Shown here one piece after another: positions 1 through 64,000 of a stretch of DNA of 64,000 bases. Under the pieces are notes generated by a model that saw nothing but the letters and a program-made list of their open reading frames with translations, made no database searches and was not told the origin of the DNA. The position numbers and the translations under genes are program-made. The stretch comes from Gammaproteobacteria bacterium (GTDB lineage Bacteria; Pseudomonadota; Gammaproteobacteria; UBA4575), in assembly GCA_011523795.1 (NCBI GenBank), contig WTFY01000002.1, forward strand, positions 186,001 to 250,000, read 5' to 3'. The number at the start of each line of letters is the position of its first letter. Position 1 is the first letter of the stretch.

Positions 1-382
1 AGATGCGGACCTGGGCAAGGACATTGCCATGCATATCGCAGCAAGCAGTCCGGTCTGCGTCTCCGAGACAGATGTAGGCGAGGACGTGCTGGCCAAGGAA
101 CGGGAGATCTTCATGGCCCAGGCGGAATCCAGCGGCAAGCCGCCGGAAATTGTCGAAAAAATTGTGCAGGGCAGGCTGAAGAAGTATCTGAAGGAGATCA
201 CCCTGCTGGGGCAGCCGTTCATCAAGGATCCGGACCAGCCGGTAGGCCGGCTGCTGGAAGATGCGAAGGCCCAGGTGCTCGGGTTCGTCCGCTATGAAGT
301 GGGAGAAGGCATCGAAAAAAGATCCGAAAACTTTGCAGATGAAGTCATGGACCAGGTGAAGCGCAGCCAGGATGGCCAGTAG
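1..382 (+). CDS. tsf: Elongation factor Ts, C-terminal part (5' truncated by window)
   Basis: EF-Ts is the cytoplasmic nucleotide-exchange factor that recycles EF-Tu-GDP to EF-Tu-GTP. Only the last 126 residues are present; the first complete codon begins at base 2 and the gene enters from the left edge. The segment [12 protein letters not shown] is typical of the EF-Ts dimerisation-domain boundary. It is followed by the helical region with [12 protein letters not shown], which matches the conserved C-terminal part of bacterial EF-Ts (compare QPFV-D in the family). The stop is TAG at 380-382. The next gene is frr, 32 bases on; pyrH, which normally lies between these two, is not there. Identification rests on motif recognition plus synteny and is secure. 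Confidence 0.95.
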
Positions 383-401
383 GCGGGAAGCACGGGGTAA
401 C

Positions 402-407
402 AGGAGG
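402..407 (+). promoter_or_regulatory. Strong Shine-Dalgarno of frr
   Basis: AGGAGG lies 7 bases before the TTG at 415. It decides that TTG is the frr start, since no ATG is available near the conserved N-terminus. Confidence 0.8.
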
Positions 408-414
408 ATTTCCA

Positions 415-972
415 TTGATTGATGAAATCCAGCAGGACGCAGAACAGCGCATGCGCAAGAGCGTTGACTCACTGGCCCATGAACTGTCGAAGGTGCGTAC
501 CGGGCGGGCGAGCACACAGCTGCTTGACCATGTAATGGTCGAGTACTATGGCAGCGAGGTGCCGATCAATCAGGCCGCCACGGTCAACGTCGAGGATGTG
601 CGCACGATTGCGATCACTCCCTGGGAAAAGTCTCTCGTGCAAGCCATTGAAAAGGCCATCATGAAATCGGACCTGGGAGTGAACCCTACGACTGCCGGGG
701 CGGTTATCCGGGTCGTCATGCCTCCCCTGACCGAGGAAAGGCGCAGGGACCTGATACGCATCGTGGAAAGCGAGGCTGAAAAATTCCGCGTCGCAATCCG
801 GAACATCCGCCGTGACGCCAACTCAGATTTCAAAGACCTGCACAAGGAAAAGGAGATCTCAGAGGATGAAATGCATCATGCTCAGGGTGAGATTCAGAAA
901 CTTACAGACCAGTTTATAAAAGAGATTGATCTGGTTCTGGAACAGAAAGAAAAAGATCTGATGACAGTCTAG
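415..972 (+). CDS. frr: Ribosome recycling factor
   Basis: RRF works with EF-G in the cytoplasm to split post-termination ribosomes. The 185-residue product has the family's usual length. It begins [12 protein letters not shown] and contains the VRTGRAS segment (about residues 28-34) and the [10 protein letters not shown] segment (about 101-110), both hallmarks of RRF. The C-terminal half holds the long charged helices that pair with the N-terminal helix in domain I. The start is TTG at 415, fixed by an AGGAGG Shine-Dalgarno seven bases upstream. It sits between tsf and uppS as in most gammaproteobacteria, except that pyrH is missing upstream. Translation of uppS begins 20 bases after the stop. 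Confidence 0.97.
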
Positions 973-992
973 CGCCTCTCTTTTCCCAGTTA

Positions 993-1715
993 ATGTCAAG
1001 CAAGCCCTCTCTTCTCCATGTAGCCATCATAATGGATGGTAACGGAAGATGGGCCAGGCAGCGCAGCCTGCCGCGCACTGCGGGTCACAAGCAAGGCATC
1101 CGGGTTACCCGGGAGGTCGTTACGGCCTGCGGCGAGGCTGGAATCAAGTACCTGACCCTGTTTGCCTTCAGCAGTGAAAACTGGAAAAGGCCCAAGGCAG
1201 AGATCTCGGCCCTGATGAACCTGTTCGCACAGTCACTCCAGAGCGAAATCCAGCGCCTGGACGAGAAAGGGGTATGCGTGCGGTTCCTGGGACAGAGGAA
1301 CGCATTTTCCGAGAAGCTCTGTGAGCAGATCCGGCTGGCAGAGGAACTCACCTGCAAGAATGACGCTTTGTTTTTGAGTATCGCTGCGGGCTACGGCGGC
1401 AGGTGGGACATTCTTCAGGCCGTGAAAGATACCGTCGGGGATGCACTGCGTGATGAGCTGGTACCGGAAGATATCAGCGAGGAATATTTTACCAGCAGGC
1501 TGGTCACAGGAGACATGCCTGCACCAGACCTGTTTATTCGTACTGGAGGCGAACAGCGCCTCAGCAACTTCCTGCTGTGGCAGTTGGCTTACACCGAGCT
1601 TTACTTTTGTGACACCCTCTGGCCGGATTTCAGCCGGGATGAACTGTACCGGGCCTTCGAAAGTTACCGGGCAAGACAGAGAAGATTTGGTCTTACGCAA
1701 GAACAGCTTGCATGA
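993..1715 (+). CDS. uppS: Undecaprenyl diphosphate synthase (cis-prenyltransferase)
   Basis: This enzyme condenses isopentenyl diphosphate onto farnesyl diphosphate to give C55 undecaprenyl diphosphate, the lipid carrier for peptidoglycan and O-antigen. The 240-residue protein carries the catalytic MDGNGRWA motif (Asp15), the FAFSSENWKRP segment (about residues 58-68), AAGYGGRWDI (about 131-140) and RTGGEQRLSNFLLWQ near residue 190. All are diagnostic of the cis-prenyltransferase family. The start is ATG 993. The TGA stop at 1713-1715 almost touches the cdsA start at 1717, so the two are probably translationally coupled. Its substrates come from the MEP pathway, three enzymes of which (dxr, ispD, ispF) are also in this window. 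Confidence 0.97.
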   Translation: MSSKPSLLHVAIIMDGNGRWARQRSLPRTAGHKQGIRVTREVVTACGEAGIKYLTLFAFSSENWKRPKAEISALMNLFAQSLQSEIQRLDEKGVCVRFLGQRNAFSEKLCEQIRLAEELTCKNDALFLSIAAGYGGRWDILQAVKDTVGDALRDELVPEDISEEYFTSRLVTGDMPAPDLFIRTGGEQRLSNFLLWQLAYTELYFCDTLWPDFSRDELYRAFESYRARQRRFGLTQEQLA

Positions 1716-1716
1716 C

Positions 1717-2544
1717 ATGGACATGCTGAGGCAACGCATCATTACTGCGCTGTTCCTTGGAATTGGCATTCTCGCAGCCATCCTGTTCCTGCCGAATGCC
1801 TGGCTGGCATTCGTGTTCGCCCTGGTGACGCTGGTGGCTGCCTGGGAGTGGGCGGGCCTGCTATCCCTGCCCGGGAGGGTCTGGAAAGTCATGTATGTCG
1901 GGCTGGTGGCCGTCTCGCTCGTGGCGGCATGGATGTGGATCCGGCCTGGCCATGCACATGTGCTGTTCCTGGTTGCAGTGTTGTGGTGGGCGGGTGCCGT
2001 CGTCATGCTTGCCGCCTATGACCCCAGGTGGCTGGACACCGTGTGGCTGCAGTGGCTGATGGGACTCTCGGGATTCGTTGTCCTGGTACCCGCCTGGCTG
2101 AGCCTGGCTCTTCTGCATCAACGCCATCCGGCCATGCTGGTGTTCCTGCTGCTGCTGGTTTGCGTTTCTGATATCTCCGCATACTTTGCAGGCAAGCGGT
2201 TCGGGAAAAGCAAGCTTGCACCCAGTCTCAGCCCGGGAAAGTCCCGTGAAGGCCTGTGGAGTGCCCTGGTTGCCTCGCTGGTACTTGCGGTTCCGGGCAT
2301 GATTGCAATCGGTCTGGACCTGGCCCTGTGGTTCTACTTCCTGTGCCTGTGCCTGATCACGGTACTGGTGGCAACAGTTGGAGACTTGTTTGAAAGCCTG
2401 TTGAAGCGAAGGGCCGGGGTCAAGGACAGCAGCAGGATCTTGCCAGGACACGGGGGAGTGCTCGACCGGGTCGACAGCCTGACTGCCGCGGCTCCGGGTT
2501 TTGTCTTTGGGGTATACTGGGTCTATGGTTACACTGCAAGCTAG
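1717..2544 (+). CDS. cdsA: Phosphatidate cytidylyltransferase
   Basis: CdsA makes CDP-diacylglycerol from phosphatidate and CTP at the inner membrane, the branch point to all phospholipids; psd, further along, acts downstream. The 275-residue product is very hydrophobic with multiple membrane segments. Near its C-terminus (about residues 228-254) it carries the full CTP-transferase signature: SLLKRRAGVKD followed by PGHGGVLDRVD. The open frame extends further upstream inside uppS, but that part is a shadow. The start is taken as ATG 1717 (Met-Asp-Met-Leu); ATG 1723 is equally possible. The end overlaps dxr by 20 bases. Confidence 0.93.
   Translation: MDMLRQRIITALFLGIGILAAILFLPNAWLAFVFALVTLVAAWEWAGLLSLPGRVWKVMYVGLVAVSLVAAWMWIRPGHAHVLFLVAVLWWAGAVVMLAAYDPRWLDTVWLQWLMGLSGFVVLVPAWLSLALLHQRHPAMLVFLLLLVCVSDISAYFAGKRFGKSKLAPSLSPGKSREGLWSALVASLVLAVPGMIAIGLDLALWFYFLCLCLITVLVATVGDLFESLLKRRAGVKDSSRILPGHGGVLDRVDSLTAAAPGFVFGVYWVYGYTAS
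2513..2518 (+). promoter_or_regulatory. Candidate -10 element for dxr, 6 nt before ATG
   Basis: TATACT is followed by exactly six bases (gggtct) and the dxr ATG at 2525. It lies inside the end of cdsA. No convincing -35 or Shine-Dalgarno is visible. It matches the spacing seen before aroC, asd and the gene at 28247, so a leaderless transcript is suggested. Coincidence cannot be excluded for this one member. Confidence 0.35.
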
Positions 2545-3739
2545 CGACAGTTCGGAATTGAATGGTGTGGCCCATGTTTCCATACTGGGTGCTACCGGCT
2601 CGGTGGGCGTCAACACACTCAAGGTAATTGAGGCGCATGCCGAGAAGTTTGCCGTTTTTGCACTGACTGCCCATCAGAACATTGAGCTGCTGCACGAGCA
2701 GTGCCTGAGATACCGGCCCGAAGTTGCGGTGGTGGCAGATGAACAACTGGTGGATGCGTTCAGCACAAGATTTTCCGGCGGGGACTACAAGCCTGACATC
2801 TATGCAGGTAACCAGGGCCTCGAACTTGCCGCAAGCCTGGGTGAGGTCGATTTTGTGATGGCCGCGATTGTTGGTGCGGCAGGACTGCCTGCAACCCTTG
2901 CGGCGGCTCGTGCAGGCAAGCGCATACTGCTTGCGAACAAAGAGGCCCTGATCATGTCGGGCAGCCTGCTGATGGACATGGCTAGCCGGCATGCTGCAGT
3001 GCTGCTGCCGATCGATAGCGAGCACAATGCCGTGTTCCAGTGCATGTCGGGCGGCAGTGAACAGGAAGTCGAGAAAATCGTCCTGACTGCCTCCGGAGGG
3101 CCTTTTTTAAAACTCCCCATGGATGAATTTGCGGAAGTCACGCCGGAACAGGCCTGCGCGCACCCCAACTGGAAAATGGGCAGAAAAATTTCCGTTGATT
3201 CCGCGACCATGATGAATAAGGGTCTGGAAGTCATCGAGGCTTGCATGCTGTTCAAGAAGGACCCAAAGGACATTGAGGTGGTGATACATCCGCAGTCGAT
3301 CATCCACTCACTGGTCGGGTACGTGGATGGGTCCATGCTGGCACACTTGGCGTACCCGGATATGCGGGTACCCATCGCGCATGCCCTTGCCTGGCCGCAG
3401 CGCATTGGATCCGGTGTGCGCGGAATAGACCTGGCCAGTCTGGGCCCGCTGGATTTCTCCGAGCCTGATCTGAACCGGTTTCCATGTCTGCGACTGGCCT
3501 ATGAAGCACTTGAACTTTCAGGGAGTTCGGCAGTCATTCTGAATGCGGCCAATGAAGTGGCTGTCAAAAGTTTCCTCACGTCCGAAATTCGGTTTACCGA
3601 AATTCCTGCCGTGATTGATGCTGCGTTGCAGCATGTCGAGCATGAAAACATACAGGACCTGGAGATGATCCTGACCAAGGACCGGCAGACCCGCACGCAT
3701 GCCAGAAAATTCATTGAACAGGCGGTAAGGGGACATTGA
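2525..3739 (+). CDS. dxr: 1-Deoxy-D-xylulose 5-phosphate reductoisomerase
   Basis: Dxr (IspC) converts DXP to MEP with NADPH, the committed step of the non-mevalonate isoprenoid pathway. The 404-residue protein has the nucleotide-binding GATGSVG near residue 20 and LLANKEALIMSG (about 136-147). The metal/substrate residues follow in PIDSEHNAVFQ and SVDSATMMNKGLEVIEA. The start is ATG 2525; a TTG at 2501 in the same frame would add eight unconserved residues, so it is rejected. The gene overlaps the end of cdsA by 20 bases and its stop TGA overlaps the rseP ATG by one base (TGATG). A TATACT hexamer sits six bases before the ATG. Confidence 0.97.
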   Translation: MVTLQASDSSELNGVAHVSILGATGSVGVNTLKVIEAHAEKFAVFALTAHQNIELLHEQCLRYRPEVAVVADEQLVDAFSTRFSGGDYKPDIYAGNQGLELAASLGEVDFVMAAIVGAAGLPATLAAARAGKRILLANKEALIMSGSLLMDMASRHAAVLLPIDSEHNAVFQCMSGGSEQEVEKIVLTASGGPFLKLPMDEFAEVTPEQACAHPNWKMGRKISVDSATMMNKGLEVIEACMLFKKDPKDIEVVIHPQSIIHSLVGYVDGSMLAHLAYPDMRVPIAHALAWPQRIGSGVRGIDLASLGPLDFSEPDLNRFPCLRLAYEALELSGSSAVILNAANEVAVKSFLTSEIRFTEIPAVIDAALQHVEHENIQDLEMILTKDRQTRTHARKFIEQAVRGH

Positions 3740-5094
3740 TGATGCAGATGCTGGGTTATGTACTCGCCTTTGTGATCGCGGTGGGCATCATCATAACCGT
3801 CCACGAATTCGGCCATTACTGGGTTGCCAGAAGGCTTGGGGTGAAAGTCCTGCGGTTCTCGGTGGGCCTGGGCAAACCTGTTTTTGCCCGGCAGGTTGGT
3901 GAAACCGAGTACGTCCTTGCGAGGATTCCGCTGGGTGGTTACGTGAAGATGCTCGACGGGAGGGAAGGTGAGGTGCTTGAGGAAGAAGCGCACCGCGCTT
4001 TCAATCTCCAGCCGGTCTGGAAGCGGTTCACGATCGTCGCGGCCGGCCCGATGTTCAACTTTATTTTTGCCGTGCTGGCATACTGGCTGACGTTCGTGAT
4101 AGGCGTTGAGGGAGCCAGGCCCACGGTCGGTGAGGTGGCACCGCAGAGCATCGCCTGGCAGTCCGATATCAGGCCCGATGACACATTTGTGGCAGTCGGA
4201 GGCACCCCGGTCAAGACTTGGCAGCAGACATCGATTCAGCTCCTGGGTGACGCGCTCAGGACCGGGCAGGTCACGGCGATGCTGCAAGGCGAAGCAACCG
4301 GGAGGAAGGTGGTGACGCTGGACCTGAGCGACACCAGGCAACTGCTGTCGGAAGGAAATCTGCTGGAAAAGCTTGGTATCACACCCTGGAGCTACACGTA
4401 TGAGCCGGTTTTCGGGAAGATTACACAAGGCGTCGCAATGGATGCAGGGGTCCGGGAGGGTGACCGGGTGGTCAGCGTGGATGGGCAAGTGATTCAGAGC
4501 TGGTCTGACCTGGTCCGGTATATCCAGGATCGGGCCGGGATTCCCATTCAAATGATGGTGGACAGGGATGGTCAGCGCCTTGAATTCGAATTGACCCCCG
4601 CACCTGACCAGAGAGACGGAAAAACAGTGGGCCGTGTAGGTGCCTATCCGTACGTGGACCAGGCCCGGGTTCAGCAGCAGAAGGTCGTTGTGCGGTATGG
4701 CCCGTTCGAGTCTTTCTCCAGGAGCCTGGTGAAAACGCGGGATGTGACGGTCCTGACCCTGAAACTCCTGTGGAGACTGGTAAAGGGAGAGGCCTCTTTG
4801 AAGAACATCAGCGGACCGGTCACCATCGCTGAATATGCCGGTGTATCTGCGGCCATCGGGATTTCTGCGTTCGTGGGGGCGCTGGCTCTGATCAGTATCA
4901 GCATAGGTATTCTGAACTTGCTGCCGATTCCAATGCTGGACGGGGGTCACCTGTTTTATTATCTCATCGAGATCATAAAGGGAAGTGCAGTGTCTGAAAG
5001 GATCGAAGCCTTCGGTCAGCGTTTAGGTATAATGCTGCTTGTCGGGCTGATGTGTCTGGCCTTTTACAACGACATATATCGTTTGCTGCACTAG
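3739..5094 (+). CDS. rseP: RIP zinc metalloprotease RseP (site-2 protease)
   Basis: RseP is an inner-membrane site-2 protease that cuts anti-sigma-E RseA and leftover signal peptides. The 451-residue protein shows the first membrane helix with the zinc motif HEFGH (about residue 22) and periplasmic PDZ-like regions between residues 120 and 310. The C-terminal part carries LLPIPMLDGGHL (about 390-401), holding the third zinc ligand Asp. The start is the first ATG of ATGATG at 3739, overlapping the dxr stop by one base; TTG 3736 is also in frame. It is followed by bamA after 16 bases, the canonical arrangement linking OMP assembly with the envelope stress protease. Confidence 0.96.
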   Translation: MMQMLGYVLAFVIAVGIIITVHEFGHYWVARRLGVKVLRFSVGLGKPVFARQVGETEYVLARIPLGGYVKMLDGREGEVLEEEAHRAFNLQPVWKRFTIVAAGPMFNFIFAVLAYWLTFVIGVEGARPTVGEVAPQSIAWQSDIRPDDTFVAVGGTPVKTWQQTSIQLLGDALRTGQVTAMLQGEATGRKVVTLDLSDTRQLLSEGNLLEKLGITPWSYTYEPVFGKITQGVAMDAGVREGDRVVSVDGQVIQSWSDLVRYIQDRAGIPIQMMVDRDGQRLEFELTPAPDQRDGKTVGRVGAYPYVDQARVQQQKVVVRYGPFESFSRSLVKTRDVTVLTLKLLWRLVKGEASLKNISGPVTIAEYAGVSAAIGISAFVGALALISISIGILNLLPIPMLDGGHLFYYLIEIIKGSAVSERIEAFGQRLGIMLLVGLMCLAFYNDIYRLLH

Positions 5095-5110
5095 AATAAC
5101 AATACAGTAC

Positions 5111-7399
5111 ATGAGTTTCTTTAGGCGAGGTTTCCTCCTGTTCCTGTTCGGCTGTGCGAGCCTCCCGGTTCAGGCCGAAACCTTTCGAGTTCAGGATATC
5201 CATATTGAGGGCCTGGAACGTATCGAGGCGGGTACCGTGTTTACCTATTTGCCGGTGAAGGTAGGGGACATGGTGGACGTGGACCAGACTGCTCCGATCG
5301 TCAGGGAGCTGTACAAGACCGGCCTGTTCAAGGATATCGCGCTGCGTCGTGAAGGAGACATACTGGTCGTCGTGGTGCAGGAAAGGCCCGGGATCGCGAG
5401 CATCACCTTTGACGGCAACAAGATCATGAATGACGAGCAGTTGACCGAGGTGCTGGTGGACATCGGTATTGCAAGTGGTCACGTTTTCAACCGTTCAGTC
5501 CTTGAACGGCTGGAAAATGAGTTGCTGCAGCAGTATTTTGCGTTTGGCAAATACAACGTGGAGATCGATACCCAGGTAGTCGAACTGCCCCGTAACCGGG
5601 TGGGTATCAGCATCCAGATCGTGGAAGGTGAGGTGGCAAGGATCAAGCAGGTAAAGATCGTGGGCAACGCGAGCTTCGATCAAGAGGCACTGACTGAAGA
5701 CTTCGAGTCTGGACTCAAGTCATGGTATCAGTTTTTTGGCACGCGCGACCGCTATGCGAAGGCAAAGCTGCAGGGGGACTTGGAGAGATTGCGGGCACAC
5801 TACCTGAACCATGGTTACCTGAAGTTCAACATCAAGTCTACACAGGTGTCACTCAGTCCGGACAAGGAAGACATTTTCATTACCGTCAACGTGGAGGAAG
5901 GAGACCAGTACACGTTGAAAGAAATTGAGCTGGCCGGAGACATGGTCTTGCCGGAAGAAGAGCTCAAGGAATTGATCCGTTTCACGCCTGGTGAGACCTT
6001 TTCACGTGCAAGGGTATCCCGGTTGACCGAGGCAATCCTCAGGAAGCTGGGTGACCGCGGCTACGCGTTTCCCAACGCCAATCCGGTGCCCGAGATCAAC
6101 GATGACGACCAGTCTGTAAAAATCACCATTTTCGTGGACCCGGGCAAGCGCGCGTATGTCCGCAGGATCAATTTCCGTGGCCACAAGATCACCCAGGATG
6201 AAGTATACCGGCGGGAACTCAGGCAGATGGAAGGAGGGTGGTACTCACAGTCCAATATCGAAGCTTCAAGGCTCAGGCTGCAGAGGCTGTCATTCGTGGA
6301 ATCGGTAGAGTTCCAGACCCTCCGGGTTCCCGGGGTGGATGACCTGGTCGATCTGGACATAGAAATCAAGGAGAGGCTGTCTGGCAGCTTCAACGTCGGT
6401 GCGGGTTATTCAGACAGCCAGGGTGCCGTGTTGTCCACGAGCGTAAGCCAGGAAAATTTTCTCGGGACCGGTAAAACCGTTTCGTTTTCGATCAACACGA
6501 GCAAGGTCAATACCGTGTATGCCTTGAATTACGTGAATCCGTATCACACGATTGACGGCGTGAGCAGGGGCTTTGGATTCAACTACGTGTCGACTGAAGC
6601 GGACGAGGCCGACATTTCGGATTTTGACACCGACCAGTTTGGTGTGAACATCAGCTACGGCATGCCGTTGACCGAAAATAACCGCATCAATGCCTTAGCG
6701 CAGCTGGCCCGTACTGAAATCACAACAGGCTCCAACACGCCGCGGGAAATTTTCGATTTTATCGAGGACAACGATGATGAATACCTGAACCTTACCCTGT
6801 CCTCCAATTTTATCCACGATACGCGAGACCGAAGATTGTTTCCCAATGTGGGGAACCGTCAGCGTGCGGGGGTGGAATTTACGCTGCCCGGAAGCGATCT
6901 GGAATTCTACAAGCTGAATTACAGCAATACTTTCTATTTTCCGCTCGGCGAGACATTCATATTGTCGCTGGGAAGCGAGTTCGGGTATGGTGACGCCTAT
7001 GGGAGCAGTGAGGATTTGCCGTTCTTTGAAAAGTTCAGAGCGGGTGGTGTCAGGACCGTGCGCGGGTATGAAAGCAACAGCCTGGGCCCGAGGGACTCGC
7101 TGGGAGAGCCGTATGGAGGGAATCTCTTGACGACGTTCCGAAGCGAGCTGCTGTTTCCCCCGCCACCGCTGCCATTGATCTCTCCAGGCAGTGCCCGCAT
7201 GAGCCTGTTTGTCGATGCGGGGAATGTTTTCGAGGAGGTGGATGACTTTGAGACCGGCGAACTGCGTGGTGCAGTTGGATTGGGTGTAAACTTGATTACA
7301 GGCTTTGGCGGGATCAGCGTGGTATTCGCGACACCCTTTAATGACCAGTCAGGAGATGAGAAGGAGTCCTTCCAGTTTAATCTGGGGACAAGTTTTTAG
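5111..7399 (+). CDS. bamA: Outer membrane protein assembly factor BamA
   Basis: BamA is the essential outer-membrane core of the BAM complex that folds and inserts beta-barrel proteins. The 762-residue product begins with a clear Sec signal peptide, probably cleaved after PVQA near residue 22. Five POTRA repeats follow (roughly 23-420), recognisable by segments such as FRVQDIHIEGLERI and VRRINFRGHKITQDEV. The C-terminal Omp85 barrel contains the conserved VRGYESNSLGPRD (lid loop L6) and ends in Phe, as OMP insertion signals do. The start is ATG 5111. It precedes skp, the periplasmic chaperone that feeds it. A TATAAT hexamer lies at 5028-5033 inside rseP, but without a matching -35. Confidence 0.97.
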   Translation: MSFFRRGFLLFLFGCASLPVQAETFRVQDIHIEGLERIEAGTVFTYLPVKVGDMVDVDQTAPIVRELYKTGLFKDIALRREGDILVVVVQERPGIASITFDGNKIMNDEQLTEVLVDIGIASGHVFNRSVLERLENELLQQYFAFGKYNVEIDTQVVELPRNRVGISIQIVEGEVARIKQVKIVGNASFDQEALTEDFESGLKSWYQFFGTRDRYAKAKLQGDLERLRAHYLNHGYLKFNIKSTQVSLSPDKEDIFITVNVEEGDQYTLKEIELAGDMVLPEEELKELIRFTPGETFSRARVSRLTEAILRKLGDRGYAFPNANPVPEINDDDQSVKITIFVDPGKRAYVRRINFRGHKITQDEVYRRELRQMEGGWYSQSNIEASRLRLQRLSFVESVEFQTLRVPGVDDLVDLDIEIKERLSGSFNVGAGYSDSQGAVLSTSVSQENFLGTGKTVSFSINTSKVNTVYALNYVNPYHTIDGVSRGFGFNYVSTEADEADISDFDTDQFGVNISYGMPLTENNRINALAQLARTEITTGSNTPREIFDFIEDNDDEYLNLTLSSNFIHDTRDRRLFPNVGNRQRAGVEFTLPGSDLEFYKLNYSNTFYFPLGETFILSLGSEFGYGDAYGSSEDLPFFEKFRAGGVRTVRGYESNSLGPRDSLGEPYGGNLLTTFRSELLFPPPPLPLISPGSARMSLFVDAGNVFEEVDDFETGELRGAVGLGVNLITGFGGISVVFATPFNDQSGDEKESFQFNLGTSF

Positions 7400-7421
7400 T
7401 ATTTTGGGAGAATCAGGAATA

Positions 7422-7931
7422 ATGGAATTTAAATTACTCAGGCATGCTTTCTACGCGGTAGCCTTGCTGCTGCCGGTTGTAGCAGCGGCAGAGACCAAGA
7501 TTGGATACGTGAACTTGGGCGAGATCCTTGAGAAATCGCCACAGGCCGACGCGGCACGTAAGACCCTTGAAAAGGAATTTTCATACCGCAATGAGAAGCT
7601 GACAGCTGTACGGGACGAAATCCTGAAGTTCGAGGAAACGCTGCAGAAGGATGGTGCCGTAATGACGGAGACCCGGCGCAGTGAGCTTGAGAAAGAAATT
7701 CTCAACAAGAAAAGGGAATACAGCCGGCAGCAGGAAGAACTCAAGGAAGACTTCAACATCAGGCGAAACCAGGAGATCGGTGACCTGCAGAAAAGTGTGA
7801 ATGAGGTGGTCACCAGTCTGGCCAAGAGTCAAAACTACGACCTGGTTGTCACCCAGCCGGTGCTGTTCGCGAGCGAGCGAATTGATATGACAAATCAGGT
7901 TCTAGAGGAGCTGCGGAAAGTTAAACAGTGA
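7422..7931 (+). CDS. skp: Periplasmic OMP chaperone Skp (OmpH family)
   Basis: Skp is a trimeric periplasmic chaperone that holds unfolded outer membrane proteins for BamA. The 169-residue precursor has a signal peptide ending in VVAAA (cleavage near residue 23). The mature N-terminus reads TKIGYVNLGEIL, characteristic of the family. A long charged, coiled-coil-forming region of Lys/Glu/Arg heptads (about 45-140) forms the tentacles. The open frame extends upstream into bamA, but ATG 7422 is preceded by an AGGA five bases away and begins the signal peptide. The gene follows bamA by 22 bases; lpxD starts nine bases after its stop. Confidence 0.94.
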   Translation: MEFKLLRHAFYAVALLLPVVAAAETKIGYVNLGEILEKSPQADAARKTLEKEFSYRNEKLTAVRDEILKFEETLQKDGAVMTETRRSELEKEILNKKREYSRQQEELKEDFNIRRNQEIGDLQKSVNEVVTSLAKSQNYDLVVTQPVLFASERIDMTNQVLEELRKVKQ

Positions 7932-7940
7932 TAGTGCATA

Positions 7941-8984
7941 GTGTCGTTTACTCTTGCAAAATTGTCCGAGTTTGCCGCGGCAAAGACAGCAGGTGACCCG
8001 GACTGTAGAATCGATCACGTAGGCAGTCTCCAGCATGCGGGTGCTGGTGCCATCACGTTTTTTGCCAACCCAAGGCTCAAGCGGCAACTTCAGAAGACCC
8101 GGGCATCGGCAGTCATTCTGCAGGAAGAGTACCTCCAGGACTGCCCGACACATGCCCTGGTCACGGATAACCCGTACCTGGTGTTTGCCAGGATAGCAGG
8201 CTTGCTCAATCCCCCGCCTGCACACGAGCCAGGCATCCATCCAACAGCGGTGGTTTCGGCAACTACGAAGCTTGGCGAGGGCTGTGCCATAGGACCCTGT
8301 GCAGTCATTGATGAGGATTGTGTGATCGGGAATAATACGTACGTTGGCCCGAACTGCAGTATTCAGAAGGCATGTGTGATCGGTGATGGATGCCGTATAC
8401 TCGACCGGGTCACCTTGTGCGGGAAGACAGTTCTTGGTTCACGTGTCACCGTCCATCCCGGTGCAGTCATCGGGAGTGACGGGTTTGGTCTTGCCAACGA
8501 AGGCTCCAAATGGTTCAAGATCCCGCAGCTGGGAGGGGTCCAGATTGGCAACGATGTCGAAATCGGTGCCAACACCACAATTGACCGCGGCACGTTGGGT
8601 GATACGATCCTGGAGGACGGGGTAAAGCTTGACAATCTGATCCAAGTCGCACATAACGTGAAAATCGGCTCCCATACAGCCATCGCTGCGTGTACTGGAA
8701 TTTCCGGCAGTACTGTCATCGGTAAGCACTGTAGTATTGGGGGGGGTGTCGGGATTGGTGGGCATATCGAGATAGCCGACCACGTTAAGCTCGGGGGCAT
8801 GACGCGGTTGACGCGGTCAATCAGGGAAGCAGGCGTCTATGGTTCCGGAACACCAGCCTTGCCATACCGGAAATGGCTGCGCAATTCAGCGTTGTTCAGC
8901 AAACTTGAGGAACTCGCAAGCCGGATTAAAAAACTTGAGGAACAGGGCATTCAGGCTGGCCAGGATCGCGATGAACATTCATGA
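7941..8984 (+). CDS. lpxD: UDP-3-O-(acyl)glucosamine N-acyltransferase
   Basis: LpxD adds the second acyl chain to the lipid A precursor using acyl-ACP. The 347-residue protein has the N-terminal substrate-binding domain with [13 protein letters not shown]. Hexapeptide repeats of a left-handed beta-helix follow from about residue 105 to 300. The catalytic His lies in [15 protein letters not shown], and the C-terminus is a helical extension ([17 protein letters not shown]). The start is GTG 7941, nine bases after skp; no better ATG exists before the conserved N-terminus. The 3' end overlaps fabZ by 14 bases. With gnnA/gnnB nearby, its natural substrate may carry a 3-amide rather than a 3-ester acyl chain. 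Confidence 0.96.
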
Positions 8985-9414
8985 AATCTTAAAGTATCTG
9001 CCGCACAGGTATCCCTTTTTGCTGGTTGACCGGGTGTTGGAGTGCCAGACGGGCGAGTCCATTCTGGCGTTGAAGAATGTCAGCTACAATGAGCCTTTTT
9101 TCCAGGGGCATTTCCCCGGGGTACCGGTCATGCCGGGCGTACTGATCCTGGAGGCGCTTGCCCAGACAGCTGGCCTGCTGGCACTGAGCAACCCGGAATG
9201 GCGGCCTGATGACGACAGCCTGTACCTGTTTGTGGGAATCGACAAGGCACGTTTCAAGCGCCAGGTGGGGCCGGGAGACCAGCTTATCCTGGATGTGAGG
9301 CTGATCAGGCACAAGCGTGACTATGGAGTATTTGATGTCAAGGCCTCTGTCGGCAAGGAGGTCGCTGCCACAGCCGAGTTGATGTGCGTTTTCAAGAGTG
9401 TGGTAACCAAGTGA
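8971..9414 (+). CDS. fabZ: 3-Hydroxyacyl-[ACP] dehydratase FabZ
   Basis: FabZ dehydrates beta-hydroxyacyl-ACP in type II fatty acid synthesis and competes with LpxA/LpxD for hydroxyacyl-ACP, which explains its place in the lipid A cluster. The 147-residue product starts [20 protein letters not shown] and contains the hot-dog fold active site [13 protein letters not shown] (catalytic His) and LEALAQTAG (catalytic Glu). The length is normal. The open frame continues upstream inside lpxD, but ATG 8971 aligns with the family N-terminus and gives a 14-base overlap with lpxD. lpxA follows after eight bases. Confidence 0.97.
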
Positions 9415-9422
9415 GTTAGATC

Positions 9423-10220
9423 ATGTCTTCGGCAAGGGTTAGAAGCTGCCAGGTTCATGCAACGGCGATCGTTGACCCAAATGCCCGTCTGGATACCGGT
9501 GTATCAGTAGGTCCCTATTCGATAATCGGCCCACAGGTCCGGATCGGGAAAAACACCTTGGTAGGACCGCACGTGGTGATTACGGGCGCCACGACCATCG
9601 GTTCCGCAAACCGTATTTTTCAGTTTTCGTCCATCGGAGAGGTTCCGCAGGACAAGAAATACCATGGTGAGCCCAGCGAACTGATCATTGGGGACAACAA
9701 TACGATCCGGGAATATGTGACCATCAATACCGGTACCGAGCATGGTCAGGGGTACACCCGTGTGGGGGATCGCAACTGGATCATGGCCTATGTCCATATC
9801 GCCCATGACTGCACGGTGAGTGATGACACGGTATTTGCCAACGGTGCGACCCTGGCAGGACATGTGGTGGTGGATGAATTTGCGACGTTGGGTGGATTCA
9901 CGCTGGTGCACCAGTTCTGCCGTATAGGCGCACATTCATTCTGCGCCATGGGAACCGCCCTCAACAAGGACCTGCCGCCCTATGTCATGGCATCTGGAAA
10001 TTTTGCTACCCCGCATGGTCTCAACAAGGAAGGGCTGCAGCGCAGGGGATTTTCGGATGCATGTATCAAGGCCCTGCATCAGTCCTACAAGCTCCTAATC
10101 CGAAACAAGGGATCCAGAAAAGAAAGCATCCTGCAGGTGGAAAGCCTGGCCGAGGAGCATCCCGAGGTGCGAAAATTTTTGGACTTCATTCTGGCCAGCA
10201 AAAGGGGGGTTGTGCAGTAG
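9423..10220 (+). CDS. lpxA: Acyl-ACP:UDP-GlcNAc (or UDP-GlcNAc3N) O/N-acyltransferase LpxA
   Basis: LpxA catalyses the first acylation of lipid A synthesis. The 265-residue protein consists of hexapeptide repeats (about residues 8-190) and a helical C-terminus. Visible hallmarks are SIGEVPQDKKYHGEPSELI, the catalytic His in AYVHIAHDCTV (about 128), GGFTLVHQFCRIG and GLNKEGLQRRGFS. The start is ATG 9423. The family normally uses UDP-GlcNAc. Because gnnA and gnnB, which make UDP-GlcNAc3N, lie immediately next door, the real acceptor here may be the 3-amino sugar, giving an amide; that is inference. The gene faces lpxB convergently, with nine bases between the stops. Confidence 0.96.
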   Translation: MSSARVRSCQVHATAIVDPNARLDTGVSVGPYSIIGPQVRIGKNTLVGPHVVITGATTIGSANRIFQFSSIGEVPQDKKYHGEPSELIIGDNNTIREYVTINTGTEHGQGYTRVGDRNWIMAYVHIAHDCTVSDDTVFANGATLAGHVVVDEFATLGGFTLVHQFCRIGAHSFCAMGTALNKDLPPYVMASGNFATPHGLNKEGLQRRGFSDACIKALHQSYKLLIRNKGSRKESILQVESLAEEHPEVRKFLDFILASKRGVVQ

Positions 10221-10229
10221 GCGCCGAAT

Positions 10230-11384
10230 TCACCCGGACTCGATCAGTTGCAAGGCAAGCCTCGCGGTCTCCACCGAACCGTTTTTCTCACCCAAAATCT
10301 TTCGGATTTCACCCATCTCGCGTTTCATCCTGTCCGTGTAGGCCGGGTCTGAAAGCAGCCTTTCCAGTTCCCCTGCAATGTTTTCGGGGCTTGCTTCATG
10401 CTGGATGAATTCCCGGCAAATCTCCCGGTCGGCGATAACGTTTGCGATTCCGGCGTAGCTGAAGTTCACCAGTCTTTTCAGGATCAGGTAGGTGAGCGGT
10501 GAAACCCTGTACAGGATCACCATCGGTGTCTGCATGAGTGTCACCTGAAGGGTTACCGTACCCGAGGTTGCAGCGACGGCATCGCAGGCATCAATGACAT
10601 CGTATATGTCGGAGTTTGTGGCAGTGATGTCTGCAGGTGTGTGCTGAATGTACCTTTCCACCATATGTGCTGGCAAGGTAGGGGCCACAGGCACCACGAA
10701 CTGAAGGTTCCCGAGTCTTTTCGAGAGTGCAAGGGCGGACTGAACCAGGACAGGTAGATTGTGTTCAATTTCACTTTCCCGGCTCCCGGGGAAGATGCCG
10801 ACGATCCTTTTTTCTGCGTCCAGCCCCATGGAGCGGATCAGTGCGGCCCTGTTGGCCGTGGCATGGGCATCTTCAACCAGGGGGTGCCCGACATACGCTA
10901 CCGGTACCCCTGCATCCCTGTAGAAGCTTTCTTCAAAGGGAAATACCGTAGCCATCATGTCTACACAATGCTTGATGACCCGTATACGGGATGAGCGCCA
11001 TGCCCAGATCTGCGGACTGATGTAATAGAGCACCTTGATACCCAGTTTCCTGGCAGCCTTGGCCAGGGGCAGGTTGAAGTCCGGCGAGTCGATGAGCACC
11101 AGCACCTCTGGCCTGTTGAGTTGCAGTTCCTCTTTCATCCTGTTCAGGATTTTGCGCAGTCGGCGGTAGTGCTTCACTGCTTCGGTCAGACCGATGACGG
11201 ACAGTTCCGATACGTCGACGAGGCTATGGAATCCGGCCTGGCGCATCCGTTCGCCTCCGATACCGTAGCAATCCATGTCCGGGTGCAGTTTTTTCAGTGC
11301 GTGCAGCAGCTTGGCCCCGTGCAAATCGCCCGAAGCTTCACCAGCGACGATCATTACGCGCCGGGACAGGCGCTCAGCCGGCAT
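10230..11384 (-). CDS. lpxB: Lipid A disaccharide synthase
   Basis: LpxB is a membrane-associated GT19 glycosyltransferase that joins UDP-2,3-diacyl-glucosamine and lipid X into the tetraacyl disaccharide. The 384-residue protein has the N-terminal VMIVAGEASGDLHGAKL, YGIGGERMRQAGF (about 45-57) and the C-terminal nucleotide-binding GIFPGSRESEIEHNLP, all diagnostic. The open frame extends far upstream, but ATG at 11384 begins the conserved domain and overlaps the 3' end of gnnB by 11 bases (ATGCCGGCTGA), so coupling to gnnB is likely. Unusually for gammaproteobacteria it is inverted relative to lpxA and forms the last gene of the operon gnnA-gnnB-lpxB. Confidence 0.95.
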   Translation of the reverse strand: MPAERLSRRVMIVAGEASGDLHGAKLLHALKKLHPDMDCYGIGGERMRQAGFHSLVDVSELSVIGLTEAVKHYRRLRKILNRMKEELQLNRPEVLVLIDSPDFNLPLAKAARKLGIKVLYYISPQIWAWRSSRIRVIKHCVDMMATVFPFEESFYRDAGVPVAYVGHPLVEDAHATANRAALIRSMGLDAEKRIVGIFPGSRESEIEHNLPVLVQSALALSKRLGNLQFVVPVAPTLPAHMVERYIQHTPADITATNSDIYDVIDACDAVAATSGTVTLQVTLMQTPMVILYRVSPLTYLILKRLVNFSYAGIANVIADREICREFIQHEASPENIAGELERLLSDPAYTDRMKREMGEIRKILGEKNGSVETARLALQLIESG

Positions 11385-12471
11385 GGACCTGCTTGATGGT
11401 ATCGGCAACGGTCTCGATCTGGGAGTGGGATATTTCCGGGAATATCGGCAGGGATATACATCGCCTGCACACCCGGTCCGTATTCGACAGGTCGAGTGAC
11501 CTTGAAATGCTGGAAAAGGCTTTCTGCCGGGGCAGGGGTATCGGGTAGTAAACGGCATGCCCGATCTGGTGTTTCTGCAGTGCATCGATGATGCCTGTTC
11601 GTTCCTGGCTGAGTATCGTGTACTGGTGGTATACATGTGACAGATCATCCGTTTGCCGCGGAATCTGTACCGGCAATGGACCCAGCAGGCTGGCATAGTG
11701 ACTGGCAGCAAGGACCCTTTGCCGGTTGAACTGGTCTATGTGTTTCAGTTTTATCCTCAGGATCACGGCCTGCAACTCGTCGAGACGGCTGTTCCACCCG
11801 ACTGCATGGTGCCGGTTACGGGTCTCGCATCCATGGTTCTTCAGCAATGAGAACTGCGCCGCCAGCTCGTCAGAGTTCGTGGCAAACAGGCCTCCGTCGC
11901 CGCAGCCTCCCAGGTTTTTGCTGGGATAGAAGCTGAAACAGCTTGCATCGCCAAACGTACCCGTATGCTGTTTGGCCAGACGGGAACCGAAGGACTGTGC
12001 ACAGTCCTCAATTACCTGAAGGCCATACCGCCGGGCCAGGGCGCAGATCCCGGGCATGTCGGCTGCCTGTCCGAAAATGTGGACAGGCAGGATGGCCCGG
12101 GTCTTGGGGCTGATTGCCGGTTCGATGGATTCCGCAGTGATGCAGAGTGTAACCGGGTCAATGTCGACATATACGGCTGTAGCCCCCACATGGGCAACGG
12201 CCTCGGCCGTTGCGGCGAAACTGAAAGGGGTCGTGATGACCTCGTCATCCTGCCCGATTCCGCATGCACGCATTGCCAGGTGCAGGGCATCGCTTCCGGA
12301 ATTGCAGGATATGGCATGCTTGACCTGCAGGTATTTCGCCACTTCGTTTTCAAAACGCCTGACATTCGGCCCCTGAACATACTGCGTACCTGAAAGTACT
12401 TCGGCCACGGCAGAGTCGATTTCTTTTTGCAGCATCCTGTACTGCAATTTCAGGTCCAGCATGGGAATCAT
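11374..12471 (-). CDS. gnnB: UDP-3-ketoglucosamine aminotransferase GnnB (DegT/DnrJ/EryC1/StrS family)
   Basis: This is a PLP-dependent sugar-nucleotide aminotransferase of 365 residues. It shows the family features: SGTQYVQGPNVRRFE at the N-terminus, SCNSGSDALHLA (cofactor phosphate site), VIEDCAQSFGS and the PLP lysine in FYPSKNLGGCGDGG. By position (next to a Gfo/Idh dehydrogenase and lpxB) it is assigned as GnnB, which transaminates UDP-3-keto-GlcNAc to UDP-GlcNAc3N with glutamate, as established in Acidithiobacillus ferrooxidans, where gnnA/gnnB also lie between lpxA and lpxB. The first ATG of the conserved N-terminus (MIPML) is at 12471; the longer frame overlaps gnnA and is not used. 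Family membership is certain; substrate is inferred from context. Confidence 0.86.
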   Translation of the reverse strand: MIPMLDLKLQYRMLQKEIDSAVAEVLSGTQYVQGPNVRRFENEVAKYLQVKHAISCNSGSDALHLAMRACGIGQDDEVITTPFSFAATAEAVAHVGATAVYVDIDPVTLCITAESIEPAISPKTRAILPVHIFGQAADMPGICALARRYGLQVIEDCAQSFGSRLAKQHTGTFGDASCFSFYPSKNLGGCGDGGLFATNSDELAAQFSLLKNHGCETRNRHHAVGWNSRLDELQAVILRIKLKHIDQFNRQRVLAASHYASLLGPLPVQIPRQTDDLSHVYHQYTILSQERTGIIDALQKHQIGHAVYYPIPLPRQKAFSSISRSLDLSNTDRVCRRCISLPIFPEISHSQIETVADTIKQVHAG

Positions 12472-12502
12472 AATGCGCGAATAAGAAGTACGTTCGGAAT
12501 AT

Positions 12503-13435
12503 TCAGGCCAGTTGCTTGCTGATTGAAATTGCCGTTTCCAGGGCGCGTTTGCCATCCTGCCCGCTGACCTTGGGCTGGGTGCCGTATCTGATGCAGTGCA
12601 GAAAGCTTTCGATTTCAACAAGCAGCGCATCATATTCGGCACAACTGGTTTTTTGCACCACGATGTTGGGTACGCCGGGGTACAGTTCATGCTGTCCTTT
12701 GCGATAGACGGCCAATTCGCTGTTCTGGAAATCCACAGAAAGGTAGGCGTCGTGCTGGAAGATGCGCATTTTGCGGTCTGTAGCCATGCTCACCCGGCTG
12801 GCTGTAACGTTTGCGACGCACCCGTTTTCAAAGGTTATCCTTGCATTGGCGATGTCGATGTCATTGGACAGTACCGGTATGCCCCGGGCATCAATCTTGT
12901 TCACATCGGAATTCACGATATCCAGGATGATGTCGATATCGTGAATCATCAGGTCGAGGATCACGTTGACTTCCGTGCCGCGTATCCTGTAGGGAGCCAG
13001 GCGATGGGATTCGATGAACAGTGCCTCTTTCAGTTCTCTTTCCAGTTCCACGATCGCAGGGTTGAAACGCTCCAGGTGTCCGACCTGCAACACCCTGTTG
13101 CACTCCTTGGCCAGCGAGATCAGTTCATCGGCCTGCTCGAGGGTCGCGGTGATTGGTTTTTCTACCAGGACATGCGACCGGTTACGCAGAAAATCCCTTA
13201 CCACGTCAAAGTGCAGGTCTGTAGGCACTGCAATGCTGACTGCCTCCACCTGTCCCAGGAGTTCATGGTAGTCAGTAACGGGCCTGCAGGAGGTTTCGGC
13301 TGCAACTTCCTGCGCCTTTCCAGGATCCGTATCGCAAACGGCTACCAGCTTGCAGTTTTTCAGCTGATGGAATTTCAGTGCATGGAACCTGCCCAGGTGG
13401 CCTGTTCCGATTACTGCCGTTTGTATCTCTTGCAT
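12503..13435 (-). CDS. gnnA: UDP-GlcNAc 3-dehydrogenase GnnA (Gfo/Idh/MocA family)
   Basis: A 310-residue NAD-dependent oxidoreductase. The Rossmann fold appears as AVIGTGHLGRFHALKF at residues 7-22. The catalytic EKP motif is in HVLVEKPITATLEQA (about 88-102), and the C-terminal Gfo/Idh domain includes GHLERFNPA and LMIHDIDIILDI. In the GnnA role it oxidises the 3-hydroxyl of UDP-GlcNAc to the 3-ketone that GnnB then aminates. Assignment to GnnA rather than another sugar dehydrogenase rests on pairing with gnnB 31 bases downstream and with lpxB. The start is ATG 13435, with a weak GGAA upstream. It is divergent from rnhB, and a shared palindromic -10 candidate lies between them. Confidence 0.84.
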   Translation of the reverse strand: MQEIQTAVIGTGHLGRFHALKFHQLKNCKLVAVCDTDPGKAQEVAAETSCRPVTDYHELLGQVEAVSIAVPTDLHFDVVRDFLRNRSHVLVEKPITATLEQADELISLAKECNRVLQVGHLERFNPAIVELERELKEALFIESHRLAPYRIRGTEVNVILDLMIHDIDIILDIVNSDVNKIDARGIPVLSNDIDIANARITFENGCVANVTASRVSMATDRKMRIFQHDAYLSVDFQNSELAVYRKGQHELYPGVPNIVVQKTSCAEYDALLVEIESFLHCIRYGTQPKVSGQDGKRALETAISISKQLA

Positions 13436-13467
13436 GCTATTTCCAGTATTCTTCCGATGAGTGTGCA

Positions 13468-13475
13468 GTATACTA
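13468..13475. promoter_or_regulatory. Shared palindromic -10 candidate, gnnA/rnhB divergon
   Basis: AGTATACT is a perfect palindrome that gives TATACT on both strands. It is 33 bases from the gnnA ATG on one side and about 21 bases from the earliest rnhB start on the other. No good -35 is visible on either side. It would make the two promoters mutually exclusive or co-regulated. Confidence 0.35.
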
Positions 13476-13495
13476 TGTGTGCAGAGTATTGACCC

Positions 13496-14134
13496 TTGTA
13501 TTTGGCAGGTCGGCGGACCTGGTTATCTTTGTTGACAGACAGAAAATTTCACCCGCAGGAGCCAGTGGCCGGAATTGATGAAGCGGGTCGTGGCTCGCTG
13601 GCTGGACCGGTACTTGCTGCGATAGTGGTCTTGCATCCGGAACGCCCTGTCGAAGGCCTGAGGGATTCCAAAAAGCTTGCCCCGGGCCGGCGCAAGCAGC
13701 TTTTCGAGGAAATCCGGTCCAAGGCTACATTTTGCGCGATTGGACAGGCCACGGCAGCCGAAATTGACGAGTTGAACATCCATCATGCAACATTGCTTGC
13801 CATGCGGCGGGCCTGGTCTGAAGTGCCTTTTGAGGTGGGGCATGTGCTGGTGGACGGCCTGCACTGCCCGGAACTTGCCGCGCCATGCACGGCCATTGTC
13901 AGGGGGGACCTGTCTGTCCCGGTGATCAGCGCCGCGTCCATACTGGCCAAGGTAGCCCGGGATGAAGCCATGCTGGCGTACCATGGACAGTGCTCGCATT
14001 ACGGGTTTGACCGGAATAAGGGCTACCCGACTGCCCAGCATATAGCCGCCCTGCATGAGCATGGGCCTTCGGACCTGCATCGCAGAAGTTTCCGGCCTGT
14101 CCGGGAGGTCATGCGGGGCCAGGCTGGTGTATAG
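13496..14134 (+). CDS. rnhB: Ribonuclease HII
   Basis: RNase HII removes ribonucleotides and RNA primers from DNA-RNA hybrids. The catalytic DE pair is in VAGIDEAGRGSLAGPV. Further acidic residues are in VLVDGLHCPEL and in SAASILAKVARDEAM, and NKGYPTAQH completes the signature. The total length from TTG 13496 is 212 residues. The true start is uncertain: TTG codons at 13502, 13529 and 13532 and GTG 13565 are in frame, and an AGGAG lies four bases before GTG 13565, which would leave almost no leader before the conserved core. It precedes dnaE by 18 bases, the usual order (lpxB)-rnhB-dnaE minus the adjacent lpxB. Confidence 0.92.
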   Translation: MYLAGRRTWLSLLTDRKFHPQEPVAGIDEAGRGSLAGPVLAAIVVLHPERPVEGLRDSKKLAPGRRKQLFEEIRSKATFCAIGQATAAEIDELNIHHATLLAMRRAWSEVPFEVGHVLVDGLHCPELAAPCTAIVRGDLSVPVISAASILAKVARDEAMLAYHGQCSHYGFDRNKGYPTAQHIAALHEHGPSDLHRRSFRPVREVMRGQAGV

Positions 14135-14152
14135 AATCCCGGGCAGAATTCC

Positions 14153-17100
14153 ATGAGCCAGTTTGTACATTTGCACTTGCACACCGAGTACTCGCTCGTG
14201 GACAGCATCGTCCGGGTACCTGAGCTGATGGAGTCTGTGAGCAGTCAGGGAATGGCATCTGTGGCGCTGACGGACGTGGATAACCTGTTTGCTCTGGTGA
14301 AGTTCTACCGGGCTGCACTGCTGAACGGTGTCAAGCCTATCATCGGTCTGGAGGCCCGGGTGTCAGGTCTGTCGGAAGGGGAGCCGGATTCCAGGGTCAT
14401 ATTCCTGTGCGGGAATGAGACCGGTTACAAAACGCTCACCAAGTGGCTTACCAGGGCGTACCTGGAGAGCCAGGACGTCAACGGGCCGGTGTTGCAGCGT
14501 GACTGGCTGGCCGGTTCGGGTGAGGGGCTGATCGTGTTGTCTGGAGCAAGGAATGGGGATGTCGGCAGGGCGATTCTTGCCGGCTCCGAAACCCAGGCTC
14601 ACGCATGCGTGGAGTTCTGGCGCTCGCATTTTCCGGACCGTTACTACATTGAGCTTCAGCGTACCGGGCGAGAGGATGAAGAAAGATATATCAGCACTGC
14701 ACTGGAGCTGGCTGCAACTTTTTCCCTGCCTGTCGTTGCCAGCAACGATGTGCGGTTTTTGCGCGGTCATGATTATGAGGCACACGAGGCACGCGTGTGC
14801 ATCCAGTCGGGTTGCGTGCTGGATGATCCCCGCAGGCTGCATGCCTACTCCAATCAGCAGTACCTGCGCAACGGGGAAGAAATGGCAGAGCTGTTCTCGG
14901 ACATACCCGAAGCGGTCACTAACAGCATCGAGATTGCAAAGCGATGCAATGTCACCCTGACTTTGGGCGAGAGCGTGCTGCCCAAATTTCCGATTCCGGG
15001 GTCGCTCACGCCCCAGGAATACATCCTTGATGAAGCACAGGAGGGCCTGTCCAAACGTCTGGAGAAAAAAGACAGGGAGCCAGCCCGGCTTGCGGAACAG
15101 GATTATCAGTCACGGCTGCAAAATGAGCTGGAAGTCATCAATTCCATGGGGTATGCGGGGTACTTTCTGATCGTGGCCGACTTTATCAGGTGGGCGAAGG
15201 AAAATTCGATACCTGTAGGGCCGGGCAGGGGTTCGGGTGCCGGCTCCCTGGTTTCCTATGCGCTCGGCATTACCGACATCGACCCCATGGAGTATGACCT
15301 GCTGTTTGAGCGCTTCTTGAACCCTGACCGCATTTCAATGCCTGACTTCGACATAGATTTCTGCATGACCAATCGTGACCGTGTGATCGAGTACGTGGCC
15401 GGACGCTATGGGCAGGCACGCGTCAGCCAGATCATCACTTACGGCAGCATGGCCGCACGGGCCGTGGTACGTGACGTAGGCCGCGTGCTCGGGTATCCGT
15501 ACGGTTTTGTCGATCGCATTGCAAAACTGATTCCGTTTGAGGTCGGCATGACTCTGGACAAGGCGCTGGAGCGTGAACCGGCACTGCAGGAGCAGTACCG
15601 GAGCGAGGAGGACGTGCGCGCGGTTGTGGACATGGCCCGGCGCCTGGAAGGGCTCGTGCGCAATGCAGGCAAGCATGCCGGGGGGGTTGTCATCGCGCCT
15701 TCGGACTTGACGGAGTTTACTCCCCTGTACTGTGAAGCCGGAGGCGCAAACGTGGTCACGCAGCTTGACAAGGACGATGTGGAAACCATTGGCCTGGTCA
15801 AGTTCGACTTCCTGGGCCTGCGCACTCTCACCATCATTGACCATACCGTCCGTATGGCAAACGAGAAGCTTTCCAGGCAAGGCCTGGAAGGGGTATCGGT
15901 CGACACGATACCGCTTGATGACGGGGCGACCTACGAAACGCTCCGGTCCCAGCAGACCACAGCCGTATTTCAGCTGGAATCCAGTGGTATCAGGGATATC
16001 ATCAAGCGGCTCAAGCCGGACAATTTCAACGATATCGTCGCCTTGGTGGCATTGTACCGGCCTGGTCCATTGCAGTCGGGCATGGTAGAGGATTTCATCC
16101 AGCGCAAGCACGGCGCACGTGTAAATTATTTTCACCCGGACCTGGAGCCTGTTCTCAGGCATACCTATGGTGTCATCCTGTACCAGGAACAGGTGATGCA
16201 GATTGCACAGATCCTCGCCGGGTACACCCTGGGCGGCGCAGATATCCTGCGGCGTGCAATGGGCAAGAAAAAACCGGAAGAAATGGCCCAGCAGCGCGAA
16301 ATCTTTGTCTCGGGAGCCGTGGAGCGCGGGGTGCGGGAAATCACTGCAAGCCACATATTTGACCTGATGGAAAAGTTTGCAGGATACGGTTTCAACAAGT
16401 CCCACTCTGTGGCCTATGCCTTGCTTGCATACCAGACGATCTGGCTGAAAACACACTTTCCTGCCGAATTCATGTCTTCTGTCATGTCGTCCGATATCGA
16501 CAATACCGACAAGGTAGTCAATCTCATCGACGAATGCCGCCGGCTGGGTCTCGGGGTGCTGCCGCCGGACATCAACAGTTCCCATCATGACTTCACCGTG
16601 CCGGATGACATGAATATCCTGTACGGACTGGGTGCCATCAAGGGCGTGGGCCGTGCAGCGGCTCAGCAGATCGTGGACGTGCGCAACGAGCATGGAGAGT
16701 TCAGGACCCTGGATGAGTTCTGCATGCGCCTGGACACGCAAAAGGTCAACAGGCGCTGTACCGAGGCCTTGATCCGGGCCGGTGCGATGGACTGTTTTGG
16801 ACATACCCGTGCGGCATTGTTTGAACATCTCGACAAGGCACTGCGCAACGCCGACCAGCGCTTACGTGACAGCCATGCGGGACAGAACGACATGTTTACC
16901 GAGTTTGATGCAGGCTCTCATGACGAGGCGATCCGGGTCATCGAGGAATGGAACGACGAAATGAAGCTGTCCGGGGAGCGCCAGACACTCGGACTGTACC
17001 TGACAGGCCATCCGGTAGAGCGGTATCAGGAAGAGCTCCAGAGGATTACCCGCAACACGCTGGGGCAGTTGCTGAACAACGGTGCGAGCGGGTCACCGCA

Positions 17101-17653
17101 GCCACGGCAGTCTCGAGAGGAGGCTGGCAAACAGGTATTCGTAGCAGGGCTGCTGGACCAGATCAGGCTGCGCAACAGTGCCAAGGGACGCATTGCATTC
17201 CTTACGCTGGACGACAACACCGGGCGCATTGATGTGGCGGTGTTTGCGAGTGACTATGCCCGGTATAATCCCTTGCTGGTCAAGGACGCCATCCTGATCG
17301 TCAAGGGAACCCTCGGCTGGGATGAGTTTGCCGAGCAGGTACGCGTTCGTGCCGACAGGATCTGGAGCTTTGGCGAATACCTGAAAAATTACGGTGGTCT
17401 GCTGAATATCCGGGTGAGGGCGGGCGGGTCTTCTCCTTCCTGGGTAGGAGAACTGCAACGGCAGCTGATGCCCTTCAGGGATGGAGACTGTTCTGTCCGC
17501 CTCGAATACGAAAGCCGTTCGGTCACGGCACAGCTCGAGTTCTCGAAAGACTGGAATGTATCTCTCGATCCCAGGCTGTTGCAGGAACTCAGAGAGATTT
17601 CCGAGGTGCTGGGAATAAATGTGGTATACAAGAAGCCGGAAATTAATGCATGA
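14153..17653 (+). CDS. dnaE: DNA polymerase III alpha subunit
   Basis: This is the replicative polymerase, 1166 residues, the usual size for gammaproteobacterial DnaE1. The N-terminal PHP domain begins FVHLHLHTEYSLVDS. The polymerase core has GPGRGSGAGSLVSYALGI and the catalytic aspartates in MPDFDIDFC (about residues 397-405). Further motifs are KHAGGVVIAP, FQLESSGI and the helix-hairpin-helix region around LYGLGAIKGVG. The C-terminal OB-fold (from about 990) contains VFVAGLLDQIRLR. The start is ATG 14153; a TAGAAT hexamer at 14132-14137, within the end of rnhB, could serve as its own -10. accA follows after 62 bases. Confidence 0.98.
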   Translation: MSQFVHLHLHTEYSLVDSIVRVPELMESVSSQGMASVALTDVDNLFALVKFYRAALLNGVKPIIGLEARVSGLSEGEPDSRVIFLCGNETGYKTLTKWLTRAYLESQDVNGPVLQRDWLAGSGEGLIVLSGARNGDVGRAILAGSETQAHACVEFWRSHFPDRYYIELQRTGREDEERYISTALELAATFSLPVVASNDVRFLRGHDYEAHEARVCIQSGCVLDDPRRLHAYSNQQYLRNGEEMAELFSDIPEAVTNSIEIAKRCNVTLTLGESVLPKFPIPGSLTPQEYILDEAQEGLSKRLEKKDREPARLAEQDYQSRLQNELEVINSMGYAGYFLIVADFIRWAKENSIPVGPGRGSGAGSLVSYALGITDIDPMEYDLLFERFLNPDRISMPDFDIDFCMTNRDRVIEYVAGRYGQARVSQIITYGSMAARAVVRDVGRVLGYPYGFVDRIAKLIPFEVGMTLDKALEREPALQEQYRSEEDVRAVVDMARRLEGLVRNAGKHAGGVVIAPSDLTEFTPLYCEAGGANVVTQLDKDDVETIGLVKFDFLGLRTLTIIDHTVRMANEKLSRQGLEGVSVDTIPLDDGATYETLRSQQTTAVFQLESSGIRDIIKRLKPDNFNDIVALVALYRPGPLQSGMVEDFIQRKHGARVNYFHPDLEPVLRHTYGVILYQEQVMQIAQILAGYTLGGADILRRAMGKKKPEEMAQQREIFVSGAVERGVREITASHIFDLMEKFAGYGFNKSHSVAYALLAYQTIWLKTHFPAEFMSSVMSSDIDNTDKVVNLIDECRRLGLGVLPPDINSSHHDFTVPDDMNILYGLGAIKGVGRAAAQQIVDVRNEHGEFRTLDEFCMRLDTQKVNRRCTEALIRAGAMDCFGHTRAALFEHLDKALRNADQRLRDSHAGQNDMFTEFDAGSHDEAIRVIEEWNDEMKLSGERQTLGLYLTGHPVERYQEELQRITRNTLGQLLNNGASGSPQPRQSREEAGKQVFVAGLLDQIRLRNSAKGRIAFLTLDDNTGRIDVAVFASDYARYNPLLVKDAILIVKGTLGWDEFAEQVRVRADRIWSFGEYLKNYGGLLNIRVRAGGSSPSWVGELQRQLMPFRDGDCSVRLEYESRSVTAQLEFSKDWNVSLDPRLLQELREISEVLGINVVYKKPEINA

Positions 17654-17660
17654 TTGCAGC

Positions 17661-17687
17661 CATGTACGTAATAAAATCATGTACATG
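17661..17687. promoter_or_regulatory. Repeated CATGTAC motif upstream of accA
   Basis: CATGTAC occurs at 17661-17667 and again at 17678-17684, 17 bases apart; the second copy is part of the perfect palindrome CATGTACATG (17678-17687). A TAAAAT hexamer lies between them at 17672-17677. The arrangement looks like an operator flanking a -10 in the dnaE-accA gap. No regulator is identifiable. Confidence 0.3.
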
Positions 17688-17715
17688 ACACAAAGTTTTA
17701 CAGTTGATTACCCGG

Positions 17716-18672
17716 ATGAATCCTGACTATCTTGATTTTGAACAGCCTATTGCAGAGCTTGAGGCCAAAATCGAAGAATTGAGATTGGTCGAAGATACCA
17801 ATGAATTCGATCTCAACGAGGAGATCTCGCGCTTGCAGTCCAAGTCGAGGAGCCTGGTCGAGTCGATCTTTCGCAACCTCACTCCGTGGCAGGTCGCGCA
17901 ACTTGCCCGACACCCCAAGCGACCCTACACGCTGGATTACGTCAAGCGTTTGTTCAAGGGTTTTACCGAGCTGCATGGTGACAGGATGTATGCAGACGAT
18001 GCCGCGATCGTTGCAGGCATCGCCAGGTTTGAAAAACAGTCCGTGGCAATCATAGGTCACCAGAAAGGGCACAACACGAACGAGAACATTCGACGGAATT
18101 TTGGCATGCCGCGGCCCGAAGGGTACCGCAAGGCACTGAGAATCATGGAACTCGCTGAACGTTTTGGAATGCCGGTTCTGACTTTCGTGGACACGCCCGG
18201 GGCTTACCCGGGTATCGGTGCAGAGGAGCGGGGACAGAGTCAGGCCATTGCACAGAATCTGCAGCGCATGGCTGAATTGCGAACCCCGATCTTGAGTACG
18301 GTCATCGGGGAAGGGGGCTCTGGCGGTGCACTGGCGATTGGTGTGTGTGATCATTTGTCCATGCTGAGCTACAGCACCTACTCGGTGATTTCTCCTGAAG
18401 GCTGTGCATCGATACTATGGAAAGATGCAGGCAGGGCCGAGGATGCAGCCGTTGCACTCGGAATTACCGCCACACGGCTGAAAGAGCTGAACCTGATCGA
18501 CCAGATCATCGAGGAGCCTCTGGGCGGAGCCCACCGGGATATCGACCTGACTTGTGAAAACGTGCGCAAGGCAATTTCCGGCAAACTGAGAGAACTGAAG
18601 GCCATGGCCGTCGATGACCTGCTGGAAGCCCGTTTTGAGCGGCTGACGCGATACGGGGAATTCAAGCTGTAG
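17716..18672 (+). CDS. accA: Acetyl-CoA carboxylase carboxyltransferase subunit alpha
   Basis: AccA is one half of the carboxyltransferase that transfers CO2 from biotin-BCCP to acetyl-CoA, producing malonyl-CoA for fatty acids. The 318-residue product begins [19 protein letters not shown], the standard AccA N-terminus. It contains the crotonase-fold segments [44 protein letters not shown] and [12 protein letters not shown]. The start is ATG 17716; TTG 17704 in frame would add four residues. There is no strong Shine-Dalgarno. The partner accD, often placed after trpB/trpA in such genomes, is not within the window. tilS follows. Confidence 0.97.
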
Positions 18673-18710
18673 TCATGACTGAAACTTGCCTGTAAGCAGG
18701 CGGCCTGTTC

Positions 18711-19988
18711 ATGCAACCGATCGATTCCCATCTGCGGTCATTTTTTGAGCCATTCAATTCCGTTTCCCGGTACGTCGTAGCCTTCAGTGGCGGCATGGAC
18801 TCCACTGTCCTGCTGCACGCAATGATGCGCCAGGAGCTGCCCCTGCATGCCATTCATGTCAATCACCGCATGCACCCGGAAAGCGAGCGTTGGCAGGAGC
18901 ATTGCCATGCGATTTGCAGCCAATGGGGTATCACCGTCACGCTGATGCATGCGGATGTGGAAAAATTTCCGCAGCAGAGTCTCGAGGAAATTGCACGCCA
19001 GGCGCGTTACCGGCTGATGTCCGGTCGGCTTGGGCCGCATGAAGCGCTCGTCACGGCCCATCATCAGGATGACCAGGCTGAAACCATGTTGCTGCAACTG
19101 CTGCGCGGTGCAGGACCTGCCGGGCTCTCAGCCATGGGCAGCCGTCAGAGTCTCGGCCAGGGTCTGCATCTGCGTCCGCTACTCGGGTTTCCCAGAGAAA
19201 AATTGAAGGCCTACGCGCAGCATCATTCACTGGTATGGATCGAGGACCCTACCAATGAATCCACGCAGTTCGACCGCAATTTCCTGCGCCGCGAGATCAT
19301 GCCGGAACTCGTGCGGCGGTGGCCGGGTGCCGTTCAGACATTGTCCCGTGCGGCGGGTTTGCAGAACGAGGCGATGCAGTGTCTTCATGAGTTGGCTGGG
19401 CAGGATCTGAAGGCAGCCGTGACGGACCGGCCCCATGTACTGGATATCCGAATGCTGCGGGATCTTTCAGTTCCCAGGCTGAAAAACGCACTGCGGAGCT
19501 GGGTCCGGTCACAGGGCATGCGGGTGCCTGACAAAAAATCCCTGGATGCGAAGGTGGAAGAACTGGTTTACAGGCAGGATCTGAACTCGGCTCCGGTACT
19601 GGCCTGGAAAGACGGGGAAATGCGCCGGTACCGGGAACGCCTGTTCCTCCTCAAGCCTTTGACGGAACATGATCCCGGCCAGTCATTCCAGTGGCGCCTG
19701 GACAGGCCCCTGGTCATCGACAGTCTCAACCTGGTTCTCCGCCATTCGGAGCTGACGCAGTACGGTGTTGTCGTACCGAAAGGCGTGAAAGAGCTTACGG
19801 TACGATTTCGAAGGGGAGGGGAACAGCTCAGACCATCTGGAGAAGTACATCACAGGTCATTGAAAAACCTGTTCCAGGAAGGAAATATCCCGCCCTGGGA
19901 AAGGGACAGGATTCCCCTCGTCTATCACGGGGACAAGCTGATTTGCGTCTTCGGCTATTGGTATGCCGACACGGAAAATCATTCCTGA
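18711..19988 (+). CDS. tilS: tRNA(Ile)-lysidine synthetase
   Basis: TilS modifies C34 of the CAU-anticodon tRNA-Ile to lysidine, so it reads AUA instead of AUG. The 425-residue protein has the PP-loop ATPase motif SGGMDS at about residues 26-31 and the HVNHRMHPES, TAHHQDDQAETMLLQLLRG and DPTNESTQFDRNFLR segments. The C-terminal substrate-binding domain includes RFRRGGEQLRP and LKNLFQE, also characteristic. The start is ATG 18711, 38 bases after accA. The order accA-tilS-pyrG-kdsA-eno is a familiar gammaproteobacterial string. Confidence 0.96.
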   Translation: MQPIDSHLRSFFEPFNSVSRYVVAFSGGMDSTVLLHAMMRQELPLHAIHVNHRMHPESERWQEHCHAICSQWGITVTLMHADVEKFPQQSLEEIARQARYRLMSGRLGPHEALVTAHHQDDQAETMLLQLLRGAGPAGLSAMGSRQSLGQGLHLRPLLGFPREKLKAYAQHHSLVWIEDPTNESTQFDRNFLRREIMPELVRRWPGAVQTLSRAAGLQNEAMQCLHELAGQDLKAAVTDRPHVLDIRMLRDLSVPRLKNALRSWVRSQGMRVPDKKSLDAKVEELVYRQDLNSAPVLAWKDGEMRRYRERLFLLKPLTEHDPGQSFQWRLDRPLVIDSLNLVLRHSELTQYGVVVPKGVKELTVRFRRGGEQLRPSGEVHHRSLKNLFQEGNIPPWERDRIPLVYHGDKLICVFGYWYADTENHS

Positions 19989-20048
19989 GTCATGCAAATT
20001 GAAGTCCGCATGCACTGGAAAAAGTCTTGCAGCTTTGCTAGGCTCTAG

Positions 20049-21818
<1,770 letters not shown>

Positions 21819-21832
21819 TCCATCAGACAGCC

Positions 21833-22669
21833 ATGAAGCTGTGTGGTGCTGAAGTGGGTCTGGACCGTCCCTTCTTCCTGATTGCAGGGCCGTGTGTCGT
21901 GGAGAGCCTGGAACTTGCACGGGATACTGCAGGCAGGCTGAAGGAAATCACCTCGGCGCTGGACATCCCCTTCATCTACAAGTCTTCTTTCGACAAGGCA
22001 AACCGCACTTCCGCTGACAGTTTCAGGGGCCTGGGGATAGAAAAGGGGCTGCAGATTCTTGCACAGGTCAAGGCAGAACTTGGCGTACCTGTCTTGACGG
22101 ATGTGCATGAAGATACTCCCCTGCAGGAAGTCGTGGAAGTCGTCGATGTCTTGCAGACCCCCGCATTTTTATGTCGCCAGACGAATTTCATCCAGCGCGT
22201 TGCAGCATGCGGATGTCCGGTCAACATCAAAAAGGGCCAGTTCCTGTCTCCGGGAGAAATGCGCCATGTGGTGGACAAGGCGAGGGCACAGGGAAACCGG
22301 GAGATCCTGGTGTGCGAGCGCGGCGTATCCTTCGGGTACAACAACCTGGTTTCGGACATGCGTTCCCTTGCAATCCTGAGAGAAACCGGCTGTCCTGTAG
22401 TATTTGACGCCACGCATTCTGTACAATTGCCCGGCGCTGGCGCCGACAGTTCCGGTGGCCAGCGGGAGTTTGTACCGCTGCTGGCACGTGCCGCTGTGGC
22501 TTGCGGCATCTCGGGCCTGTTCATGGAGACCCATCCGGATCCGGAAATTGCAAAAAGTGACGGACCCAATTCCTGGCCCCTGGGGAAAATGAAATCCCTG
22601 TTGCGCGGGCTTCAGGAGATAGACCAGGCCGTGAAGCGGGGCGACCTGATCGACGAACCGGCAGCATGA
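21833..22669 (+). CDS. kdsA: 3-Deoxy-D-manno-octulosonate 8-phosphate synthase
   Basis: KdsA condenses phosphoenolpyruvate and arabinose 5-phosphate to Kdo-8-phosphate, precursor of the LPS inner-core sugar Kdo. The 278-residue product shows [16 protein letters not shown], the substrate loop [34 protein letters not shown] and [12 protein letters not shown]. The length is typical. The start is ATG 21833, 14 bases after pyrG. PEP is produced by enolase, encoded immediately downstream, an association widely conserved in gammaproteobacteria. Confidence 0.97.
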
Positions 22670-23992
<1,323 letters not shown>

Positions 23993-23996
23993 GCCA

Positions 23997-24293
23997 TTGA
24001 GGACACTCGTAATTTTCATGGCCCTGTTGCTGCTGCTGATGCAGTACAAGCTCTGGTTCGGTGAAGGAAGTTTCCGCGAGGGGCTGGAGTTGAGCCGCAC
24101 GGTTGCCGAGCAGGAACTCAAGAACGACCTGGCCAGCCAACGCAACGATGTCCTCGCTGCAGAAGTAGAGGAACTGAAAACCGGACTTGAATCCGTAGAG
24201 GAACGTGCAAGAAGCGAGCTGGGGATGGTCAAGAAAAACGAGACTTTCATCCAGATTCTGGAGAGCCGACCTGAAGATAACGACAGAGAATGA
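23997..24293 (+). CDS. ftsB: Cell division protein FtsB
   Basis: FtsB is a small bitopic inner-membrane protein of the FtsQLB divisome complex. The 98-residue product has one N-terminal membrane helix (about residues 4-16) ending in the conserved QYKLWFGEGS. A periplasmic coiled coil follows (about 25-70) and then SELGMVKKNETFIQI. The open frame runs back into eno, but TTG 23997 gives 22 residues up to and including WFG, exactly as in the E. coli protein, so TTG is favoured over ATG 24018, which would cut the membrane helix. It starts four bases after the eno stop. Its TGA overlaps an ATG at 24290 that looks like the intended ispD start. Confidence 0.9.
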   Translation: MRTLVIFMALLLLLMQYKLWFGEGSFREGLELSRTVAEQELKNDLASQRNDVLAAEVEELKTGLESVEERARSELGMVKKNETFIQILESRPEDNDRE

Positions 24294-25014
24294 TCGCTGC
24301 CAGCAAAACTGCTGGGCCATCGTTTGTGCCGCAGGGTCGGGTCTGCGGATGGGAATGGATGTCCCCAAGCAATACCTCCCGCTGGGCGATGCCACTGTGC
24401 TGGAAGCAAGCCTCTCCTGTTTTCTGCATCACCCGCGGGTCACGGCTGTGGTGGTAGCCTTGCCGGCTTGTGATGAAAGGTGGTCTGGACTGAAGGTTTC
24501 ATCCGACCGGTGCATCCATGTCGCAGAAGGCGGGCCAAGCCGGGCGCAATCCGTTCTCAACGCGCTGGAGACGGTGCAGGGCATGGCTGGCGCAGACGAT
24601 TACGTGCTGATTCATGATGCAGCACGACCTTGCCTTGACTACTCGGACCTGGACCGCCTCATCCGTGAAGGGATTGCCGATGAGACCGGTGCAATCTTGG
24701 CCACACCCGTTTGCGACACGATCAAGCGGGTGCGATCGACCGGTGATTTCCGGGAAGTGGTCCAAACCGTAGACCGTTCCCGCCTGTGGAAGGCCCTGAC
24801 CCCGCAGATGTTTCGGGTCCGTGTACTCGATGAAGCCTTGCGTTCCTGCCTCCGGGGCAGCCTGGCCGTGACCGATGATGCCTCGGCAGTCGAGGCGATC
24901 GGACATCGTGTAAAGATCGTCGAGGGGCGAAGTGACAATATCAAAATAACCCGGCAGGAAGATATCCGGCTGGCGGAATCGATAATGCGGCATATCAGGA
25001 ACCGGCCCGGGTGA
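24205..25014 (+). CDS. ispD: 2-C-Methyl-D-erythritol 4-phosphate cytidylyltransferase (start abnormal)
   Basis: IspD couples MEP with CTP to CDP-ME in the MEP pathway. The core is intact: WAIVCAAGSGLRMG (nucleotide binding), VPKQYLPLG, EGGPSRAQSVLNAL, VLIHDAARPCL, LWKALTPQMFR, TDDASAVEAIG and DNIKITRQED. The start is the problem. The only in-frame standard start is GTG 24205, which adds about 36 unconserved residues and overlaps ftsB by 89 bases. An ATG at 24290, overlapping the ftsB stop as ATGA, is one frame off. One additional A in the AAAA run at 24305-24308 would join it to the core, giving an ordinary IspD N-terminus. The annotated start should be treated as provisional; the protein identity is secure. 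Confidence 0.88.
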   Translation: MQEASWGWSRKTRLSSRFWRADLKITTENDRCQQNCWAIVCAAGSGLRMGMDVPKQYLPLGDATVLEASLSCFLHHPRVTAVVVALPACDERWSGLKVSSDRCIHVAEGGPSRAQSVLNALETVQGMAGADDYVLIHDAARPCLDYSDLDRLIREGIADETGAILATPVCDTIKRVRSTGDFREVVQTVDRSRLWKALTPQMFRVRVLDEALRSCLRGSLAVTDDASAVEAIGHRVKIVEGRSDNIKITRQEDIRLAESIMRHIRNRPG

Positions 25015-25069
25015 GAAGGGTTTCGGTCGGGACTTCGCGGTTTCCGGGATATGCCATGATCATGGGGGC

Positions 25070-25564
25070 ATGATGACTGTGAGAGTGGGTTTTGGCTATG
25101 ACACGCATGGCTTTTGCGAGGGTGATCATATTGTGATAGGCGGGGAAAGAATCCAGTTCTCCCATGGCATCGACGCACATTCGGATGGAGATGTACTGCT
25201 GCATGCGATTTGCGATGCCGTGCTGGGTGCTGCGGGACTGGGTGATATCGGCCAGCATTTCCCGGACAGCCAAAGCAGGTACCGGGACGTGGAGAGTACG
25301 CGCCTGCTTGAGGATGTGATGCAAAAGATAGAAGACAGGTATTGGGTCGGGAATGTAGACTGTACCGTCGTGCTGGAACGGCCCAAGCTGGCAAGATATA
25401 TCGATGCCATGAAATCGAACATCGGCAGGATTTTGAAAATTTCGGCAAGTCAGGTCAATCTCAAGGCCACGACCAGTGAGGGCATGGGTTTCATCGGCCG
25501 AGGCGAAGGCGTGGCCGCATTCGCGGTGGTGCTGCTGCAACAGCATTCGCCGGCCGGTTCCTGA
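25070..25564 (+). CDS. ispF: 2-C-Methyl-D-erythritol 2,4-cyclodiphosphate synthase
   Basis: IspF cyclises CDP-ME 2-phosphate to MEcPP with release of CMP. The 164-residue product has the metal-binding RVGFGYDTHGF (Asp/His) near the N-terminus. It also has the signature SHGIDAHSDGDVLLHAICDAVLGAAGLGDIG in its usual place (quoted here in full as pattern, key residues His and Asp of HSDGDV), then HFPDS and TTSEGMGFIGRGEG at the C-terminus. The start is ATG 25070, with a second in-frame ATG at 25073. It follows ispD by 55 bases. Confidence 0.97.
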   Translation: MMTVRVGFGYDTHGFCEGDHIVIGGERIQFSHGIDAHSDGDVLLHAICDAVLGAAGLGDIGQHFPDSQSRYRDVESTRLLEDVMQKIEDRYWVGNVDCTVVLERPKLARYIDAMKSNIGRILKISASQVNLKATTSEGMGFIGRGEGVAAFAVVLLQQHSPAGS

Positions 25565-25575
25565 ACCCTGAAGGA

Positions 25576-27510
25576 ATGTTGCCCAGCGAAAAGATTTTCA
25601 GCCCGGGCGGCTTGCTGTCTGAACGCCTGGCGCATTTCCGTTACCGGCCACAGCAGGAGAGGATGAGCGTGTCCGTCGAAGCTGCACTGAGACAGCGTGG
25701 GCGACTCATCATTGAGGCAGGCACCGGTGTCGGGAAGACCTTTGCCTACCTGGTCCCCGCACTCCTGTCCGGACAGAAAGTGGTCGTCTCCACCGGTACC
25801 CGGCATTTGCAGGACCAGCTGTATTTCAAGGATCTTCCAGCCGTTCTGGACATAGTCGAGACGCCCGTGTCCACGGCATTGCTGAAGGGCCGGGCGAATT
25901 ACCTTTGCGTATACCGCCTGGAGCACCATGCGCCTCGCGCCCTGGCCCATGTGCGCCGGGGCGCGAGGAATTACCAGTCCATCCTGGACTGGTCCCGGGT
26001 GACCCGCACAGGAGAGATAGCCGAGGTGAATTCGGTCGGCGAGGAAGACCCCGTATGGCCAAGTGTCACCTCGACTGTCGAAAACTGCCTCGGCAGCGAA
26101 TGCCCGAGTTACCAGAAGTGTCACGTGGTTAAGGCCAGGAGGAAGGCCCTGCAGGCCGATGTCGTCGTGATCAATCATCACCTGTTCTTTTCCGACCTGA
26201 CCCTGAAGCAGGAAGGGTTTGGCGATCTGCTGCCGGAAGCCGATGCGTTCATCCTGGATGAGGCGCACCAGTTGCCGGAACTTGCCAGCACTTTTCTGGC
26301 GACGACCACCAGCGGCCGACAGCTCAGGCATCTGTGTGAGGACGTGACCGCGGCACAGCTTGAAGAGGCGCCCGATTCCGTGGACGTTCGTGAAACGGTG
26401 GATTCCGTTCAGAAATCGGCAGCTGATTTCCAGCTTGCACTGGCAGGTGGCAAGGAACGAAGGCTGTGGCAAGAAGCGGTCGGGGCGGGAGACGTCGAGG
26501 ACGGTTTTGGCCGGCTTTGCTCGGCACTGTGCCAGCTGTCAGGGAAACTGGCCGGGCTGAGTGATCGGGGCAGTGCGCTGGCTCGTTGCGCACAACGTTG
26601 TGAAAGACACGTGCAGCATTTTGAGGGCATCCTGGAAGAGGAGGAAGGAACGGTACGCTGGCTCGAATGCCAGCAGAAGGATTTCAAGCTTCACAGCACT
26701 CCGCTCGATACGGCCAACCTGTTCCAGGACCTGATTGCGCGCTATGAGAGCAGCTGGATTTTCACATCCGCAACCCTGGCTGTGAATTCTGGATTTGACC
26801 ATTTCCAGCAGCAACTCGGATTTCTCGATGCAGAAACCATCCTGCTGGACAGTCCGTATGACTATGAGGCCAATACACGCCTGTTCCTGCCGGCCATTTC
26901 TGTAGACCCGGGTCATGACGAGTATACCGCTTGCGTGGTGAATGCCGTGTTGCCAATCCTGGAAGTCAACAAGGGACGCGCATTCCTGCTGTTCAGCAGC
27001 CATCGCGCACTGCGTACGGCGGCAGCGATCCTGCAGGGCAACAACCGTTTCAACCTGCTGGTACAGGGTGAGTCTCCACGAAGGGAGTTACTTGAACGGT
27101 TCGTGAGGACGGAGCATGCAGTACTCCTGGGGACCAGCAGTTTTTGGGAAGGGGTGGATATCCGTGGGAGTGCCCTGAGCTGCGTCGTTATCGACAAGCT
27201 GCCCTTTGCAGCCCCGGATGACCCGGTTCTGGCTGGCCGCCTGCAGGCGCTGCGGCGGCAGGGAGAAAACCCGTTCATGCATTACCAGTTGCCGCAGGCC
27301 GTTCTTGCACTGAAACAGGGCGTAGGCAGGCTCATCCGCGACGAGGCCGATTACGGTGTAGTGACCCTATGCGATCCTAGGCTGACTGCCAGGCCGTATG
27401 GAAAATCGTTTGTCGAAAGCCTGCCGAACATGCCCCGTACTTCAAGTCTGGACGAGGTCATGCAATTCCTGCAGCAACGGGATTCCGCGGATGAAGCACC
27501 TTTGCATTGA
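25576..27510 (+). CDS. DinG/YoaA-family ATP-dependent DNA helicase with Fe-S cluster
   Basis: A 644-residue superfamily 2 helicase of the XPD/DinG type. Walker A is IEAGTGVGKTFAYL (about residues 46-59) and the DEAH box is FILDEAHQLPE (about 219). Four cysteines lie where the Fe-S cluster sits in this family: one in NYLCVYR (about 112) and three in NCLGSECPSYQKC (about 170-182). The C-terminal motor domain has ILLDSPYDYE, LFSSHRALRTA, GTSSFWEGVDIRG and the arginine-finger motif QGVGRLIRDEADYG. YoaA is preferred to DinG by length and context (tsaB neighbour, as yoaA-tsaB in E. coli). The likely role is unwinding of replication or repair intermediates. The start is ATG 25576; the 3' end overlaps tsaB by 20 bases. 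Confidence 0.9.
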   Translation: MLPSEKIFSPGGLLSERLAHFRYRPQQERMSVSVEAALRQRGRLIIEAGTGVGKTFAYLVPALLSGQKVVVSTGTRHLQDQLYFKDLPAVLDIVETPVSTALLKGRANYLCVYRLEHHAPRALAHVRRGARNYQSILDWSRVTRTGEIAEVNSVGEEDPVWPSVTSTVENCLGSECPSYQKCHVVKARRKALQADVVVINHHLFFSDLTLKQEGFGDLLPEADAFILDEAHQLPELASTFLATTTSGRQLRHLCEDVTAAQLEEAPDSVDVRETVDSVQKSAADFQLALAGGKERRLWQEAVGAGDVEDGFGRLCSALCQLSGKLAGLSDRGSALARCAQRCERHVQHFEGILEEEEGTVRWLECQQKDFKLHSTPLDTANLFQDLIARYESSWIFTSATLAVNSGFDHFQQQLGFLDAETILLDSPYDYEANTRLFLPAISVDPGHDEYTACVVNAVLPILEVNKGRAFLLFSSHRALRTAAAILQGNNRFNLLVQGESPRRELLERFVRTEHAVLLGTSSFWEGVDIRGSALSCVVIDKLPFAAPDDPVLAGRLQALRRQGENPFMHYQLPQAVLALKQGVGRLIRDEADYGVVTLCDPRLTARPYGKSFVESLPNMPRTSSLDEVMQFLQQRDSADEAPLH

Positions 27511-28183
27511 AACCTCTACGGAGTGCTGTTCCGTGGCACTGTGCATGGACGGCGAGATCATCAGTGAAAGCGAAGTGGCACCGAACCGGCACAACGAGAT
27601 TGTATTGCCGATGTGTGAACGCATTCTGGCGAAGGCCCAGGCGAGCCTGGACCAGCTGGATGCCATCGCTTTCGGTCGGGGCCCAGGTGCGTTTACAGGA
27701 GTACGTCTCGCCGCCAGCGTGGCCCAGGGTATTGCCATGGCAAGGGACCTGCCTGTGGTTCCGGTCTCATCGCTGGCGGCTCTGGCACAAGCTGCCTACA
27801 CCCGGCAAAAGGCATCACAGGTTCTGGCCTGTATTGATGCCCGCATGCAGGAAGTCTATTTTGCCCTGTACCAGCTGGATGAAAATAAAATCATGCAGTT
27901 GACTGGCCGGGAACAGGTCGGCAAGCCCGAATTGATCGATGTGGAAGTCGACAAGCATTGCATCGGGTACGGATCAGGGTGGAAAGTGTATGCCAGGGCC
28001 TTGCTGGACCGTTGTAGAACGGACCTGGCATTCGATGCGAACGTGACTCCCCAGGCCGAGCACGTTGCATGTCTGGCGGAACATTACTTTAACCAGGGGC
28101 TTGCTGTTTCCGCGACAGAGGCGATTCCAGTCTACGTGCGCGATAACGTGGCGAGCAAGCCGAAAAAAAAGAAGATAGGCTGA
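27491..28183 (+). CDS. tsaB: tRNA threonylcarbamoyladenosine biosynthesis protein TsaB
   Basis: TsaB pairs with TsaD and TsaE to put threonylcarbamoyl on A37 of ANN-decoding tRNAs. The 230-residue protein begins KHLCIETSTECCSVAL, the actin-like ATPase fold entry. It contains the family signature FGRGPGAFTGVRLAASVAQGIA (around residues 66-87; Gly-Pro-Gly and FTGVR are the key residues), then VVPVSSLAALAQ and a conserved CIDARMQEVYFA. The start is ATG 27491, overlapping the helicase gene. The C-terminus is a run of lysines (KPKKKKIG). The helicase-tsaB pair is a common gammaproteobacterial arrangement. Confidence 0.94.
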   Translation: MKHLCIETSTECCSVALCMDGEIISESEVAPNRHNEIVLPMCERILAKAQASLDQLDAIAFGRGPGAFTGVRLAASVAQGIAMARDLPVVPVSSLAALAQAAYTRQKASQVLACIDARMQEVYFALYQLDENKIMQLTGREQVGKPELIDVEVDKHCIGYGSGWKVYARALLDRCRTDLAFDANVTPQAEHVACLAEHYFNQGLAVSATEAIPVYVRDNVASKPKKKKIG

Positions 28184-28231
28184 CTGCCCGCATTCTGCGA
28201 CGTGCACACCGGCGCCTCGTCACTGCGGTTT

Positions 28232-28240
28232 TGCTACAAT
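28232..28240 (+). promoter_or_regulatory. Extended -10 (TGcTACAAT) 6 nt before ATG
   Basis: TGCTACAAT ends at 28240, followed by gcgcga and the ATG at 28247. Transcription would start at or next to the initiation codon, so the mRNA would be leaderless. There is no Shine-Dalgarno and no clear -35, as is usual for extended -10 promoters. Confidence 0.5.
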
Positions 28241-28246
28241 GCGCGA

Positions 28247-28564
28247 ATGGTACGCGTGTACAGCGAACCCAGCCCGGTGTTCATTTATCATCTCAGGGAC
28301 CTCCTTGAGGGGAAGGGCATTGCCGTGATCATCAGGAATGAGCTGCTGGCAGGCGGTGTCGGAGAACTTCCACCTACCGAGGTCTGGCCCGAGCTCTGGG
28401 TGGTGGAAAAAGAAGACAGCCAGGTTGCGGAAAAAATTGTGCGTGATTTTATCGCTTCCACCAAAACCCGTACCCAAGACTGGGTTTGCTCAAGGTGCGG
28501 GGAGCGCATCGAAGGGCAGTTTGCTGCATGCTGGAACTGTGGATCAGGAAGGAACACCTCCTAG
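28247..28564 (+). CDS. Small DUF2007-type protein with C-terminal zinc ribbon
   Basis: A 105-residue soluble protein. Residues 1-70 (RVYSEPSPVFIYHLRDLLEGKGI and ELWVVEKEDSQVAEKIVRDF) resemble the DUF2007 'putative signal transducing protein' fold, an ACT-like domain of unknown function. Residues 75-105 form a four-cysteine zinc ribbon (CSRCG...CWNCG). The biochemical role is unknown. ATG 28247 is chosen because the domain starts there; GTG 28202 in the same frame lacks homologous sequence. An extended -10 lies six bases upstream, implying its own leaderless transcript. It follows tsaB by 63 bases and precedes the Tsx-like porin by 76. Confidence 0.75.
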   Translation: MVRVYSEPSPVFIYHLRDLLEGKGIAVIIRNELLAGGVGELPPTEVWPELWVVEKEDSQVAEKIVRDFIASTKTRTQDWVCSRCGERIEGQFAACWNCGSGRNTS

Positions 28565-28640
28565 AGGACGCATTGGGATCCCCGATATCCTGCAGCAGGT
28601 CCTCAGCCCTGTCTGAGCCGGGTATTCCGTCCCATCGGCG

Positions 28641-29423
28641 ATGAGCGGTTTTCGGCAGGTCTTTTACCGGTGCATGCTAGCATTGCTGGCCTGTGCATGG
28701 ATGCCACCGGCCTTCGCATCCGGGTGGAGCGTTACCGAACTGCACGTACAGTATGGAAACCTGGATGTGCCGAAGTTTGAGGGGGGAGGTCATGCCTACC
28801 ACCTGATTTACACGCTGCAGCGTGCCAACGGGTGGAAATACGGCGACAATTTTTTCTTCATCGATGTACTCGATTCCAGGAGCTCGGGGTTTCAGGATTT
28901 CGACCTGTACGCAGAGTGGTACTCAAATCTGAGTCTTGGCAGGATCACGGGCAGGGAACTGACTGCCGGGGTCATTTCGGATTTCGGGTTCATTCTGGGC
29001 CTTAACTGGGCCCGCGATGCAAAAGTCCGGAAATTCCTTCCGGGCATTCGGCTGGCTTTGGACATCAAGGGATTTTCATTCGCGAACCTGGATATCATGG
29101 CCTATATCGATGACAGCCGGGGAGTCTCTTCCGGAGGCGCGCCAAAAGAGCATGACGCCTTCATCGTAGATTTCAATTTCGCGCGGCCTTTCAGGGTCGG
29201 GGGCTCCAGTTTCAGTATTGAAGGACACGTGGAGTACGTGGGGGAGCGCAAGAACGAGTTCGGTGACAGGGTCGCGGAATGGGTGCTGGCCCAACCGCAG
29301 TTCCGCTGGAATCCCAGCGACCGGCTTTCCCTGGGGATTGAATACCAGTACTGGATGAACAAGCTGGGTGACCGGGATACGGATGAGAACACCGTGCAGG
29401 CACTGCTTGTCTGGAAATTCTAG
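28641..29423 (+). CDS. Tsx-like outer membrane channel protein (OmpK/Tsx family)
   Basis: A 260-residue exported protein. The signal peptide runs to about residue 26 (AWMPPAFAS). The mature part is rich in alternating aromatic strands and begins GWSVTELHVQYGNLD. It contains NFFFIDVLDS, FDLYAEWYSNLSL and FSFANLDIMAYI. It ends in LLVWKF, a C-terminal Phe as expected of a beta-barrel recognised by BAM. This pattern fits the Channel_Tsx (nucleoside-specific channel) family; I recognise the family by overall layout rather than by a catalytic motif, so substrate specificity is open. The start ATG 28641 lacks a strong Shine-Dalgarno. It converges on valS, leaving 147 bases with no evident gene. Confidence 0.68.
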   Translation: MSGFRQVFYRCMLALLACAWMPPAFASGWSVTELHVQYGNLDVPKFEGGGHAYHLIYTLQRANGWKYGDNFFFIDVLDSRSSGFQDFDLYAEWYSNLSLGRITGRELTAGVISDFGFILGLNWARDAKVRKFLPGIRLALDIKGFSFANLDIMAYIDDSRGVSSGGAPKEHDAFIVDFNFARPFRVGGSSFSIEGHVEYVGERKNEFGDRVAEWVLAQPQFRWNPSDRLSLGIEYQYWMNKLGDRDTDENTVQALLVWKF

Positions 29424-29570
29424 CCTGCAAGGCATGACCGGCAAGCCCCATCGGGCAGTGCGTGCTGCTCGCCGGGTGAACTGGTGTGCAGCATGCCGGG
29501 GTGGCAAGGTGCGGTACGCACGGAGGTTCAGGCAAGGGCACCTTCCCGCTTCCGGTTCCGGCTGAAATGT

Positions 29571-32333
29571 TCAGGCGTTCTGGATTTTCGTCAGCTGTTC
29601 TTCCAGCTGGTGCAGCGCGGCGTGCATGGAAGAAAGTCGGGTGACCTCCTGGTCGACGACCGCCTGGGGTGCCTTGGTCTTGAAATCGGGGTTGTCCAGC
29701 CTGGTCCGTGTTTTTTTCAGGTTCAGTTTCAGTTTGCTGATTTCCTTTTCCAGCCGCGCGCACTCCGCCGCCTTGTCCACCAAGCCCGCGAGCGGGATGA
29801 GAATCTTCATCCGGCCAGCCAGTGCGGTTGCCGATTCGGGCGCTGCATCATCTTCCATCCACTTGACATGCTCCAGTGTGGCCAGTTCATGGATGTAACG
29901 GGTGCTGCCTGCAAAGTATTCCCGGTCCTGCGAAGACCAGTTCTGAACCAGTACGGGCAATGGTTTGCCCGGGGAAATATTCATGTCGGAACGGATCTTT
30001 CGCACGGCGTTGATGAATGCCTTCGACCATTCCATTCTGAGCAGGCTGTTCTCGTCGACGAGGCCCGGGTCGCTTAGCGGGAAGGGCTGCAGGGAGATGC
30101 TGTCTTGCGTAATGTGCAGCCGTTTCGCGATGAGCTGCCAGATTTCCTCGGTAATGAAGGGGATGATGGGGTGCAGCAGCCGCAGGGACGTATCCATGAC
30201 TTCCAGCAGGGCACGACGGGTATTCTGCTTGATGCCCGGGTCCGTGTCGTCCCCGAACAGCACCGGCTTGCAGAGCTCGATGTACCAGTCGCAAAGTTCG
30301 TGCCAGACGTAGCCATAGAGTGCCTGCGCGCACAGGTCGAACCGGTAGTTTTTCAGATGCCTGTGCGTGTGTTCAATGATCTCCTGCTGCTTGCTCAGGA
30401 TCCACTGGTCCGCTAGGGTAAGCCGGGCAGTTTCCAGATCCGGTGCGACCGGCTTGCCGTCTGTGATCATGAGCACAAAGCGGGCTGCATTCCACAGCTT
30501 GTTGCAGAAGTTGCGGTAACCCTCGATCCGGTTCAGGTCGAACTTTATGTCACGTCCGAACGTGGCCTGGGCGGCAAAGGAAAATCGCAGGGCATCCGTG
30601 CCGTAGGCCTTGATCCCTTCCGGGAATTCCTTGCGGGTGGCCTTTTCTATCCTGGGTGCCATATCCGGCTGCATGAGCCCGGAGGTGCGTTTGTGTATCA
30701 GCCTGTCGAGATCGATTCCGTCAATGATATCGATCGGGTCCAGGACATTTCCCTTGGATTTCGACATTTTCTGGCCGCTGGCGTCCCGCACCAGGCCATG
30801 TATGTACACCTTGCGGAAGGGGACATCGTCCATGAACTTGAGGCCCATCATGATCATGCGCGCAACCCAGAAAAAGATGATGTCGAACCCCGTAATCAGC
30901 ACGGAGGTCGGGTAAAACGTTTCCAGCGCATCGGTCTGTTCGGGCCAGCCGAGGGTTGAAAAAGGCCACAGCGCAGAGGAAAACCATGTATCCAGCACAT
31001 CCTCGTCCTGGACAAGCTCCACGTGGGGTCCCAGCCTGTATTTTTCCCGCGCCTCCGCTTCATCCCGGGCCACGAAAATGTTTCCATCCGGGTCATACCA
31101 TGCAGGGATGCGGTGTCCCCACCACAGCTGGCGGCTGATGCACCAGTCCTGGATATTGCGCATCCATTCGAAATAGGTCCGGGACCAGTTTTCCGGGACA
31201 AACTGCACATCGCCGCGTTCAACAGCCTCGATCGCAGGCTCTGCAAGGGGCTGGATCTTCACGTACCATTGACGGGTAAGGTAAGGTTCCACTATGGCTC
31301 CCGAACGGTCGCCGCGCGGCACGACCAGCCTGTGTTTCCGGGTCGATTCGAGCAGTCCCTGGGCCTGCAGGTCGTCGACGACCTGCCTGCGCGCCTGGAA
31401 GCGGTCCAGCCCCCGGTAGGCAGCCGGGGCCTTGTCATTGATGCTTGCGTCACGGGTGAAGATGTTGATCTGTTCCAGGCCGTGCCGAAGGCCGACTTCA
31501 TGGTCATTGAAATCGTGTGCGGGGGTGATTTTCACGCACCCGGAGCCGAACTCTGGATCGACGTATTCATCCGCGATTACCGGAATTTCCCGGCCTGTCA
31601 AGGGCAAGCTTACCGATTTTCCAACAATGTCCCTGTAGCGTTCATCTTGTGGGTGAACGGCCACGGCAGCATCTCCCAGCAGGGTTTCCGGCCGCGTAGT
31701 CGCGACGACCACATGGCCCGAGTCCCATGTGTGGGGATAACGGATATGCCACATGAAACCGTCCTCCTCTTCGGAGACGACTTCCAGGTCGGAAACGGCA
31801 GTGTGCAGTTCCGGGTCCCAGTTAACCAGGCGTTTCCCGCGGTAGATCAGGCCTTCGTCGTACAGGCTCACGAACACCCGCTTCACGGCTTCGGACAGGC
31901 TTTCGTCCATGGTAAACCGCTCGCGCGTCCAGTCGACAGAGGAGCCGATACGTTCCAGCTGGCGGCAGATGTTTTCCCCCGAATGCTCTTTCCACTCCCA
32001 GACCTTCCTTATGAATTTCTCCCTGCCCAGTTCATGGCGGGTTTTCCCCTGCGCCAGGAGCTGCCGTTCCACCACCATCTGGGTTGCGATCCCGGCATGG
32101 TCGGTACCCGGCTGCCAGAGCGTATTGAAACCTGCCATGCGGTGGTAGCGGGTCAGGCAATCCATCAGGGTATTGTTGAATGCATGTCCCATGTGCAGGG
32201 TGCCGGTGACGTTGGGCGGAGGGATCATGATGCAGTACGGGTCTCCTGTACCGCCCGGCGCGAAATAGTTTCCGGCTTTCCAGTGCTGGTACCACTTTCG
32301 TTCAATGCTGGCAGGCTGGTAGGTTTTTTCCAT
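29571..32333 (-). CDS. valS: Valyl-tRNA synthetase
   Basis: ValS charges tRNA-Val and edits threonine. The 920-residue class I synthetase has the HIGH-type motif [15 protein letters not shown] (about residues 38-52). The CP1 editing domain includes [17 protein letters not shown], and the KMSKS motif is [14 protein letters not shown] (about 525). The anticodon-binding domain includes WNAARFVL. The C-terminal coiled-coil arm (about 850-920) is rich in Glu/Lys/Leu and binds the tRNA elbow. The start is ATG 32333. Upstream on the same strand is pepA; the holC gene that usually separates pepA from valS in gammaproteobacteria is missing, leaving 168 bases without a gene. Confidence 0.98.
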
Positions 32334-32501
32334 GAAAGCGTGCAGGTTTCGAGTGATGTGAGGGGGTGTTATGGGCGCGTATGATGCAGTGATCCGGCAG
32401 ATTCATGCAAGTCCTTGACCGCTGTGCCGGTCCGGCCTGGATGATCCGGCATGGGGCTTCAGCACGGATGCCGGGTCCTGGCCGGTGCGACCGGCCGGAC
32501 C

Positions 32502-34007
32502 TCAGTGCCTGCGCCGGGTGGCCTGTTGCAGCAAAAACTCTGTCAGCAGGGGGACCGGCCGGCCGGTTGCACCCTTCCTCTTGCCCTGGCTGTGCCAGGC
32601 TACCCCGGCAATGTCCAGGTGCGCCCAGCGGAAGGCTTCGGTGAACCGGGAAAGGAAACATGCGGCAGTGATTGTGCCGGCCCAGCGCCCCCCGATATTG
32701 GCCATGTCGGCAAAATTGCTGTCAAGCTGGGACTGGTAATCGTCCCAAAGCGGCAGTCTCCATGCACGGTCCCCGCTGTGTTCCCCGGCCTCGAGCAGGC
32801 TGCTGACCAAGGGCTCGTCATTGCTCATCAGTCCCGCCGGAACATGGCCCAGTGCCACCACGCAAGCCCCGGTCAGAGTGGCGATGTCAATCACCAGCTC
32901 GGGCTTGAACCTTTTGGCGTAAGTCAGCGCATCGCAGAGCACCAGGCGGCCTTCCGCATCGGTGTTCAGGATCTCCACAGTCTGCCCGGACATCGTATTG
33001 ACGACGTCCCCGGGGCGTGAGGCCTTGCCACCCGGCATGTTTTCCGCGCAGGCCAGGATGCCGACAACATTCATGGGCAAATCCAGCATGCAGCATGCCT
33101 TGATGGTTCCCAGCACGCTGCCGGCCCCGCACATGTCGAACTTCATTTCATCCATGGCACTGCCTGGCTTCAATGAAATTCCGCCTGTATCGAAGGTGAT
33201 GCCCTTGCCTATCAGCACGACCGGTCGTTGACCAGGCCTGGCACCACGGTATTCCATGCAGACCAGCTTCGCGGGTTGTGCGCTTCCGTGCGTGACGGAA
33301 AGAAAGGCTCCCATGCCCAGTTTTTTCATTTGGACCTCACCCAGGACCGTGACCCGGAGATTCGGATGATCCCTTTTCAGGCTCCTGGCCTGCCTGGCCA
33401 GGTAGGAAGGGGTACAGATGTTTCCCGGAAGGTTGCCCAGGTCTTTCGTCAGTTTCATCCCGCCCGCGATGGCTTCACCTGAAGCGATGCCCTGCCGGAT
33501 CCGGCGGGTTTCAGTCGCCCGGCTGGCCAGGAATTTCATTGTTTTCGGGGAAGCCTTGCCCGAGGAGGCCCCGGATTTGGTCCGGGTATAGGTGTAGAGG
33601 GTATCCTGCGTGGCCACGATGCTTGCCTGTACCCGGCTTTTGGTGTCTGCATTGGGCACAGGCATTTCGACCAGGCCGTTGATCACGCTGCTGGCGCCGC
33701 GCGCTTTCGCTTCGGACACGGCTGCTGACAGGGCTCGCTGAAGGGTATGGATCGTGAATCGGTCCTGTTTTCCACAGCCGGCCACGATGATGCATGCATG
33801 CCGGGTGCGGCTTGAATCCTGGAGGGTCGTGACCTGTCCGGGTGTGGTACGAAGGGTGCCCCGGCCGAAGGAATCTGACAGCAGGTCCTGATAGAGTGTA
33901 TCCAGCTTTTTTCCGGCAGGACTGAATTCTCCGGACTCGAACATTCCCACGATGACGCAGTCCGCGGTTTCTTTTTCGATCGGTGCGGTTTTGGCGATGA
34001 ATTTCAT
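32502..34007 (-). CDS. pepA: Leucyl aminopeptidase (M17 cytosol aminopeptidase)
   Basis: A 501-residue hexameric di-metal aminopeptidase. PepA also acts as a DNA-binding accessory factor in Xer recombination in E. coli, and xerD is nearby. Metal and catalytic residues are visible in VLIGKGITFDTGGISLKPGS (key Lys and Asp), MKFDMCGAGSVLG and the signature NTDAEGRLVL. The N-terminal macro-like domain (1-170) is less conserved. The start is ATG 34007 on the minus strand, with GAGGAGA a few bases upstream. It is divergent from lptF, the standard gammaproteobacterial arrangement. Confidence 0.96.
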   Translation of the reverse strand: MKFIAKTAPIEKETADCVIVGMFESGEFSPAGKKLDTLYQDLLSDSFGRGTLRTTPGQVTTLQDSSRTRHACIIVAGCGKQDRFTIHTLQRALSAAVSEAKARGASSVINGLVEMPVPNADTKSRVQASIVATQDTLYTYTRTKSGASSGKASPKTMKFLASRATETRRIRQGIASGEAIAGGMKLTKDLGNLPGNICTPSYLARQARSLKRDHPNLRVTVLGEVQMKKLGMGAFLSVTHGSAQPAKLVCMEYRGARPGQRPVVLIGKGITFDTGGISLKPGSAMDEMKFDMCGAGSVLGTIKACCMLDLPMNVVGILACAENMPGGKASRPGDVVNTMSGQTVEILNTDAEGRLVLCDALTYAKRFKPELVIDIATLTGACVVALGHVPAGLMSNDEPLVSSLLEAGEHSGDRAWRLPLWDDYQSQLDSNFADMANIGGRWAGTITAACFLSRFTEAFRWAHLDIAGVAWHSQGKRKGATGRPVPLLTEFLLQQATRRRH

Positions 34008-34045
34008 GGATCTCCTCTATACTTGGGTACTGGTATTTCCATTAT

Positions 34046-34054
34046 TGCTAAAAT
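34046..34054 (+). promoter_or_regulatory. Extended -10 candidate for lptF
   Basis: TGCTAAAAT lies in the pepA-lptF divergent gap, 49 bases before the lptF ATG, in the sense of lptF. No -35 at standard spacing. It would give a leader of about 43 bases. Confidence 0.4.
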
Positions 34055-34103
34055 CATGCTGTTTGTAACCTGCTGGCCGGAGTTCCTGGAATCCGGGTAA
34101 ACG

Positions 34104-35171
34104 ATGCTTTCGATACTCAACCGTTATTTCTCGCGTGAGCTGGCCCTGAACTTTTTGGCCGTGAGTGCGGTCTTGCTTGCGGTCATTGTCAGCAAGTCGT
34201 TCGGCACCCTGCTTACAAAAGTGATGGATGGCAAGCTTCCCGCAGACGTGGTGCTGTCGATGCTGGGCCTGGGAATCCTGGATTCTTCGGTGCTGCTTGC
34301 CCCTTTTGCACTGCTGGTAACCGTCCTGCTCGTCCTGGGCCGTTTCTATCGGGACAGCGAGATATATGCCATGGGTTCGGGCGGTATGGGGTTTTTCAGG
34401 ATGCTGGGCCATGCGTCCCTGTTCGTACTGCCGGTCATTGCCGTATTGAGCTATGCCTCACTGCACTCGGTTCCCGAAATTGCGTGGCAGATGGAGAAAG
34501 TCAAGCTCCAGGCAAAGGAGCGGACCAGCCTGCTCGGTCTGGTACCGGGCCGGTTCGTGGAGGCAAGGCGTGGCGACTGGGTGGTATTCGTGGAAGATAC
34601 GGACCGGGAATCGGCCAGTGCCAGGAATATTTTCATCTATGACCGGCGCAAGGAAGGCGCTGTGGTCGAGACCGCCCGTTCGGTACACCAGGCTGGTCTG
34701 GCCGAGCTGGGCGGCGAGTCCCTGGTTCTGAATGAGGGCAGGCGCTATGAAGGGTTCGAAGGACAGGAAGAGTTCAGGGTCATCACGTTCGAGCAGCATG
34801 CGGTACGCATCCCTGAGCTGGGTATCTCGGCAAACCGGCTTGAGCCCGAGTTCATGTCCATCATGGAACTGGTTCGTTCCGGCAGGACGGAGGATCATGC
34901 GGAGTTGCAGTGGCGCCTGTCCATACCGCTGGCAGCAGCTCTGCTGGTGGTGCTTGCATTCCCGCTGAGTGTTGTCAAGCCGCGTCAGGGGAGGTTTGCC
35001 AAGCTTGGCCTGGCGATTGTGATTTATCTCATCTATTCGAATTTGCTGATTCTGGCCGAAATATGGGTGGCGGACGGCAAGCTGCCCGTCTTCCCCGGCA
35101 TGCTTGCGGTTCACGCACTCATGGCCGTACTCATTGCAGGCTTCTTGCTGAAGCAAAGGATGACGGCGTAA
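34104..35171 (+). CDS. lptF: LPS export ABC transporter permease LptF
   Basis: LptF and LptG form the inner-membrane permease of the LptB2FGC machine that extracts LPS for transport to the outer membrane. The 355-residue protein shows three hydrophobic helices at the N-terminus (about 12-120). A periplasmic beta-jellyroll region follows (about 125-255, e.g. ARRGDWVVFVEDTDRES), then three C-terminal helices including HAELQWRLSIPLAAALLVVLAF, where the LQWRLSxP motif is typical of the YjgP/YjgQ family. The start is ATG 34104. lptG follows after three bases, so the two are co-translated. Confidence 0.95.
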   Translation: MLSILNRYFSRELALNFLAVSAVLLAVIVSKSFGTLLTKVMDGKLPADVVLSMLGLGILDSSVLLAPFALLVTVLLVLGRFYRDSEIYAMGSGGMGFFRMLGHASLFVLPVIAVLSYASLHSVPEIAWQMEKVKLQAKERTSLLGLVPGRFVEARRGDWVVFVEDTDRESASARNIFIYDRRKEGAVVETARSVHQAGLAELGGESLVLNEGRRYEGFEGQEEFRVITFEQHAVRIPELGISANRLEPEFMSIMELVRSGRTEDHAELQWRLSIPLAAALLVVLAFPLSVVKPRQGRFAKLGLAIVIYLIYSNLLILAEIWVADGKLPVFPGMLAVHALMAVLIAGFLLKQRMTA

Positions 35172-35174
35172 ACC

Positions 35175-36254
35175 ATGGACTTGATCAGGTCGTACGACTG
35201 GTACCTGGCGAGAAATATGCTGGCCGGGACCCTGCTTGCCTTTGTGGCACTGTTTTCAATCGATTCGGTGATCGACCTGATCAATGACCTGGAACTGCTC
35301 GACAAGCGCGGTTTTACGGTGCAGCATGTCGTACTGAAGCTGTTCCTGGGCATGCCTCAGCGTCTGTACGACCTGATGCCTACTTCCCTGCTGCTGGGCA
35401 CCCTGATCGGGCTCGGCAACCTGGCCGCACGAGGGGAGCTGGAGGCCATGCGCTCTGTGGGCATCAGCAGGATGCGCATCCTCTGGTCCGTGCTGGCTGT
35501 CGGCACGGTGCTGGTAGTCATCAGCATGGGGGTGGGAGAGACCGTCGCGCCCACTACGGAGGGATACTTGCGCAGTCTTCACAAGAGCAGCGACATGCAC
35601 AAGATCTCGATCCGGTCCCGTCACGGGCAGTGGGTGCGTGACGGGAACCGCTTCATCAATATCAAGCAGATGTTTACCGACCGGCGGATGGCAGATATCT
35701 GGGTTTACGAAATGGATGCGGACTACGCCCTCAGGCGGGTCAGCTTTGCCAGGGATGCAGTGTATGAAGACGGGGTCTGGAAACTGTCCCAGGTCCGCCA
35801 CGACAGGATTTTGCAGGACGGCGTGGAGACTTCCGAGATGGATGAGGAAACCTGGCAGCGCCTGGTTAGCCCCGAACTGTTCAAGGTCGTTAGCGTAAAG
35901 CCCGAGCATATGGCGGCCGGATCGCTGAAGACCTATATCGAGTACCTGGACGCGAACGGGCTGGATTCAAGGCGGTATCAGCTGGCCTATTTCAACCGTT
36001 TCGCCGTACCCCTGTCCGGACTCGCCATGCTGCTGCTCGCGGTGCCGTTCGTGTTTCTTCCGTTGCGCACCGGGGGACTTGGTCAGCGTCTGGTGCTAGG
36101 GATCGGCATTGCCGTGGTCTTCGACCTGCTGAGCCGGGTGCTGGGAAATGGCAGTGTAGTGTACGGCATGCCGCCGCTGGTCGGCGCATTCTCTCCCGTC
36201 CTGCTTGTGTCCGTCGTTGCGACGGTCGTGTACCGGAAACTTGCCTGGATCTAG
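35175..36254 (+). CDS. lptG: LPS export ABC transporter permease LptG
   Basis: This is the partner permease of LptF, 359 residues with the same six-helix plus periplasmic-domain plan. Features are the N-terminal helix LAGTLLAFVALFSIDS and MPTSLLLGTLIGLGNLAARGELEAMRSVGIS (about 70-100; the GELEAMRSVGIS coupling helix contacts LptB). The periplasmic part is about 130-255. The C-terminal motif is RRYQLAYFNRFAVPLSGLAM. The start is ATG 35175, three bases after lptF. The stop overlaps the convergent stop of the RDD gene by two bases. Confidence 0.95.
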   Translation: MDLIRSYDWYLARNMLAGTLLAFVALFSIDSVIDLINDLELLDKRGFTVQHVVLKLFLGMPQRLYDLMPTSLLLGTLIGLGNLAARGELEAMRSVGISRMRILWSVLAVGTVLVVISMGVGETVAPTTEGYLRSLHKSSDMHKISIRSRHGQWVRDGNRFINIKQMFTDRRMADIWVYEMDADYALRRVSFARDAVYEDGVWKLSQVRHDRILQDGVETSEMDEETWQRLVSPELFKVVSVKPEHMAAGSLKTYIEYLDANGLDSRRYQLAYFNRFAVPLSGLAMLLLAVPFVFLPLRTGGLGQRLVLGIGIAVVFDLLSRVLGNGSVVYGMPPLVGAFSPVLLVSVVATVVYRKLAWI

Positions 36255-36679
36255 GTGCGGGTCAAACGAGTCCCGGATGCCCGGTCGTGCCAGGTGCGGT
36301 TTTCCGGATCAAACACTGCCCAGATATAGCCCAGGCCACACGGGACCCAGGAGACTACGGCAACCACGAAACGCACGAAGGCGGATTTCCAGCTGATTCC
36401 GGAGCCATCCAGGCAGGTCACCCTGAATTTCCATGCTTTCATGCCGAGCGTTTGTCCGCCGTGGGTCCAGGACCATGCAAAGAACAGGAAAGAAAGCGTG
36501 AACAGGTAGCCCTGGTAGGCGATAAACAGGTGATGCTCGGGGTGAAGCTTGAGTGGGATGACCACGACAAAGGATGCGAAAAACAGGAGTGTGGCCAGCA
36601 GCAGGGCGTCATACAGTATCGCGGCAAGACGACGCGGCAAGGAAACGCTGCGGTTGCTGGATGGATGGCCCCTGTTCAT
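36251..36679 (-). CDS. RDD family membrane protein
   Basis: A 142-residue integral membrane protein of the RDD family. The family motif Arg-Asp-Asp is represented near the N-terminus by LPRRLAAILYDALLLATLLF. A second part reads HGGQTLGMKAWKFRV, and a third helix (FVRFVVAVVSWVPCGLGYIWAVF) is followed by DRASGTRLTRT, all typical. Function is unknown; some relatives are linked to ion transport, which is not demonstrated. The start is ATG 36679; a TATACT hexamer lies ten bases upstream on the minus strand. It is convergent with lptG, overlapping by three bases. An RDD gene next to lptG is common in gammaproteobacteria. Confidence 0.85.
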   Translation of the reverse strand: MNRGHPSSNRSVSLPRRLAAILYDALLLATLLFFASFVVVIPLKLHPEHHLFIAYQGYLFTLSFLFFAWSWTHGGQTLGMKAWKFRVTCLDGSGISWKSAFVRFVVAVVSWVPCGLGYIWAVFDPENRTWHDRASGTRLTRT

Positions 36680-36991
36680 ATACGGACAGAGTATAGGGCA
36701 GCGTGTCCGTCCAGCGTGAGGTTTTCAAGGAAATCCGGGGCATTGCATCTCCGGCATCATTGATTTTGCCCGGCCAAATTCATACACTGCTCGGGATGCT
36801 TCGGATCAGGATTTAAAAATCAAAACTACGGGAATACTGCTGCTCATGACGTCTGAAACCGGGTAACACCGAGTTCTGCAAATGATTTCGCGCCATTTTA
36901 CTGTCGTTGATATTCCTGCGTTACCCTCTCCTGTCTCGCGCCATCCGGCCTCTCACAGTTCGCTTCCATTCAGACAAGCAGGCCTTGAACC
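36680..36991. other. 312-base gap between RDD gene and xerD
   Basis: No convincing gene on either strand. On the minus strand it holds a TATACT hexamer ten bases before the RDD start. On the plus strand it holds a candidate promoter at 36760-36788 that would give xerD a leader of about 195 bases. A small AT-rich inverted repeat, GATTT-AA-AAATC, follows the promoter near 36810. No terminator with a U-tract is visible. Confidence 0.6.
36760..36788 (+). promoter_or_regulatory. Sigma-70-like promoter upstream of xerD
   Basis: TTGATT, a 17-base spacer, then TACACT: four of six and four of six matches to consensus at ideal spacing. It points to xerD and implies a transcript start near 36795. Confidence 0.45.
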
Positions 36992-37909
36992 GTGAAGGAC
37001 TCGGCAGCCGTGCTGGCATCAGACGAGTCTGTCATCGAGGCGTTTCTGGACAGCATGTGGGTGGAGCACGGGCTGAGCGAAAACACCCTCGCTGCCTATC
37101 GCAATGACCTGCTCGGGCTGTCACGCTGGCTGTCCCACACCGCCACGTGCCTGGCCGATGCGCATCAGGACCACGTGCTGGACTATCTGTCCTATCGTGT
37201 GCAGCATGGCAGCAAGCCACGGACTTCGGCAAGACTGCTGTCCAGCATTCGCCGTTTCTATCGATACCTGCTGAGGCAGGGAGTCGTGCAGAAAGACCCG
37301 TCTGAAAGGATTGAATTCCCCAAGCTGGGCCGTCCGCTTCCGGAAACCCTGACAGAGGAGGAAGTGGAAAAGCTGCTGGATGCGCCCGATGTGCGAAAGC
37401 CCCACGGGATACGGGACCGGGCGATGCTGGAAGTTCTTTATGCATGCGGGCTTCGCGTCAGCGAACTGGTAGCGTTGACCTTGTACCAGGTCAACCTGAA
37501 CCAGGGGGTCATCCGTGTTATGGGAAAGGGCAGCAAGGAACGTCTGGTACCGTATGGCGAACAGGCCTCAGAGTGGATTTCGGAATTCATCCGCCATGCC
37601 AGGCAGGATTTGCTCAAGCCCGGACAGCAGTGTAATGCCCTGTTCGTGACAAACCGGGGAGCCGCCATGACGAGGCAGGCATTCTGGTACCTGGTGAGAA
37701 AGCATGCGTTACGGGTAGGAATCGACAAGCACCTTTCCCCGCACACCCTGCGGCATGCCTTTGCCACACATCTTCTGAATCATGGCGCGGATTTGCGTGT
37801 CGTGCAGATGCTGCTCGGGCACAGTGACCTATCAACCACCCAGATCTATACTCACGTAGCACAGGTGCGGCTCCAGGAGCTGCACCGCAGACACCATCCC
37901 CGAGGGTAA
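36992..37909 (+). CDS. xerD: Site-specific tyrosine recombinase XerD
   Basis: XerD acts with XerC at dif to resolve chromosome dimers. The 305-residue protein has the N-terminal SAM-like core-binding domain (15-100, with LSENTLAAYRNDL). The catalytic domain carries all active residues: Arg in YACGLRVSEL, Lys in GKGSKERLVP, HTLRHAFATHLL (His-x-x-Arg), and LGHSDLSTTQIYTH (His and nucleophile Tyr near residue 287). The start is GTG 36992. The downstream dsbC is the usual neighbour of xerD in gammaproteobacteria, supporting XerD over XerC. Confidence 0.93.
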   Translation: MKDSAAVLASDESVIEAFLDSMWVEHGLSENTLAAYRNDLLGLSRWLSHTATCLADAHQDHVLDYLSYRVQHGSKPRTSARLLSSIRRFYRYLLRQGVVQKDPSERIEFPKLGRPLPETLTEEEVEKLLDAPDVRKPHGIRDRAMLEVLYACGLRVSELVALTLYQVNLNQGVIRVMGKGSKERLVPYGEQASEWISEFIRHARQDLLKPGQQCNALFVTNRGAAMTRQAFWYLVRKHALRVGIDKHLSPHTLRHAFATHLLNHGADLRVVQMLLGHSDLSTTQIYTHVAQVRLQELHRRHHPRG

Positions 37910-37956
37910 TGCAGCCCGCTTGCCTCGAAATTTATTTTCCCGGGTGCGGTCATACG

Positions 37957-37996
37957 TATAGTACCATTCCGGGCTTCGGGAAAAATTAACAAGGAG
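37957..37996 (+). promoter_or_regulatory. -10 candidate and Shine-Dalgarno of dsbC
   Basis: TATAGT at 37957-37962 is a fair -10 without a good -35. AAGGAG at 37991-37996 is a strong Shine-Dalgarno five bases before the dsbC ATG. Confidence 0.4.
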
Positions 37997-38001
37997 TCAA
38001 C

Positions 38002-38736
38002 ATGCACCATCGCACAATGTTCGCGCTGTTTCTGCTTTGCTGTACCGCCCTGGCCTGGGCTGGCGAGGCCGAGGACATAGAAAATATCAGGCAGCGACTG
38101 GAACAGCTGGTTCCCGAAGAGCCATCGTCGATCCGGCCTTCTGCCATGCCGGGACTCTACGAAGTGCTATTCGGAGCCGAGGTGCTGTATCTCTCCGGTG
38201 ATGGCCGCTACGGCTTGCAGGGTGACCTGATGGACCTGGAAGCGGGCGAGAACCTGAGCGAGGTAGCTCGAACAGGTGCTCGCAGACAGGTGCTGGGCAA
38301 GCTTGATGAGTCTGAGATGATTGTCTTTTCGCCTGCCAGCCCGCGTCACACGGTCACTGTATTTACGGACGTGGATTGCGGGTACTGCCGCAAGATGCAT
38401 GCGGAGATGGACCAGCTGAACGGCTATGGGATCGCCGTAAGGTACCTGATGTTTCCGCGTGACGGGATTGGTTCGGCTTCGTACAAGAAATCCGTGAGCG
38501 TATGGTGCGCACCAGACCCGAAAGCAGCCATTACCCTGGCCAAGGCAGGAGAAGAAGTGGCCGAGGCGAGTTGCGAAAACCCGGTCCAGTCGCAGTGGCT
38601 TCTGGGACAGCAGATGGGTGTAACGGGCACGCCTGCCCTGTTTACGGAAGAGGGTGTCCTGATAAGGGGCTACCGTCCTGCAAAGAACCTTGCTGCCATG
38701 CTCGATCAAATGGCAGAAAAAAGTCCGGCTCCTTGA
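38002..38736 (+). CDS. dsbC: Thiol:disulfide interchange protein DsbC
   Basis: A periplasmic disulfide isomerase of 244 residues. The signal peptide ends near residue 20 (ALAWA). An N-terminal dimerisation domain (about 22-85) leads into a thioredoxin fold with the redox motif CGYCRKMH (about residue 130). The structural second cysteine pair lies in VWCAPDP and EASCENP, and the cis-proline loop is GTPAL. The fold shuffles wrong disulfides and is kept reduced by DsbD, which is not in the window. The start is ATG 38002 with a strong AAGGAG. It lies 92 bases after xerD. After it, 232 bases to parE hold nothing recognisable. Confidence 0.94.
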   Translation: MHHRTMFALFLLCCTALAWAGEAEDIENIRQRLEQLVPEEPSSIRPSAMPGLYEVLFGAEVLYLSGDGRYGLQGDLMDLEAGENLSEVARTGARRQVLGKLDESEMIVFSPASPRHTVTVFTDVDCGYCRKMHAEMDQLNGYGIAVRYLMFPRDGIGSASYKKSVSVWCAPDPKAAITLAKAGEEVAEASCENPVQSQWLLGQQMGVTGTPALFTEEGVLIRGYRPAKNLAAMLDQMAEKSPAP

Positions 38737-38968
38737 GGCTCCAGTCCGCTCATGCTGCCTGACCGGGCTGCCATCAGACAGAAAACCGCAGTCCGGCTCG
38801 CGCAGGGTTGGGGGATAACCGTGAATACGGGCCTGCTGGCCAGTTGCATTCCACGAGGCGGCCTGCGGTGACATCGCGTGTACCGGCCTGCAGGGGCTGG
38901 ATGCCACGGCAGTCCCGAAAGGATTTCATGCTGCCCGCATCGCCGGAATTTACCCGCGGAACAGGCTC

Positions 38969-40885
38969 ATGAAAGCGGCGTACGACGCGTCCGGAATCGA
39001 GGTATTGAGCGGACTGGATCCTGTGCGCAAGCATCCGGGGATGTACACGGATATCACCCGGCCCAACCATCTTGCCCATGAACTGATTGACAACAGCGTG
39101 GACGAGGCCATTTCCGGCTACGCGAAGAACATAGACATTACGCTGCATGAGGACGGATCCCTCGAAGTTGATGACGATGGGCGGGGCATGCCGGTAGACA
39201 TCCACCCGGAGCTCGGGCTGCCGGGGGTTGAAGTGGTGCTCTGCACCCTGCATGCCGGGGGAAAGTTTTCAGAGAAAAACTACAGTTACTCCGGCGGCCT
39301 GCACGGAGTCGGCGTATCGGTGGTCAATGCCCTGTCCGAGCATCTTGAGGTCTGGGTACGCAGGGAGGGCAAGGAATACAACATGGCCTTCAAGGGCGGC
39401 AGGAAGATTTCAGACCTGGAGATCATCGGGACGGTCGCCAGGAAGAATTCCGGTACTACCATACGGTTTTGGCCTGACGCGGCATATTTCGAAAGCAGCA
39501 GTTTTTCAATCCCGAAGCTGCTGCATGTGCTGAAGGCCAAGGCTGTACTCTTTCCCGGCCTGAATGTCAGGTTCGATGATCGGCAGTGCGGCAGGAAACA
39601 TGAATGGTGTTACACGGGCGGGCTTCTGGATTACCTGCTGGATCGCGTGAGAGGGTACGAATGCCTTCCGGCTGACGGGTTTTGCGGGAGTTTCGAGGGC
39701 GAAAGGCAGGCTGCCGAGTGGGCACTGGCATGGATGCCGGGGGACAGCGAGTGTCTGCAGGAGAGCTATGCCAACCTGGTTCCCACCCCCCAGGGCGGGA
39801 CACACGTGATGGGTCTTCGCGCCGGGCTGACCGAGGCCCTGCGTGAATTTTGCGAGTTCAGAAAGCTTGCGCCCAGGGGTGTCAGGCTTGCACCGGATGA
39901 TGTCTGGGAGAGGCTCAGCTACGTCCTTTCGGTTCGAATCCGGGATCCCCAGTTCGCAGGGCAGACGAAGGAGCGCCTGGGTTCGAAGGAAACCACCCAG
40001 TTCGTTTCCGGAGTCGCCAAGGATTCATTCAGCCAGTGGCTCAACCTGAACTCGGCGGCCGGAGAGCAGATTGCACGCCTGGTGATCAGTCGTGCTGAAC
40101 TGCGGCTGAAGCGGAACAAGAAAATCGTGCGCAAGAAGGCAGTCGCCGGTCCCACCCTCCCCGGGAAGCTGATCGACTGCAGCTCCGAGGACCTGTCCTG
40201 TACCGAGCTGTTTCTGGTCGAAGGTGATTCGGCAGGAGGCTCTGCCAAGCAGGCCAGAGACCGCATCTTCCAGGCCGTCATGCCACTGCGGGGGAAAATT
40301 CTGAATACCTGGGAAATCGCTTCCGAGCAGGTCCTTGCATCACAGGAGATCCACGATATTTCGGTTGCGATCGGAGTTGAGCCTTCAAGCCAGGATCTCA
40401 GTGGCTTGCGCTACGGGAAAATCTGTGTGCTGGCGGATGCCGATCCGGATGGCATGCACATCGCAACCCTGCTGTGTGCGCTGTTCCTGCAGCACTTCCG
40501 CAAGCTTGTCGAGGCCGGCCATGTCTACATAGCCATGCCGCCGTTGTACCGCATCGATGCCGGCAAGGAAGTGTTCTATGCTCTCGACCACGAGGAACGC
40601 CAGGGTGTTCTGGACCGACTTGAGGCGGAAAAGAAAACAGGCAAGATCATGATCACCCGTTTCAAGGGCTTGGGCGAGATGAGTCCCATGCAGTTGCGTG
40701 AATCCACCATGGCAGAGGACAGCCGGCGCCTGGTGCAGCTTTCATGCCCCAGTCAGGGCAGGACGTTCCAGATCATGGACATGCTGCTGGCGAAGAAACG
40801 CGCTGCGGACCGCCGGGAGTGGCTGGAGAGGAAAGGCAACCTGGCCGGTGACCGGGACGCGCTGGACTTGCCCGGACCGGCTTGA
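38969..40885 (+). CDS. parE: DNA topoisomerase IV subunit B
   Basis: ParE is the ATPase subunit of topoisomerase IV, which decatenates daughter chromosomes. The 638-residue protein has the GHKL ATPase motifs [28 protein letters not shown] and [18 protein letters not shown], and the TOPRIM motif [19 protein letters not shown]. The metal-binding acidic cluster is [17 protein letters not shown], where the family usually has Ser in place of that Pro. [13 protein letters not shown] is near the end. Its length and SGGLHGVG context fit ParE rather than GyrB, and parC follows directly. The start is ATG 38969. Confidence 0.95.
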
Positions 40886-40901
40886 CAGGTACCCGGAAGA
40901 C

Positions 40902-43160
40902 GTGAATTCGAACCTGGAAATGGACTTTGGGGCGGAAACGAAGCTCCCCATACAGCAGTTTGCCGAAAAAGCCTATCTGGAATACTCCATGTACGCCATC
41001 CTGGACCGCGCATTGCCGGGTATCGGGGACGGACTGAAGCCTGTTCAACGCCGCATCGTCTACGCAATGTCCGAGCTTGGACTTTCAGCGGCTTCCAAGC
41101 CCAAAAAATCGGCACGCACGGTGGGCGATGTGATCGGCAAGTATCATCCGCACGGCGACAGTGCCTGTTACGAAGCCATGGTGCTGATGGCGCAAGATTT
41201 CACCTACCGGTACCCCCTGATTGACGGGCAGGGCAACTGGGGCTCAACGGATGACCCGAAATCCTTTGCGGCCATGCGCTATACCGAATCCAGGCTGACC
41301 CGGTATGCCAAGGCCCTGTTGCAGGAACTGGATCAGGGTACGGCAGCGTGGCAGTCGAATTTTGACGGCACGCTGTCTGAGCCGGTCATCCTTCCTGCAC
41401 GTTTGCCCAATCTGCTGCTGAATGGTTCAACCGGTATCGCGGTGGGAATGTCGACGGATATCCCCGCACATAATCTGAATGAAGTCGTCAATGCCTGCGT
41501 TCATCTGCTGGAACACCCCAGGGCCACCGTGGAGGACCTTTGCAGGCACATACAGGGGCCGGACTATCCGACGGACGCGGAAATCACTTCTTCGCGCGAA
41601 GAGCTGCTGGACATGTACGAGAAGGGTTCGGGCTCATTTCGAATGCGCGCACGGTACGAAAAAGAGGAAGGCAGCCTGATCATCATTGCGCTGCCGTACC
41701 AGGTCTCGGGTGCCAAGGTTCTGGAACAGATTGCCCAGCAGATGCAGGCCAGGAAACTTCCCATGGTCCAGAACTTGCGCGACGAGTCAGATTATGAGAA
41801 TCCCGTGAGAATCGTGATTACCCCGCGCAGCCGCGGCACGGATACCGAGGCGCTGATGTCCCACCTGTTTGCAACCACTGATCTCGAACGCAATTACCGG
41901 GTGAACCTGAACGTGATCGGAACAGACGGGCGGCCACAGGTCAAGAACCTTGTCATGATGCTGAAAGAGTGGCTTGCATTCAGGAAGGAAACCGTCAAGC
42001 GCAGGCTGCAGTGGCGGCTGGACAAGGTCACCGGCCGGCTGCACATTCTGGAAGGGCTGCTGCTCGCGTATCTGAACCTTGACGAGGTCATCAGGATCGT
42101 TCGTGAAGAGGAGGATCCCAAGGCAAGCCTGATCCGCACCTTCAGCCTGAGCGATGAACAGGCAGAGGCCATTCTGAATACGCGCCTGCGCAATCTGGCC
42201 AAACTCGAGGAAGCCAGGATCCGGGACGAGCAGCAGGAGCTTGCTTCCGAGCGGGCGGAGCTTCAGCGAATCCTGAAATCCGTCGCGCGACTCAAAACGC
42301 TCGTCAAGAAGGAATTGATGCAGGATGCAGGCGAGTTTGGAGATTCGCGACGCTGTCAGCTGATTGAGCGGGGCGCATCGATTGCCATGGATGAATCTGA
42401 ACTGGTGCCTGCCGAGTCCATTACGGTGGTCCTGTCTGAAAGGGGCTGGGTACGTGCTGGCAAGGGCGCTGATATCGATGCGCGCGCCCTGAATTACAAG
42501 CTGGGAGATGCCTACCTGACACACGTGACAGGTAAATCCAATCAGCCGGTATTGTTCCTGGATTCACGAGGGAGGTGCTATTCCCTGCCCGCGTACAGCC
42601 TGCCTTCTGCAAGGGGTCAGGGTGAACCGCTGAGCGGGCACCTGAAGACGGCTGACGGCATGCGGTTCACCGGCATGATGATGGGTGAGCCCGACGATTG
42701 CTTCCTGCTTGCAAGCAGTGCCGGTTACGGGTTCGTCTGCAGGCTGGAGGACATGTTGACACGGAACCGCTCCGGGAAGACCATACTTTCGGTACCGGAA
42801 GGCTCGGTGTCCCTGGCGCCTGTCAGGCTTCGTGACCCGGACAAGGACTGGATCGTCGCGGTGGGGTCTGCGGGACATATGCTGGTGATATCGGCCGGGG
42901 AATTGCCGAGACTTTCCCGGGGCAAGGGGAACAGGATCATCAGTATACCCGGCAGGAAAGCGGCGAGCGGCAATGAATCCATGTCTGTTGTCTCGGCGGT
43001 GCAGGAGGGAGAGTCCATTGTCCTGCACGCAGGAAAACGTACCAAGAAGATGGGTGCGAAAGAGATCCGGACCTACCGGAGCGAGCGTGCCAGGCGTGGC
43101 ACGCTGCTTTCCAGGGGGTACCGCAGCGTGGATGCGATCGAAGTACATCATGCAAAGTGA
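40902..43160 (+). CDS. parC: DNA topoisomerase IV subunit A
   Basis: ParC is the DNA-cleaving subunit of topoisomerase IV, 752 residues. Visible are [52 protein letters not shown] (the quinolone-resistance region, with Ser at the usual target position) and the nucleophile Tyr in [11 protein letters not shown] (about residue 127). The coiled-coil gate and a C-terminal beta-pinwheel follow from about 500. The open frame extends upstream within parE; GTG 40902, 16 bases after the parE stop with GGAAG upstream, is chosen, and ATG 40920 is an alternative. parE-parC adjacency indicates one operon for both subunits. Confidence 0.94.
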
Positions 43161-43259
43161 GGCAGCAGGCTGAACCCTGCAGGCGGAAAGGCTGTCGAAG
43201 AGGGTACACGGCAAAACCGCTGCGGTTCGGACGGCTGCTGAATAGGCGAGGAATTCAAG

Positions 43260-44147
43260 ATGGGTATGCGCATTATTTTGTTTTTGATCACGAATTTTTC
43301 AATCGTCCTGGTCCTGAGTGTCAGCGCCAGGGTACTTGGCCTGGACCACTGGCTGGCACAGCAGGGATTGGCTGGACAGCTGAATGGCCTGCTGCTCATG
43401 TCGCTGGCCTTCGGGTTCGGGGGCGCATTCATTTCCCTGGCTATTTCAAAATGGATGGCCAAGCGCAGCATGGGCGTCAAGGTGATTGAACAGCCCGCCA
43501 ACCGTTCCGAGCAATGGCTGCTGGAAACCGTCAGGAGACAGGCCGAGCAGGCCGGCATCGGAATGCCCGAGGTAGGGATTTTCGACTCCCCCCAGCCCAA
43601 TGCTTTCGCGACCGGAATGAACCGGAATCGTGCACTGGTTGCAGTCAGCACGGGCCTGCTTGGCGTGATGAGCCAGGACGAGGTGGAAGCGGTGCTGGGT
43701 CACGAGGTCAGCCATGTTGCCAACGGCGACATGGTCACCATGGGACTGCTGCAGGGCATACTGAACACCTTCGTGATTTTCCTGTCACGTGTTGTGGGAC
43801 TGCTCGTTGACAAGGTCATTTTCAAGGTGCAGCGGGGTATCGGGCCCGGGTATTTCATCGCGAGCATCATCGCCGAGATAATCCTGGGCATTCTGGCGGC
43901 CATCATCGCCAGCTGGTTTTCAAGACGGAGGGAATTCCGTGCAGATGCAGGGGGTGCCCGGCTTGCGGGCCGTGAGAAGATGATCGCGGCACTGCAGAGG
44001 CTGCAGGCGCAGTCCGAACCCGAAGAACTTCCCGGGCAGCTGGCTGCATTTGGCATCTCCGGCCGTGTCAAGGGTGGATTGCAGAAGCTGCTGATGTCCC
44101 ACCCGCCTCTCAGTGAACGGATTGCTTCCCTGAAACAGGACCGGTGA
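43260..44147 (+). CDS. htpX: Zinc metalloprotease HtpX
   Basis: HtpX is an inner-membrane M48 protease that works with FtsH in membrane protein quality control, often under Cpx or heat control. The 295-residue protein has two N-terminal helices (about 3-25 and 38-58) and FDSPQPNAFATGMNRNRALVAVS. The zinc motif is LGHEVSHVANGDMVTM (His-Glu-x-x-His near residue 145). Two further helices (about 160-180 and 195-215) precede the REFRADAGGARLAG segment with the third zinc ligand. The start is ATG 43260 with GAGGA upstream. It is convergent with epmB. Confidence 0.96.
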   Translation: MGMRIILFLITNFSIVLVLSVSARVLGLDHWLAQQGLAGQLNGLLLMSLAFGFGGAFISLAISKWMAKRSMGVKVIEQPANRSEQWLLETVRRQAEQAGIGMPEVGIFDSPQPNAFATGMNRNRALVAVSTGLLGVMSQDEVEAVLGHEVSHVANGDMVTMGLLQGILNTFVIFLSRVVGLLVDKVIFKVQRGIGPGYFIASIIAEIILGILAAIIASWFSRRREFRADAGGARLAGREKMIAALQRLQAQSEPEELPGQLAAFGISGRVKGGLQKLLMSHPPLSERIASLKQDR

Positions 44148-44168
44148 AGGCCGGGCCGGCTGCAACGG

Positions 44169-45200
44169 TCACCGCAAGCCCAGGGGTGTTTTGCATGGAT
44201 GGCCGGGCTGCTCCTTGACGAGCCTCGGAACCAGGTAGCCCGGCAGTCGTGCCGACAGCTCATCCATGATCTTGCGGGCCTGGTCTTCGCGCACTTCAAA
44301 ATGCATGGTGTTCTGCACCTTGTCCGGCAGGTGCAGGTAATAGGGCAGCACGCCCGAATCGAACAGTTTTTCGCTGAGCTTGGCCAGGGTATCCGGATGG
44401 TCATTTACGTTTCGGAGCAGGACGCTCTGGTTCAGCAGGTGACATCGGGCATGGGACAGCTCGGTGAGCTTTTCCTGCAGCTCGGAGTCGATCTCCCGGG
44501 GATGGTTAACGTGCACCACCAGCACGGTTTTCAGCCTGGACCGGTTTACCCATTCAATCAGTCGTGAATTGATGCGCGCCGGGATGACCACGGGAAGGCG
44601 TGTGTGGATCCTCAGGCGCATGACATGAGGTATGGATTCAAGCTGGCGGACAAGTTCAGCGAGTTCCCCGTCATCCAGCACCAGCGGGTCGCCGCCGCTC
44701 AGTATGACTTCACGGATGGTGCTGTCCTGTGCAATTTTCCGCAGTGCGCCCAGCCAGGCGTCCCTGCGGGGATTCTGCGATGAATAGGGGAAATGTCTCC
44801 GGAAGCAGAAGCGGCAGTGTACCGCGCAACGGCTGGTTGCCAGCAGCAGGACGCGTCCATTGTATTTTTTCAGCAGGCCGGGTGCCAGGACGCTTTTCAG
44901 GTCACCCACGGCATCCATGCGGAAATCCTCGGATTCATTTTCCTCCTGCGCGTGGGGCAGGACCTGCAGGAGCAGCGGGTCATTCGGGTCAGACCGCTGT
45001 ATGCGCCGCACGTAGTTCCATGGCACCCGCAACGGGAATTGCCGGTCGGCGGCGGTGCTGACCGGAAGCTCGGCCGGGTCCAGGTGCAGGGCACTGCAAA
45101 GTGTTTCCAGGCAGGTTATGGAGTCCCTGTACTGCTGCTGCCAATTTGTTTCCGGGCCTGACTGGACTCGTGCTAGACTCTGCGCGGTGGTGGGTTTCAT
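44169..45200 (-). CDS. epmB: EF-P beta-lysylation lysine 2,3-aminomutase EpmB
   Basis: EpmB is a radical SAM, PLP-dependent enzyme that turns L-alpha-lysine into (R)-beta-lysine for EpmA to attach to EF-P. The 343-residue protein has the radical SAM motif CAVHCRFCFRRHFPY (Cys-x3-Cys-x2-Cys near residue 122), the GGDPL SAM-binding turn in VILSGGDPLVLDDGEL and the KamA-like HTRLPVVIPARI. A PLP lysine lies toward the C-terminus, in the YLHLPDKVQNTMHFEV region. Its ATG at 45200 is only 20 bases from the efp ATG on the other strand, so modifier and target share one control region. Confidence 0.95.
   Translation of the reverse strand: MKPTTAQSLARVQSGPETNWQQQYRDSITCLETLCSALHLDPAELPVSTAADRQFPLRVPWNYVRRIQRSDPNDPLLLQVLPHAQEENESEDFRMDAVGDLKSVLAPGLLKKYNGRVLLLATSRCAVHCRFCFRRHFPYSSQNPRRDAWLGALRKIAQDSTIREVILSGGDPLVLDDGELAELVRQLESIPHVMRLRIHTRLPVVIPARINSRLIEWVNRSRLKTVLVVHVNHPREIDSELQEKLTELSHARCHLLNQSVLLRNVNDHPDTLAKLSEKLFDSGVLPYYLHLPDKVQNTMHFEVREDQARKIMDELSARLPGYLVPRLVKEQPGHPCKTPLGLR
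45171..45179 (+). promoter_or_regulatory. Extended -10 candidate for efp
   Basis: TGCTAGACT lies within the start of epmB, 41 bases before the efp ATG, in the sense of efp. It would start a short leader. The epmB promoter must correspondingly lie inside efp. Confidence 0.35.
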
Positions 45201-45220
45201 GGTTTCACCGGTAGTTGTTG

Positions 45221-45790
45221 ATGGCTGTTTATCATACCAACGAATTTCGAGCTGGCCTCAAGCTCATTCTGGATGGCACCCCGTATGCCATCGTCGAGAA
45301 CGAGTTCGTGAAACCCGGCAAGGGGCAGGCCTTCAACCGCGTCAAGCTGCGTAATCTGAAAACGGGACGGGTAATCGACCGTACTTTCAAATCAGGGGAA
45401 TCGGTCGAGGGTGCGGATGTCGTCGACCAGGACATGCAGTATCTCTACAACGATGGAGAGCAATGGCATTTCATGGAACCGGATTCGTTTGAGCAGTATG
45501 CCGCGCCGAAGTCCGTAGTGGCTGAGGCCGCCCAGTGGCTGAAAGGGCAGGAAATCTGCTGTGTGACCCTGCTGGATGGCGTGCCGCTCGGCGTGACGCC
45601 GCCCAATTTTGTCGAGCTGAAGATTACCCGCACTGAGCCTGGTGTCCGGGGAGATACTGCAACCGGCGGTGTCAAGCCGGCAACGGTTGAAACCGGTGCG
45701 GTTGTCAAGGTTCCGCTGTTTGTCGAAGAAGGTGAGGTGCTGCGGATTGACACGCGCAACGCAGAGTACGTCTCACGCGTCAAGGAGTGA
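45221..45790 (+). CDS. efp: Elongation factor P
   Basis: EF-P relieves ribosome stalling at polyproline stretches. The 189-residue protein has the three OB-like domains of the family. The loop [17 protein letters not shown] carries Lys34 at the modification position. The signature near the end of domain [22 protein letters not shown], is conserved. The start is ATG 45221 (MAVYHTNEF); TTG 45215 in frame is less likely. With epmB divergent and epmA 54 bases downstream, Lys34 is expected to be beta-lysylated; the hydroxylase gene epmC is not in this window. Confidence 0.97.
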
Positions 45791-45844
45791 TTCGGAGCCG
45801 CCGCCCGAAACCAGGCCAGGCTGGATGCAGGACTTCCCGTTGCA

Positions 45845-46792
45845 TTGAAATCTCCGGACCACCATGGGATCCCCAGCCGCGAGGCTCTTCAGGCGCGTGC
45901 CAAATTGTATGCCCGGGTGCGGGATTTTTTTGCGGCACGTGACGTGCTGGAAGTCGAAACGCCGATCCTCAATCCCCACACGGTGACCGATCCGCATATT
46001 GAAAGTATCGGGGTCAGCCACGATGACCGCGGGCAGTACCTGCATACCTCGCCCGAACATGCAATGAAAAGGCTGCTCGTCTCCCTCAGGTGCGATATCT
46101 ACCAGCTCTGCAAGGTGTTCCGTGCCGGAGAGACCGGCAGGTTTCATCACCCCGAGTTCACCATGCTGGAGTGGTACCGGGTGGGCTGGAACTACCAGGA
46201 GTTGATGAGGGAAGTGGAGCAGCTGGTGATGCACTTGCTGCCAGGGCATGTACGCCTGCTTGAGTCCGGGGCCATGGGGTACCGGGAGGCATTCCTGCGG
46301 TATTGCGGGCTGGATCCCTGGACGGCGCGGACAGAGGATTACAGGATCGCATGCAGGGATGTGGGGCTTGCCCCGTCCACGCAATATTCCTGCGACGACT
46401 ACCAGGCGCTGCTGCTTGACCAGGTCATCGCACAGCGACTGCCGGCTGACCGGCTGACATTCATTTACGACTTCCCTGTGCAGCTTGCAAGCCTGGCGAG
46501 AATCGACAGCGAGGGCCGGGCACAACGCTTCGAGCTTTATGTCGGGAACCTGGAACTTGCGAACGGCTACCAGGAACTCACCGATGCCGGGGAACTGGCG
46601 GCGCGGTTTGAACAGGACAATAAAGAGCGCAGCCGGGCCGGCAAGCGCCCGATGGAACCCGATCCATGCCTGGTGGAGGCACTCCGCGAGGGGTTACCCG
46701 ATTGTGCCGGAGTGGCACTGGGTATTGACCGGTTGCTGATGCTCATCACCGGTGCAGACCGGATCAGCGATGTGCTTGCGCCTCGGGGCTGA
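45845..46792 (+). CDS. epmA: EF-P lysyltransferase EpmA (GenX/PoxA)
   Basis: EpmA is a truncated class II lysyl-tRNA synthetase paralogue without anticodon domain that ligates beta-lysine to EF-P Lys34. The 315-residue protein shows class II motif 1 (VLEVETPILNPHTVTDPHIES), motif 2 (VFRAGETGRFHHPEFTMLEWYR) and motif 3 (GVALGIDRLLMLITG), and PEHAMKRLLV between. These stretches are quoted as landmarks; key residues are the Arg of FRAGE and Gly-x-Asp-Arg of motif 3. The start is an unusual TTG at 45845, since no ATG or GTG precedes the conserved domain in frame. The 3' end overlaps the convergent psd by 29 bases. Confidence 0.94.
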   Translation: MKSPDHHGIPSREALQARAKLYARVRDFFAARDVLEVETPILNPHTVTDPHIESIGVSHDDRGQYLHTSPEHAMKRLLVSLRCDIYQLCKVFRAGETGRFHHPEFTMLEWYRVGWNYQELMREVEQLVMHLLPGHVRLLESGAMGYREAFLRYCGLDPWTARTEDYRIACRDVGLAPSTQYSCDDYQALLLDQVIAQRLPADRLTFIYDFPVQLASLARIDSEGRAQRFELYVGNLELANGYQELTDAGELAARFEQDNKERSRAGKRPMEPDPCLVEALREGLPDCAGVALGIDRLLMLITGADRISDVLAPRG

Positions 46793-47648
46793 CGGCCTGC
46801 GTGAACCTGCCGAGTGACTGCCCCATTCTGACGGCGTGGCCTGGCCCGAGGTCTGGCTGCCATGCGATGGATTCCGATTCAAAGGCGACAATCACGGTGG
46901 AACCCATGTTGAACACGCCCAGTTCCTCGCCCTTTTTCAGTTCCGTACCCGAATATGTTCTTCTGTGAAGGGTTTTACCACGGGGCGGCGTGACCAGTCC
47001 GTGCCAGGAAGTTTCAATCGCCGCGACATTCACTGCGCCGACCATCACGACTGCCATGTATCCTGAACCGGTCCTGAAGATAGAGACCACCCGCTCGTTG
47101 CGGGCATACAGGCTGTCCAGGGTTTCTGCCGCGTAGGGCGCCACACTGAACAGGCGTCCGGGTATATGGACCATTTCCAGCAACTCTCCATCGACAGGCA
47201 TGTGCACGCGATGGTAGCTTCCTGGAGACAGGTAGATCGTTGCGAACTTGCCGCGTTCACACAGGCCAGGGTATTCCCGGCCCCCGCCCAGCAGCCGGGG
47301 CATCGAGAATAACCGGCCCTTGGCCTGGATTGCATGCTGCCCGGTATAGGACGACAGCTGGCTGATGTACCCGTCGGCCGGGCACATGATTTCATTCTCT
47401 GCAGGTGCGATGGGCCGGGCTCCAGGAATCAGCCTGCGGGTGAAAAATTCATTGAAAGTCGCGTAACTTCCGGATTCCGGAAGGCAGGCCCCATGCATGT
47501 CAACATTGAACGCCCGGATAAAGACACGTATGGCAGGGTTTGCCAGGGGGGTTCGCAGGCGCGTGATCCGGTACATGATCCTTGATACGAGGTGGTGGGG
47601 AAACAGGTGAAACAGGAATCCCCTGCAGTGCTTCCAGAAGGCATTCAT
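46764..47648 (-). CDS. psd: Phosphatidylserine decarboxylase proenzyme
   Basis: Psd converts phosphatidylserine to phosphatidylethanolamine at the inner membrane and self-cleaves to form a pyruvoyl group. The 294-residue proenzyme contains TFNEFFTRRLIPGARPI, CPADGYI (catalytic Asp region) and YLSPGSYHRVHMPVDG (catalytic His). The self-cleavage site is FNMGSTVIVAFE near residue 255, where most bacterial members have Leu-Gly-Ser-Thr rather than Met-Gly-Ser-Thr; the essential Gly-Ser is kept. The start is ATG 47648, overlapping the stop of the upstream 135-residue gene by one base (TGATG). Together with cdsA it represents the PE branch; pssA is not in the window. Confidence 0.95.
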   Translation of the reverse strand: MNAFWKHCRGFLFHLFPHHLVSRIMYRITRLRTPLANPAIRVFIRAFNVDMHGACLPESGSYATFNEFFTRRLIPGARPIAPAENEIMCPADGYISQLSSYTGQHAIQAKGRLFSMPRLLGGGREYPGLCERGKFATIYLSPGSYHRVHMPVDGELLEMVHIPGRLFSVAPYAAETLDSLYARNERVVSIFRTGSGYMAVVMVGAVNVAAIETSWHGLVTPPRGKTLHRRTYSGTELKKGEELGVFNMGSTVIVAFESESIAWQPDLGPGHAVRMGQSLGRFTQAVSPEAQAHR

Positions 47649-48055
47649 CAGCTGCCCTGCAGTGTTCCGTAATGTTCGTTCAGTGCCAGCAAGTCATCGA
47701 TGAGGTGCCCGCTCTCGTGGGGGGTTCCAGACAGGGCGACCGGGAATAGGCATGAGCTGTGATCAACCCGGTACTCGGCATTTCCTGGATTTGCAGGCAC
47801 GGAACAGGCCACACCCGGTGCACGGCCCAGGCTGTCGGGTTCGGTTCCGGTGCCAGCCAGGCCGGACTGCGGGAATGTGCGCGGGTGTGCATGCAGCGAA
47901 GTGCCGCTTTTGGGCAAGGAAGGTTCCACGTGCCGGGGTGCCTTCAGCCAGTAAAAAAACATCATGCATACCGTGAAGCCTGCAACGGCCAGAAGCAGCA
48001 GTATGTCGCGGCGCACGGTCTGTCTTGTTCTGGATGTATCCGGGTCAGAAGGCAT
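47648..48055 (-). CDS. Hypothetical single-pass membrane protein coupled to psd
   Basis: A 135-residue protein I do not recognise. Residues 1-18 are polar and basic (cytoplasmic by the positive-inside rule). Residues 19-37 form one hydrophobic helix (LLLLAVAGFTVCMMFFYWL). The rest is a polar, proline-rich presumably periplasmic tail containing two Cys (VACSVPANP and SSCLFPV) that could form a disulfide. It is judged real for three reasons: its stop overlaps the psd ATG in a TGATG coupling; an extended -10 stands exactly six bases before its ATG; and nothing else explains the gap. A link to phosphatidylserine decarboxylation is suggested only by coupling. Confidence 0.62.
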   Translation of the reverse strand: MPSDPDTSRTRQTVRRDILLLLAVAGFTVCMMFFYWLKAPRHVEPSLPKSGTSLHAHPRTFPQSGLAGTGTEPDSLGRAPGVACSVPANPGNAEYRVDHSSCLFPVALSGTPHESGHLIDDLLALNEHYGTLQGS

Positions 48056-48061
48056 GACAGG

Positions 48062-48070
48062 ATTATCGCA
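48062..48070 (-). promoter_or_regulatory. Extended -10 (TGcGATAAT) 6 nt before ATG of the 135-aa gene
   Basis: Read on the minus strand: TGCGATAAT, then cctgtc, then ATG (48055). It has the same spacing as the aroC element on the opposite strand, with no Shine-Dalgarno. It implies leaderless transcription of the 135-aa gene and psd. Confidence 0.45.
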
Positions 48071-48119
48071 TAATTGATTCCGGCAGGTAGTTCGGGGCAG
48101 GCAGTTATCGTGCGGGAAG

Positions 48120-48128
48120 TGCTACAAT
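48120..48128 (+). promoter_or_regulatory. Extended -10 (TGcTACAAT) 6 nt before aroC ATG
   Basis: TGCTACAAT followed by cccggg and ATG at 48135. Identical in sequence to the element at 28232-28240. No Shine-Dalgarno of AGGA type; a leaderless aroC transcript is implied. Confidence 0.5.
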
Positions 48129-48134
48129 CCCGGG

Positions 48135-49235
48135 ATGCCAGGGAATACGCTAGGAAAACTGTTTACGGTCACTTCATTTGGTGAAAGTCATGGAACTGCA
48201 ATAGGCTGCATTGTCGACGGGTGCCCTCCAGGCCTGGAGCTGGACAGCTCGGACCTGCAGGCCGACCTGGAGCGACGCCGTCCAGGCAGGTCGCGCCACA
48301 CCTCGCAGCGCCGCGAGCCGGACCAGGTCGAGATCCTGTCTGGCACGCATTCAGGCTGCACCACGGGCACACCCATCGGGCTGATCATCTACAATCAGGA
48401 TGCCCGGTCAAAGGACTATGAAAGCATAAGGGACAAGTTTCGTCCCGGCCACGCAGACTACACCTACCTGAAAAAATACGGCTTGCGGGATCATCGCGGC
48501 GGCGGGCGCTCGTCGGCGCGCGAGACCGCGATGCGTGTGGCGGCAGGGGCCATTGCCAGGAAGTACCTCAGGGTGAAGTCGGGCATTCTCATACGCGGCT
48601 ACCTGTCACAGCTGGGCTCGCTGGAAATCACGCACAGGGACTGGGACGCCGTGGAGTCCAATCCCTTTTTTTGCCCGGACGCCAAACTGGTGACGCAACT
48701 GGAAAGCCTGGTGGACGACCTGCGGAAACAGGGTGATTCAACCGGTGCCCGCGTGACGGCCGTGGCGTGCGGCATGCCGGCAGGCCTTGGGGAGCCGGTA
48801 TTCGATCGACTGGATGCCGATATTGCCCATGCGATGATGAGCATCAATGCGGTCAAGGGGGTCGAGATCGGGGCGGGCTTTCGCAGTGTTGCCCAGACCG
48901 GCAGCCAGCATCGTGACGAAATGACTCCGGAAGGATTCCTGAGCAATCATGCCGGTGGGGTATTGGGCGGGATCTCTACCGGCCAGGATCTGCTGGTCCA
49001 TGTCGGGTTCAAGCCGACTTCAAGCATTCGTGTTCCCGGCAGGACGGTGGATGTGCAGGGCAATCCCTGCGAAATTGTGACGACCGGCCGACATGATCCT
49101 TGCGTGGGGATACGCGGCGTGCCGATCGTTGAAGCCATGCTCGCGATTGTTGTCATGGACCATCTGCTTCGCCACCGTGCACAAAACCCGGACGTGAAGG
49201 ATGCGGCTCCGCACATTCCGCCCTCCGTTTCGTGA
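48135..49235 (+). CDS. aroC: Chorismate synthase
   Basis: AroC converts EPSP to chorismate using reduced FMN, the last shikimate step, and so feeds the trp genes at the right end of the window. The 366-residue protein has [19 protein letters not shown] (first signature, FMN site), [16 protein letters not shown] (second signature) and [19 protein letters not shown] near the end. The length is typical. The start is ATG 48135, six bases after an extended -10. A 46-base gap separates it from the MFS gene, a pairing also seen in other gammaproteobacteria. Confidence 0.97.
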
Positions 49236-49281
49236 CGGATTTGTGACGGTCAAGCCTGTGAAAGCAGTTTCCTGAAGCAGC

Positions 49282-50466
49282 ATGTGGGGCATGCAGAAGC
49301 CGTTTGCCGGGTACGGCAGGCTTTCATCGATCTATTTTTTCTACTTTGCCTGCCTGGGCGCGCTGCTGCCGTACTGGAGCCTGTATCTGAAGCATCTCGG
49401 GTTTACCGCCGGGCAGATCGGGGAGCTGTCTGCCGTGCTGCTTGCGACCAAGATCGTCGCCCCCGGTATCTGGGGGTGGATCGCGGACCATACCAGCCAG
49501 CAGATTCGGCTGATCCGTATTGCCATGCTTGCCGGGATGGGCACCTTTGCGATGGTACTGCTTGCGCATGACTACTGGGCAATGCTGATTGTGCTGGCAG
49601 GCTTCGGATTTTTCTGGAATGCCGCGCTGCCCCAGTTCGAGGCGGCGACCATGAACCATCTCGGTGAAGACAAGTACGGGTACGGCCGTGTGCGGTTATG
49701 GGGTTCGGTGGGTTTTATTGTCTCGGTATCTGCCCTGGCGCCCCTGTTGCAGAGCCACGGGATCGGGTTGCTGCCGTGGGCGATCCTGGTGCTCCTGTCA
49801 TGCATCTTCGCAAGCAGCCTGCTGGTGCAGGACAAGCCGGGCTTGGCCGCGCATGACGGAAATACCTCGTTGCTGAAAACATGTCTTGAGCCTTCTGTAC
49901 TGGCCCTGCTGCTTGCAGCCTTTTTGATCCAGATGAGCCACGGGCCTTACTACACCTTTTTCAGTATCTACCTGGAGGAATTCGGCTATTCCCACAACGC
50001 GATAGGGCAACTCTGGTCACTCGGTGTCATTTCCGAGGTGCTGCTGTTCTTCATGGCCTACAGGCTACTGCCGAAATTCGGTGCCAACCGGATGCTGGTC
50101 CTGGCCATGCTGCTTACGGCCCTGAGGTGGTGGCTGATTGCCTCGTTCGCGGACACCCTGCCCGTGTTGCTGCTTGCCCAGATCCTGCACGCCGCATCGT
50201 ACGGATTGTTTCATGCGTCGGCCATATACCTGATCGACCGGAAATTTTCGGGCAATATCCAGGGACGGGGTATGGGAATCTATTCCTGCATCAGTTTTGG
50301 CCTGGGAGCCTCGCTTGGCAGTCTGGTGAGCGGGTATACTTGGAATGCGATCGGATCTTCCGGGGTATACATGCTTGCGACGGCCATCGCCGCCCTCGCG
50401 TGCTTTCAATACGTATGGCTGGCCAAACCAGCCTGGAGACTTGGGCGACACGACGGTACGGTATAG
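49282..50466 (+). CDS. MFS transporter (PPP/HcaT-like family)
   Basis: A 394-residue protein with about twelve hydrophobic segments. The N-terminus RLSSIYFFYFACLGALLPYWSLYL and the segment RVRLWGSVGFIVSV (loop after helix 4; key residues are Arg and Trp-Gly-Ser) match the MFS_1-like / 3-phenylpropionate-permease group. The C-terminal half contains HAASYGLFHASAIYLIDRKF. The substrate is unknown; position between aroC and leuC is conserved in several gammaproteobacteria and does not by itself indicate aromatic transport. The start is ATG 49282, ATG 49291 possible. leuC begins three bases after the stop. Confidence 0.85.
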   Translation: MWGMQKPFAGYGRLSSIYFFYFACLGALLPYWSLYLKHLGFTAGQIGELSAVLLATKIVAPGIWGWIADHTSQQIRLIRIAMLAGMGTFAMVLLAHDYWAMLIVLAGFGFFWNAALPQFEAATMNHLGEDKYGYGRVRLWGSVGFIVSVSALAPLLQSHGIGLLPWAILVLLSCIFASSLLVQDKPGLAAHDGNTSLLKTCLEPSVLALLLAAFLIQMSHGPYYTFFSIYLEEFGYSHNAIGQLWSLGVISEVLLFFMAYRLLPKFGANRMLVLAMLLTALRWWLIASFADTLPVLLLAQILHAASYGLFHASAIYLIDRKFSGNIQGRGMGIYSCISFGLGASLGSLVSGYTWNAIGSSGVYMLATAIAALACFQYVWLAKPAWRLGRHDGTV

Positions 50467-50469
50467 GAA

Positions 50470-51858
50470 ATGGGTACGAACACGTTATATGACAAGGTGT
50501 GGGCAAGTCATGTCGTGCATGAGCGCGATGATGGCATGGTGTTGCTGTACATAGACAGGCATCTGGTACATGAAGTGACATCGCCGCAGGCATTCGAAGG
50601 GTTGCGGCTCACCAACCGGGTTCCGTGGCGGAGGGATTCCATCCTTGCCACGGCTGACCATAACGTGCCGACCACGGACCGCAGCGCAGGAATCGAGGAC
50701 CCTATTTCCAGGCTGCAGGTCGACACGCTCGACGAAAACTGCAGGCACTTTGCACTGACACAGTTTCCCATGCTGGACGTGCGGCAGGGCATCGTGCACG
50801 TGATTGGCCCGGAGCAGGGGGTGTCTCTGCCCGGGATGACCATCGTGTGCGGGGATTCACACACCTCCACTCACGGCGCACTGGGAGCCCTGGCATTCGG
50901 GATCGGCACCTCGGAGGTGGAACACGTGCTGGCCACGCAGTGCCTGTTGATGAAAAAGTCGCAAAACATGCTGGTCGAGGTGGAAGGCTGCCTGCTGCCG
51001 GGGGTGACGTCCAAGGATATCATTCTTGCCATCATCGGCAGGCTTGGCACCTCGGGAGCCACCGGGTATACCGTGGAGTATGCCGGATCTGCGATCCGCT
51101 CGCTTTCAGTGGAAGCACGCATGACGATGTGCAACATGTCGATCGAGGCCGGTGCACGGGCAGGGATGGTTGCCGTGGATGACACAACCCTGGAGTACAT
51201 CGCCAACCGCCCCTATGCCCCTCAAGGTGCGTTATGGGATCAGGCCGTGGCGAACTGGCGCACGCTGCACAGTGACGAGGATGCCAGGTTTGATGCAGTG
51301 GTGAGGCTTGATGTCGGCACCCTCAAGCCCCAGGTAACCTGGGGGACCTCCCCCGAAATGGTCGTGGACGTGGATGAGGTGGTCCCGGAGGATGGCAATC
51401 CGGACTACCACCACGCCTTGCAGTACATGGACCTGCAGCCCGGGACGCCGATCGAGGCTATCCGGGTGGACAAGGTATTCATCGGGTCATGCACCAACTC
51501 CCGAATCGAGGACCTGCGGGCGGCTGCAAGCCTGATCCGCGACCGTACGGTCGCGGAGAACATCAAGCTGGCAATGGTTGTGCCAGGCTCCGGTCTGGTC
51601 AAGCAGCAGGCGGAACAGGAAGGTCTGGACCGGATCTTTAAGGCTGCCGGGTTTGAATGGCGTGAGCCGGGTTGTTCCATGTGCCTGGGCATGAATGCCG
51701 ATCAGCTGGAGCCTGGAGAACGCTGTGCCTCGACTTCCAACCGGAATTTCGAGGGCCGCCAGGGCAAGGGCGGTCGCACGCACCTGGTCAGCCCGGTCAT
51801 GGCCGTGGCAGCTGCCCTGCACGGGCACTTCGTAGACGTGAGGAAGTACATGCAGTGA
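50470..51858 (+). CDS. leuC: 3-Isopropylmalate dehydratase large subunit
   Basis: LeuC and LeuD form isopropylmalate isomerase of leucine synthesis. The 462-residue protein has the aconitase-family signatures [21 protein letters not shown] and the three [4Fe-4S] cysteines, one in [12 protein letters not shown] (about residue 340) and two in CSMCLGMN (about 400-403). The substrate-binding [10 protein letters not shown] region near the N-terminus is normal. The start is ATG 50470 with AGGAA upstream, three bases after the MFS gene. The stop TGA overlaps the leuD GTG (GTGA). Confidence 0.97.
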
Positions 51859-52493
51859 AGTCGTTTGCAAGCATCAAGTCCACCCTGTTGCCGCTGGACC
51901 GCAGCAATGTGGATACGGACGCCATCATTCCCCAGCAGTACCTCAAGTCGGTCAAGCGAACCGGCTTTGGCGTGTACCTGTTCGATAACTGGCGCTACCT
52001 GGACCCCGGGGTACTTGGACAGGACCCGGGCGAGCGGCGCATCGACCCGGAATTTGTATTGAATCGGGAAACATACCGGGAAGCGAAGATATTGCTCGCA
52101 CGCGACAATTTCGGCTGCGGGTCTTCGCGTGAGCACGCTGTCTGGTCGATCCTGGACTACGGGTTCGAAGTGGTGATCGCCTCCAGCTTTGCCGACATTT
52201 TTTGCAGTAACAGTTACAAGAACGGGCTGTTGCCGGTTACACTGGATGCTGCAGAAGTGGATTGCCTGTTTGGAGAGGTCATGCTGGATCCGTCGTTCGC
52301 CTGTGTTGTGGACCTGGAAGCACAGGTGGTGCTCGATGCGCAGGGCAGGGAATTTTCATTCGAGATCGGCGAGTTTCACAAGTACTGCCTGTTGAATGGC
52401 TATGATGAAATAGACCTCACGCTGCAGCATGCAGACAAGATCAAGTCCTATGAGGCCAGGGCCAGGCGGTCCGCTCCCTGGCTGTTCACCTGA
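51855..52493 (+). CDS. leuD: 3-Isopropylmalate dehydratase small subunit
   Basis: The 212-residue swivel-domain subunit. Key features are [18 protein letters not shown] (about residues 13-30), [21 protein letters not shown] and [19 protein letters not shown], all conserved in LeuD. The open frame extends upstream within leuC, but GTG 51855 overlapping the leuC stop as GTGA gives the standard length and N-terminus, so co-translation with leuC is expected. leuB follows 21 bases later. Confidence 0.96.
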
Positions 52494-52514
52494 TCCCTGC
52501 CAGCTCGCTCCCGC

Positions 52515-53606
52515 ATGTACAAGGTCCTGCTATTACCGGGCGATGGAATCGGGCCGGAAGTGGTTGCACAGGCCAGGAAGGTACTGGTCAGCCTGGGCAA
52601 GGAGCATGCGCTGGCCGTCGAGCTGGAAGAGGCACAGGTCGGCGGAAGCGCTTATGCCCGGCACCGTGATCCATTGCCGGCACAAACCCTGGAAATCGCC
52701 CGGGCGGCCGATGCAATCCTGCTGGGAGCCGTGGGAGGGCCCCAGTTTGATCATCTGGAAAGGGATCTGCGCCCCGAAAAAGGCCTGCTTCGATTGCGCT
52801 CAGAGCTTGATCTGTTCGCAAACCTGCGCCCGGCCATCTCATACCCTTCGCTGGCTTCGGCATCTTCACTCAAGCCCGAGCAAGTGACCGGGCTGGACCT
52901 CCTGATCGTGCGCGAGTTGACAGGTGGTATATACTTCGGCCAGCCAAGAGGGATGCGCGTCCTGGAAGGCAGGACCCGGCAGGGGTTCAACACGCTCGTG
53001 TATGACGAGCATGAGATCGCGCGCATTGCGCACGTTGCATTCCGGATTGCACAAAAACGGGGAAGCCGGCTGTGTTCGGTGGACAAGGCCAACGTGCTGG
53101 AAGTCTCCGAGCTCTGGCGTGACGTAGTCAATGCCGTGCACCGGGACTATGCGAAGGTGGCCCTGAGTCACATGTATGTCGACAATGCGGCCATGCAGCT
53201 GGTCAGGGAACCGGGCCAGTTTGACGTGGTGCTGACAGACAACATGTTTGGCGACATCCTTTCGGACATTGCGGCCATGTTGACGGGTTCCATTGGCATG
53301 CTGCCCTCGGCCTCGCTGAATGAAAGGGACCGGGGGATGTATGAACCCGTGCATGGTTCGGCTCCGGATATTGCGGGAAAAGGTATTGCCAACCCGCTGG
53401 CCATGATCCTCTCGGTGGCCATGATGTTGCGATACAGCCTGAACGAACCCCTTCTGGCGGACCTGGTAGAACAGGCCGTACACCAGGTGGTGGAAGCGGG
53501 ATACCGGACTGTGGACATTGCCCGTGCCGGGCAGCAGCCGGTCGGGACGGACGAGATGGGTGATGAAGTGATCCGTGCGATGCTTCAGCTTTCCAGCAAG
53601 AACTAG
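52515..53606 (+). CDS. leuB: 3-Isopropylmalate dehydrogenase
   Basis: LeuB oxidises and decarboxylates 3-isopropylmalate with NAD. The 363-residue protein has [19 protein letters not shown] at the N-terminus, the substrate-binding [21 protein letters not shown] (arginines of the RxxxLxxR loop) and [14 protein letters not shown]. The NAD and metal site is [23 protein letters not shown], and the NAD loop is [17 protein letters not shown]. The start is ATG 52515. The stop at 53606 is 15 bases before asd. Confidence 0.97.
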
Positions 53607-53609
53607 GTT

Positions 53610-53615
53610 TACAAT
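53610..53615 (+). promoter_or_regulatory. -10 candidate (TACAAT) 6 nt before asd ATG
   Basis: TACAAT then tgaaaa then ATG at 53622, directly after the leuB stop. There is no TG extension, no -35 and no Shine-Dalgarno. It belongs to the same spacing class as aroC, dxr and the gene at 28247. Confidence 0.4.
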
Positions 53616-53621
53616 TGAAAA

Positions 53622-54641
53622 ATGGAAAAAGTTAATGTTGCGGTAGTGGGTGTTACAGGTGCCGTGGGTGAGAAGATGCTTGCCATCCTGGAACAGAGGA
53701 ACTTCCCGGCAGACCGGGTCGATGCCGTGGCGAGCGCACGTTCGGCCGGCAGGAAAGTCCGGTTCAGGGAACACGAACTCGAAGTGCAGGATTTGGCCGG
53801 GTTTGATTTTTCAGATACGCAGATCGGCCTGTTCTCACCGGGTGCGAGCGTGTCGAAACAATATGCGCCGATTGCCGCAAGCCAGGGATGTGTGGTCGTG
53901 GATAACACCTCGCAGTTTCGTTATGACGATGACATTCCCCTTGTGGTTCCGGAAGTCAATGCCCACCAGGTATCCGGCTACACGACCCGTGGAATCATTG
54001 CCAACCCGAATTGTTCAACCATCCAGATGGTGGTGGCCCTGAAGCCTATCCATGATGCGGTCGGAATTTCGCGTGTAAATGTGGCCACGTACCAGGCGGT
54101 ATCCGGTACCGGGAAAGAAGCGATCGAGGAACTGGACCTGCAGACCAGGAAGATTTCAGGTGGAGAGCCGGTTTCATGCGAGGTGTATCCGAAGCAGATT
54201 GCTTTCAATGCCTTGCCGCACATCGACGTGTTTCTGGATAACGGCTACACCAAGGAAGAAATGAAAATGGTCTGGGAAACCAGGAAAATCATGGAGGATG
54301 AGACCCTGCCGGTGAATCCCACTACCGTGCGTATCCCGGTCGTGAACGGGCATTCCGAGGCGGTTCACCTGGAGTTGAAGGAGCCGTTGTCAGCCAGCCG
54401 GGCGAGACAGTTGCTGGCCAATGCGCCGGGCATCTGCGTGCTGGACCGCCATGAGGATGGAGGATATCCCACTGCAGTGACTGAAGGGGACGGGAGCGAC
54501 GCGGTGTACGTGGGGCGTATCCGGGAAGATATTTCGCATCCGCGGGGTCTCAACATGTGGGTGGTGAGTGACAACCTGAGGAAAGGAGCGGCCCTGAACA
54601 GCATCCAGATTGCGGAAATTCTCGTCAGGGAATACCTCTGA
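53622..54641 (+). CDS. asd: Aspartate-semialdehyde dehydrogenase
   Basis: Asd reduces aspartyl phosphate to aspartate semialdehyde, the branch point to lysine/diaminopimelate, threonine and methionine. The 339-residue protein has VAVVGVTGAVGEKMLAIL (NADP-binding glycine loop), FSPGASVSKQYAP, the nucleophile Cys in NPNCSTIQM (about residue 131) and RVNVATYQAVSGTGKEAIEEL. The catalytic His lies in PVVNGHSEAVHLEL. It belongs to the USG-1/Asd class found in many Gram-negatives. The start is ATG 53622 with no Shine-Dalgarno. The usual next genes in this string would be fimV and truA; here an SDR gene follows instead. Confidence 0.96.
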   Translation: MEKVNVAVVGVTGAVGEKMLAILEQRNFPADRVDAVASARSAGRKVRFREHELEVQDLAGFDFSDTQIGLFSPGASVSKQYAPIAASQGCVVVDNTSQFRYDDDIPLVVPEVNAHQVSGYTTRGIIANPNCSTIQMVVALKPIHDAVGISRVNVATYQAVSGTGKEAIEELDLQTRKISGGEPVSCEVYPKQIAFNALPHIDVFLDNGYTKEEMKMVWETRKIMEDETLPVNPTTVRIPVVNGHSEAVHLELKEPLSASRARQLLANAPGICVLDRHEDGGYPTAVTEGDGSDAVYVGRIREDISHPRGLNMWVVSDNLRKGAALNSIQIAEILVREYL

Positions 54642-54742
54642 GCATGACCGCCTGTTCTGCGGGGAAGTCCGGATCCGGCAGGCTGCATGCCGGGTTTTCA
54701 AGCTGCCCGAGGTGCTGAGCGGGGCAGGCTGCAGGAGCAGGA

Positions 54743-55591
54743 ATGACCGGTCGAAGTGTACTGATCACTGGCTGTTCGAGCGGGATTGGCCGTCGTGCCG
54801 CGCAGATGCTGGCCCGCCGCGGTTACCGGGTGCTGGCCACGGCCCGCAAGGCCAGGGACCTGGAACAGCTGGAGGCTGAGGGGTTTGAAGCCCTGGCCCT
54901 GGATCTCGCCGATCCCGGAAGCGTGGAGGCCCTGGCGGGTGAGGTGCTGTCGCGCACGCAAGGAAAGATTTTCGCACTGTTCAACAATGGAGCCTACGGC
55001 CAGCCGGGTGCGGTGGAAGACCTGACGCGTGACGTGTTGAGGGCCCAGCTGGAGACCAACCTGCTGGGCTGGCATGATCTGACATGCCGCCTCTTGCCGT
55101 CCATGCGCGCCAATCATGCCGGGCGCATCATACAAAACAGCTCGTTGCTGGGCCTGATGGCACTGCACTTCCGGGGCGCCTACACCGCCAGCAAGTATGC
55201 CATCGAGGGCTTGAGCGATACGTTGAGGCTGGAATTGCAGGGCACGGGCATATTTGTCTCCCTGATCGAGCCCGGGCCCGTGAGCAGCCGTTTCAGGGAA
55301 AATGCCTACCTGGCGTACAAGGCCAACATCGATCCCGACCGCAGTCCGCATCGCGAGGTCTACAGGAAAGTTGAACGGCGTCTCATGACGGAAGACATAT
55401 CGGTTCCCTTCACCCTGCCGGCGGACGCGGTGGTGAAAAAGGTGATCCATGCCCTGGAGGCGTCTCGGCCCAGGGCCAGGTATTACGTAACGGTGCCGAC
55501 CTATGTGCTGGCTTACCTGAAGCGGGTACTCCCGACTCGCCAGTTCGACCGGGTGACACGTGCGGTGTCCCGGGCAGAAATGGAAAACTGA
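54743..55591 (+). CDS. Short-chain dehydrogenase/reductase (classical SDR)
   Basis: A 282-residue NAD(P)-dependent oxidoreductase. The cofactor motif TGCSSGIG is at about residues 9-16. An NNGAYG motif (about 82-87) stands in place of NNAG. The catalytic Ser is in IIQNSSLLG and the active-site pair in YTASKYAIEGLS (Tyr-x3-Lys, about 151-155). The EPGPVSSRF segment is typical of the SDR subgroup of YjfO/steroid-dehydrogenase-like proteins. The C-terminal half is basic. The substrate cannot be read from the sequence. The start is ATG 54743 with CAGGAGCAGGA upstream. It is convergent with the RND permease gene, 28 bases away, and lies where fimV would be expected. Confidence 0.85.
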   Translation: MTGRSVLITGCSSGIGRRAAQMLARRGYRVLATARKARDLEQLEAEGFEALALDLADPGSVEALAGEVLSRTQGKIFALFNNGAYGQPGAVEDLTRDVLRAQLETNLLGWHDLTCRLLPSMRANHAGRIIQNSSLLGLMALHFRGAYTASKYAIEGLSDTLRLELQGTGIFVSLIEPGPVSSRFRENAYLAYKANIDPDRSPHREVYRKVERRLMTEDISVPFTLPADAVVKKVIHALEASRPRARYYVTVPTYVLAYLKRVLPTRQFDRVTRAVSRAEMEN

Positions 55592-55619
55592 TGAACGGTT
55601 CGGGGGTACTCCCTGCATG

Positions 55620-58600
55620 TCATGTGCCGCTGCCGGAAGCGGTCATTTCCGCAGGCTGACCGAGCAGCTTTCGCAGGTCCTCCTGTACGGCCATCAGTGC
55701 CGGGATGACACTCAGTACCAGCACGGCCGCGCAACCCAGGCCGAACACGATGGTTACCGCCATGGGAATCAGGAACTGTGCCTGCAGGCTTTTCTCGAAG
55801 AGCAGGGGTGTCAAGCCGCCGATAGTGGTGGCAGAAGTGAGAATGACGGGCCGAAGCCTGTCACAGGTGCCGTTCACGATCGCGTCAGCGAGCGGTTCCG
55901 ACTCTGCGCGCCGTTCCATCGTGTTTACCAGGATGATGGAGTTGTTGACGACGATGCCGGACAGTCCGATCAGGGCAGTCAGTGAGAGCATGCTGAAATT
56001 GTATCCGAGCAGCAGGTGACCCAGGACGGCGCCAACCAGGCCCATCGGAATGATCGCCATGACCACCACCGGCCGGACGTAGCTGGCAAAGGTCCAGGCC
56101 AGGATGATGTAGATGCTGGCCAGCCCGATCAGTACGCCGATCTTCATGTCTTCGAAGGTTTCGACCCGTTCCTCGGATTTGCCCTTGTAGGACACGTCAA
56201 GACTGTATCGATCTAAAATGTCCTGCAGGCCGTCCCGTTGAATGGCGCCGAGGATTTCTTCCGTGTTCATGAGCGCGGTATTGAGACTTGCCGTGACAGC
56301 AACCTGGCGACGGCCATTCTCGCTGCTGATTCTGGAAAAACTCTGGTTGGAACGCCTCGTGACCACCTCGGCCAGCGGCACCTCCATGCCGGCCGGGCTG
56401 CGAAGATACAGCCTTTCCAGCAGGTCGGTGTCCAGTTCGTGATCGGGGAGCTTGACACGGACGGTCACCTCTTCTTCACCTCGCGGGAAGCGCTTGGCAA
56501 TGGCTCCCTCTATCGAATTCCTGACCTGTTGACCGACGTTGTCCGTGGTGAAACCAAGGGCTTTTCCCTGTTGCGACACTTCCAGGATCGTCTCCAGCCT
56601 GCCGTAGGGCAGGTTGTCTTCGATCGCACTCACCCCCGGGTACCGGGCCAGCAGGAGTTTCAGCTCGTTCGCGGCTTTCTTCAGCGAGTGGACATCGTTT
56701 CCGATCAGCCTTACATCCACATCCTTGCCCGGTGGCCCGCCGCGTTCCTCCCGGATAGTAAGGTTGTCCAGCCCGGCCACCGGCCGGATTTCGGCATTCC
56801 AGGCCCCGATGAGAGCCTGGACACGAACCTTGCGCCGGTCCGCCGTAAGAAGTTCGGCGATCAGCCCCCCGATGTTGTTGGCAGGTGCGTCATTTGCAGC
56901 TGCGGCAGGATCCTGTCCTACAAACGTTCCGATCTTCCCCACGGACGTCTGCACGAGGCTGCCCGGTGAGGATTCAAGTTTCCGGGCGGCAGCATGAAGC
57001 GCGCGGTCCAGTTCGGCAAGCATTTCGCGGGTTTCCGCACGCGAAGTGCCCGGGACCATCTGGATGTTCGCAAAAATCTTGTCAGGCTCGGGTGACGGGA
57101 AAAAGGTAAACCCGACCCGTCCGCCGGCAACCATGCCCAAAACCAGCAGGAACAGTCCTGCAGCGACGGCAAGCGTGGCGTAGCGCCAGTCGACACATGC
57201 CCTGACAAAGCTGCGAAACGGGCCATCCCTGAAAGTGGCGAAGTGTCCGTCAAACCAGGACCGGTAACGGGCACCCAGGCTCCTGGCGGAAGGCCGGGAA
57301 TGCGCAAGCGCGCCCCGCAGATGACCGGGCAGTACCAGAAAACATTCGATCAGGCTGGCAATGAGTACGGCAATCACGACCATCGGGATTGCCGCGATGA
57401 TCTGGCCAATGACATCCGAGATAACAAACAGCGGCAGGAATGCACTGATTGTGGTCAGTGCCGATGCAATGACGGGCACGGCCATGCGCCGTGCTCCTTC
57501 TATGGATGCCTGCAGGGGGGGTGCGAATCGGCTGCGTGTGTCCACGTGCTCCCCTACTACCACGGCATCATCAACGATAATGCCTATGGCCATGATCAGC
57601 CCGAAGAGGCTGACCATGTTCAGCGTCTGGCCCGTGGCCAGCATGACTCCGAAGGTCGCCATGAGGGAGGCAGGAATGCCGGCCATTACCCAGAAGGCGA
57701 TGCGCACCTTGAGGAATGTGATGAGGATCAGGGTAACGAGGACCAGGCCACCCGCTCCGTTCTTGATCAGCAAGTTGATCCTGTCCTTGAGCAGGTTGGT
57801 GGTTGCATCGTATCGTTCCATGACGAGGTTCGCAGGCAGGGTCGGCTCGACCTCGTCCAGGTACGATTCGACGGCCCTGGCCTGCAGGAGCGCATCGGAA
57901 CTCACTGCACGCTGAATGCGCAGTTCGACTGCCTGCCGGGTATTCCGGTACACGGTAACGCCCTGTTCATCGTGCGCTTCGCGCACCTGTGCGATGTCCC
58001 GAAGGTATACCTTCCTTCCGTCCTCGTAGGCCTTTATTTCAACCTCTCCCAGTGCCCGGGCAGTCGTCAGCAGCCCCAAGCTCCGGACCTGACGCTGTCC
58101 GTCGCCCAGATCGCCCGAGGGAAGGTCCTGTGAGGCATTGCCGATCCTTGCTGCAATGCTGGACAGGGTAAGGTCGAGCCTGCGCAGTGCCGCAGAAGGC
58201 ACTTCGACATGGATTTCTTCATCCGGTGCGCCAACCAGGGTGACCTTGTCGACACCCCGGTCCAGCAGTCCGTCACGCAGCTGCTTGGCAAATTTCCTCA
58301 GGGAGGTGTCTGGATAGGGGCCGGAAAGAATGACCTGCATGAGCGTTTCATGACGGACCACACGGCTGATCTCCGGAGTTTTCGAGTCTTCAGGAAGGGT
58401 CCGGATTCTGGAGATTGCAGCTTCGACGCTGGACAGGGCCGCCTGCATGTCGTTCCCGGGCTCGAATTCGATGTTCACCCGCGCCAGCCCTTCGTAAGCC
58501 AGGGCCTTGACGCGCTTGACGTTGTCAAGGAACCGTACTTCCGGCTCTATCGCTTGCGAGATGTTGCTGTACACGTCGTCGGCCGTCGCGCCAGGCCATT

Positions 58601-58751
58601 CGACCGCCACGGTGACGCGGTCGATCCCGAATTCCGGCAGAAACTGGGAATTCAGTTTCAGAAGGCCATAGATGCCCGACACGACCATGAGCGCCAGGAG
58701 CAGGTTGCATGCATTCCTGTGCCCTGCAAACAGGGCGATCAGGCCTGTCAT
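55620..58751 (-). CDS. RND efflux transporter permease (AcrB/COG0841 family)
   Basis: A 1043-residue inner-membrane RND pump with the twofold repeat of the family: one helix, a large periplasmic loop, six helices, twice. The start is KFNSQFLPEFGIDRVTV-like (LNSQFLPEF near residue 32). The proton-relay aspartates are in MAIGIIVDDAVVVGEH (about residue 408), as in AcrB. The second half has GIVVNNSIILVNTMERRAE, which lacks the relay Lys at the position where AcrB has SAKNAI, as in many COG0841 members. The substrate is unknown. The start is ATG 58751. It is encoded 55 bases after its membrane fusion partner. No TolC-type outer membrane gene is adjacent. Confidence 0.93.
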   Translation of the reverse strand: MTGLIALFAGHRNACNLLLALMVVSGIYGLLKLNSQFLPEFGIDRVTVAVEWPGATADDVYSNISQAIEPEVRFLDNVKRVKALAYEGLARVNIEFEPGNDMQAALSSVEAAISRIRTLPEDSKTPEISRVVRHETLMQVILSGPYPDTSLRKFAKQLRDGLLDRGVDKVTLVGAPDEEIHVEVPSAALRRLDLTLSSIAARIGNASQDLPSGDLGDGQRQVRSLGLLTTARALGEVEIKAYEDGRKVYLRDIAQVREAHDEQGVTVYRNTRQAVELRIQRAVSSDALLQARAVESYLDEVEPTLPANLVMERYDATTNLLKDRINLLIKNGAGGLVLVTLILITFLKVRIAFWVMAGIPASLMATFGVMLATGQTLNMVSLFGLIMAIGIIVDDAVVVGEHVDTRSRFAPPLQASIEGARRMAVPVIASALTTISAFLPLFVISDVIGQIIAAIPMVVIAVLIASLIECFLVLPGHLRGALAHSRPSARSLGARYRSWFDGHFATFRDGPFRSFVRACVDWRYATLAVAAGLFLLVLGMVAGGRVGFTFFPSPEPDKIFANIQMVPGTSRAETREMLAELDRALHAAARKLESSPGSLVQTSVGKIGTFVGQDPAAAANDAPANNIGGLIAELLTADRRKVRVQALIGAWNAEIRPVAGLDNLTIREERGGPPGKDVDVRLIGNDVHSLKKAANELKLLLARYPGVSAIEDNLPYGRLETILEVSQQGKALGFTTDNVGQQVRNSIEGAIAKRFPRGEEEVTVRVKLPDHELDTDLLERLYLRSPAGMEVPLAEVVTRRSNQSFSRISSENGRRQVAVTASLNTALMNTEEILGAIQRDGLQDILDRYSLDVSYKGKSEERVETFEDMKIGVLIGLASIYIILAWTFASYVRPVVVMAIIPMGLVGAVLGHLLLGYNFSMLSLTALIGLSGIVVNNSIILVNTMERRAESEPLADAIVNGTCDRLRPVILTSATTIGGLTPLLFEKSLQAQFLIPMAVTIVFGLGCAAVLVLSVIPALMAVQEDLRKLLGQPAEMTASGSGT

Positions 58752-58806
58752 GGGCGGTGCCTGCCTGCCTGCACCGCAGTCCGGCGCAGCGCTTCGTGCG
58801 CAGCAT

Positions 58807-60087
58807 TCATCGCGCTTTCACCTTGAGTCCGGGCCCGATCTCCGGGAACTGCGTCACGACGACTTTGGTACCGGGAGGGAACCCTGCGTGGACCAGCACA
58901 TCCTTGGCAACCTTGCGCAACACCTGTACCGGATGGGCTGTCAGACGGTCTTCATTGACGGCATACACCGTACTGTCATCGTGAATTGCCGCTTCGGGCA
59001 GCCTGAAGACGTTTCGGTAGAGTTTGCCCGGCACGCCAACCTCGATGAAGGCGCCGGGTCGTAACGGGCTCTGCAGGCCGGGTTCGAGGATGCGTGCATG
59101 AATGCTGACGCCCCCGCTGCCGGCGTCGATCTCGGCGCCAAGCCGCTCGATCACGGCATCGTAACGAAAGGACTGCTGTCCGATGCGCCAGGTGACCGAG
59201 ACCGGGCTGCCCACGAGAGGTTGTCCTCCCTGCGGTTGCGTGCTGCCGGCCAGGCGGCCAAAGTCCCTCCGGCTGAGCTGGAATAGCACTTCGAGCCGGT
59301 GTGCCACGATCAGCCGTGCCAGGCGGTCGTTGCCTCCGACCCGCTGTCCTACCGCCGCCACGACATCCGCGAGGTAACCGTCCTCGGGAGCCGCCAGACG
59401 CGTATCACCGAGATGGCGCCGGGCCAGCTTCAGGGCTGCCCGGTGGCGTGCCAGGGACGCATTCATCTGTTCTGTCCTGGCAACAAGCCGGTCACAGGTT
59501 TGCTGATGTCCTTCTGCGGCTTGCCTGGCTTCATTGTAGGCAATCTGTGCATCGTCCTGCACCTTGCGTGAAACCGTGTCCCCGGTCCTCAGCTTGCGCT
59601 TTCGTTCGAGGTCGGTCCTGCGAAGCTCCACCTGTTCCAGTGCAATCTCCAGCAATTGCCGCTGGGCACGCAAGTCAGAGCGGATTTCCTTGAGTTGGGC
59701 CATCGAGGAGGCTACGGCAGCTTCCTTGTCGGCCACCTCGATTTCGTAGTCGAAAGGGTCTACGACGACCAGTGTCTCGCCACGCCTTACGGTAGCCCCC
59801 TCGACGAAGTTTTTTCCAAGCTGGACGATACGTCCGGCCACCAGCGGTCTGAGTTCCACCACGCTGCCGGCAACGACGGTACCGAACTCCTGGATAACGG
59901 GCCGTTCATCGGTCATGCGGGCCTCGAACACGGAAACGGGCCACGCCTTTTCCGAAACCGGGTTCGGCGTGGCCAGGGGGCGAGTAGCCTGCAGGTAGAC
60001 AAAAGCGGATACCGCAACGGCGATAACCAGAACCGGCACAATGACTCGGGCGAATTTCTTCACGTTCCTGCTACCTTTCCCTAGCAT
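58807..60087 (-). CDS. RND efflux periplasmic adaptor (membrane fusion protein)
   Basis: A 426-residue HlyD/AcrA-family adaptor. One N-terminal helix (VIVPVLVIAVAVSAFVYL, about 14-31) anchors it. The lipoyl/beta-barrel segment VVELRPLVAGRIVQLGKNFVEGATVRRGE leads into a coiled-coil hairpin (about 120-235, with long Glu/Arg/Leu heptads). It returns through LGDTRLAAPEDGYLADV and ends in the membrane-proximal domain. It bridges the permease and an outer-membrane channel. ATG 60087 is chosen because a GGAAGA lies five bases upstream; GTG 60063 is an alternative, and ATG 60150 would add 21 unconserved residues. Confidence 0.88.
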   Translation of the reverse strand: MLGKGSRNVKKFARVIVPVLVIAVAVSAFVYLQATRPLATPNPVSEKAWPVSVFEARMTDERPVIQEFGTVVAGSVVELRPLVAGRIVQLGKNFVEGATVRRGETLVVVDPFDYEIEVADKEAAVASSMAQLKEIRSDLRAQRQLLEIALEQVELRRTDLERKRKLRTGDTVSRKVQDDAQIAYNEARQAAEGHQQTCDRLVARTEQMNASLARHRAALKLARRHLGDTRLAAPEDGYLADVVAAVGQRVGGNDRLARLIVAHRLEVLFQLSRRDFGRLAGSTQPQGGQPLVGSPVSVTWRIGQQSFRYDAVIERLGAEIDAGSGGVSIHARILEPGLQSPLRPGAFIEVGVPGKLYRNVFRLPEAAIHDDSTVYAVNEDRLTAHPVQVLRKVAKDVLVHAGFPPGTKVVVTQFPEIGPGLKVKAR

Positions 60088-60519
60088 GCGGTCTTCCGGT
60101 ACTCCACATGAATACCGGAAATGTGTCGAATAGTACACCAGTGTAGCCATTCAGGCCTACTGTTCCGGATGGTTGCGTCATACCGCGCCATGCTGAAGTT
60201 TTCGGGTCTCCAGGTTTCCTGCAACGCTCCTGCAGCGCCCTGGCATGCAAGTCGTTTGAAGAGGTGTCTCTCCCGCGTGTATCAGCTGAACCGGTCGTGG
60301 AGGATTCCGGCTCCGGTCTGGAGCGTGTGCTGTTTTTCCGGTGCAGGCCCGCAAGCGGGAGAGGAAGCTTGTGCATCTGGCATCACGGCCGGGACACGTG
60401 TTACATTTCCCTGCATGCAGGACAGCTAGTTCCATGTATCCCCTGTGGCATGGCCTTGTCATGTATTATTGCCCACATGTTACCTGATTCATTCTTTCGT
60501 CAAAGTATGGTGTTTTGTC
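60088..60519. other. 432-base gap between the RND adaptor gene and truA
   Basis: No gene I can support. A TACTAT hexamer on the minus strand near 60130-60135 could be the -10 for the RND operon. A 102-codon open frame on + (60121-60429) has no recognisable content. No terminator with U-tract, no tRNA and no repeat are visible. Confidence 0.55.
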
Positions 60520-61323
60520 ATGCGGATTGCTCTCGGTGTTGAATACGACGGCAGCAAGTTCTATGGCTGGCAGCGGCAGAAACTCGCGGAATCTGTTCAG
60601 GAGACCCTGGAGGAGGCGGTGTCGGAAATTGCGAACCGGTCTGTGGAGGTCTATGCGGCAGGCCGCACGGACTCCGGAGTCCATGCAACCGAACAGGTGG
60701 TTCATTTCGATACCCACGCGGTACGCGATTCCAGGTCATGGATCATGGGAATCAATGTGAATCTGCCGCATTCCATATCCGTACTGTGGGCCAGGGAAAT
60801 GCGTGAAGATTTCCATGCCCGCCATTCTGCGATGTCCAGATGTTACCGCTATGTCATTCTGGACCGACCGACGCGACCTTCCATACTGAGCAAGAAGGTC
60901 GCCTGGACGCGTGATCCGCTGGATCATGTCAGGATGCAGGACGCAGCATCGTTTCTGAAGGGAACGCATGACTTTTCGGCTTACAGGGCCAGTTCCTGCC
61001 AGTCGAAAAGCCCGGTCCGGACGATACACCGTCTGACAGTGCACCGGCTGGGCGAGTTTGTATACGTCGACATTGTCGCCAATGGTTTTTTGCACCACAT
61101 GGTGAGAAACATAGCTGGCGTGCTCATGACGATCGGCAAGGGTGAACAGGAAGCCACCTGGGCACGAACCATACTGGAGAGCCGTGATCGCGAAGCAGGC
61201 GGGGTTACGGGTCCTGCTCCGGGCCTGTATCTCGTGAAGGTACGGTATGATCACACCCACGGGTTCAGCCCTGCTGTAAGATGGCCCGCAATCGGTATGG
61301 GCCTTCCACTGGATGCCGGGTAA
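60520..61323 (+). CDS. truA: tRNA pseudouridine(38-40) synthase
   Basis: TruA makes pseudouridine at positions 38-40 of the tRNA anticodon arm. The 267-residue protein starts MRIALGVEYDGSKFYGWQRQ, with the family motif YDGS-FYGWQ. The catalytic Asp is in AAGRTDSGVHATEQVVHF (about residue 51), RCYRYVILDRPTRP follows, and the C-terminal VDIVANGFLHHMVRNIAGVLM is conserved. The frame extends upstream to GTG 60445 but without homology, so ATG 60520 is used; a TATGGT lies eight bases upstream. trpF follows seven bases after the stop, the usual truA-trpF-trpB order. Confidence 0.96.
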   Translation: MRIALGVEYDGSKFYGWQRQKLAESVQETLEEAVSEIANRSVEVYAAGRTDSGVHATEQVVHFDTHAVRDSRSWIMGINVNLPHSISVLWAREMREDFHARHSAMSRCYRYVILDRPTRPSILSKKVAWTRDPLDHVRMQDAASFLKGTHDFSAYRASSCQSKSPVRTIHRLTVHRLGEFVYVDIVANGFLHHMVRNIAGVLMTIGKGEQEATWARTILESRDREAGGVTGPAPGLYLVKVRYDHTHGFSPAVRWPAIGMGLPLDAG

Positions 61324-61330
61324 TCGGGGC

Positions 61331-61960
61331 ATGCCGGTCCGAATCAAGTTTTGCGGGATGACTCGTGCTGAAGATGTGCAGTGCGCGGTCGACCTGGGCG
61401 TGGATGCCCTGGGGTTCGTGTTCGTGGAAGAAAGTCATCGCTGCGTCACGGCCGAGACAGCGCGAAGTCTGATGGAGAGGGTGCCGCCCTTCGTCACGTG
61501 CGTGGGCCTTTTCATGAATGCGGAACCGGGAGAAGTGGAAACCGTGATGCGACAGACGGGTTTGGGCCTGCTGCAGTTTCACGGAAGCGAGGATGAGGAT
61601 CATTGCAGGCAGTTCGGAATTCCCTATCTGAAGGCCGTGCCTGTCCGCAGCACTCCATCGGTTACGGAATTTTGTGCGGACTTTTCGTCGGCTGCGGGGT
61701 TCGTGATGGACAGCCATGCGGTCAATCAGATGGGAGGGTCCGGAAGAACCTTTGCATGGGACAGGATCCCGGATTCGCTTGGCAAGCCGGTCGTGCTTGC
61801 CGGCGGACTCAAGCCGGAGAATGTGTCGCTGGCAGTACGCCAGGTGAGGCCCTATGCCGTGGACGTGAGCAGCGGTATTGAAACTTCCCCGGGTATGAAG
61901 GATGCTGGAAAGATGAAAAAGTTTATCGAGGAAGCCAGGCATGGACCGGAACGAGCCTGA
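61331..61960 (+). CDS. trpF: Phosphoribosylanthranilate isomerase
   Basis: TrpF performs the Amadori rearrangement of PRA to CdRP in tryptophan synthesis. The 209-residue TIM barrel has the N-terminal [13 protein letters not shown] (catalytic Cys). [27 protein letters not shown] and [11 protein letters not shown] follow. The catalytic Asp is in [23 protein letters not shown] 61331 begins the conserved core (MPVRIKF); an upstream ATG at 61313 overlaps truA and adds six residues. The 3' end overlaps trpB by 20 bases. Confidence 0.96.
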
Positions 61961-63173
61961 TCCGATGGCACGGGAGAAGCCTGTACAGTTGCCGGACGCA
62001 AGGGGGATGTTCGGTGAATTCGGTGGCCGGTATGTGGCGGAGACGCTGATCGAACCGCTGGTCCAGCTGGAGCAGGCATACCGGCAGTACAAGGATGACC
62101 CCGGTTTTCTGGAAGAATTCAAGGCTGATCTGGAGCATTATGTCGGACGGCCCAGTCCGCTGTATTTTGCCGAGCGGCTGAGCCGCAAGCATGCAGGCGC
62201 CCGGCTCTACCTGAAACGCGAGGACCTGAACCACACGGGTGCACACAAGATCAACAACACCGTGGGCCAGGCCTTGCTGGCCAAGCGCATGGGCAAGACC
62301 CGGATCATCGCCGAGACCGGTGCGGGACAGCACGGGGTCGCCAGTGCCACGGTCGCGGCCCGTCTTGGCCTGGAGTGTGTCGTATACATGGGCGAGGAGG
62401 ACATGCGCCGGCAGGCGCCCAATGTGTACCGCATGCGGCTTCTGGGTGCAGAGGTCGAGCCGGTACGATCCGGTTCGAAAACACTGAAGGATGCACTGAA
62501 CGAAGCCTTGCGCGATTGGGTCACGCACGTGGATTCAACGTTTTACATTATCGGTACCGTAGCCGGGCCCCATCCCTACCCGGAACTGGTGCGTGACTTT
62601 CAAACCGTCATCGGCCATGAAGCGAAAAGCCAGCTGCATCAAATGGCGGGCGCCCTGCCCGATGCCCTGGTGGCGTGCGTGGGCGGAGGCTCCAATGCCA
62701 TCGGTCTTTTTTATCCTTTCCTGGAGGATTCGCAGGTCCGGATGTTCGGAGTCGAGGCTGCGGGACTGGGACTGGACACGCAAAGGCATTCCGCCCCGCT
62801 GAACACCGGCAAACCGGGAGTCCTGCATGGCAATCGCACCTACCTGATGGAAGACGAGAACGGCCAGATCATTGAGACCCATTCGATCTCGGCCGGGCTG
62901 GACTATCCGGGGGTAGGCCCCGAGCATGCATGGCTGAAGGACACGGGCCGGGTTTGCTATGAATCGGTAACCGACTCGCAGGCTCTGGCCGCCTTTCATG
63001 AACTCACGCGAGTCGAGGGAATCATCCCCGCGCTGGAAAGCAGCCATGCCATCGCGTATGCGCTGCAGCTGGCCGAGGGCATGACGCCGGAGCAGAAGAT
63101 CATTGTCAATCTCTCGGGACGTGGCGACAAGGACATTGACACCGTGGCCGGAATCGGAGGCATCGAGCTGTGA
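61941..63173 (+). CDS. trpB: Tryptophan synthase beta chain
   Basis: TrpB condenses indole with serine using PLP; it forms an alpha2-beta2 complex with TrpA. The 410-residue protein shows [16 protein letters not shown] near the N-terminus, [12 protein letters not shown] and [16 protein letters not shown] (PLP lysine about residue 99). [22 protein letters not shown] (phosphate-binding loop) and [11 protein letters not shown] near the C-terminus are also present. The start is ATG 61941, inside the end of trpF. Its stop TGA overlaps the trpA GTG (GTGA) by three bases. This is a type 1 TrpB. Confidence 0.98.
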
Positions 63174-64000
63174 GCCGCATCCGACAGCGATTTGCAGAAC
63201 TGGCACGGGAAGGCCGCAGGGCTCTTGTTCCGTATATTACAGCCGGTGACCCCCATCCCGGGCAGACCGTGAGTCTCATGCATGCACTGGTGGAAGCGGG
63301 TGCAGATCTCATAGAGCTGGGCGTGCCTTTTTCAGATCCCATGGCGGACGGGCCGGTCATTCAGGCTGCCTGCGAGCGTGCCCTCGCACACGGCACCAGC
63401 CTGCAGGATGTGCTGGAAATGGTGCGCGATTTCAGGCAGCGGGACCCGGAAACACCCGTGGTGCTGATGGGATATCAGAACCCGATCGAAGTCGTGGGAG
63501 CCCGCGAGTTTGCCCGCCGGGCAAATCAGTGCCAGGTCGATGGGGTACTGACGGTTGACCTGCCTTTTGAACAGGCTGAGGAAACGCTGGAAATTTACCG
63601 GCAGCATTCCCTGGACACAATTTTTCTGATAGCCCCCACGACCAGCCCGTCACGCATAGAAAAAATCTGTGAGAACTCTTCCGGACTCATATACTATGTT
63701 TCACTTCGGGGCGTGACCGGTGCGGGCCATCTGGACATCGTGGAGGTCGAGAAAAAGGTAAACGAGATCAGGCAGTACACTTCCCTTCCCGTAGGAGTGG
63801 GGTTTGGAGTTCAGGATGCCGAGAGCGCGAGAGACATTGCCATGATTGCGGATGCGGTTATTGTCGGCAGTGCCCTGATACGCCTGATAGAATACTCTGC
63901 CACCGATTATGAAGCCATTAAGAAAAACCTGTCTGCCCTGCTGGCCGGCATGCGCGAAGCGATGGATGTCTGCACACGCGGACAGGAACCCGCACGCGCG
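63170..64000 (+). CDS. trpA: Tryptophan synthase alpha chain (3' end beyond window)
   Basis: TrpA releases indole from indole-3-glycerol phosphate and channels it to TrpB. Reading from GTG 63170, which overlaps the trpB stop, gives 277 codons without a stop to the window edge. The core is complete: [13 protein letters not shown], the catalytic Glu in [16 protein letters not shown] (about residue 49, with Asp about 60), [17 protein letters not shown], the flexible loop [13 protein letters not shown] and the phosphate site [14 protein letters not shown] with VIVGSALI. Most TrpA are about 268 residues, so the stop should be close; the last residues visible ([10 protein letters not shown]) form an unconserved tail. 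Confidence 0.95.

Follow-up and report, generated by a model that had tools for sequence, protein, structure and literature searches.

The ftsB-ispD-ispF locus

The window (the whole stretch of 64,000 nucleotides that was analysed) belongs to contig C4 of G000, a binned genome of an uncultured bacterium comprising 22 contigs and 2.07 Mb. Within it the genes eno, ftsB, ispD and ispF follow one another (Table 1), the first being the frame that ends at position 23992, which, from its sequence, we take to be eno. The FtsB frame read from 24018 matches NCBIfam NF002058 (FtsB) with 101.3 bits against a cut-off of 101, and ispF matches TIGR00151 (200.7 bits, cut-off 116.45). Translation of ftsB probably begins at TTG 23997, seven codons ahead of ATG 24018, the first ATG near it. 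The TTG position is kept in six of nine loci examined, which are all six genomes of two genera; among the other three, G011 has GTG and the anchor motif was not found in two. Both members of the overlapping pair, ftsB and ispD, seemingly have weak starts.

Table 1. Features of the ftsB-ispD-ispF region (positions in the window)
Feature	Position	Strand	Remarks
ftsB	23997-24293	+	Likelier start TTG 23997; stop TGA 24291-24293; last codons GAA TGA (24288-24293)
GTG, rival start of ispD	24205-24207	+	Sole upstream standard start in the IspD frame; AGAGG 3 nt away
20-nt stretch identical in the window and G002	24246-24265	+	Identity includes FtsB third codon positions; just upstream of CTG 24271
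GGAGA, putative Shine-Dalgarno sequence for CTG 24271	24260-24264	+	Spacing 6 nt; -6.4 kcal/mol; same letters in G002
CTG, proposed start of ispD inside ftsB	24271-24273	+	Putative start
ATA ACG, near-cognate codons in the IspD frame	24277-24282	+	ACA CCG in G002
ATGA, out-of-frame ATG (24290-24292) over the ftsB stop	24290-24293	+	Fortuitous; absent in 4 of 4 congeners
Hairpin CCAGCA-AAAC-TGCTGG	24300-24315	+	AAAA run (24305-24308) at the end of the stem and in the loop
ispD as proposed	24271-25014	+	247 codons from CTG; stop TGA 25012-25014
ispF	25070-25564	+	Next gene

IspD matches TIGR00453 over its full length (226.1 bits, cut-off 181.3; profile positions 1-219 of 219) and also matches PF01128. 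The AAG...R loop and the KQY and HDAARP motifs, which we take to form the active-site region, are present in the window protein, and A42-G44, R48, K55-Y57 and H137-P142 are invariant in 17 aligned IspD rows, the window included. A structure model of the long form of the protein has pLDDT of at least 90 in 190 of 269 residues and is confident from about residue 36. Compared with G002, a separate assembly that is the nearest relative and whose IspD is 71% identical, dN is 0.20 and dS 1.33. The enzyme looks intact and under purifying selection.

The gene is present in a single copy in G000. Apart from ispD and ispF at the locus, ispE was the MEP pathway gene looked for; it was found in five of the six genomes of the two genera, G000 included, and not in G001. 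Mevalonate kinase gave no match in any of these six genomes. From this combination ispD is expected to matter.

Reading phase of ftsB and ispD among relatives

An ispD gene was found in 33 of 38 genomes, that of the window included. In the family it was present in 18 of 19 genomes (again counting the window's own), five of them in the genus, and the order-level search covered the same 19 genomes. Viral contigs yielded 12 candidate stretches with no relative among them. The family comparison thus comprised 18 loci, all read in gene orientation.

In all five genomes of the genus, the window included, and in G008 of a neighbouring genus (g5), the ftsB stop is in frame 2 to IspD. It lies at -22 from the Trp codon of the IspD core in the window and in G002, at -16 in G004, G003 and G001 and at -28 in G008, distances that differ by multiples of three. 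Since its close relatives share this phase, the window has lost no base in comparison with them. Elsewhere in the family the stop is in frame 1 in four of four loci of genus g4, the single g6 locus, two of three g2 loci and one of four g3 loci, and a true ATGA overlap is found in all four g4 loci and in two of the three from g2. Frame 2 recurs in the remaining g2 locus and in two of those from g3; in the last g3 locus the stop is in frame 0 and lies further away. To judge from these loci, the phase between the ftsB stop and IspD shifts between genera over long times.

The sequence-only reading had noted, correctly, that ATG 24290 overlaps the ftsB TGA and is in the wrong frame for IspD, and had proposed that one A had been lost from the AAAA run, possibly by a homopolymer sequencing error, from a gene starting at that ATG. 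Other genera of the family do have the ATGA overlap, but no gap interrupts the alignment of the window with G002 across the A-run (CAG CAA AAC TGC TGG against CAG CAG TGT TGC TGG), five other genomes share the phase, and the four congeners lack the ATG (AATAAC in G002, CAGTGATC in G003 and G001, GAATAATC in G004), so that a lost base, whether through sequencing error or recent mutation, is the least credible of the explanations and barely deserves consideration. One of the checks that had been suggested, comparison with the nearest relatives, shows a base count no different from theirs.

Absence of a nearby start codon

The conserved core CWAIVCAAGSG of IspD begins with TGC 24310 and TGG 24313. 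Direct reading confirmed the positions given earlier for the core (about 24313), the A-run and GTG 24205, which lies inside ftsB. This GTG is the only standard start codon (ATG, GTG or TTG) that the IspD frame offers from its upstream stop, TAG 24196-24198, to the core, and the first one within ispD itself is ATG 24349, past the AAGSG loop. In the window genome and in G002 alike, the 24 codons ahead of the core contain no standard start. The earlier statement that ispD has no normal start therefore holds for the neighbourhood of the core, but not for the frame as a whole, as GTG 24205 is itself a standard start.

How unusual this is was assessed from open frames on the window contig (1115) and on one long contig of G002 (1047). 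They gave 621 reciprocal best pairs, reduced to 250 orthologue pairs once overlapping shadows were removed. In 234 of the 250, both members have an aligned ATG, GTG or TTG; the region considered ran from where the alignment begins to 25 columns beyond its first conserved stretch. Each of the 16 pairs without a shared aligned standard start was inspected individually, and Pfam was run on seven of the 15 other than ispD. Thirteen have, in each genome, a standard start no more than about 15 codons from the conserved N-terminus, or else one in common ahead of the domain, and two are frames of doubtful status (one with no Pfam hit, the other not put to Pfam). Of the 16, ispD alone is both supported by a family match and lacking a start close by in either genome. 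A coarser criterion, which asks for a standard start no further downstream than the first conserved column, is failed in the window genome by 99 of the 250 pairs, presumably because that column can precede the real start.

The sister species do have a standard codon. Inside ftsB, TTG is found at -27 from the Trp codon in G001, G003 and G004 and at -36 in G008; in each of these four it is the only ATG, GTG or TTG between a TAG that closes the frame a little upstream and the core. At the position that matches the congeners' TTG in its distance to the ftsB stop, the window has ACG and G002 has CCG. The closing TAG reads TGG in both the window and G002, leaving the IspD frame open further upstream. 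There, the nearest standard codons are GTG at -108 in the window and ATG at -75 and -99 in G002, at positions that do not align. In a tree of ispD (17 rows), G001, G003 and G004 form a clade, and a clade of the window and G002 was not resolved.

Initiation signals in the genus

The 16S rRNA model RF00177 had no match in any of the six genomes (G000, G001, G002, G003, G004 and G008), the gene having perhaps been lost in binning. Shine-Dalgarno energies were therefore calculated against a generic anti-Shine-Dalgarno sequence. Energies of -4 kcal/mol or below were found at 70 of 231 starts and at 128 of 500 internal sites, which is scarcely any separation. A stricter motif count gave 30 of 176 starts, compared with seven of 176 for the same width further upstream and 75 of 1000 internal sites. 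With motifs so sparse and energies separating so weakly, a sequence such as GGAGA weighs little.

Of the 176 conserved starts on contig C4, 48% have C at -1 and 36% have it at -2, as raw percentages without control for composition, and few have Shine-Dalgarno motifs. Shared starts, roughly counted, are more often TTG-TTG (26) than GTG-GTG (17).

A relaxed initiator tRNA was considered and set aside. The anticodon arm of the initiator tRNA, searched for with a single query sequence, is matched exactly in all five genomes of the genus, and this canonical arm gives no suggestion of relaxed start selection. The only hit in G008 has three mismatches and may be another tRNA.

Candidate starts of ispD

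Our tentative account, to which we give a probability somewhat short of even, is that no base is missing and that ispD starts at a CTG shared with G002 (24271), inside ftsB, aided by GGAGA and coupled to ftsB translation. In the lineage of the window the start of ispD would thus be placed within the 3' end of ftsB, a position from which ribosomes that finish ftsB can re-start on ispD. Where the sister species have TTG, the window and G002 have ACG and CCG, and initiation would occur instead at CTG 24271 (fMet-KITTENDRCQQNC-WAIV...), with help from GGAGA, which lies six bases ahead of it, and from the ribosomes engaged on ftsB. These ribosomes may keep the stretch accessible and re-initiate at the CTG, so that IspD would be made at a low level linked to that of FtsB. 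Ranked on sequence evidence, CTG 24271 would come first, GTG 24205 second and ATA or ACG third.

CTG 24271, at -42, is the only CTG, ATT, ATC or ATA codon in frame ahead of the core that is common to the window and G002; ACG was added to this near-cognate comparison within 60 nt only. Counting the start, there are 14 codons to the Trp codon from CTG, 12 from ATA, 11 from ACG and 36 from GTG 24205, compared with 5 to 12 in 15 other aligned relatives, whose starts were chosen by the analyst. On leader length, CTG is near the range of the relatives and ATA and ACG fit slightly better.

Codon conservation in ftsB also bears on the position. Among FtsB codons with identical residues in the window and G002, 10 of 12 are identical from -67 to -25, a part that covers the CTG and the codons directly ahead of it, compared with 24 of 58 earlier (Fisher P = 0.011, with the boundary picked after inspection). 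Gene tails conserved to this degree number 11 of 187, and ftsB is possibly one of them. As background for the 20-nt identical stretch, of 23192 six-codon windows in which the residues agree, 771 agree in every codon as well. The CTG itself derives from the Pro-Glu codons of FtsB (CCT GAA), and FtsB may therefore account for its occurrence in both genomes. CUG is in addition a poor start, which counts against CTG 24271. Figures quoted in PMC11497404 put it at 0.024% of bacterial start codons, with 0.86% of the output of AUG, and the switches to CUG counted by Belinky et al. (2017, PMC5622118) are one from 2468 ancestral UUG starts, one from 5080 GUG starts and two from 61358 AUG starts.

Initiation at GTG 24205 in the window (in G002, at ATG -99 or ATG -75), which would add to IspD a long N-terminus out of frame with ftsB, is rather unlikely, even though it would use standard codons and the change from TAG to TGG in both genomes leaves the upstream frame open for it. 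ATG -99 of G002 is preceded by GAGGAGC at 9 nt (-6.4 kcal/mol), and FtsB codon conservation split at GTG 24205 instead gives 16 of 23 against 18 of 47 (P = 0.021). Against this, the upstream starts sit at different places in the two genomes, the position of GTG 24205 not being a start codon in G002, and the 3-nt spacing of AGAGG is short. Codon identity is ordinary between -106 and -70 (six of 11), and the distance to the Trp codon exceeds that of all the aligned relatives. Disorder is predicted for residues 1-31 of the long form (pLDDT < 50), which alone would not exclude it. GTG 24205 would probably be the choice of a gene caller.

It is more doubtful still that ispD starts at ATA 24277 or ACG 24280, at or close to the position of the sister species' TTG, with ribosomes supplied through coupling. 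ACG 24280 lies 11 nt before the ftsB stop, exactly like the TTG of G001, G003 and G004, and both codons fall within the range of leader lengths of the relatives. G002, however, reads ACA and CCG at these codons and would need another start. In Shine-Dalgarno context, ATA has GGAGAG at 11 nt (-6.4 kcal/mol) and ACG a weak match (-2.7).

It is very improbable that ribosomes move +1 on reaching the ftsB stop, assisted by the hairpin 6 nt beyond it, and produce an FtsB-IspD fusion. IspD is in the +1 frame to FtsB at the stop in all six genomes of the two genera, and the stem CCAGCA/TGCTGG is also present in G002, but the stop codon itself varies, and we know of no slippery codon that would fit ahead of it (GAA TGA or GAA TAA). 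The hairpin has z scores of -1.11 in the window and -1.35 in G002, and G003 and G004 have no such stem. Among shuffled sequences, 20 of 200 (window) and 17 of 200 (G002) fold as well, which is not significant, and for a 90-nt stretch the count is 11 of 200. Thus no significant conserved 3' structure beside a slippery sequence, as in programmed frameshifting, was found at the ftsB stop. There is very little chance that the window species and G002 make IspD solely as a low-level FtsB-IspD fusion with no start of its own; if they did, isoprenoid synthesis would be tied to a division protein.

In G002 the stem of this hairpin encloses another loop, and G008 has a 5-bp version. An unrelated, stronger hairpin lies at the ispD start of a g3 relative (L010:2173-2220, minus strand; z -2.11, nine of 200 shuffles as good). 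A frameshift from ATG 24290 through AAA AC was also rejected, as no slippery heptamer was seen by eye and the four congeners have no such ATG.

As an alternative to a sequencing error, the sequence-only reading had offered unusual initiation or frameshifting. Unusual initiation fares well in outline, because ispD would start inside ftsB and CTG 24271 is the best candidate. Frameshifting does not, having nothing but the conserved phase and the non-significant hairpin in its favour.

Comparison with known systems

The order ftsB-ispD-ispF is known from Gammaproteobacteria. The window has the same order and the same enzymes, and differs in the out-of-frame overlap and in a weak or non-standard start of ispD. 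Among the papers searched, none treats ispD, ftsB and the start codon together.

Translational coupling is common among overlapping co-directional genes, and it was strict in 13 of the 14 cases tested by Huber et al. (2019, PMC6728339). In that paper on termination-reinitiation, the abstract puts the emphasis on ATGA and TGATG overlaps, and the survey included overlaps of any length. Compared with those pairs, ispD appears to start further inside the upstream gene and at a codon other than ATG, GTG or TTG; the overlap itself is observed, and the coupling is what we infer from it.

The proposed start also resembles bacterial CUG starts as described in PMC5622118 and PMC11497404. CTG would serve where relatives have a standard codon, and weak starts are there said to tend toward stronger Shine-Dalgarno motifs. 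As with CUG genes, no standard start was found near the conserved N-terminus of IspD in the window genome or in G002. The starts in those two sources switch in place, whereas CTG 24271 lies 9 nt upstream of the TTG position of the sister species.

Conclusions

The start of ispD in this lineage is a real but modest curiosity. What looked like a missing start in this binned genome is characteristic of the lineage rather than a fault of assembly. Automatic annotation would probably assign IspD a doubtful N-terminus here. Two species seem to rely, for one of their isoprenoid-pathway enzymes, on a start that lies within a different gene and is very weak and probably not AUG.
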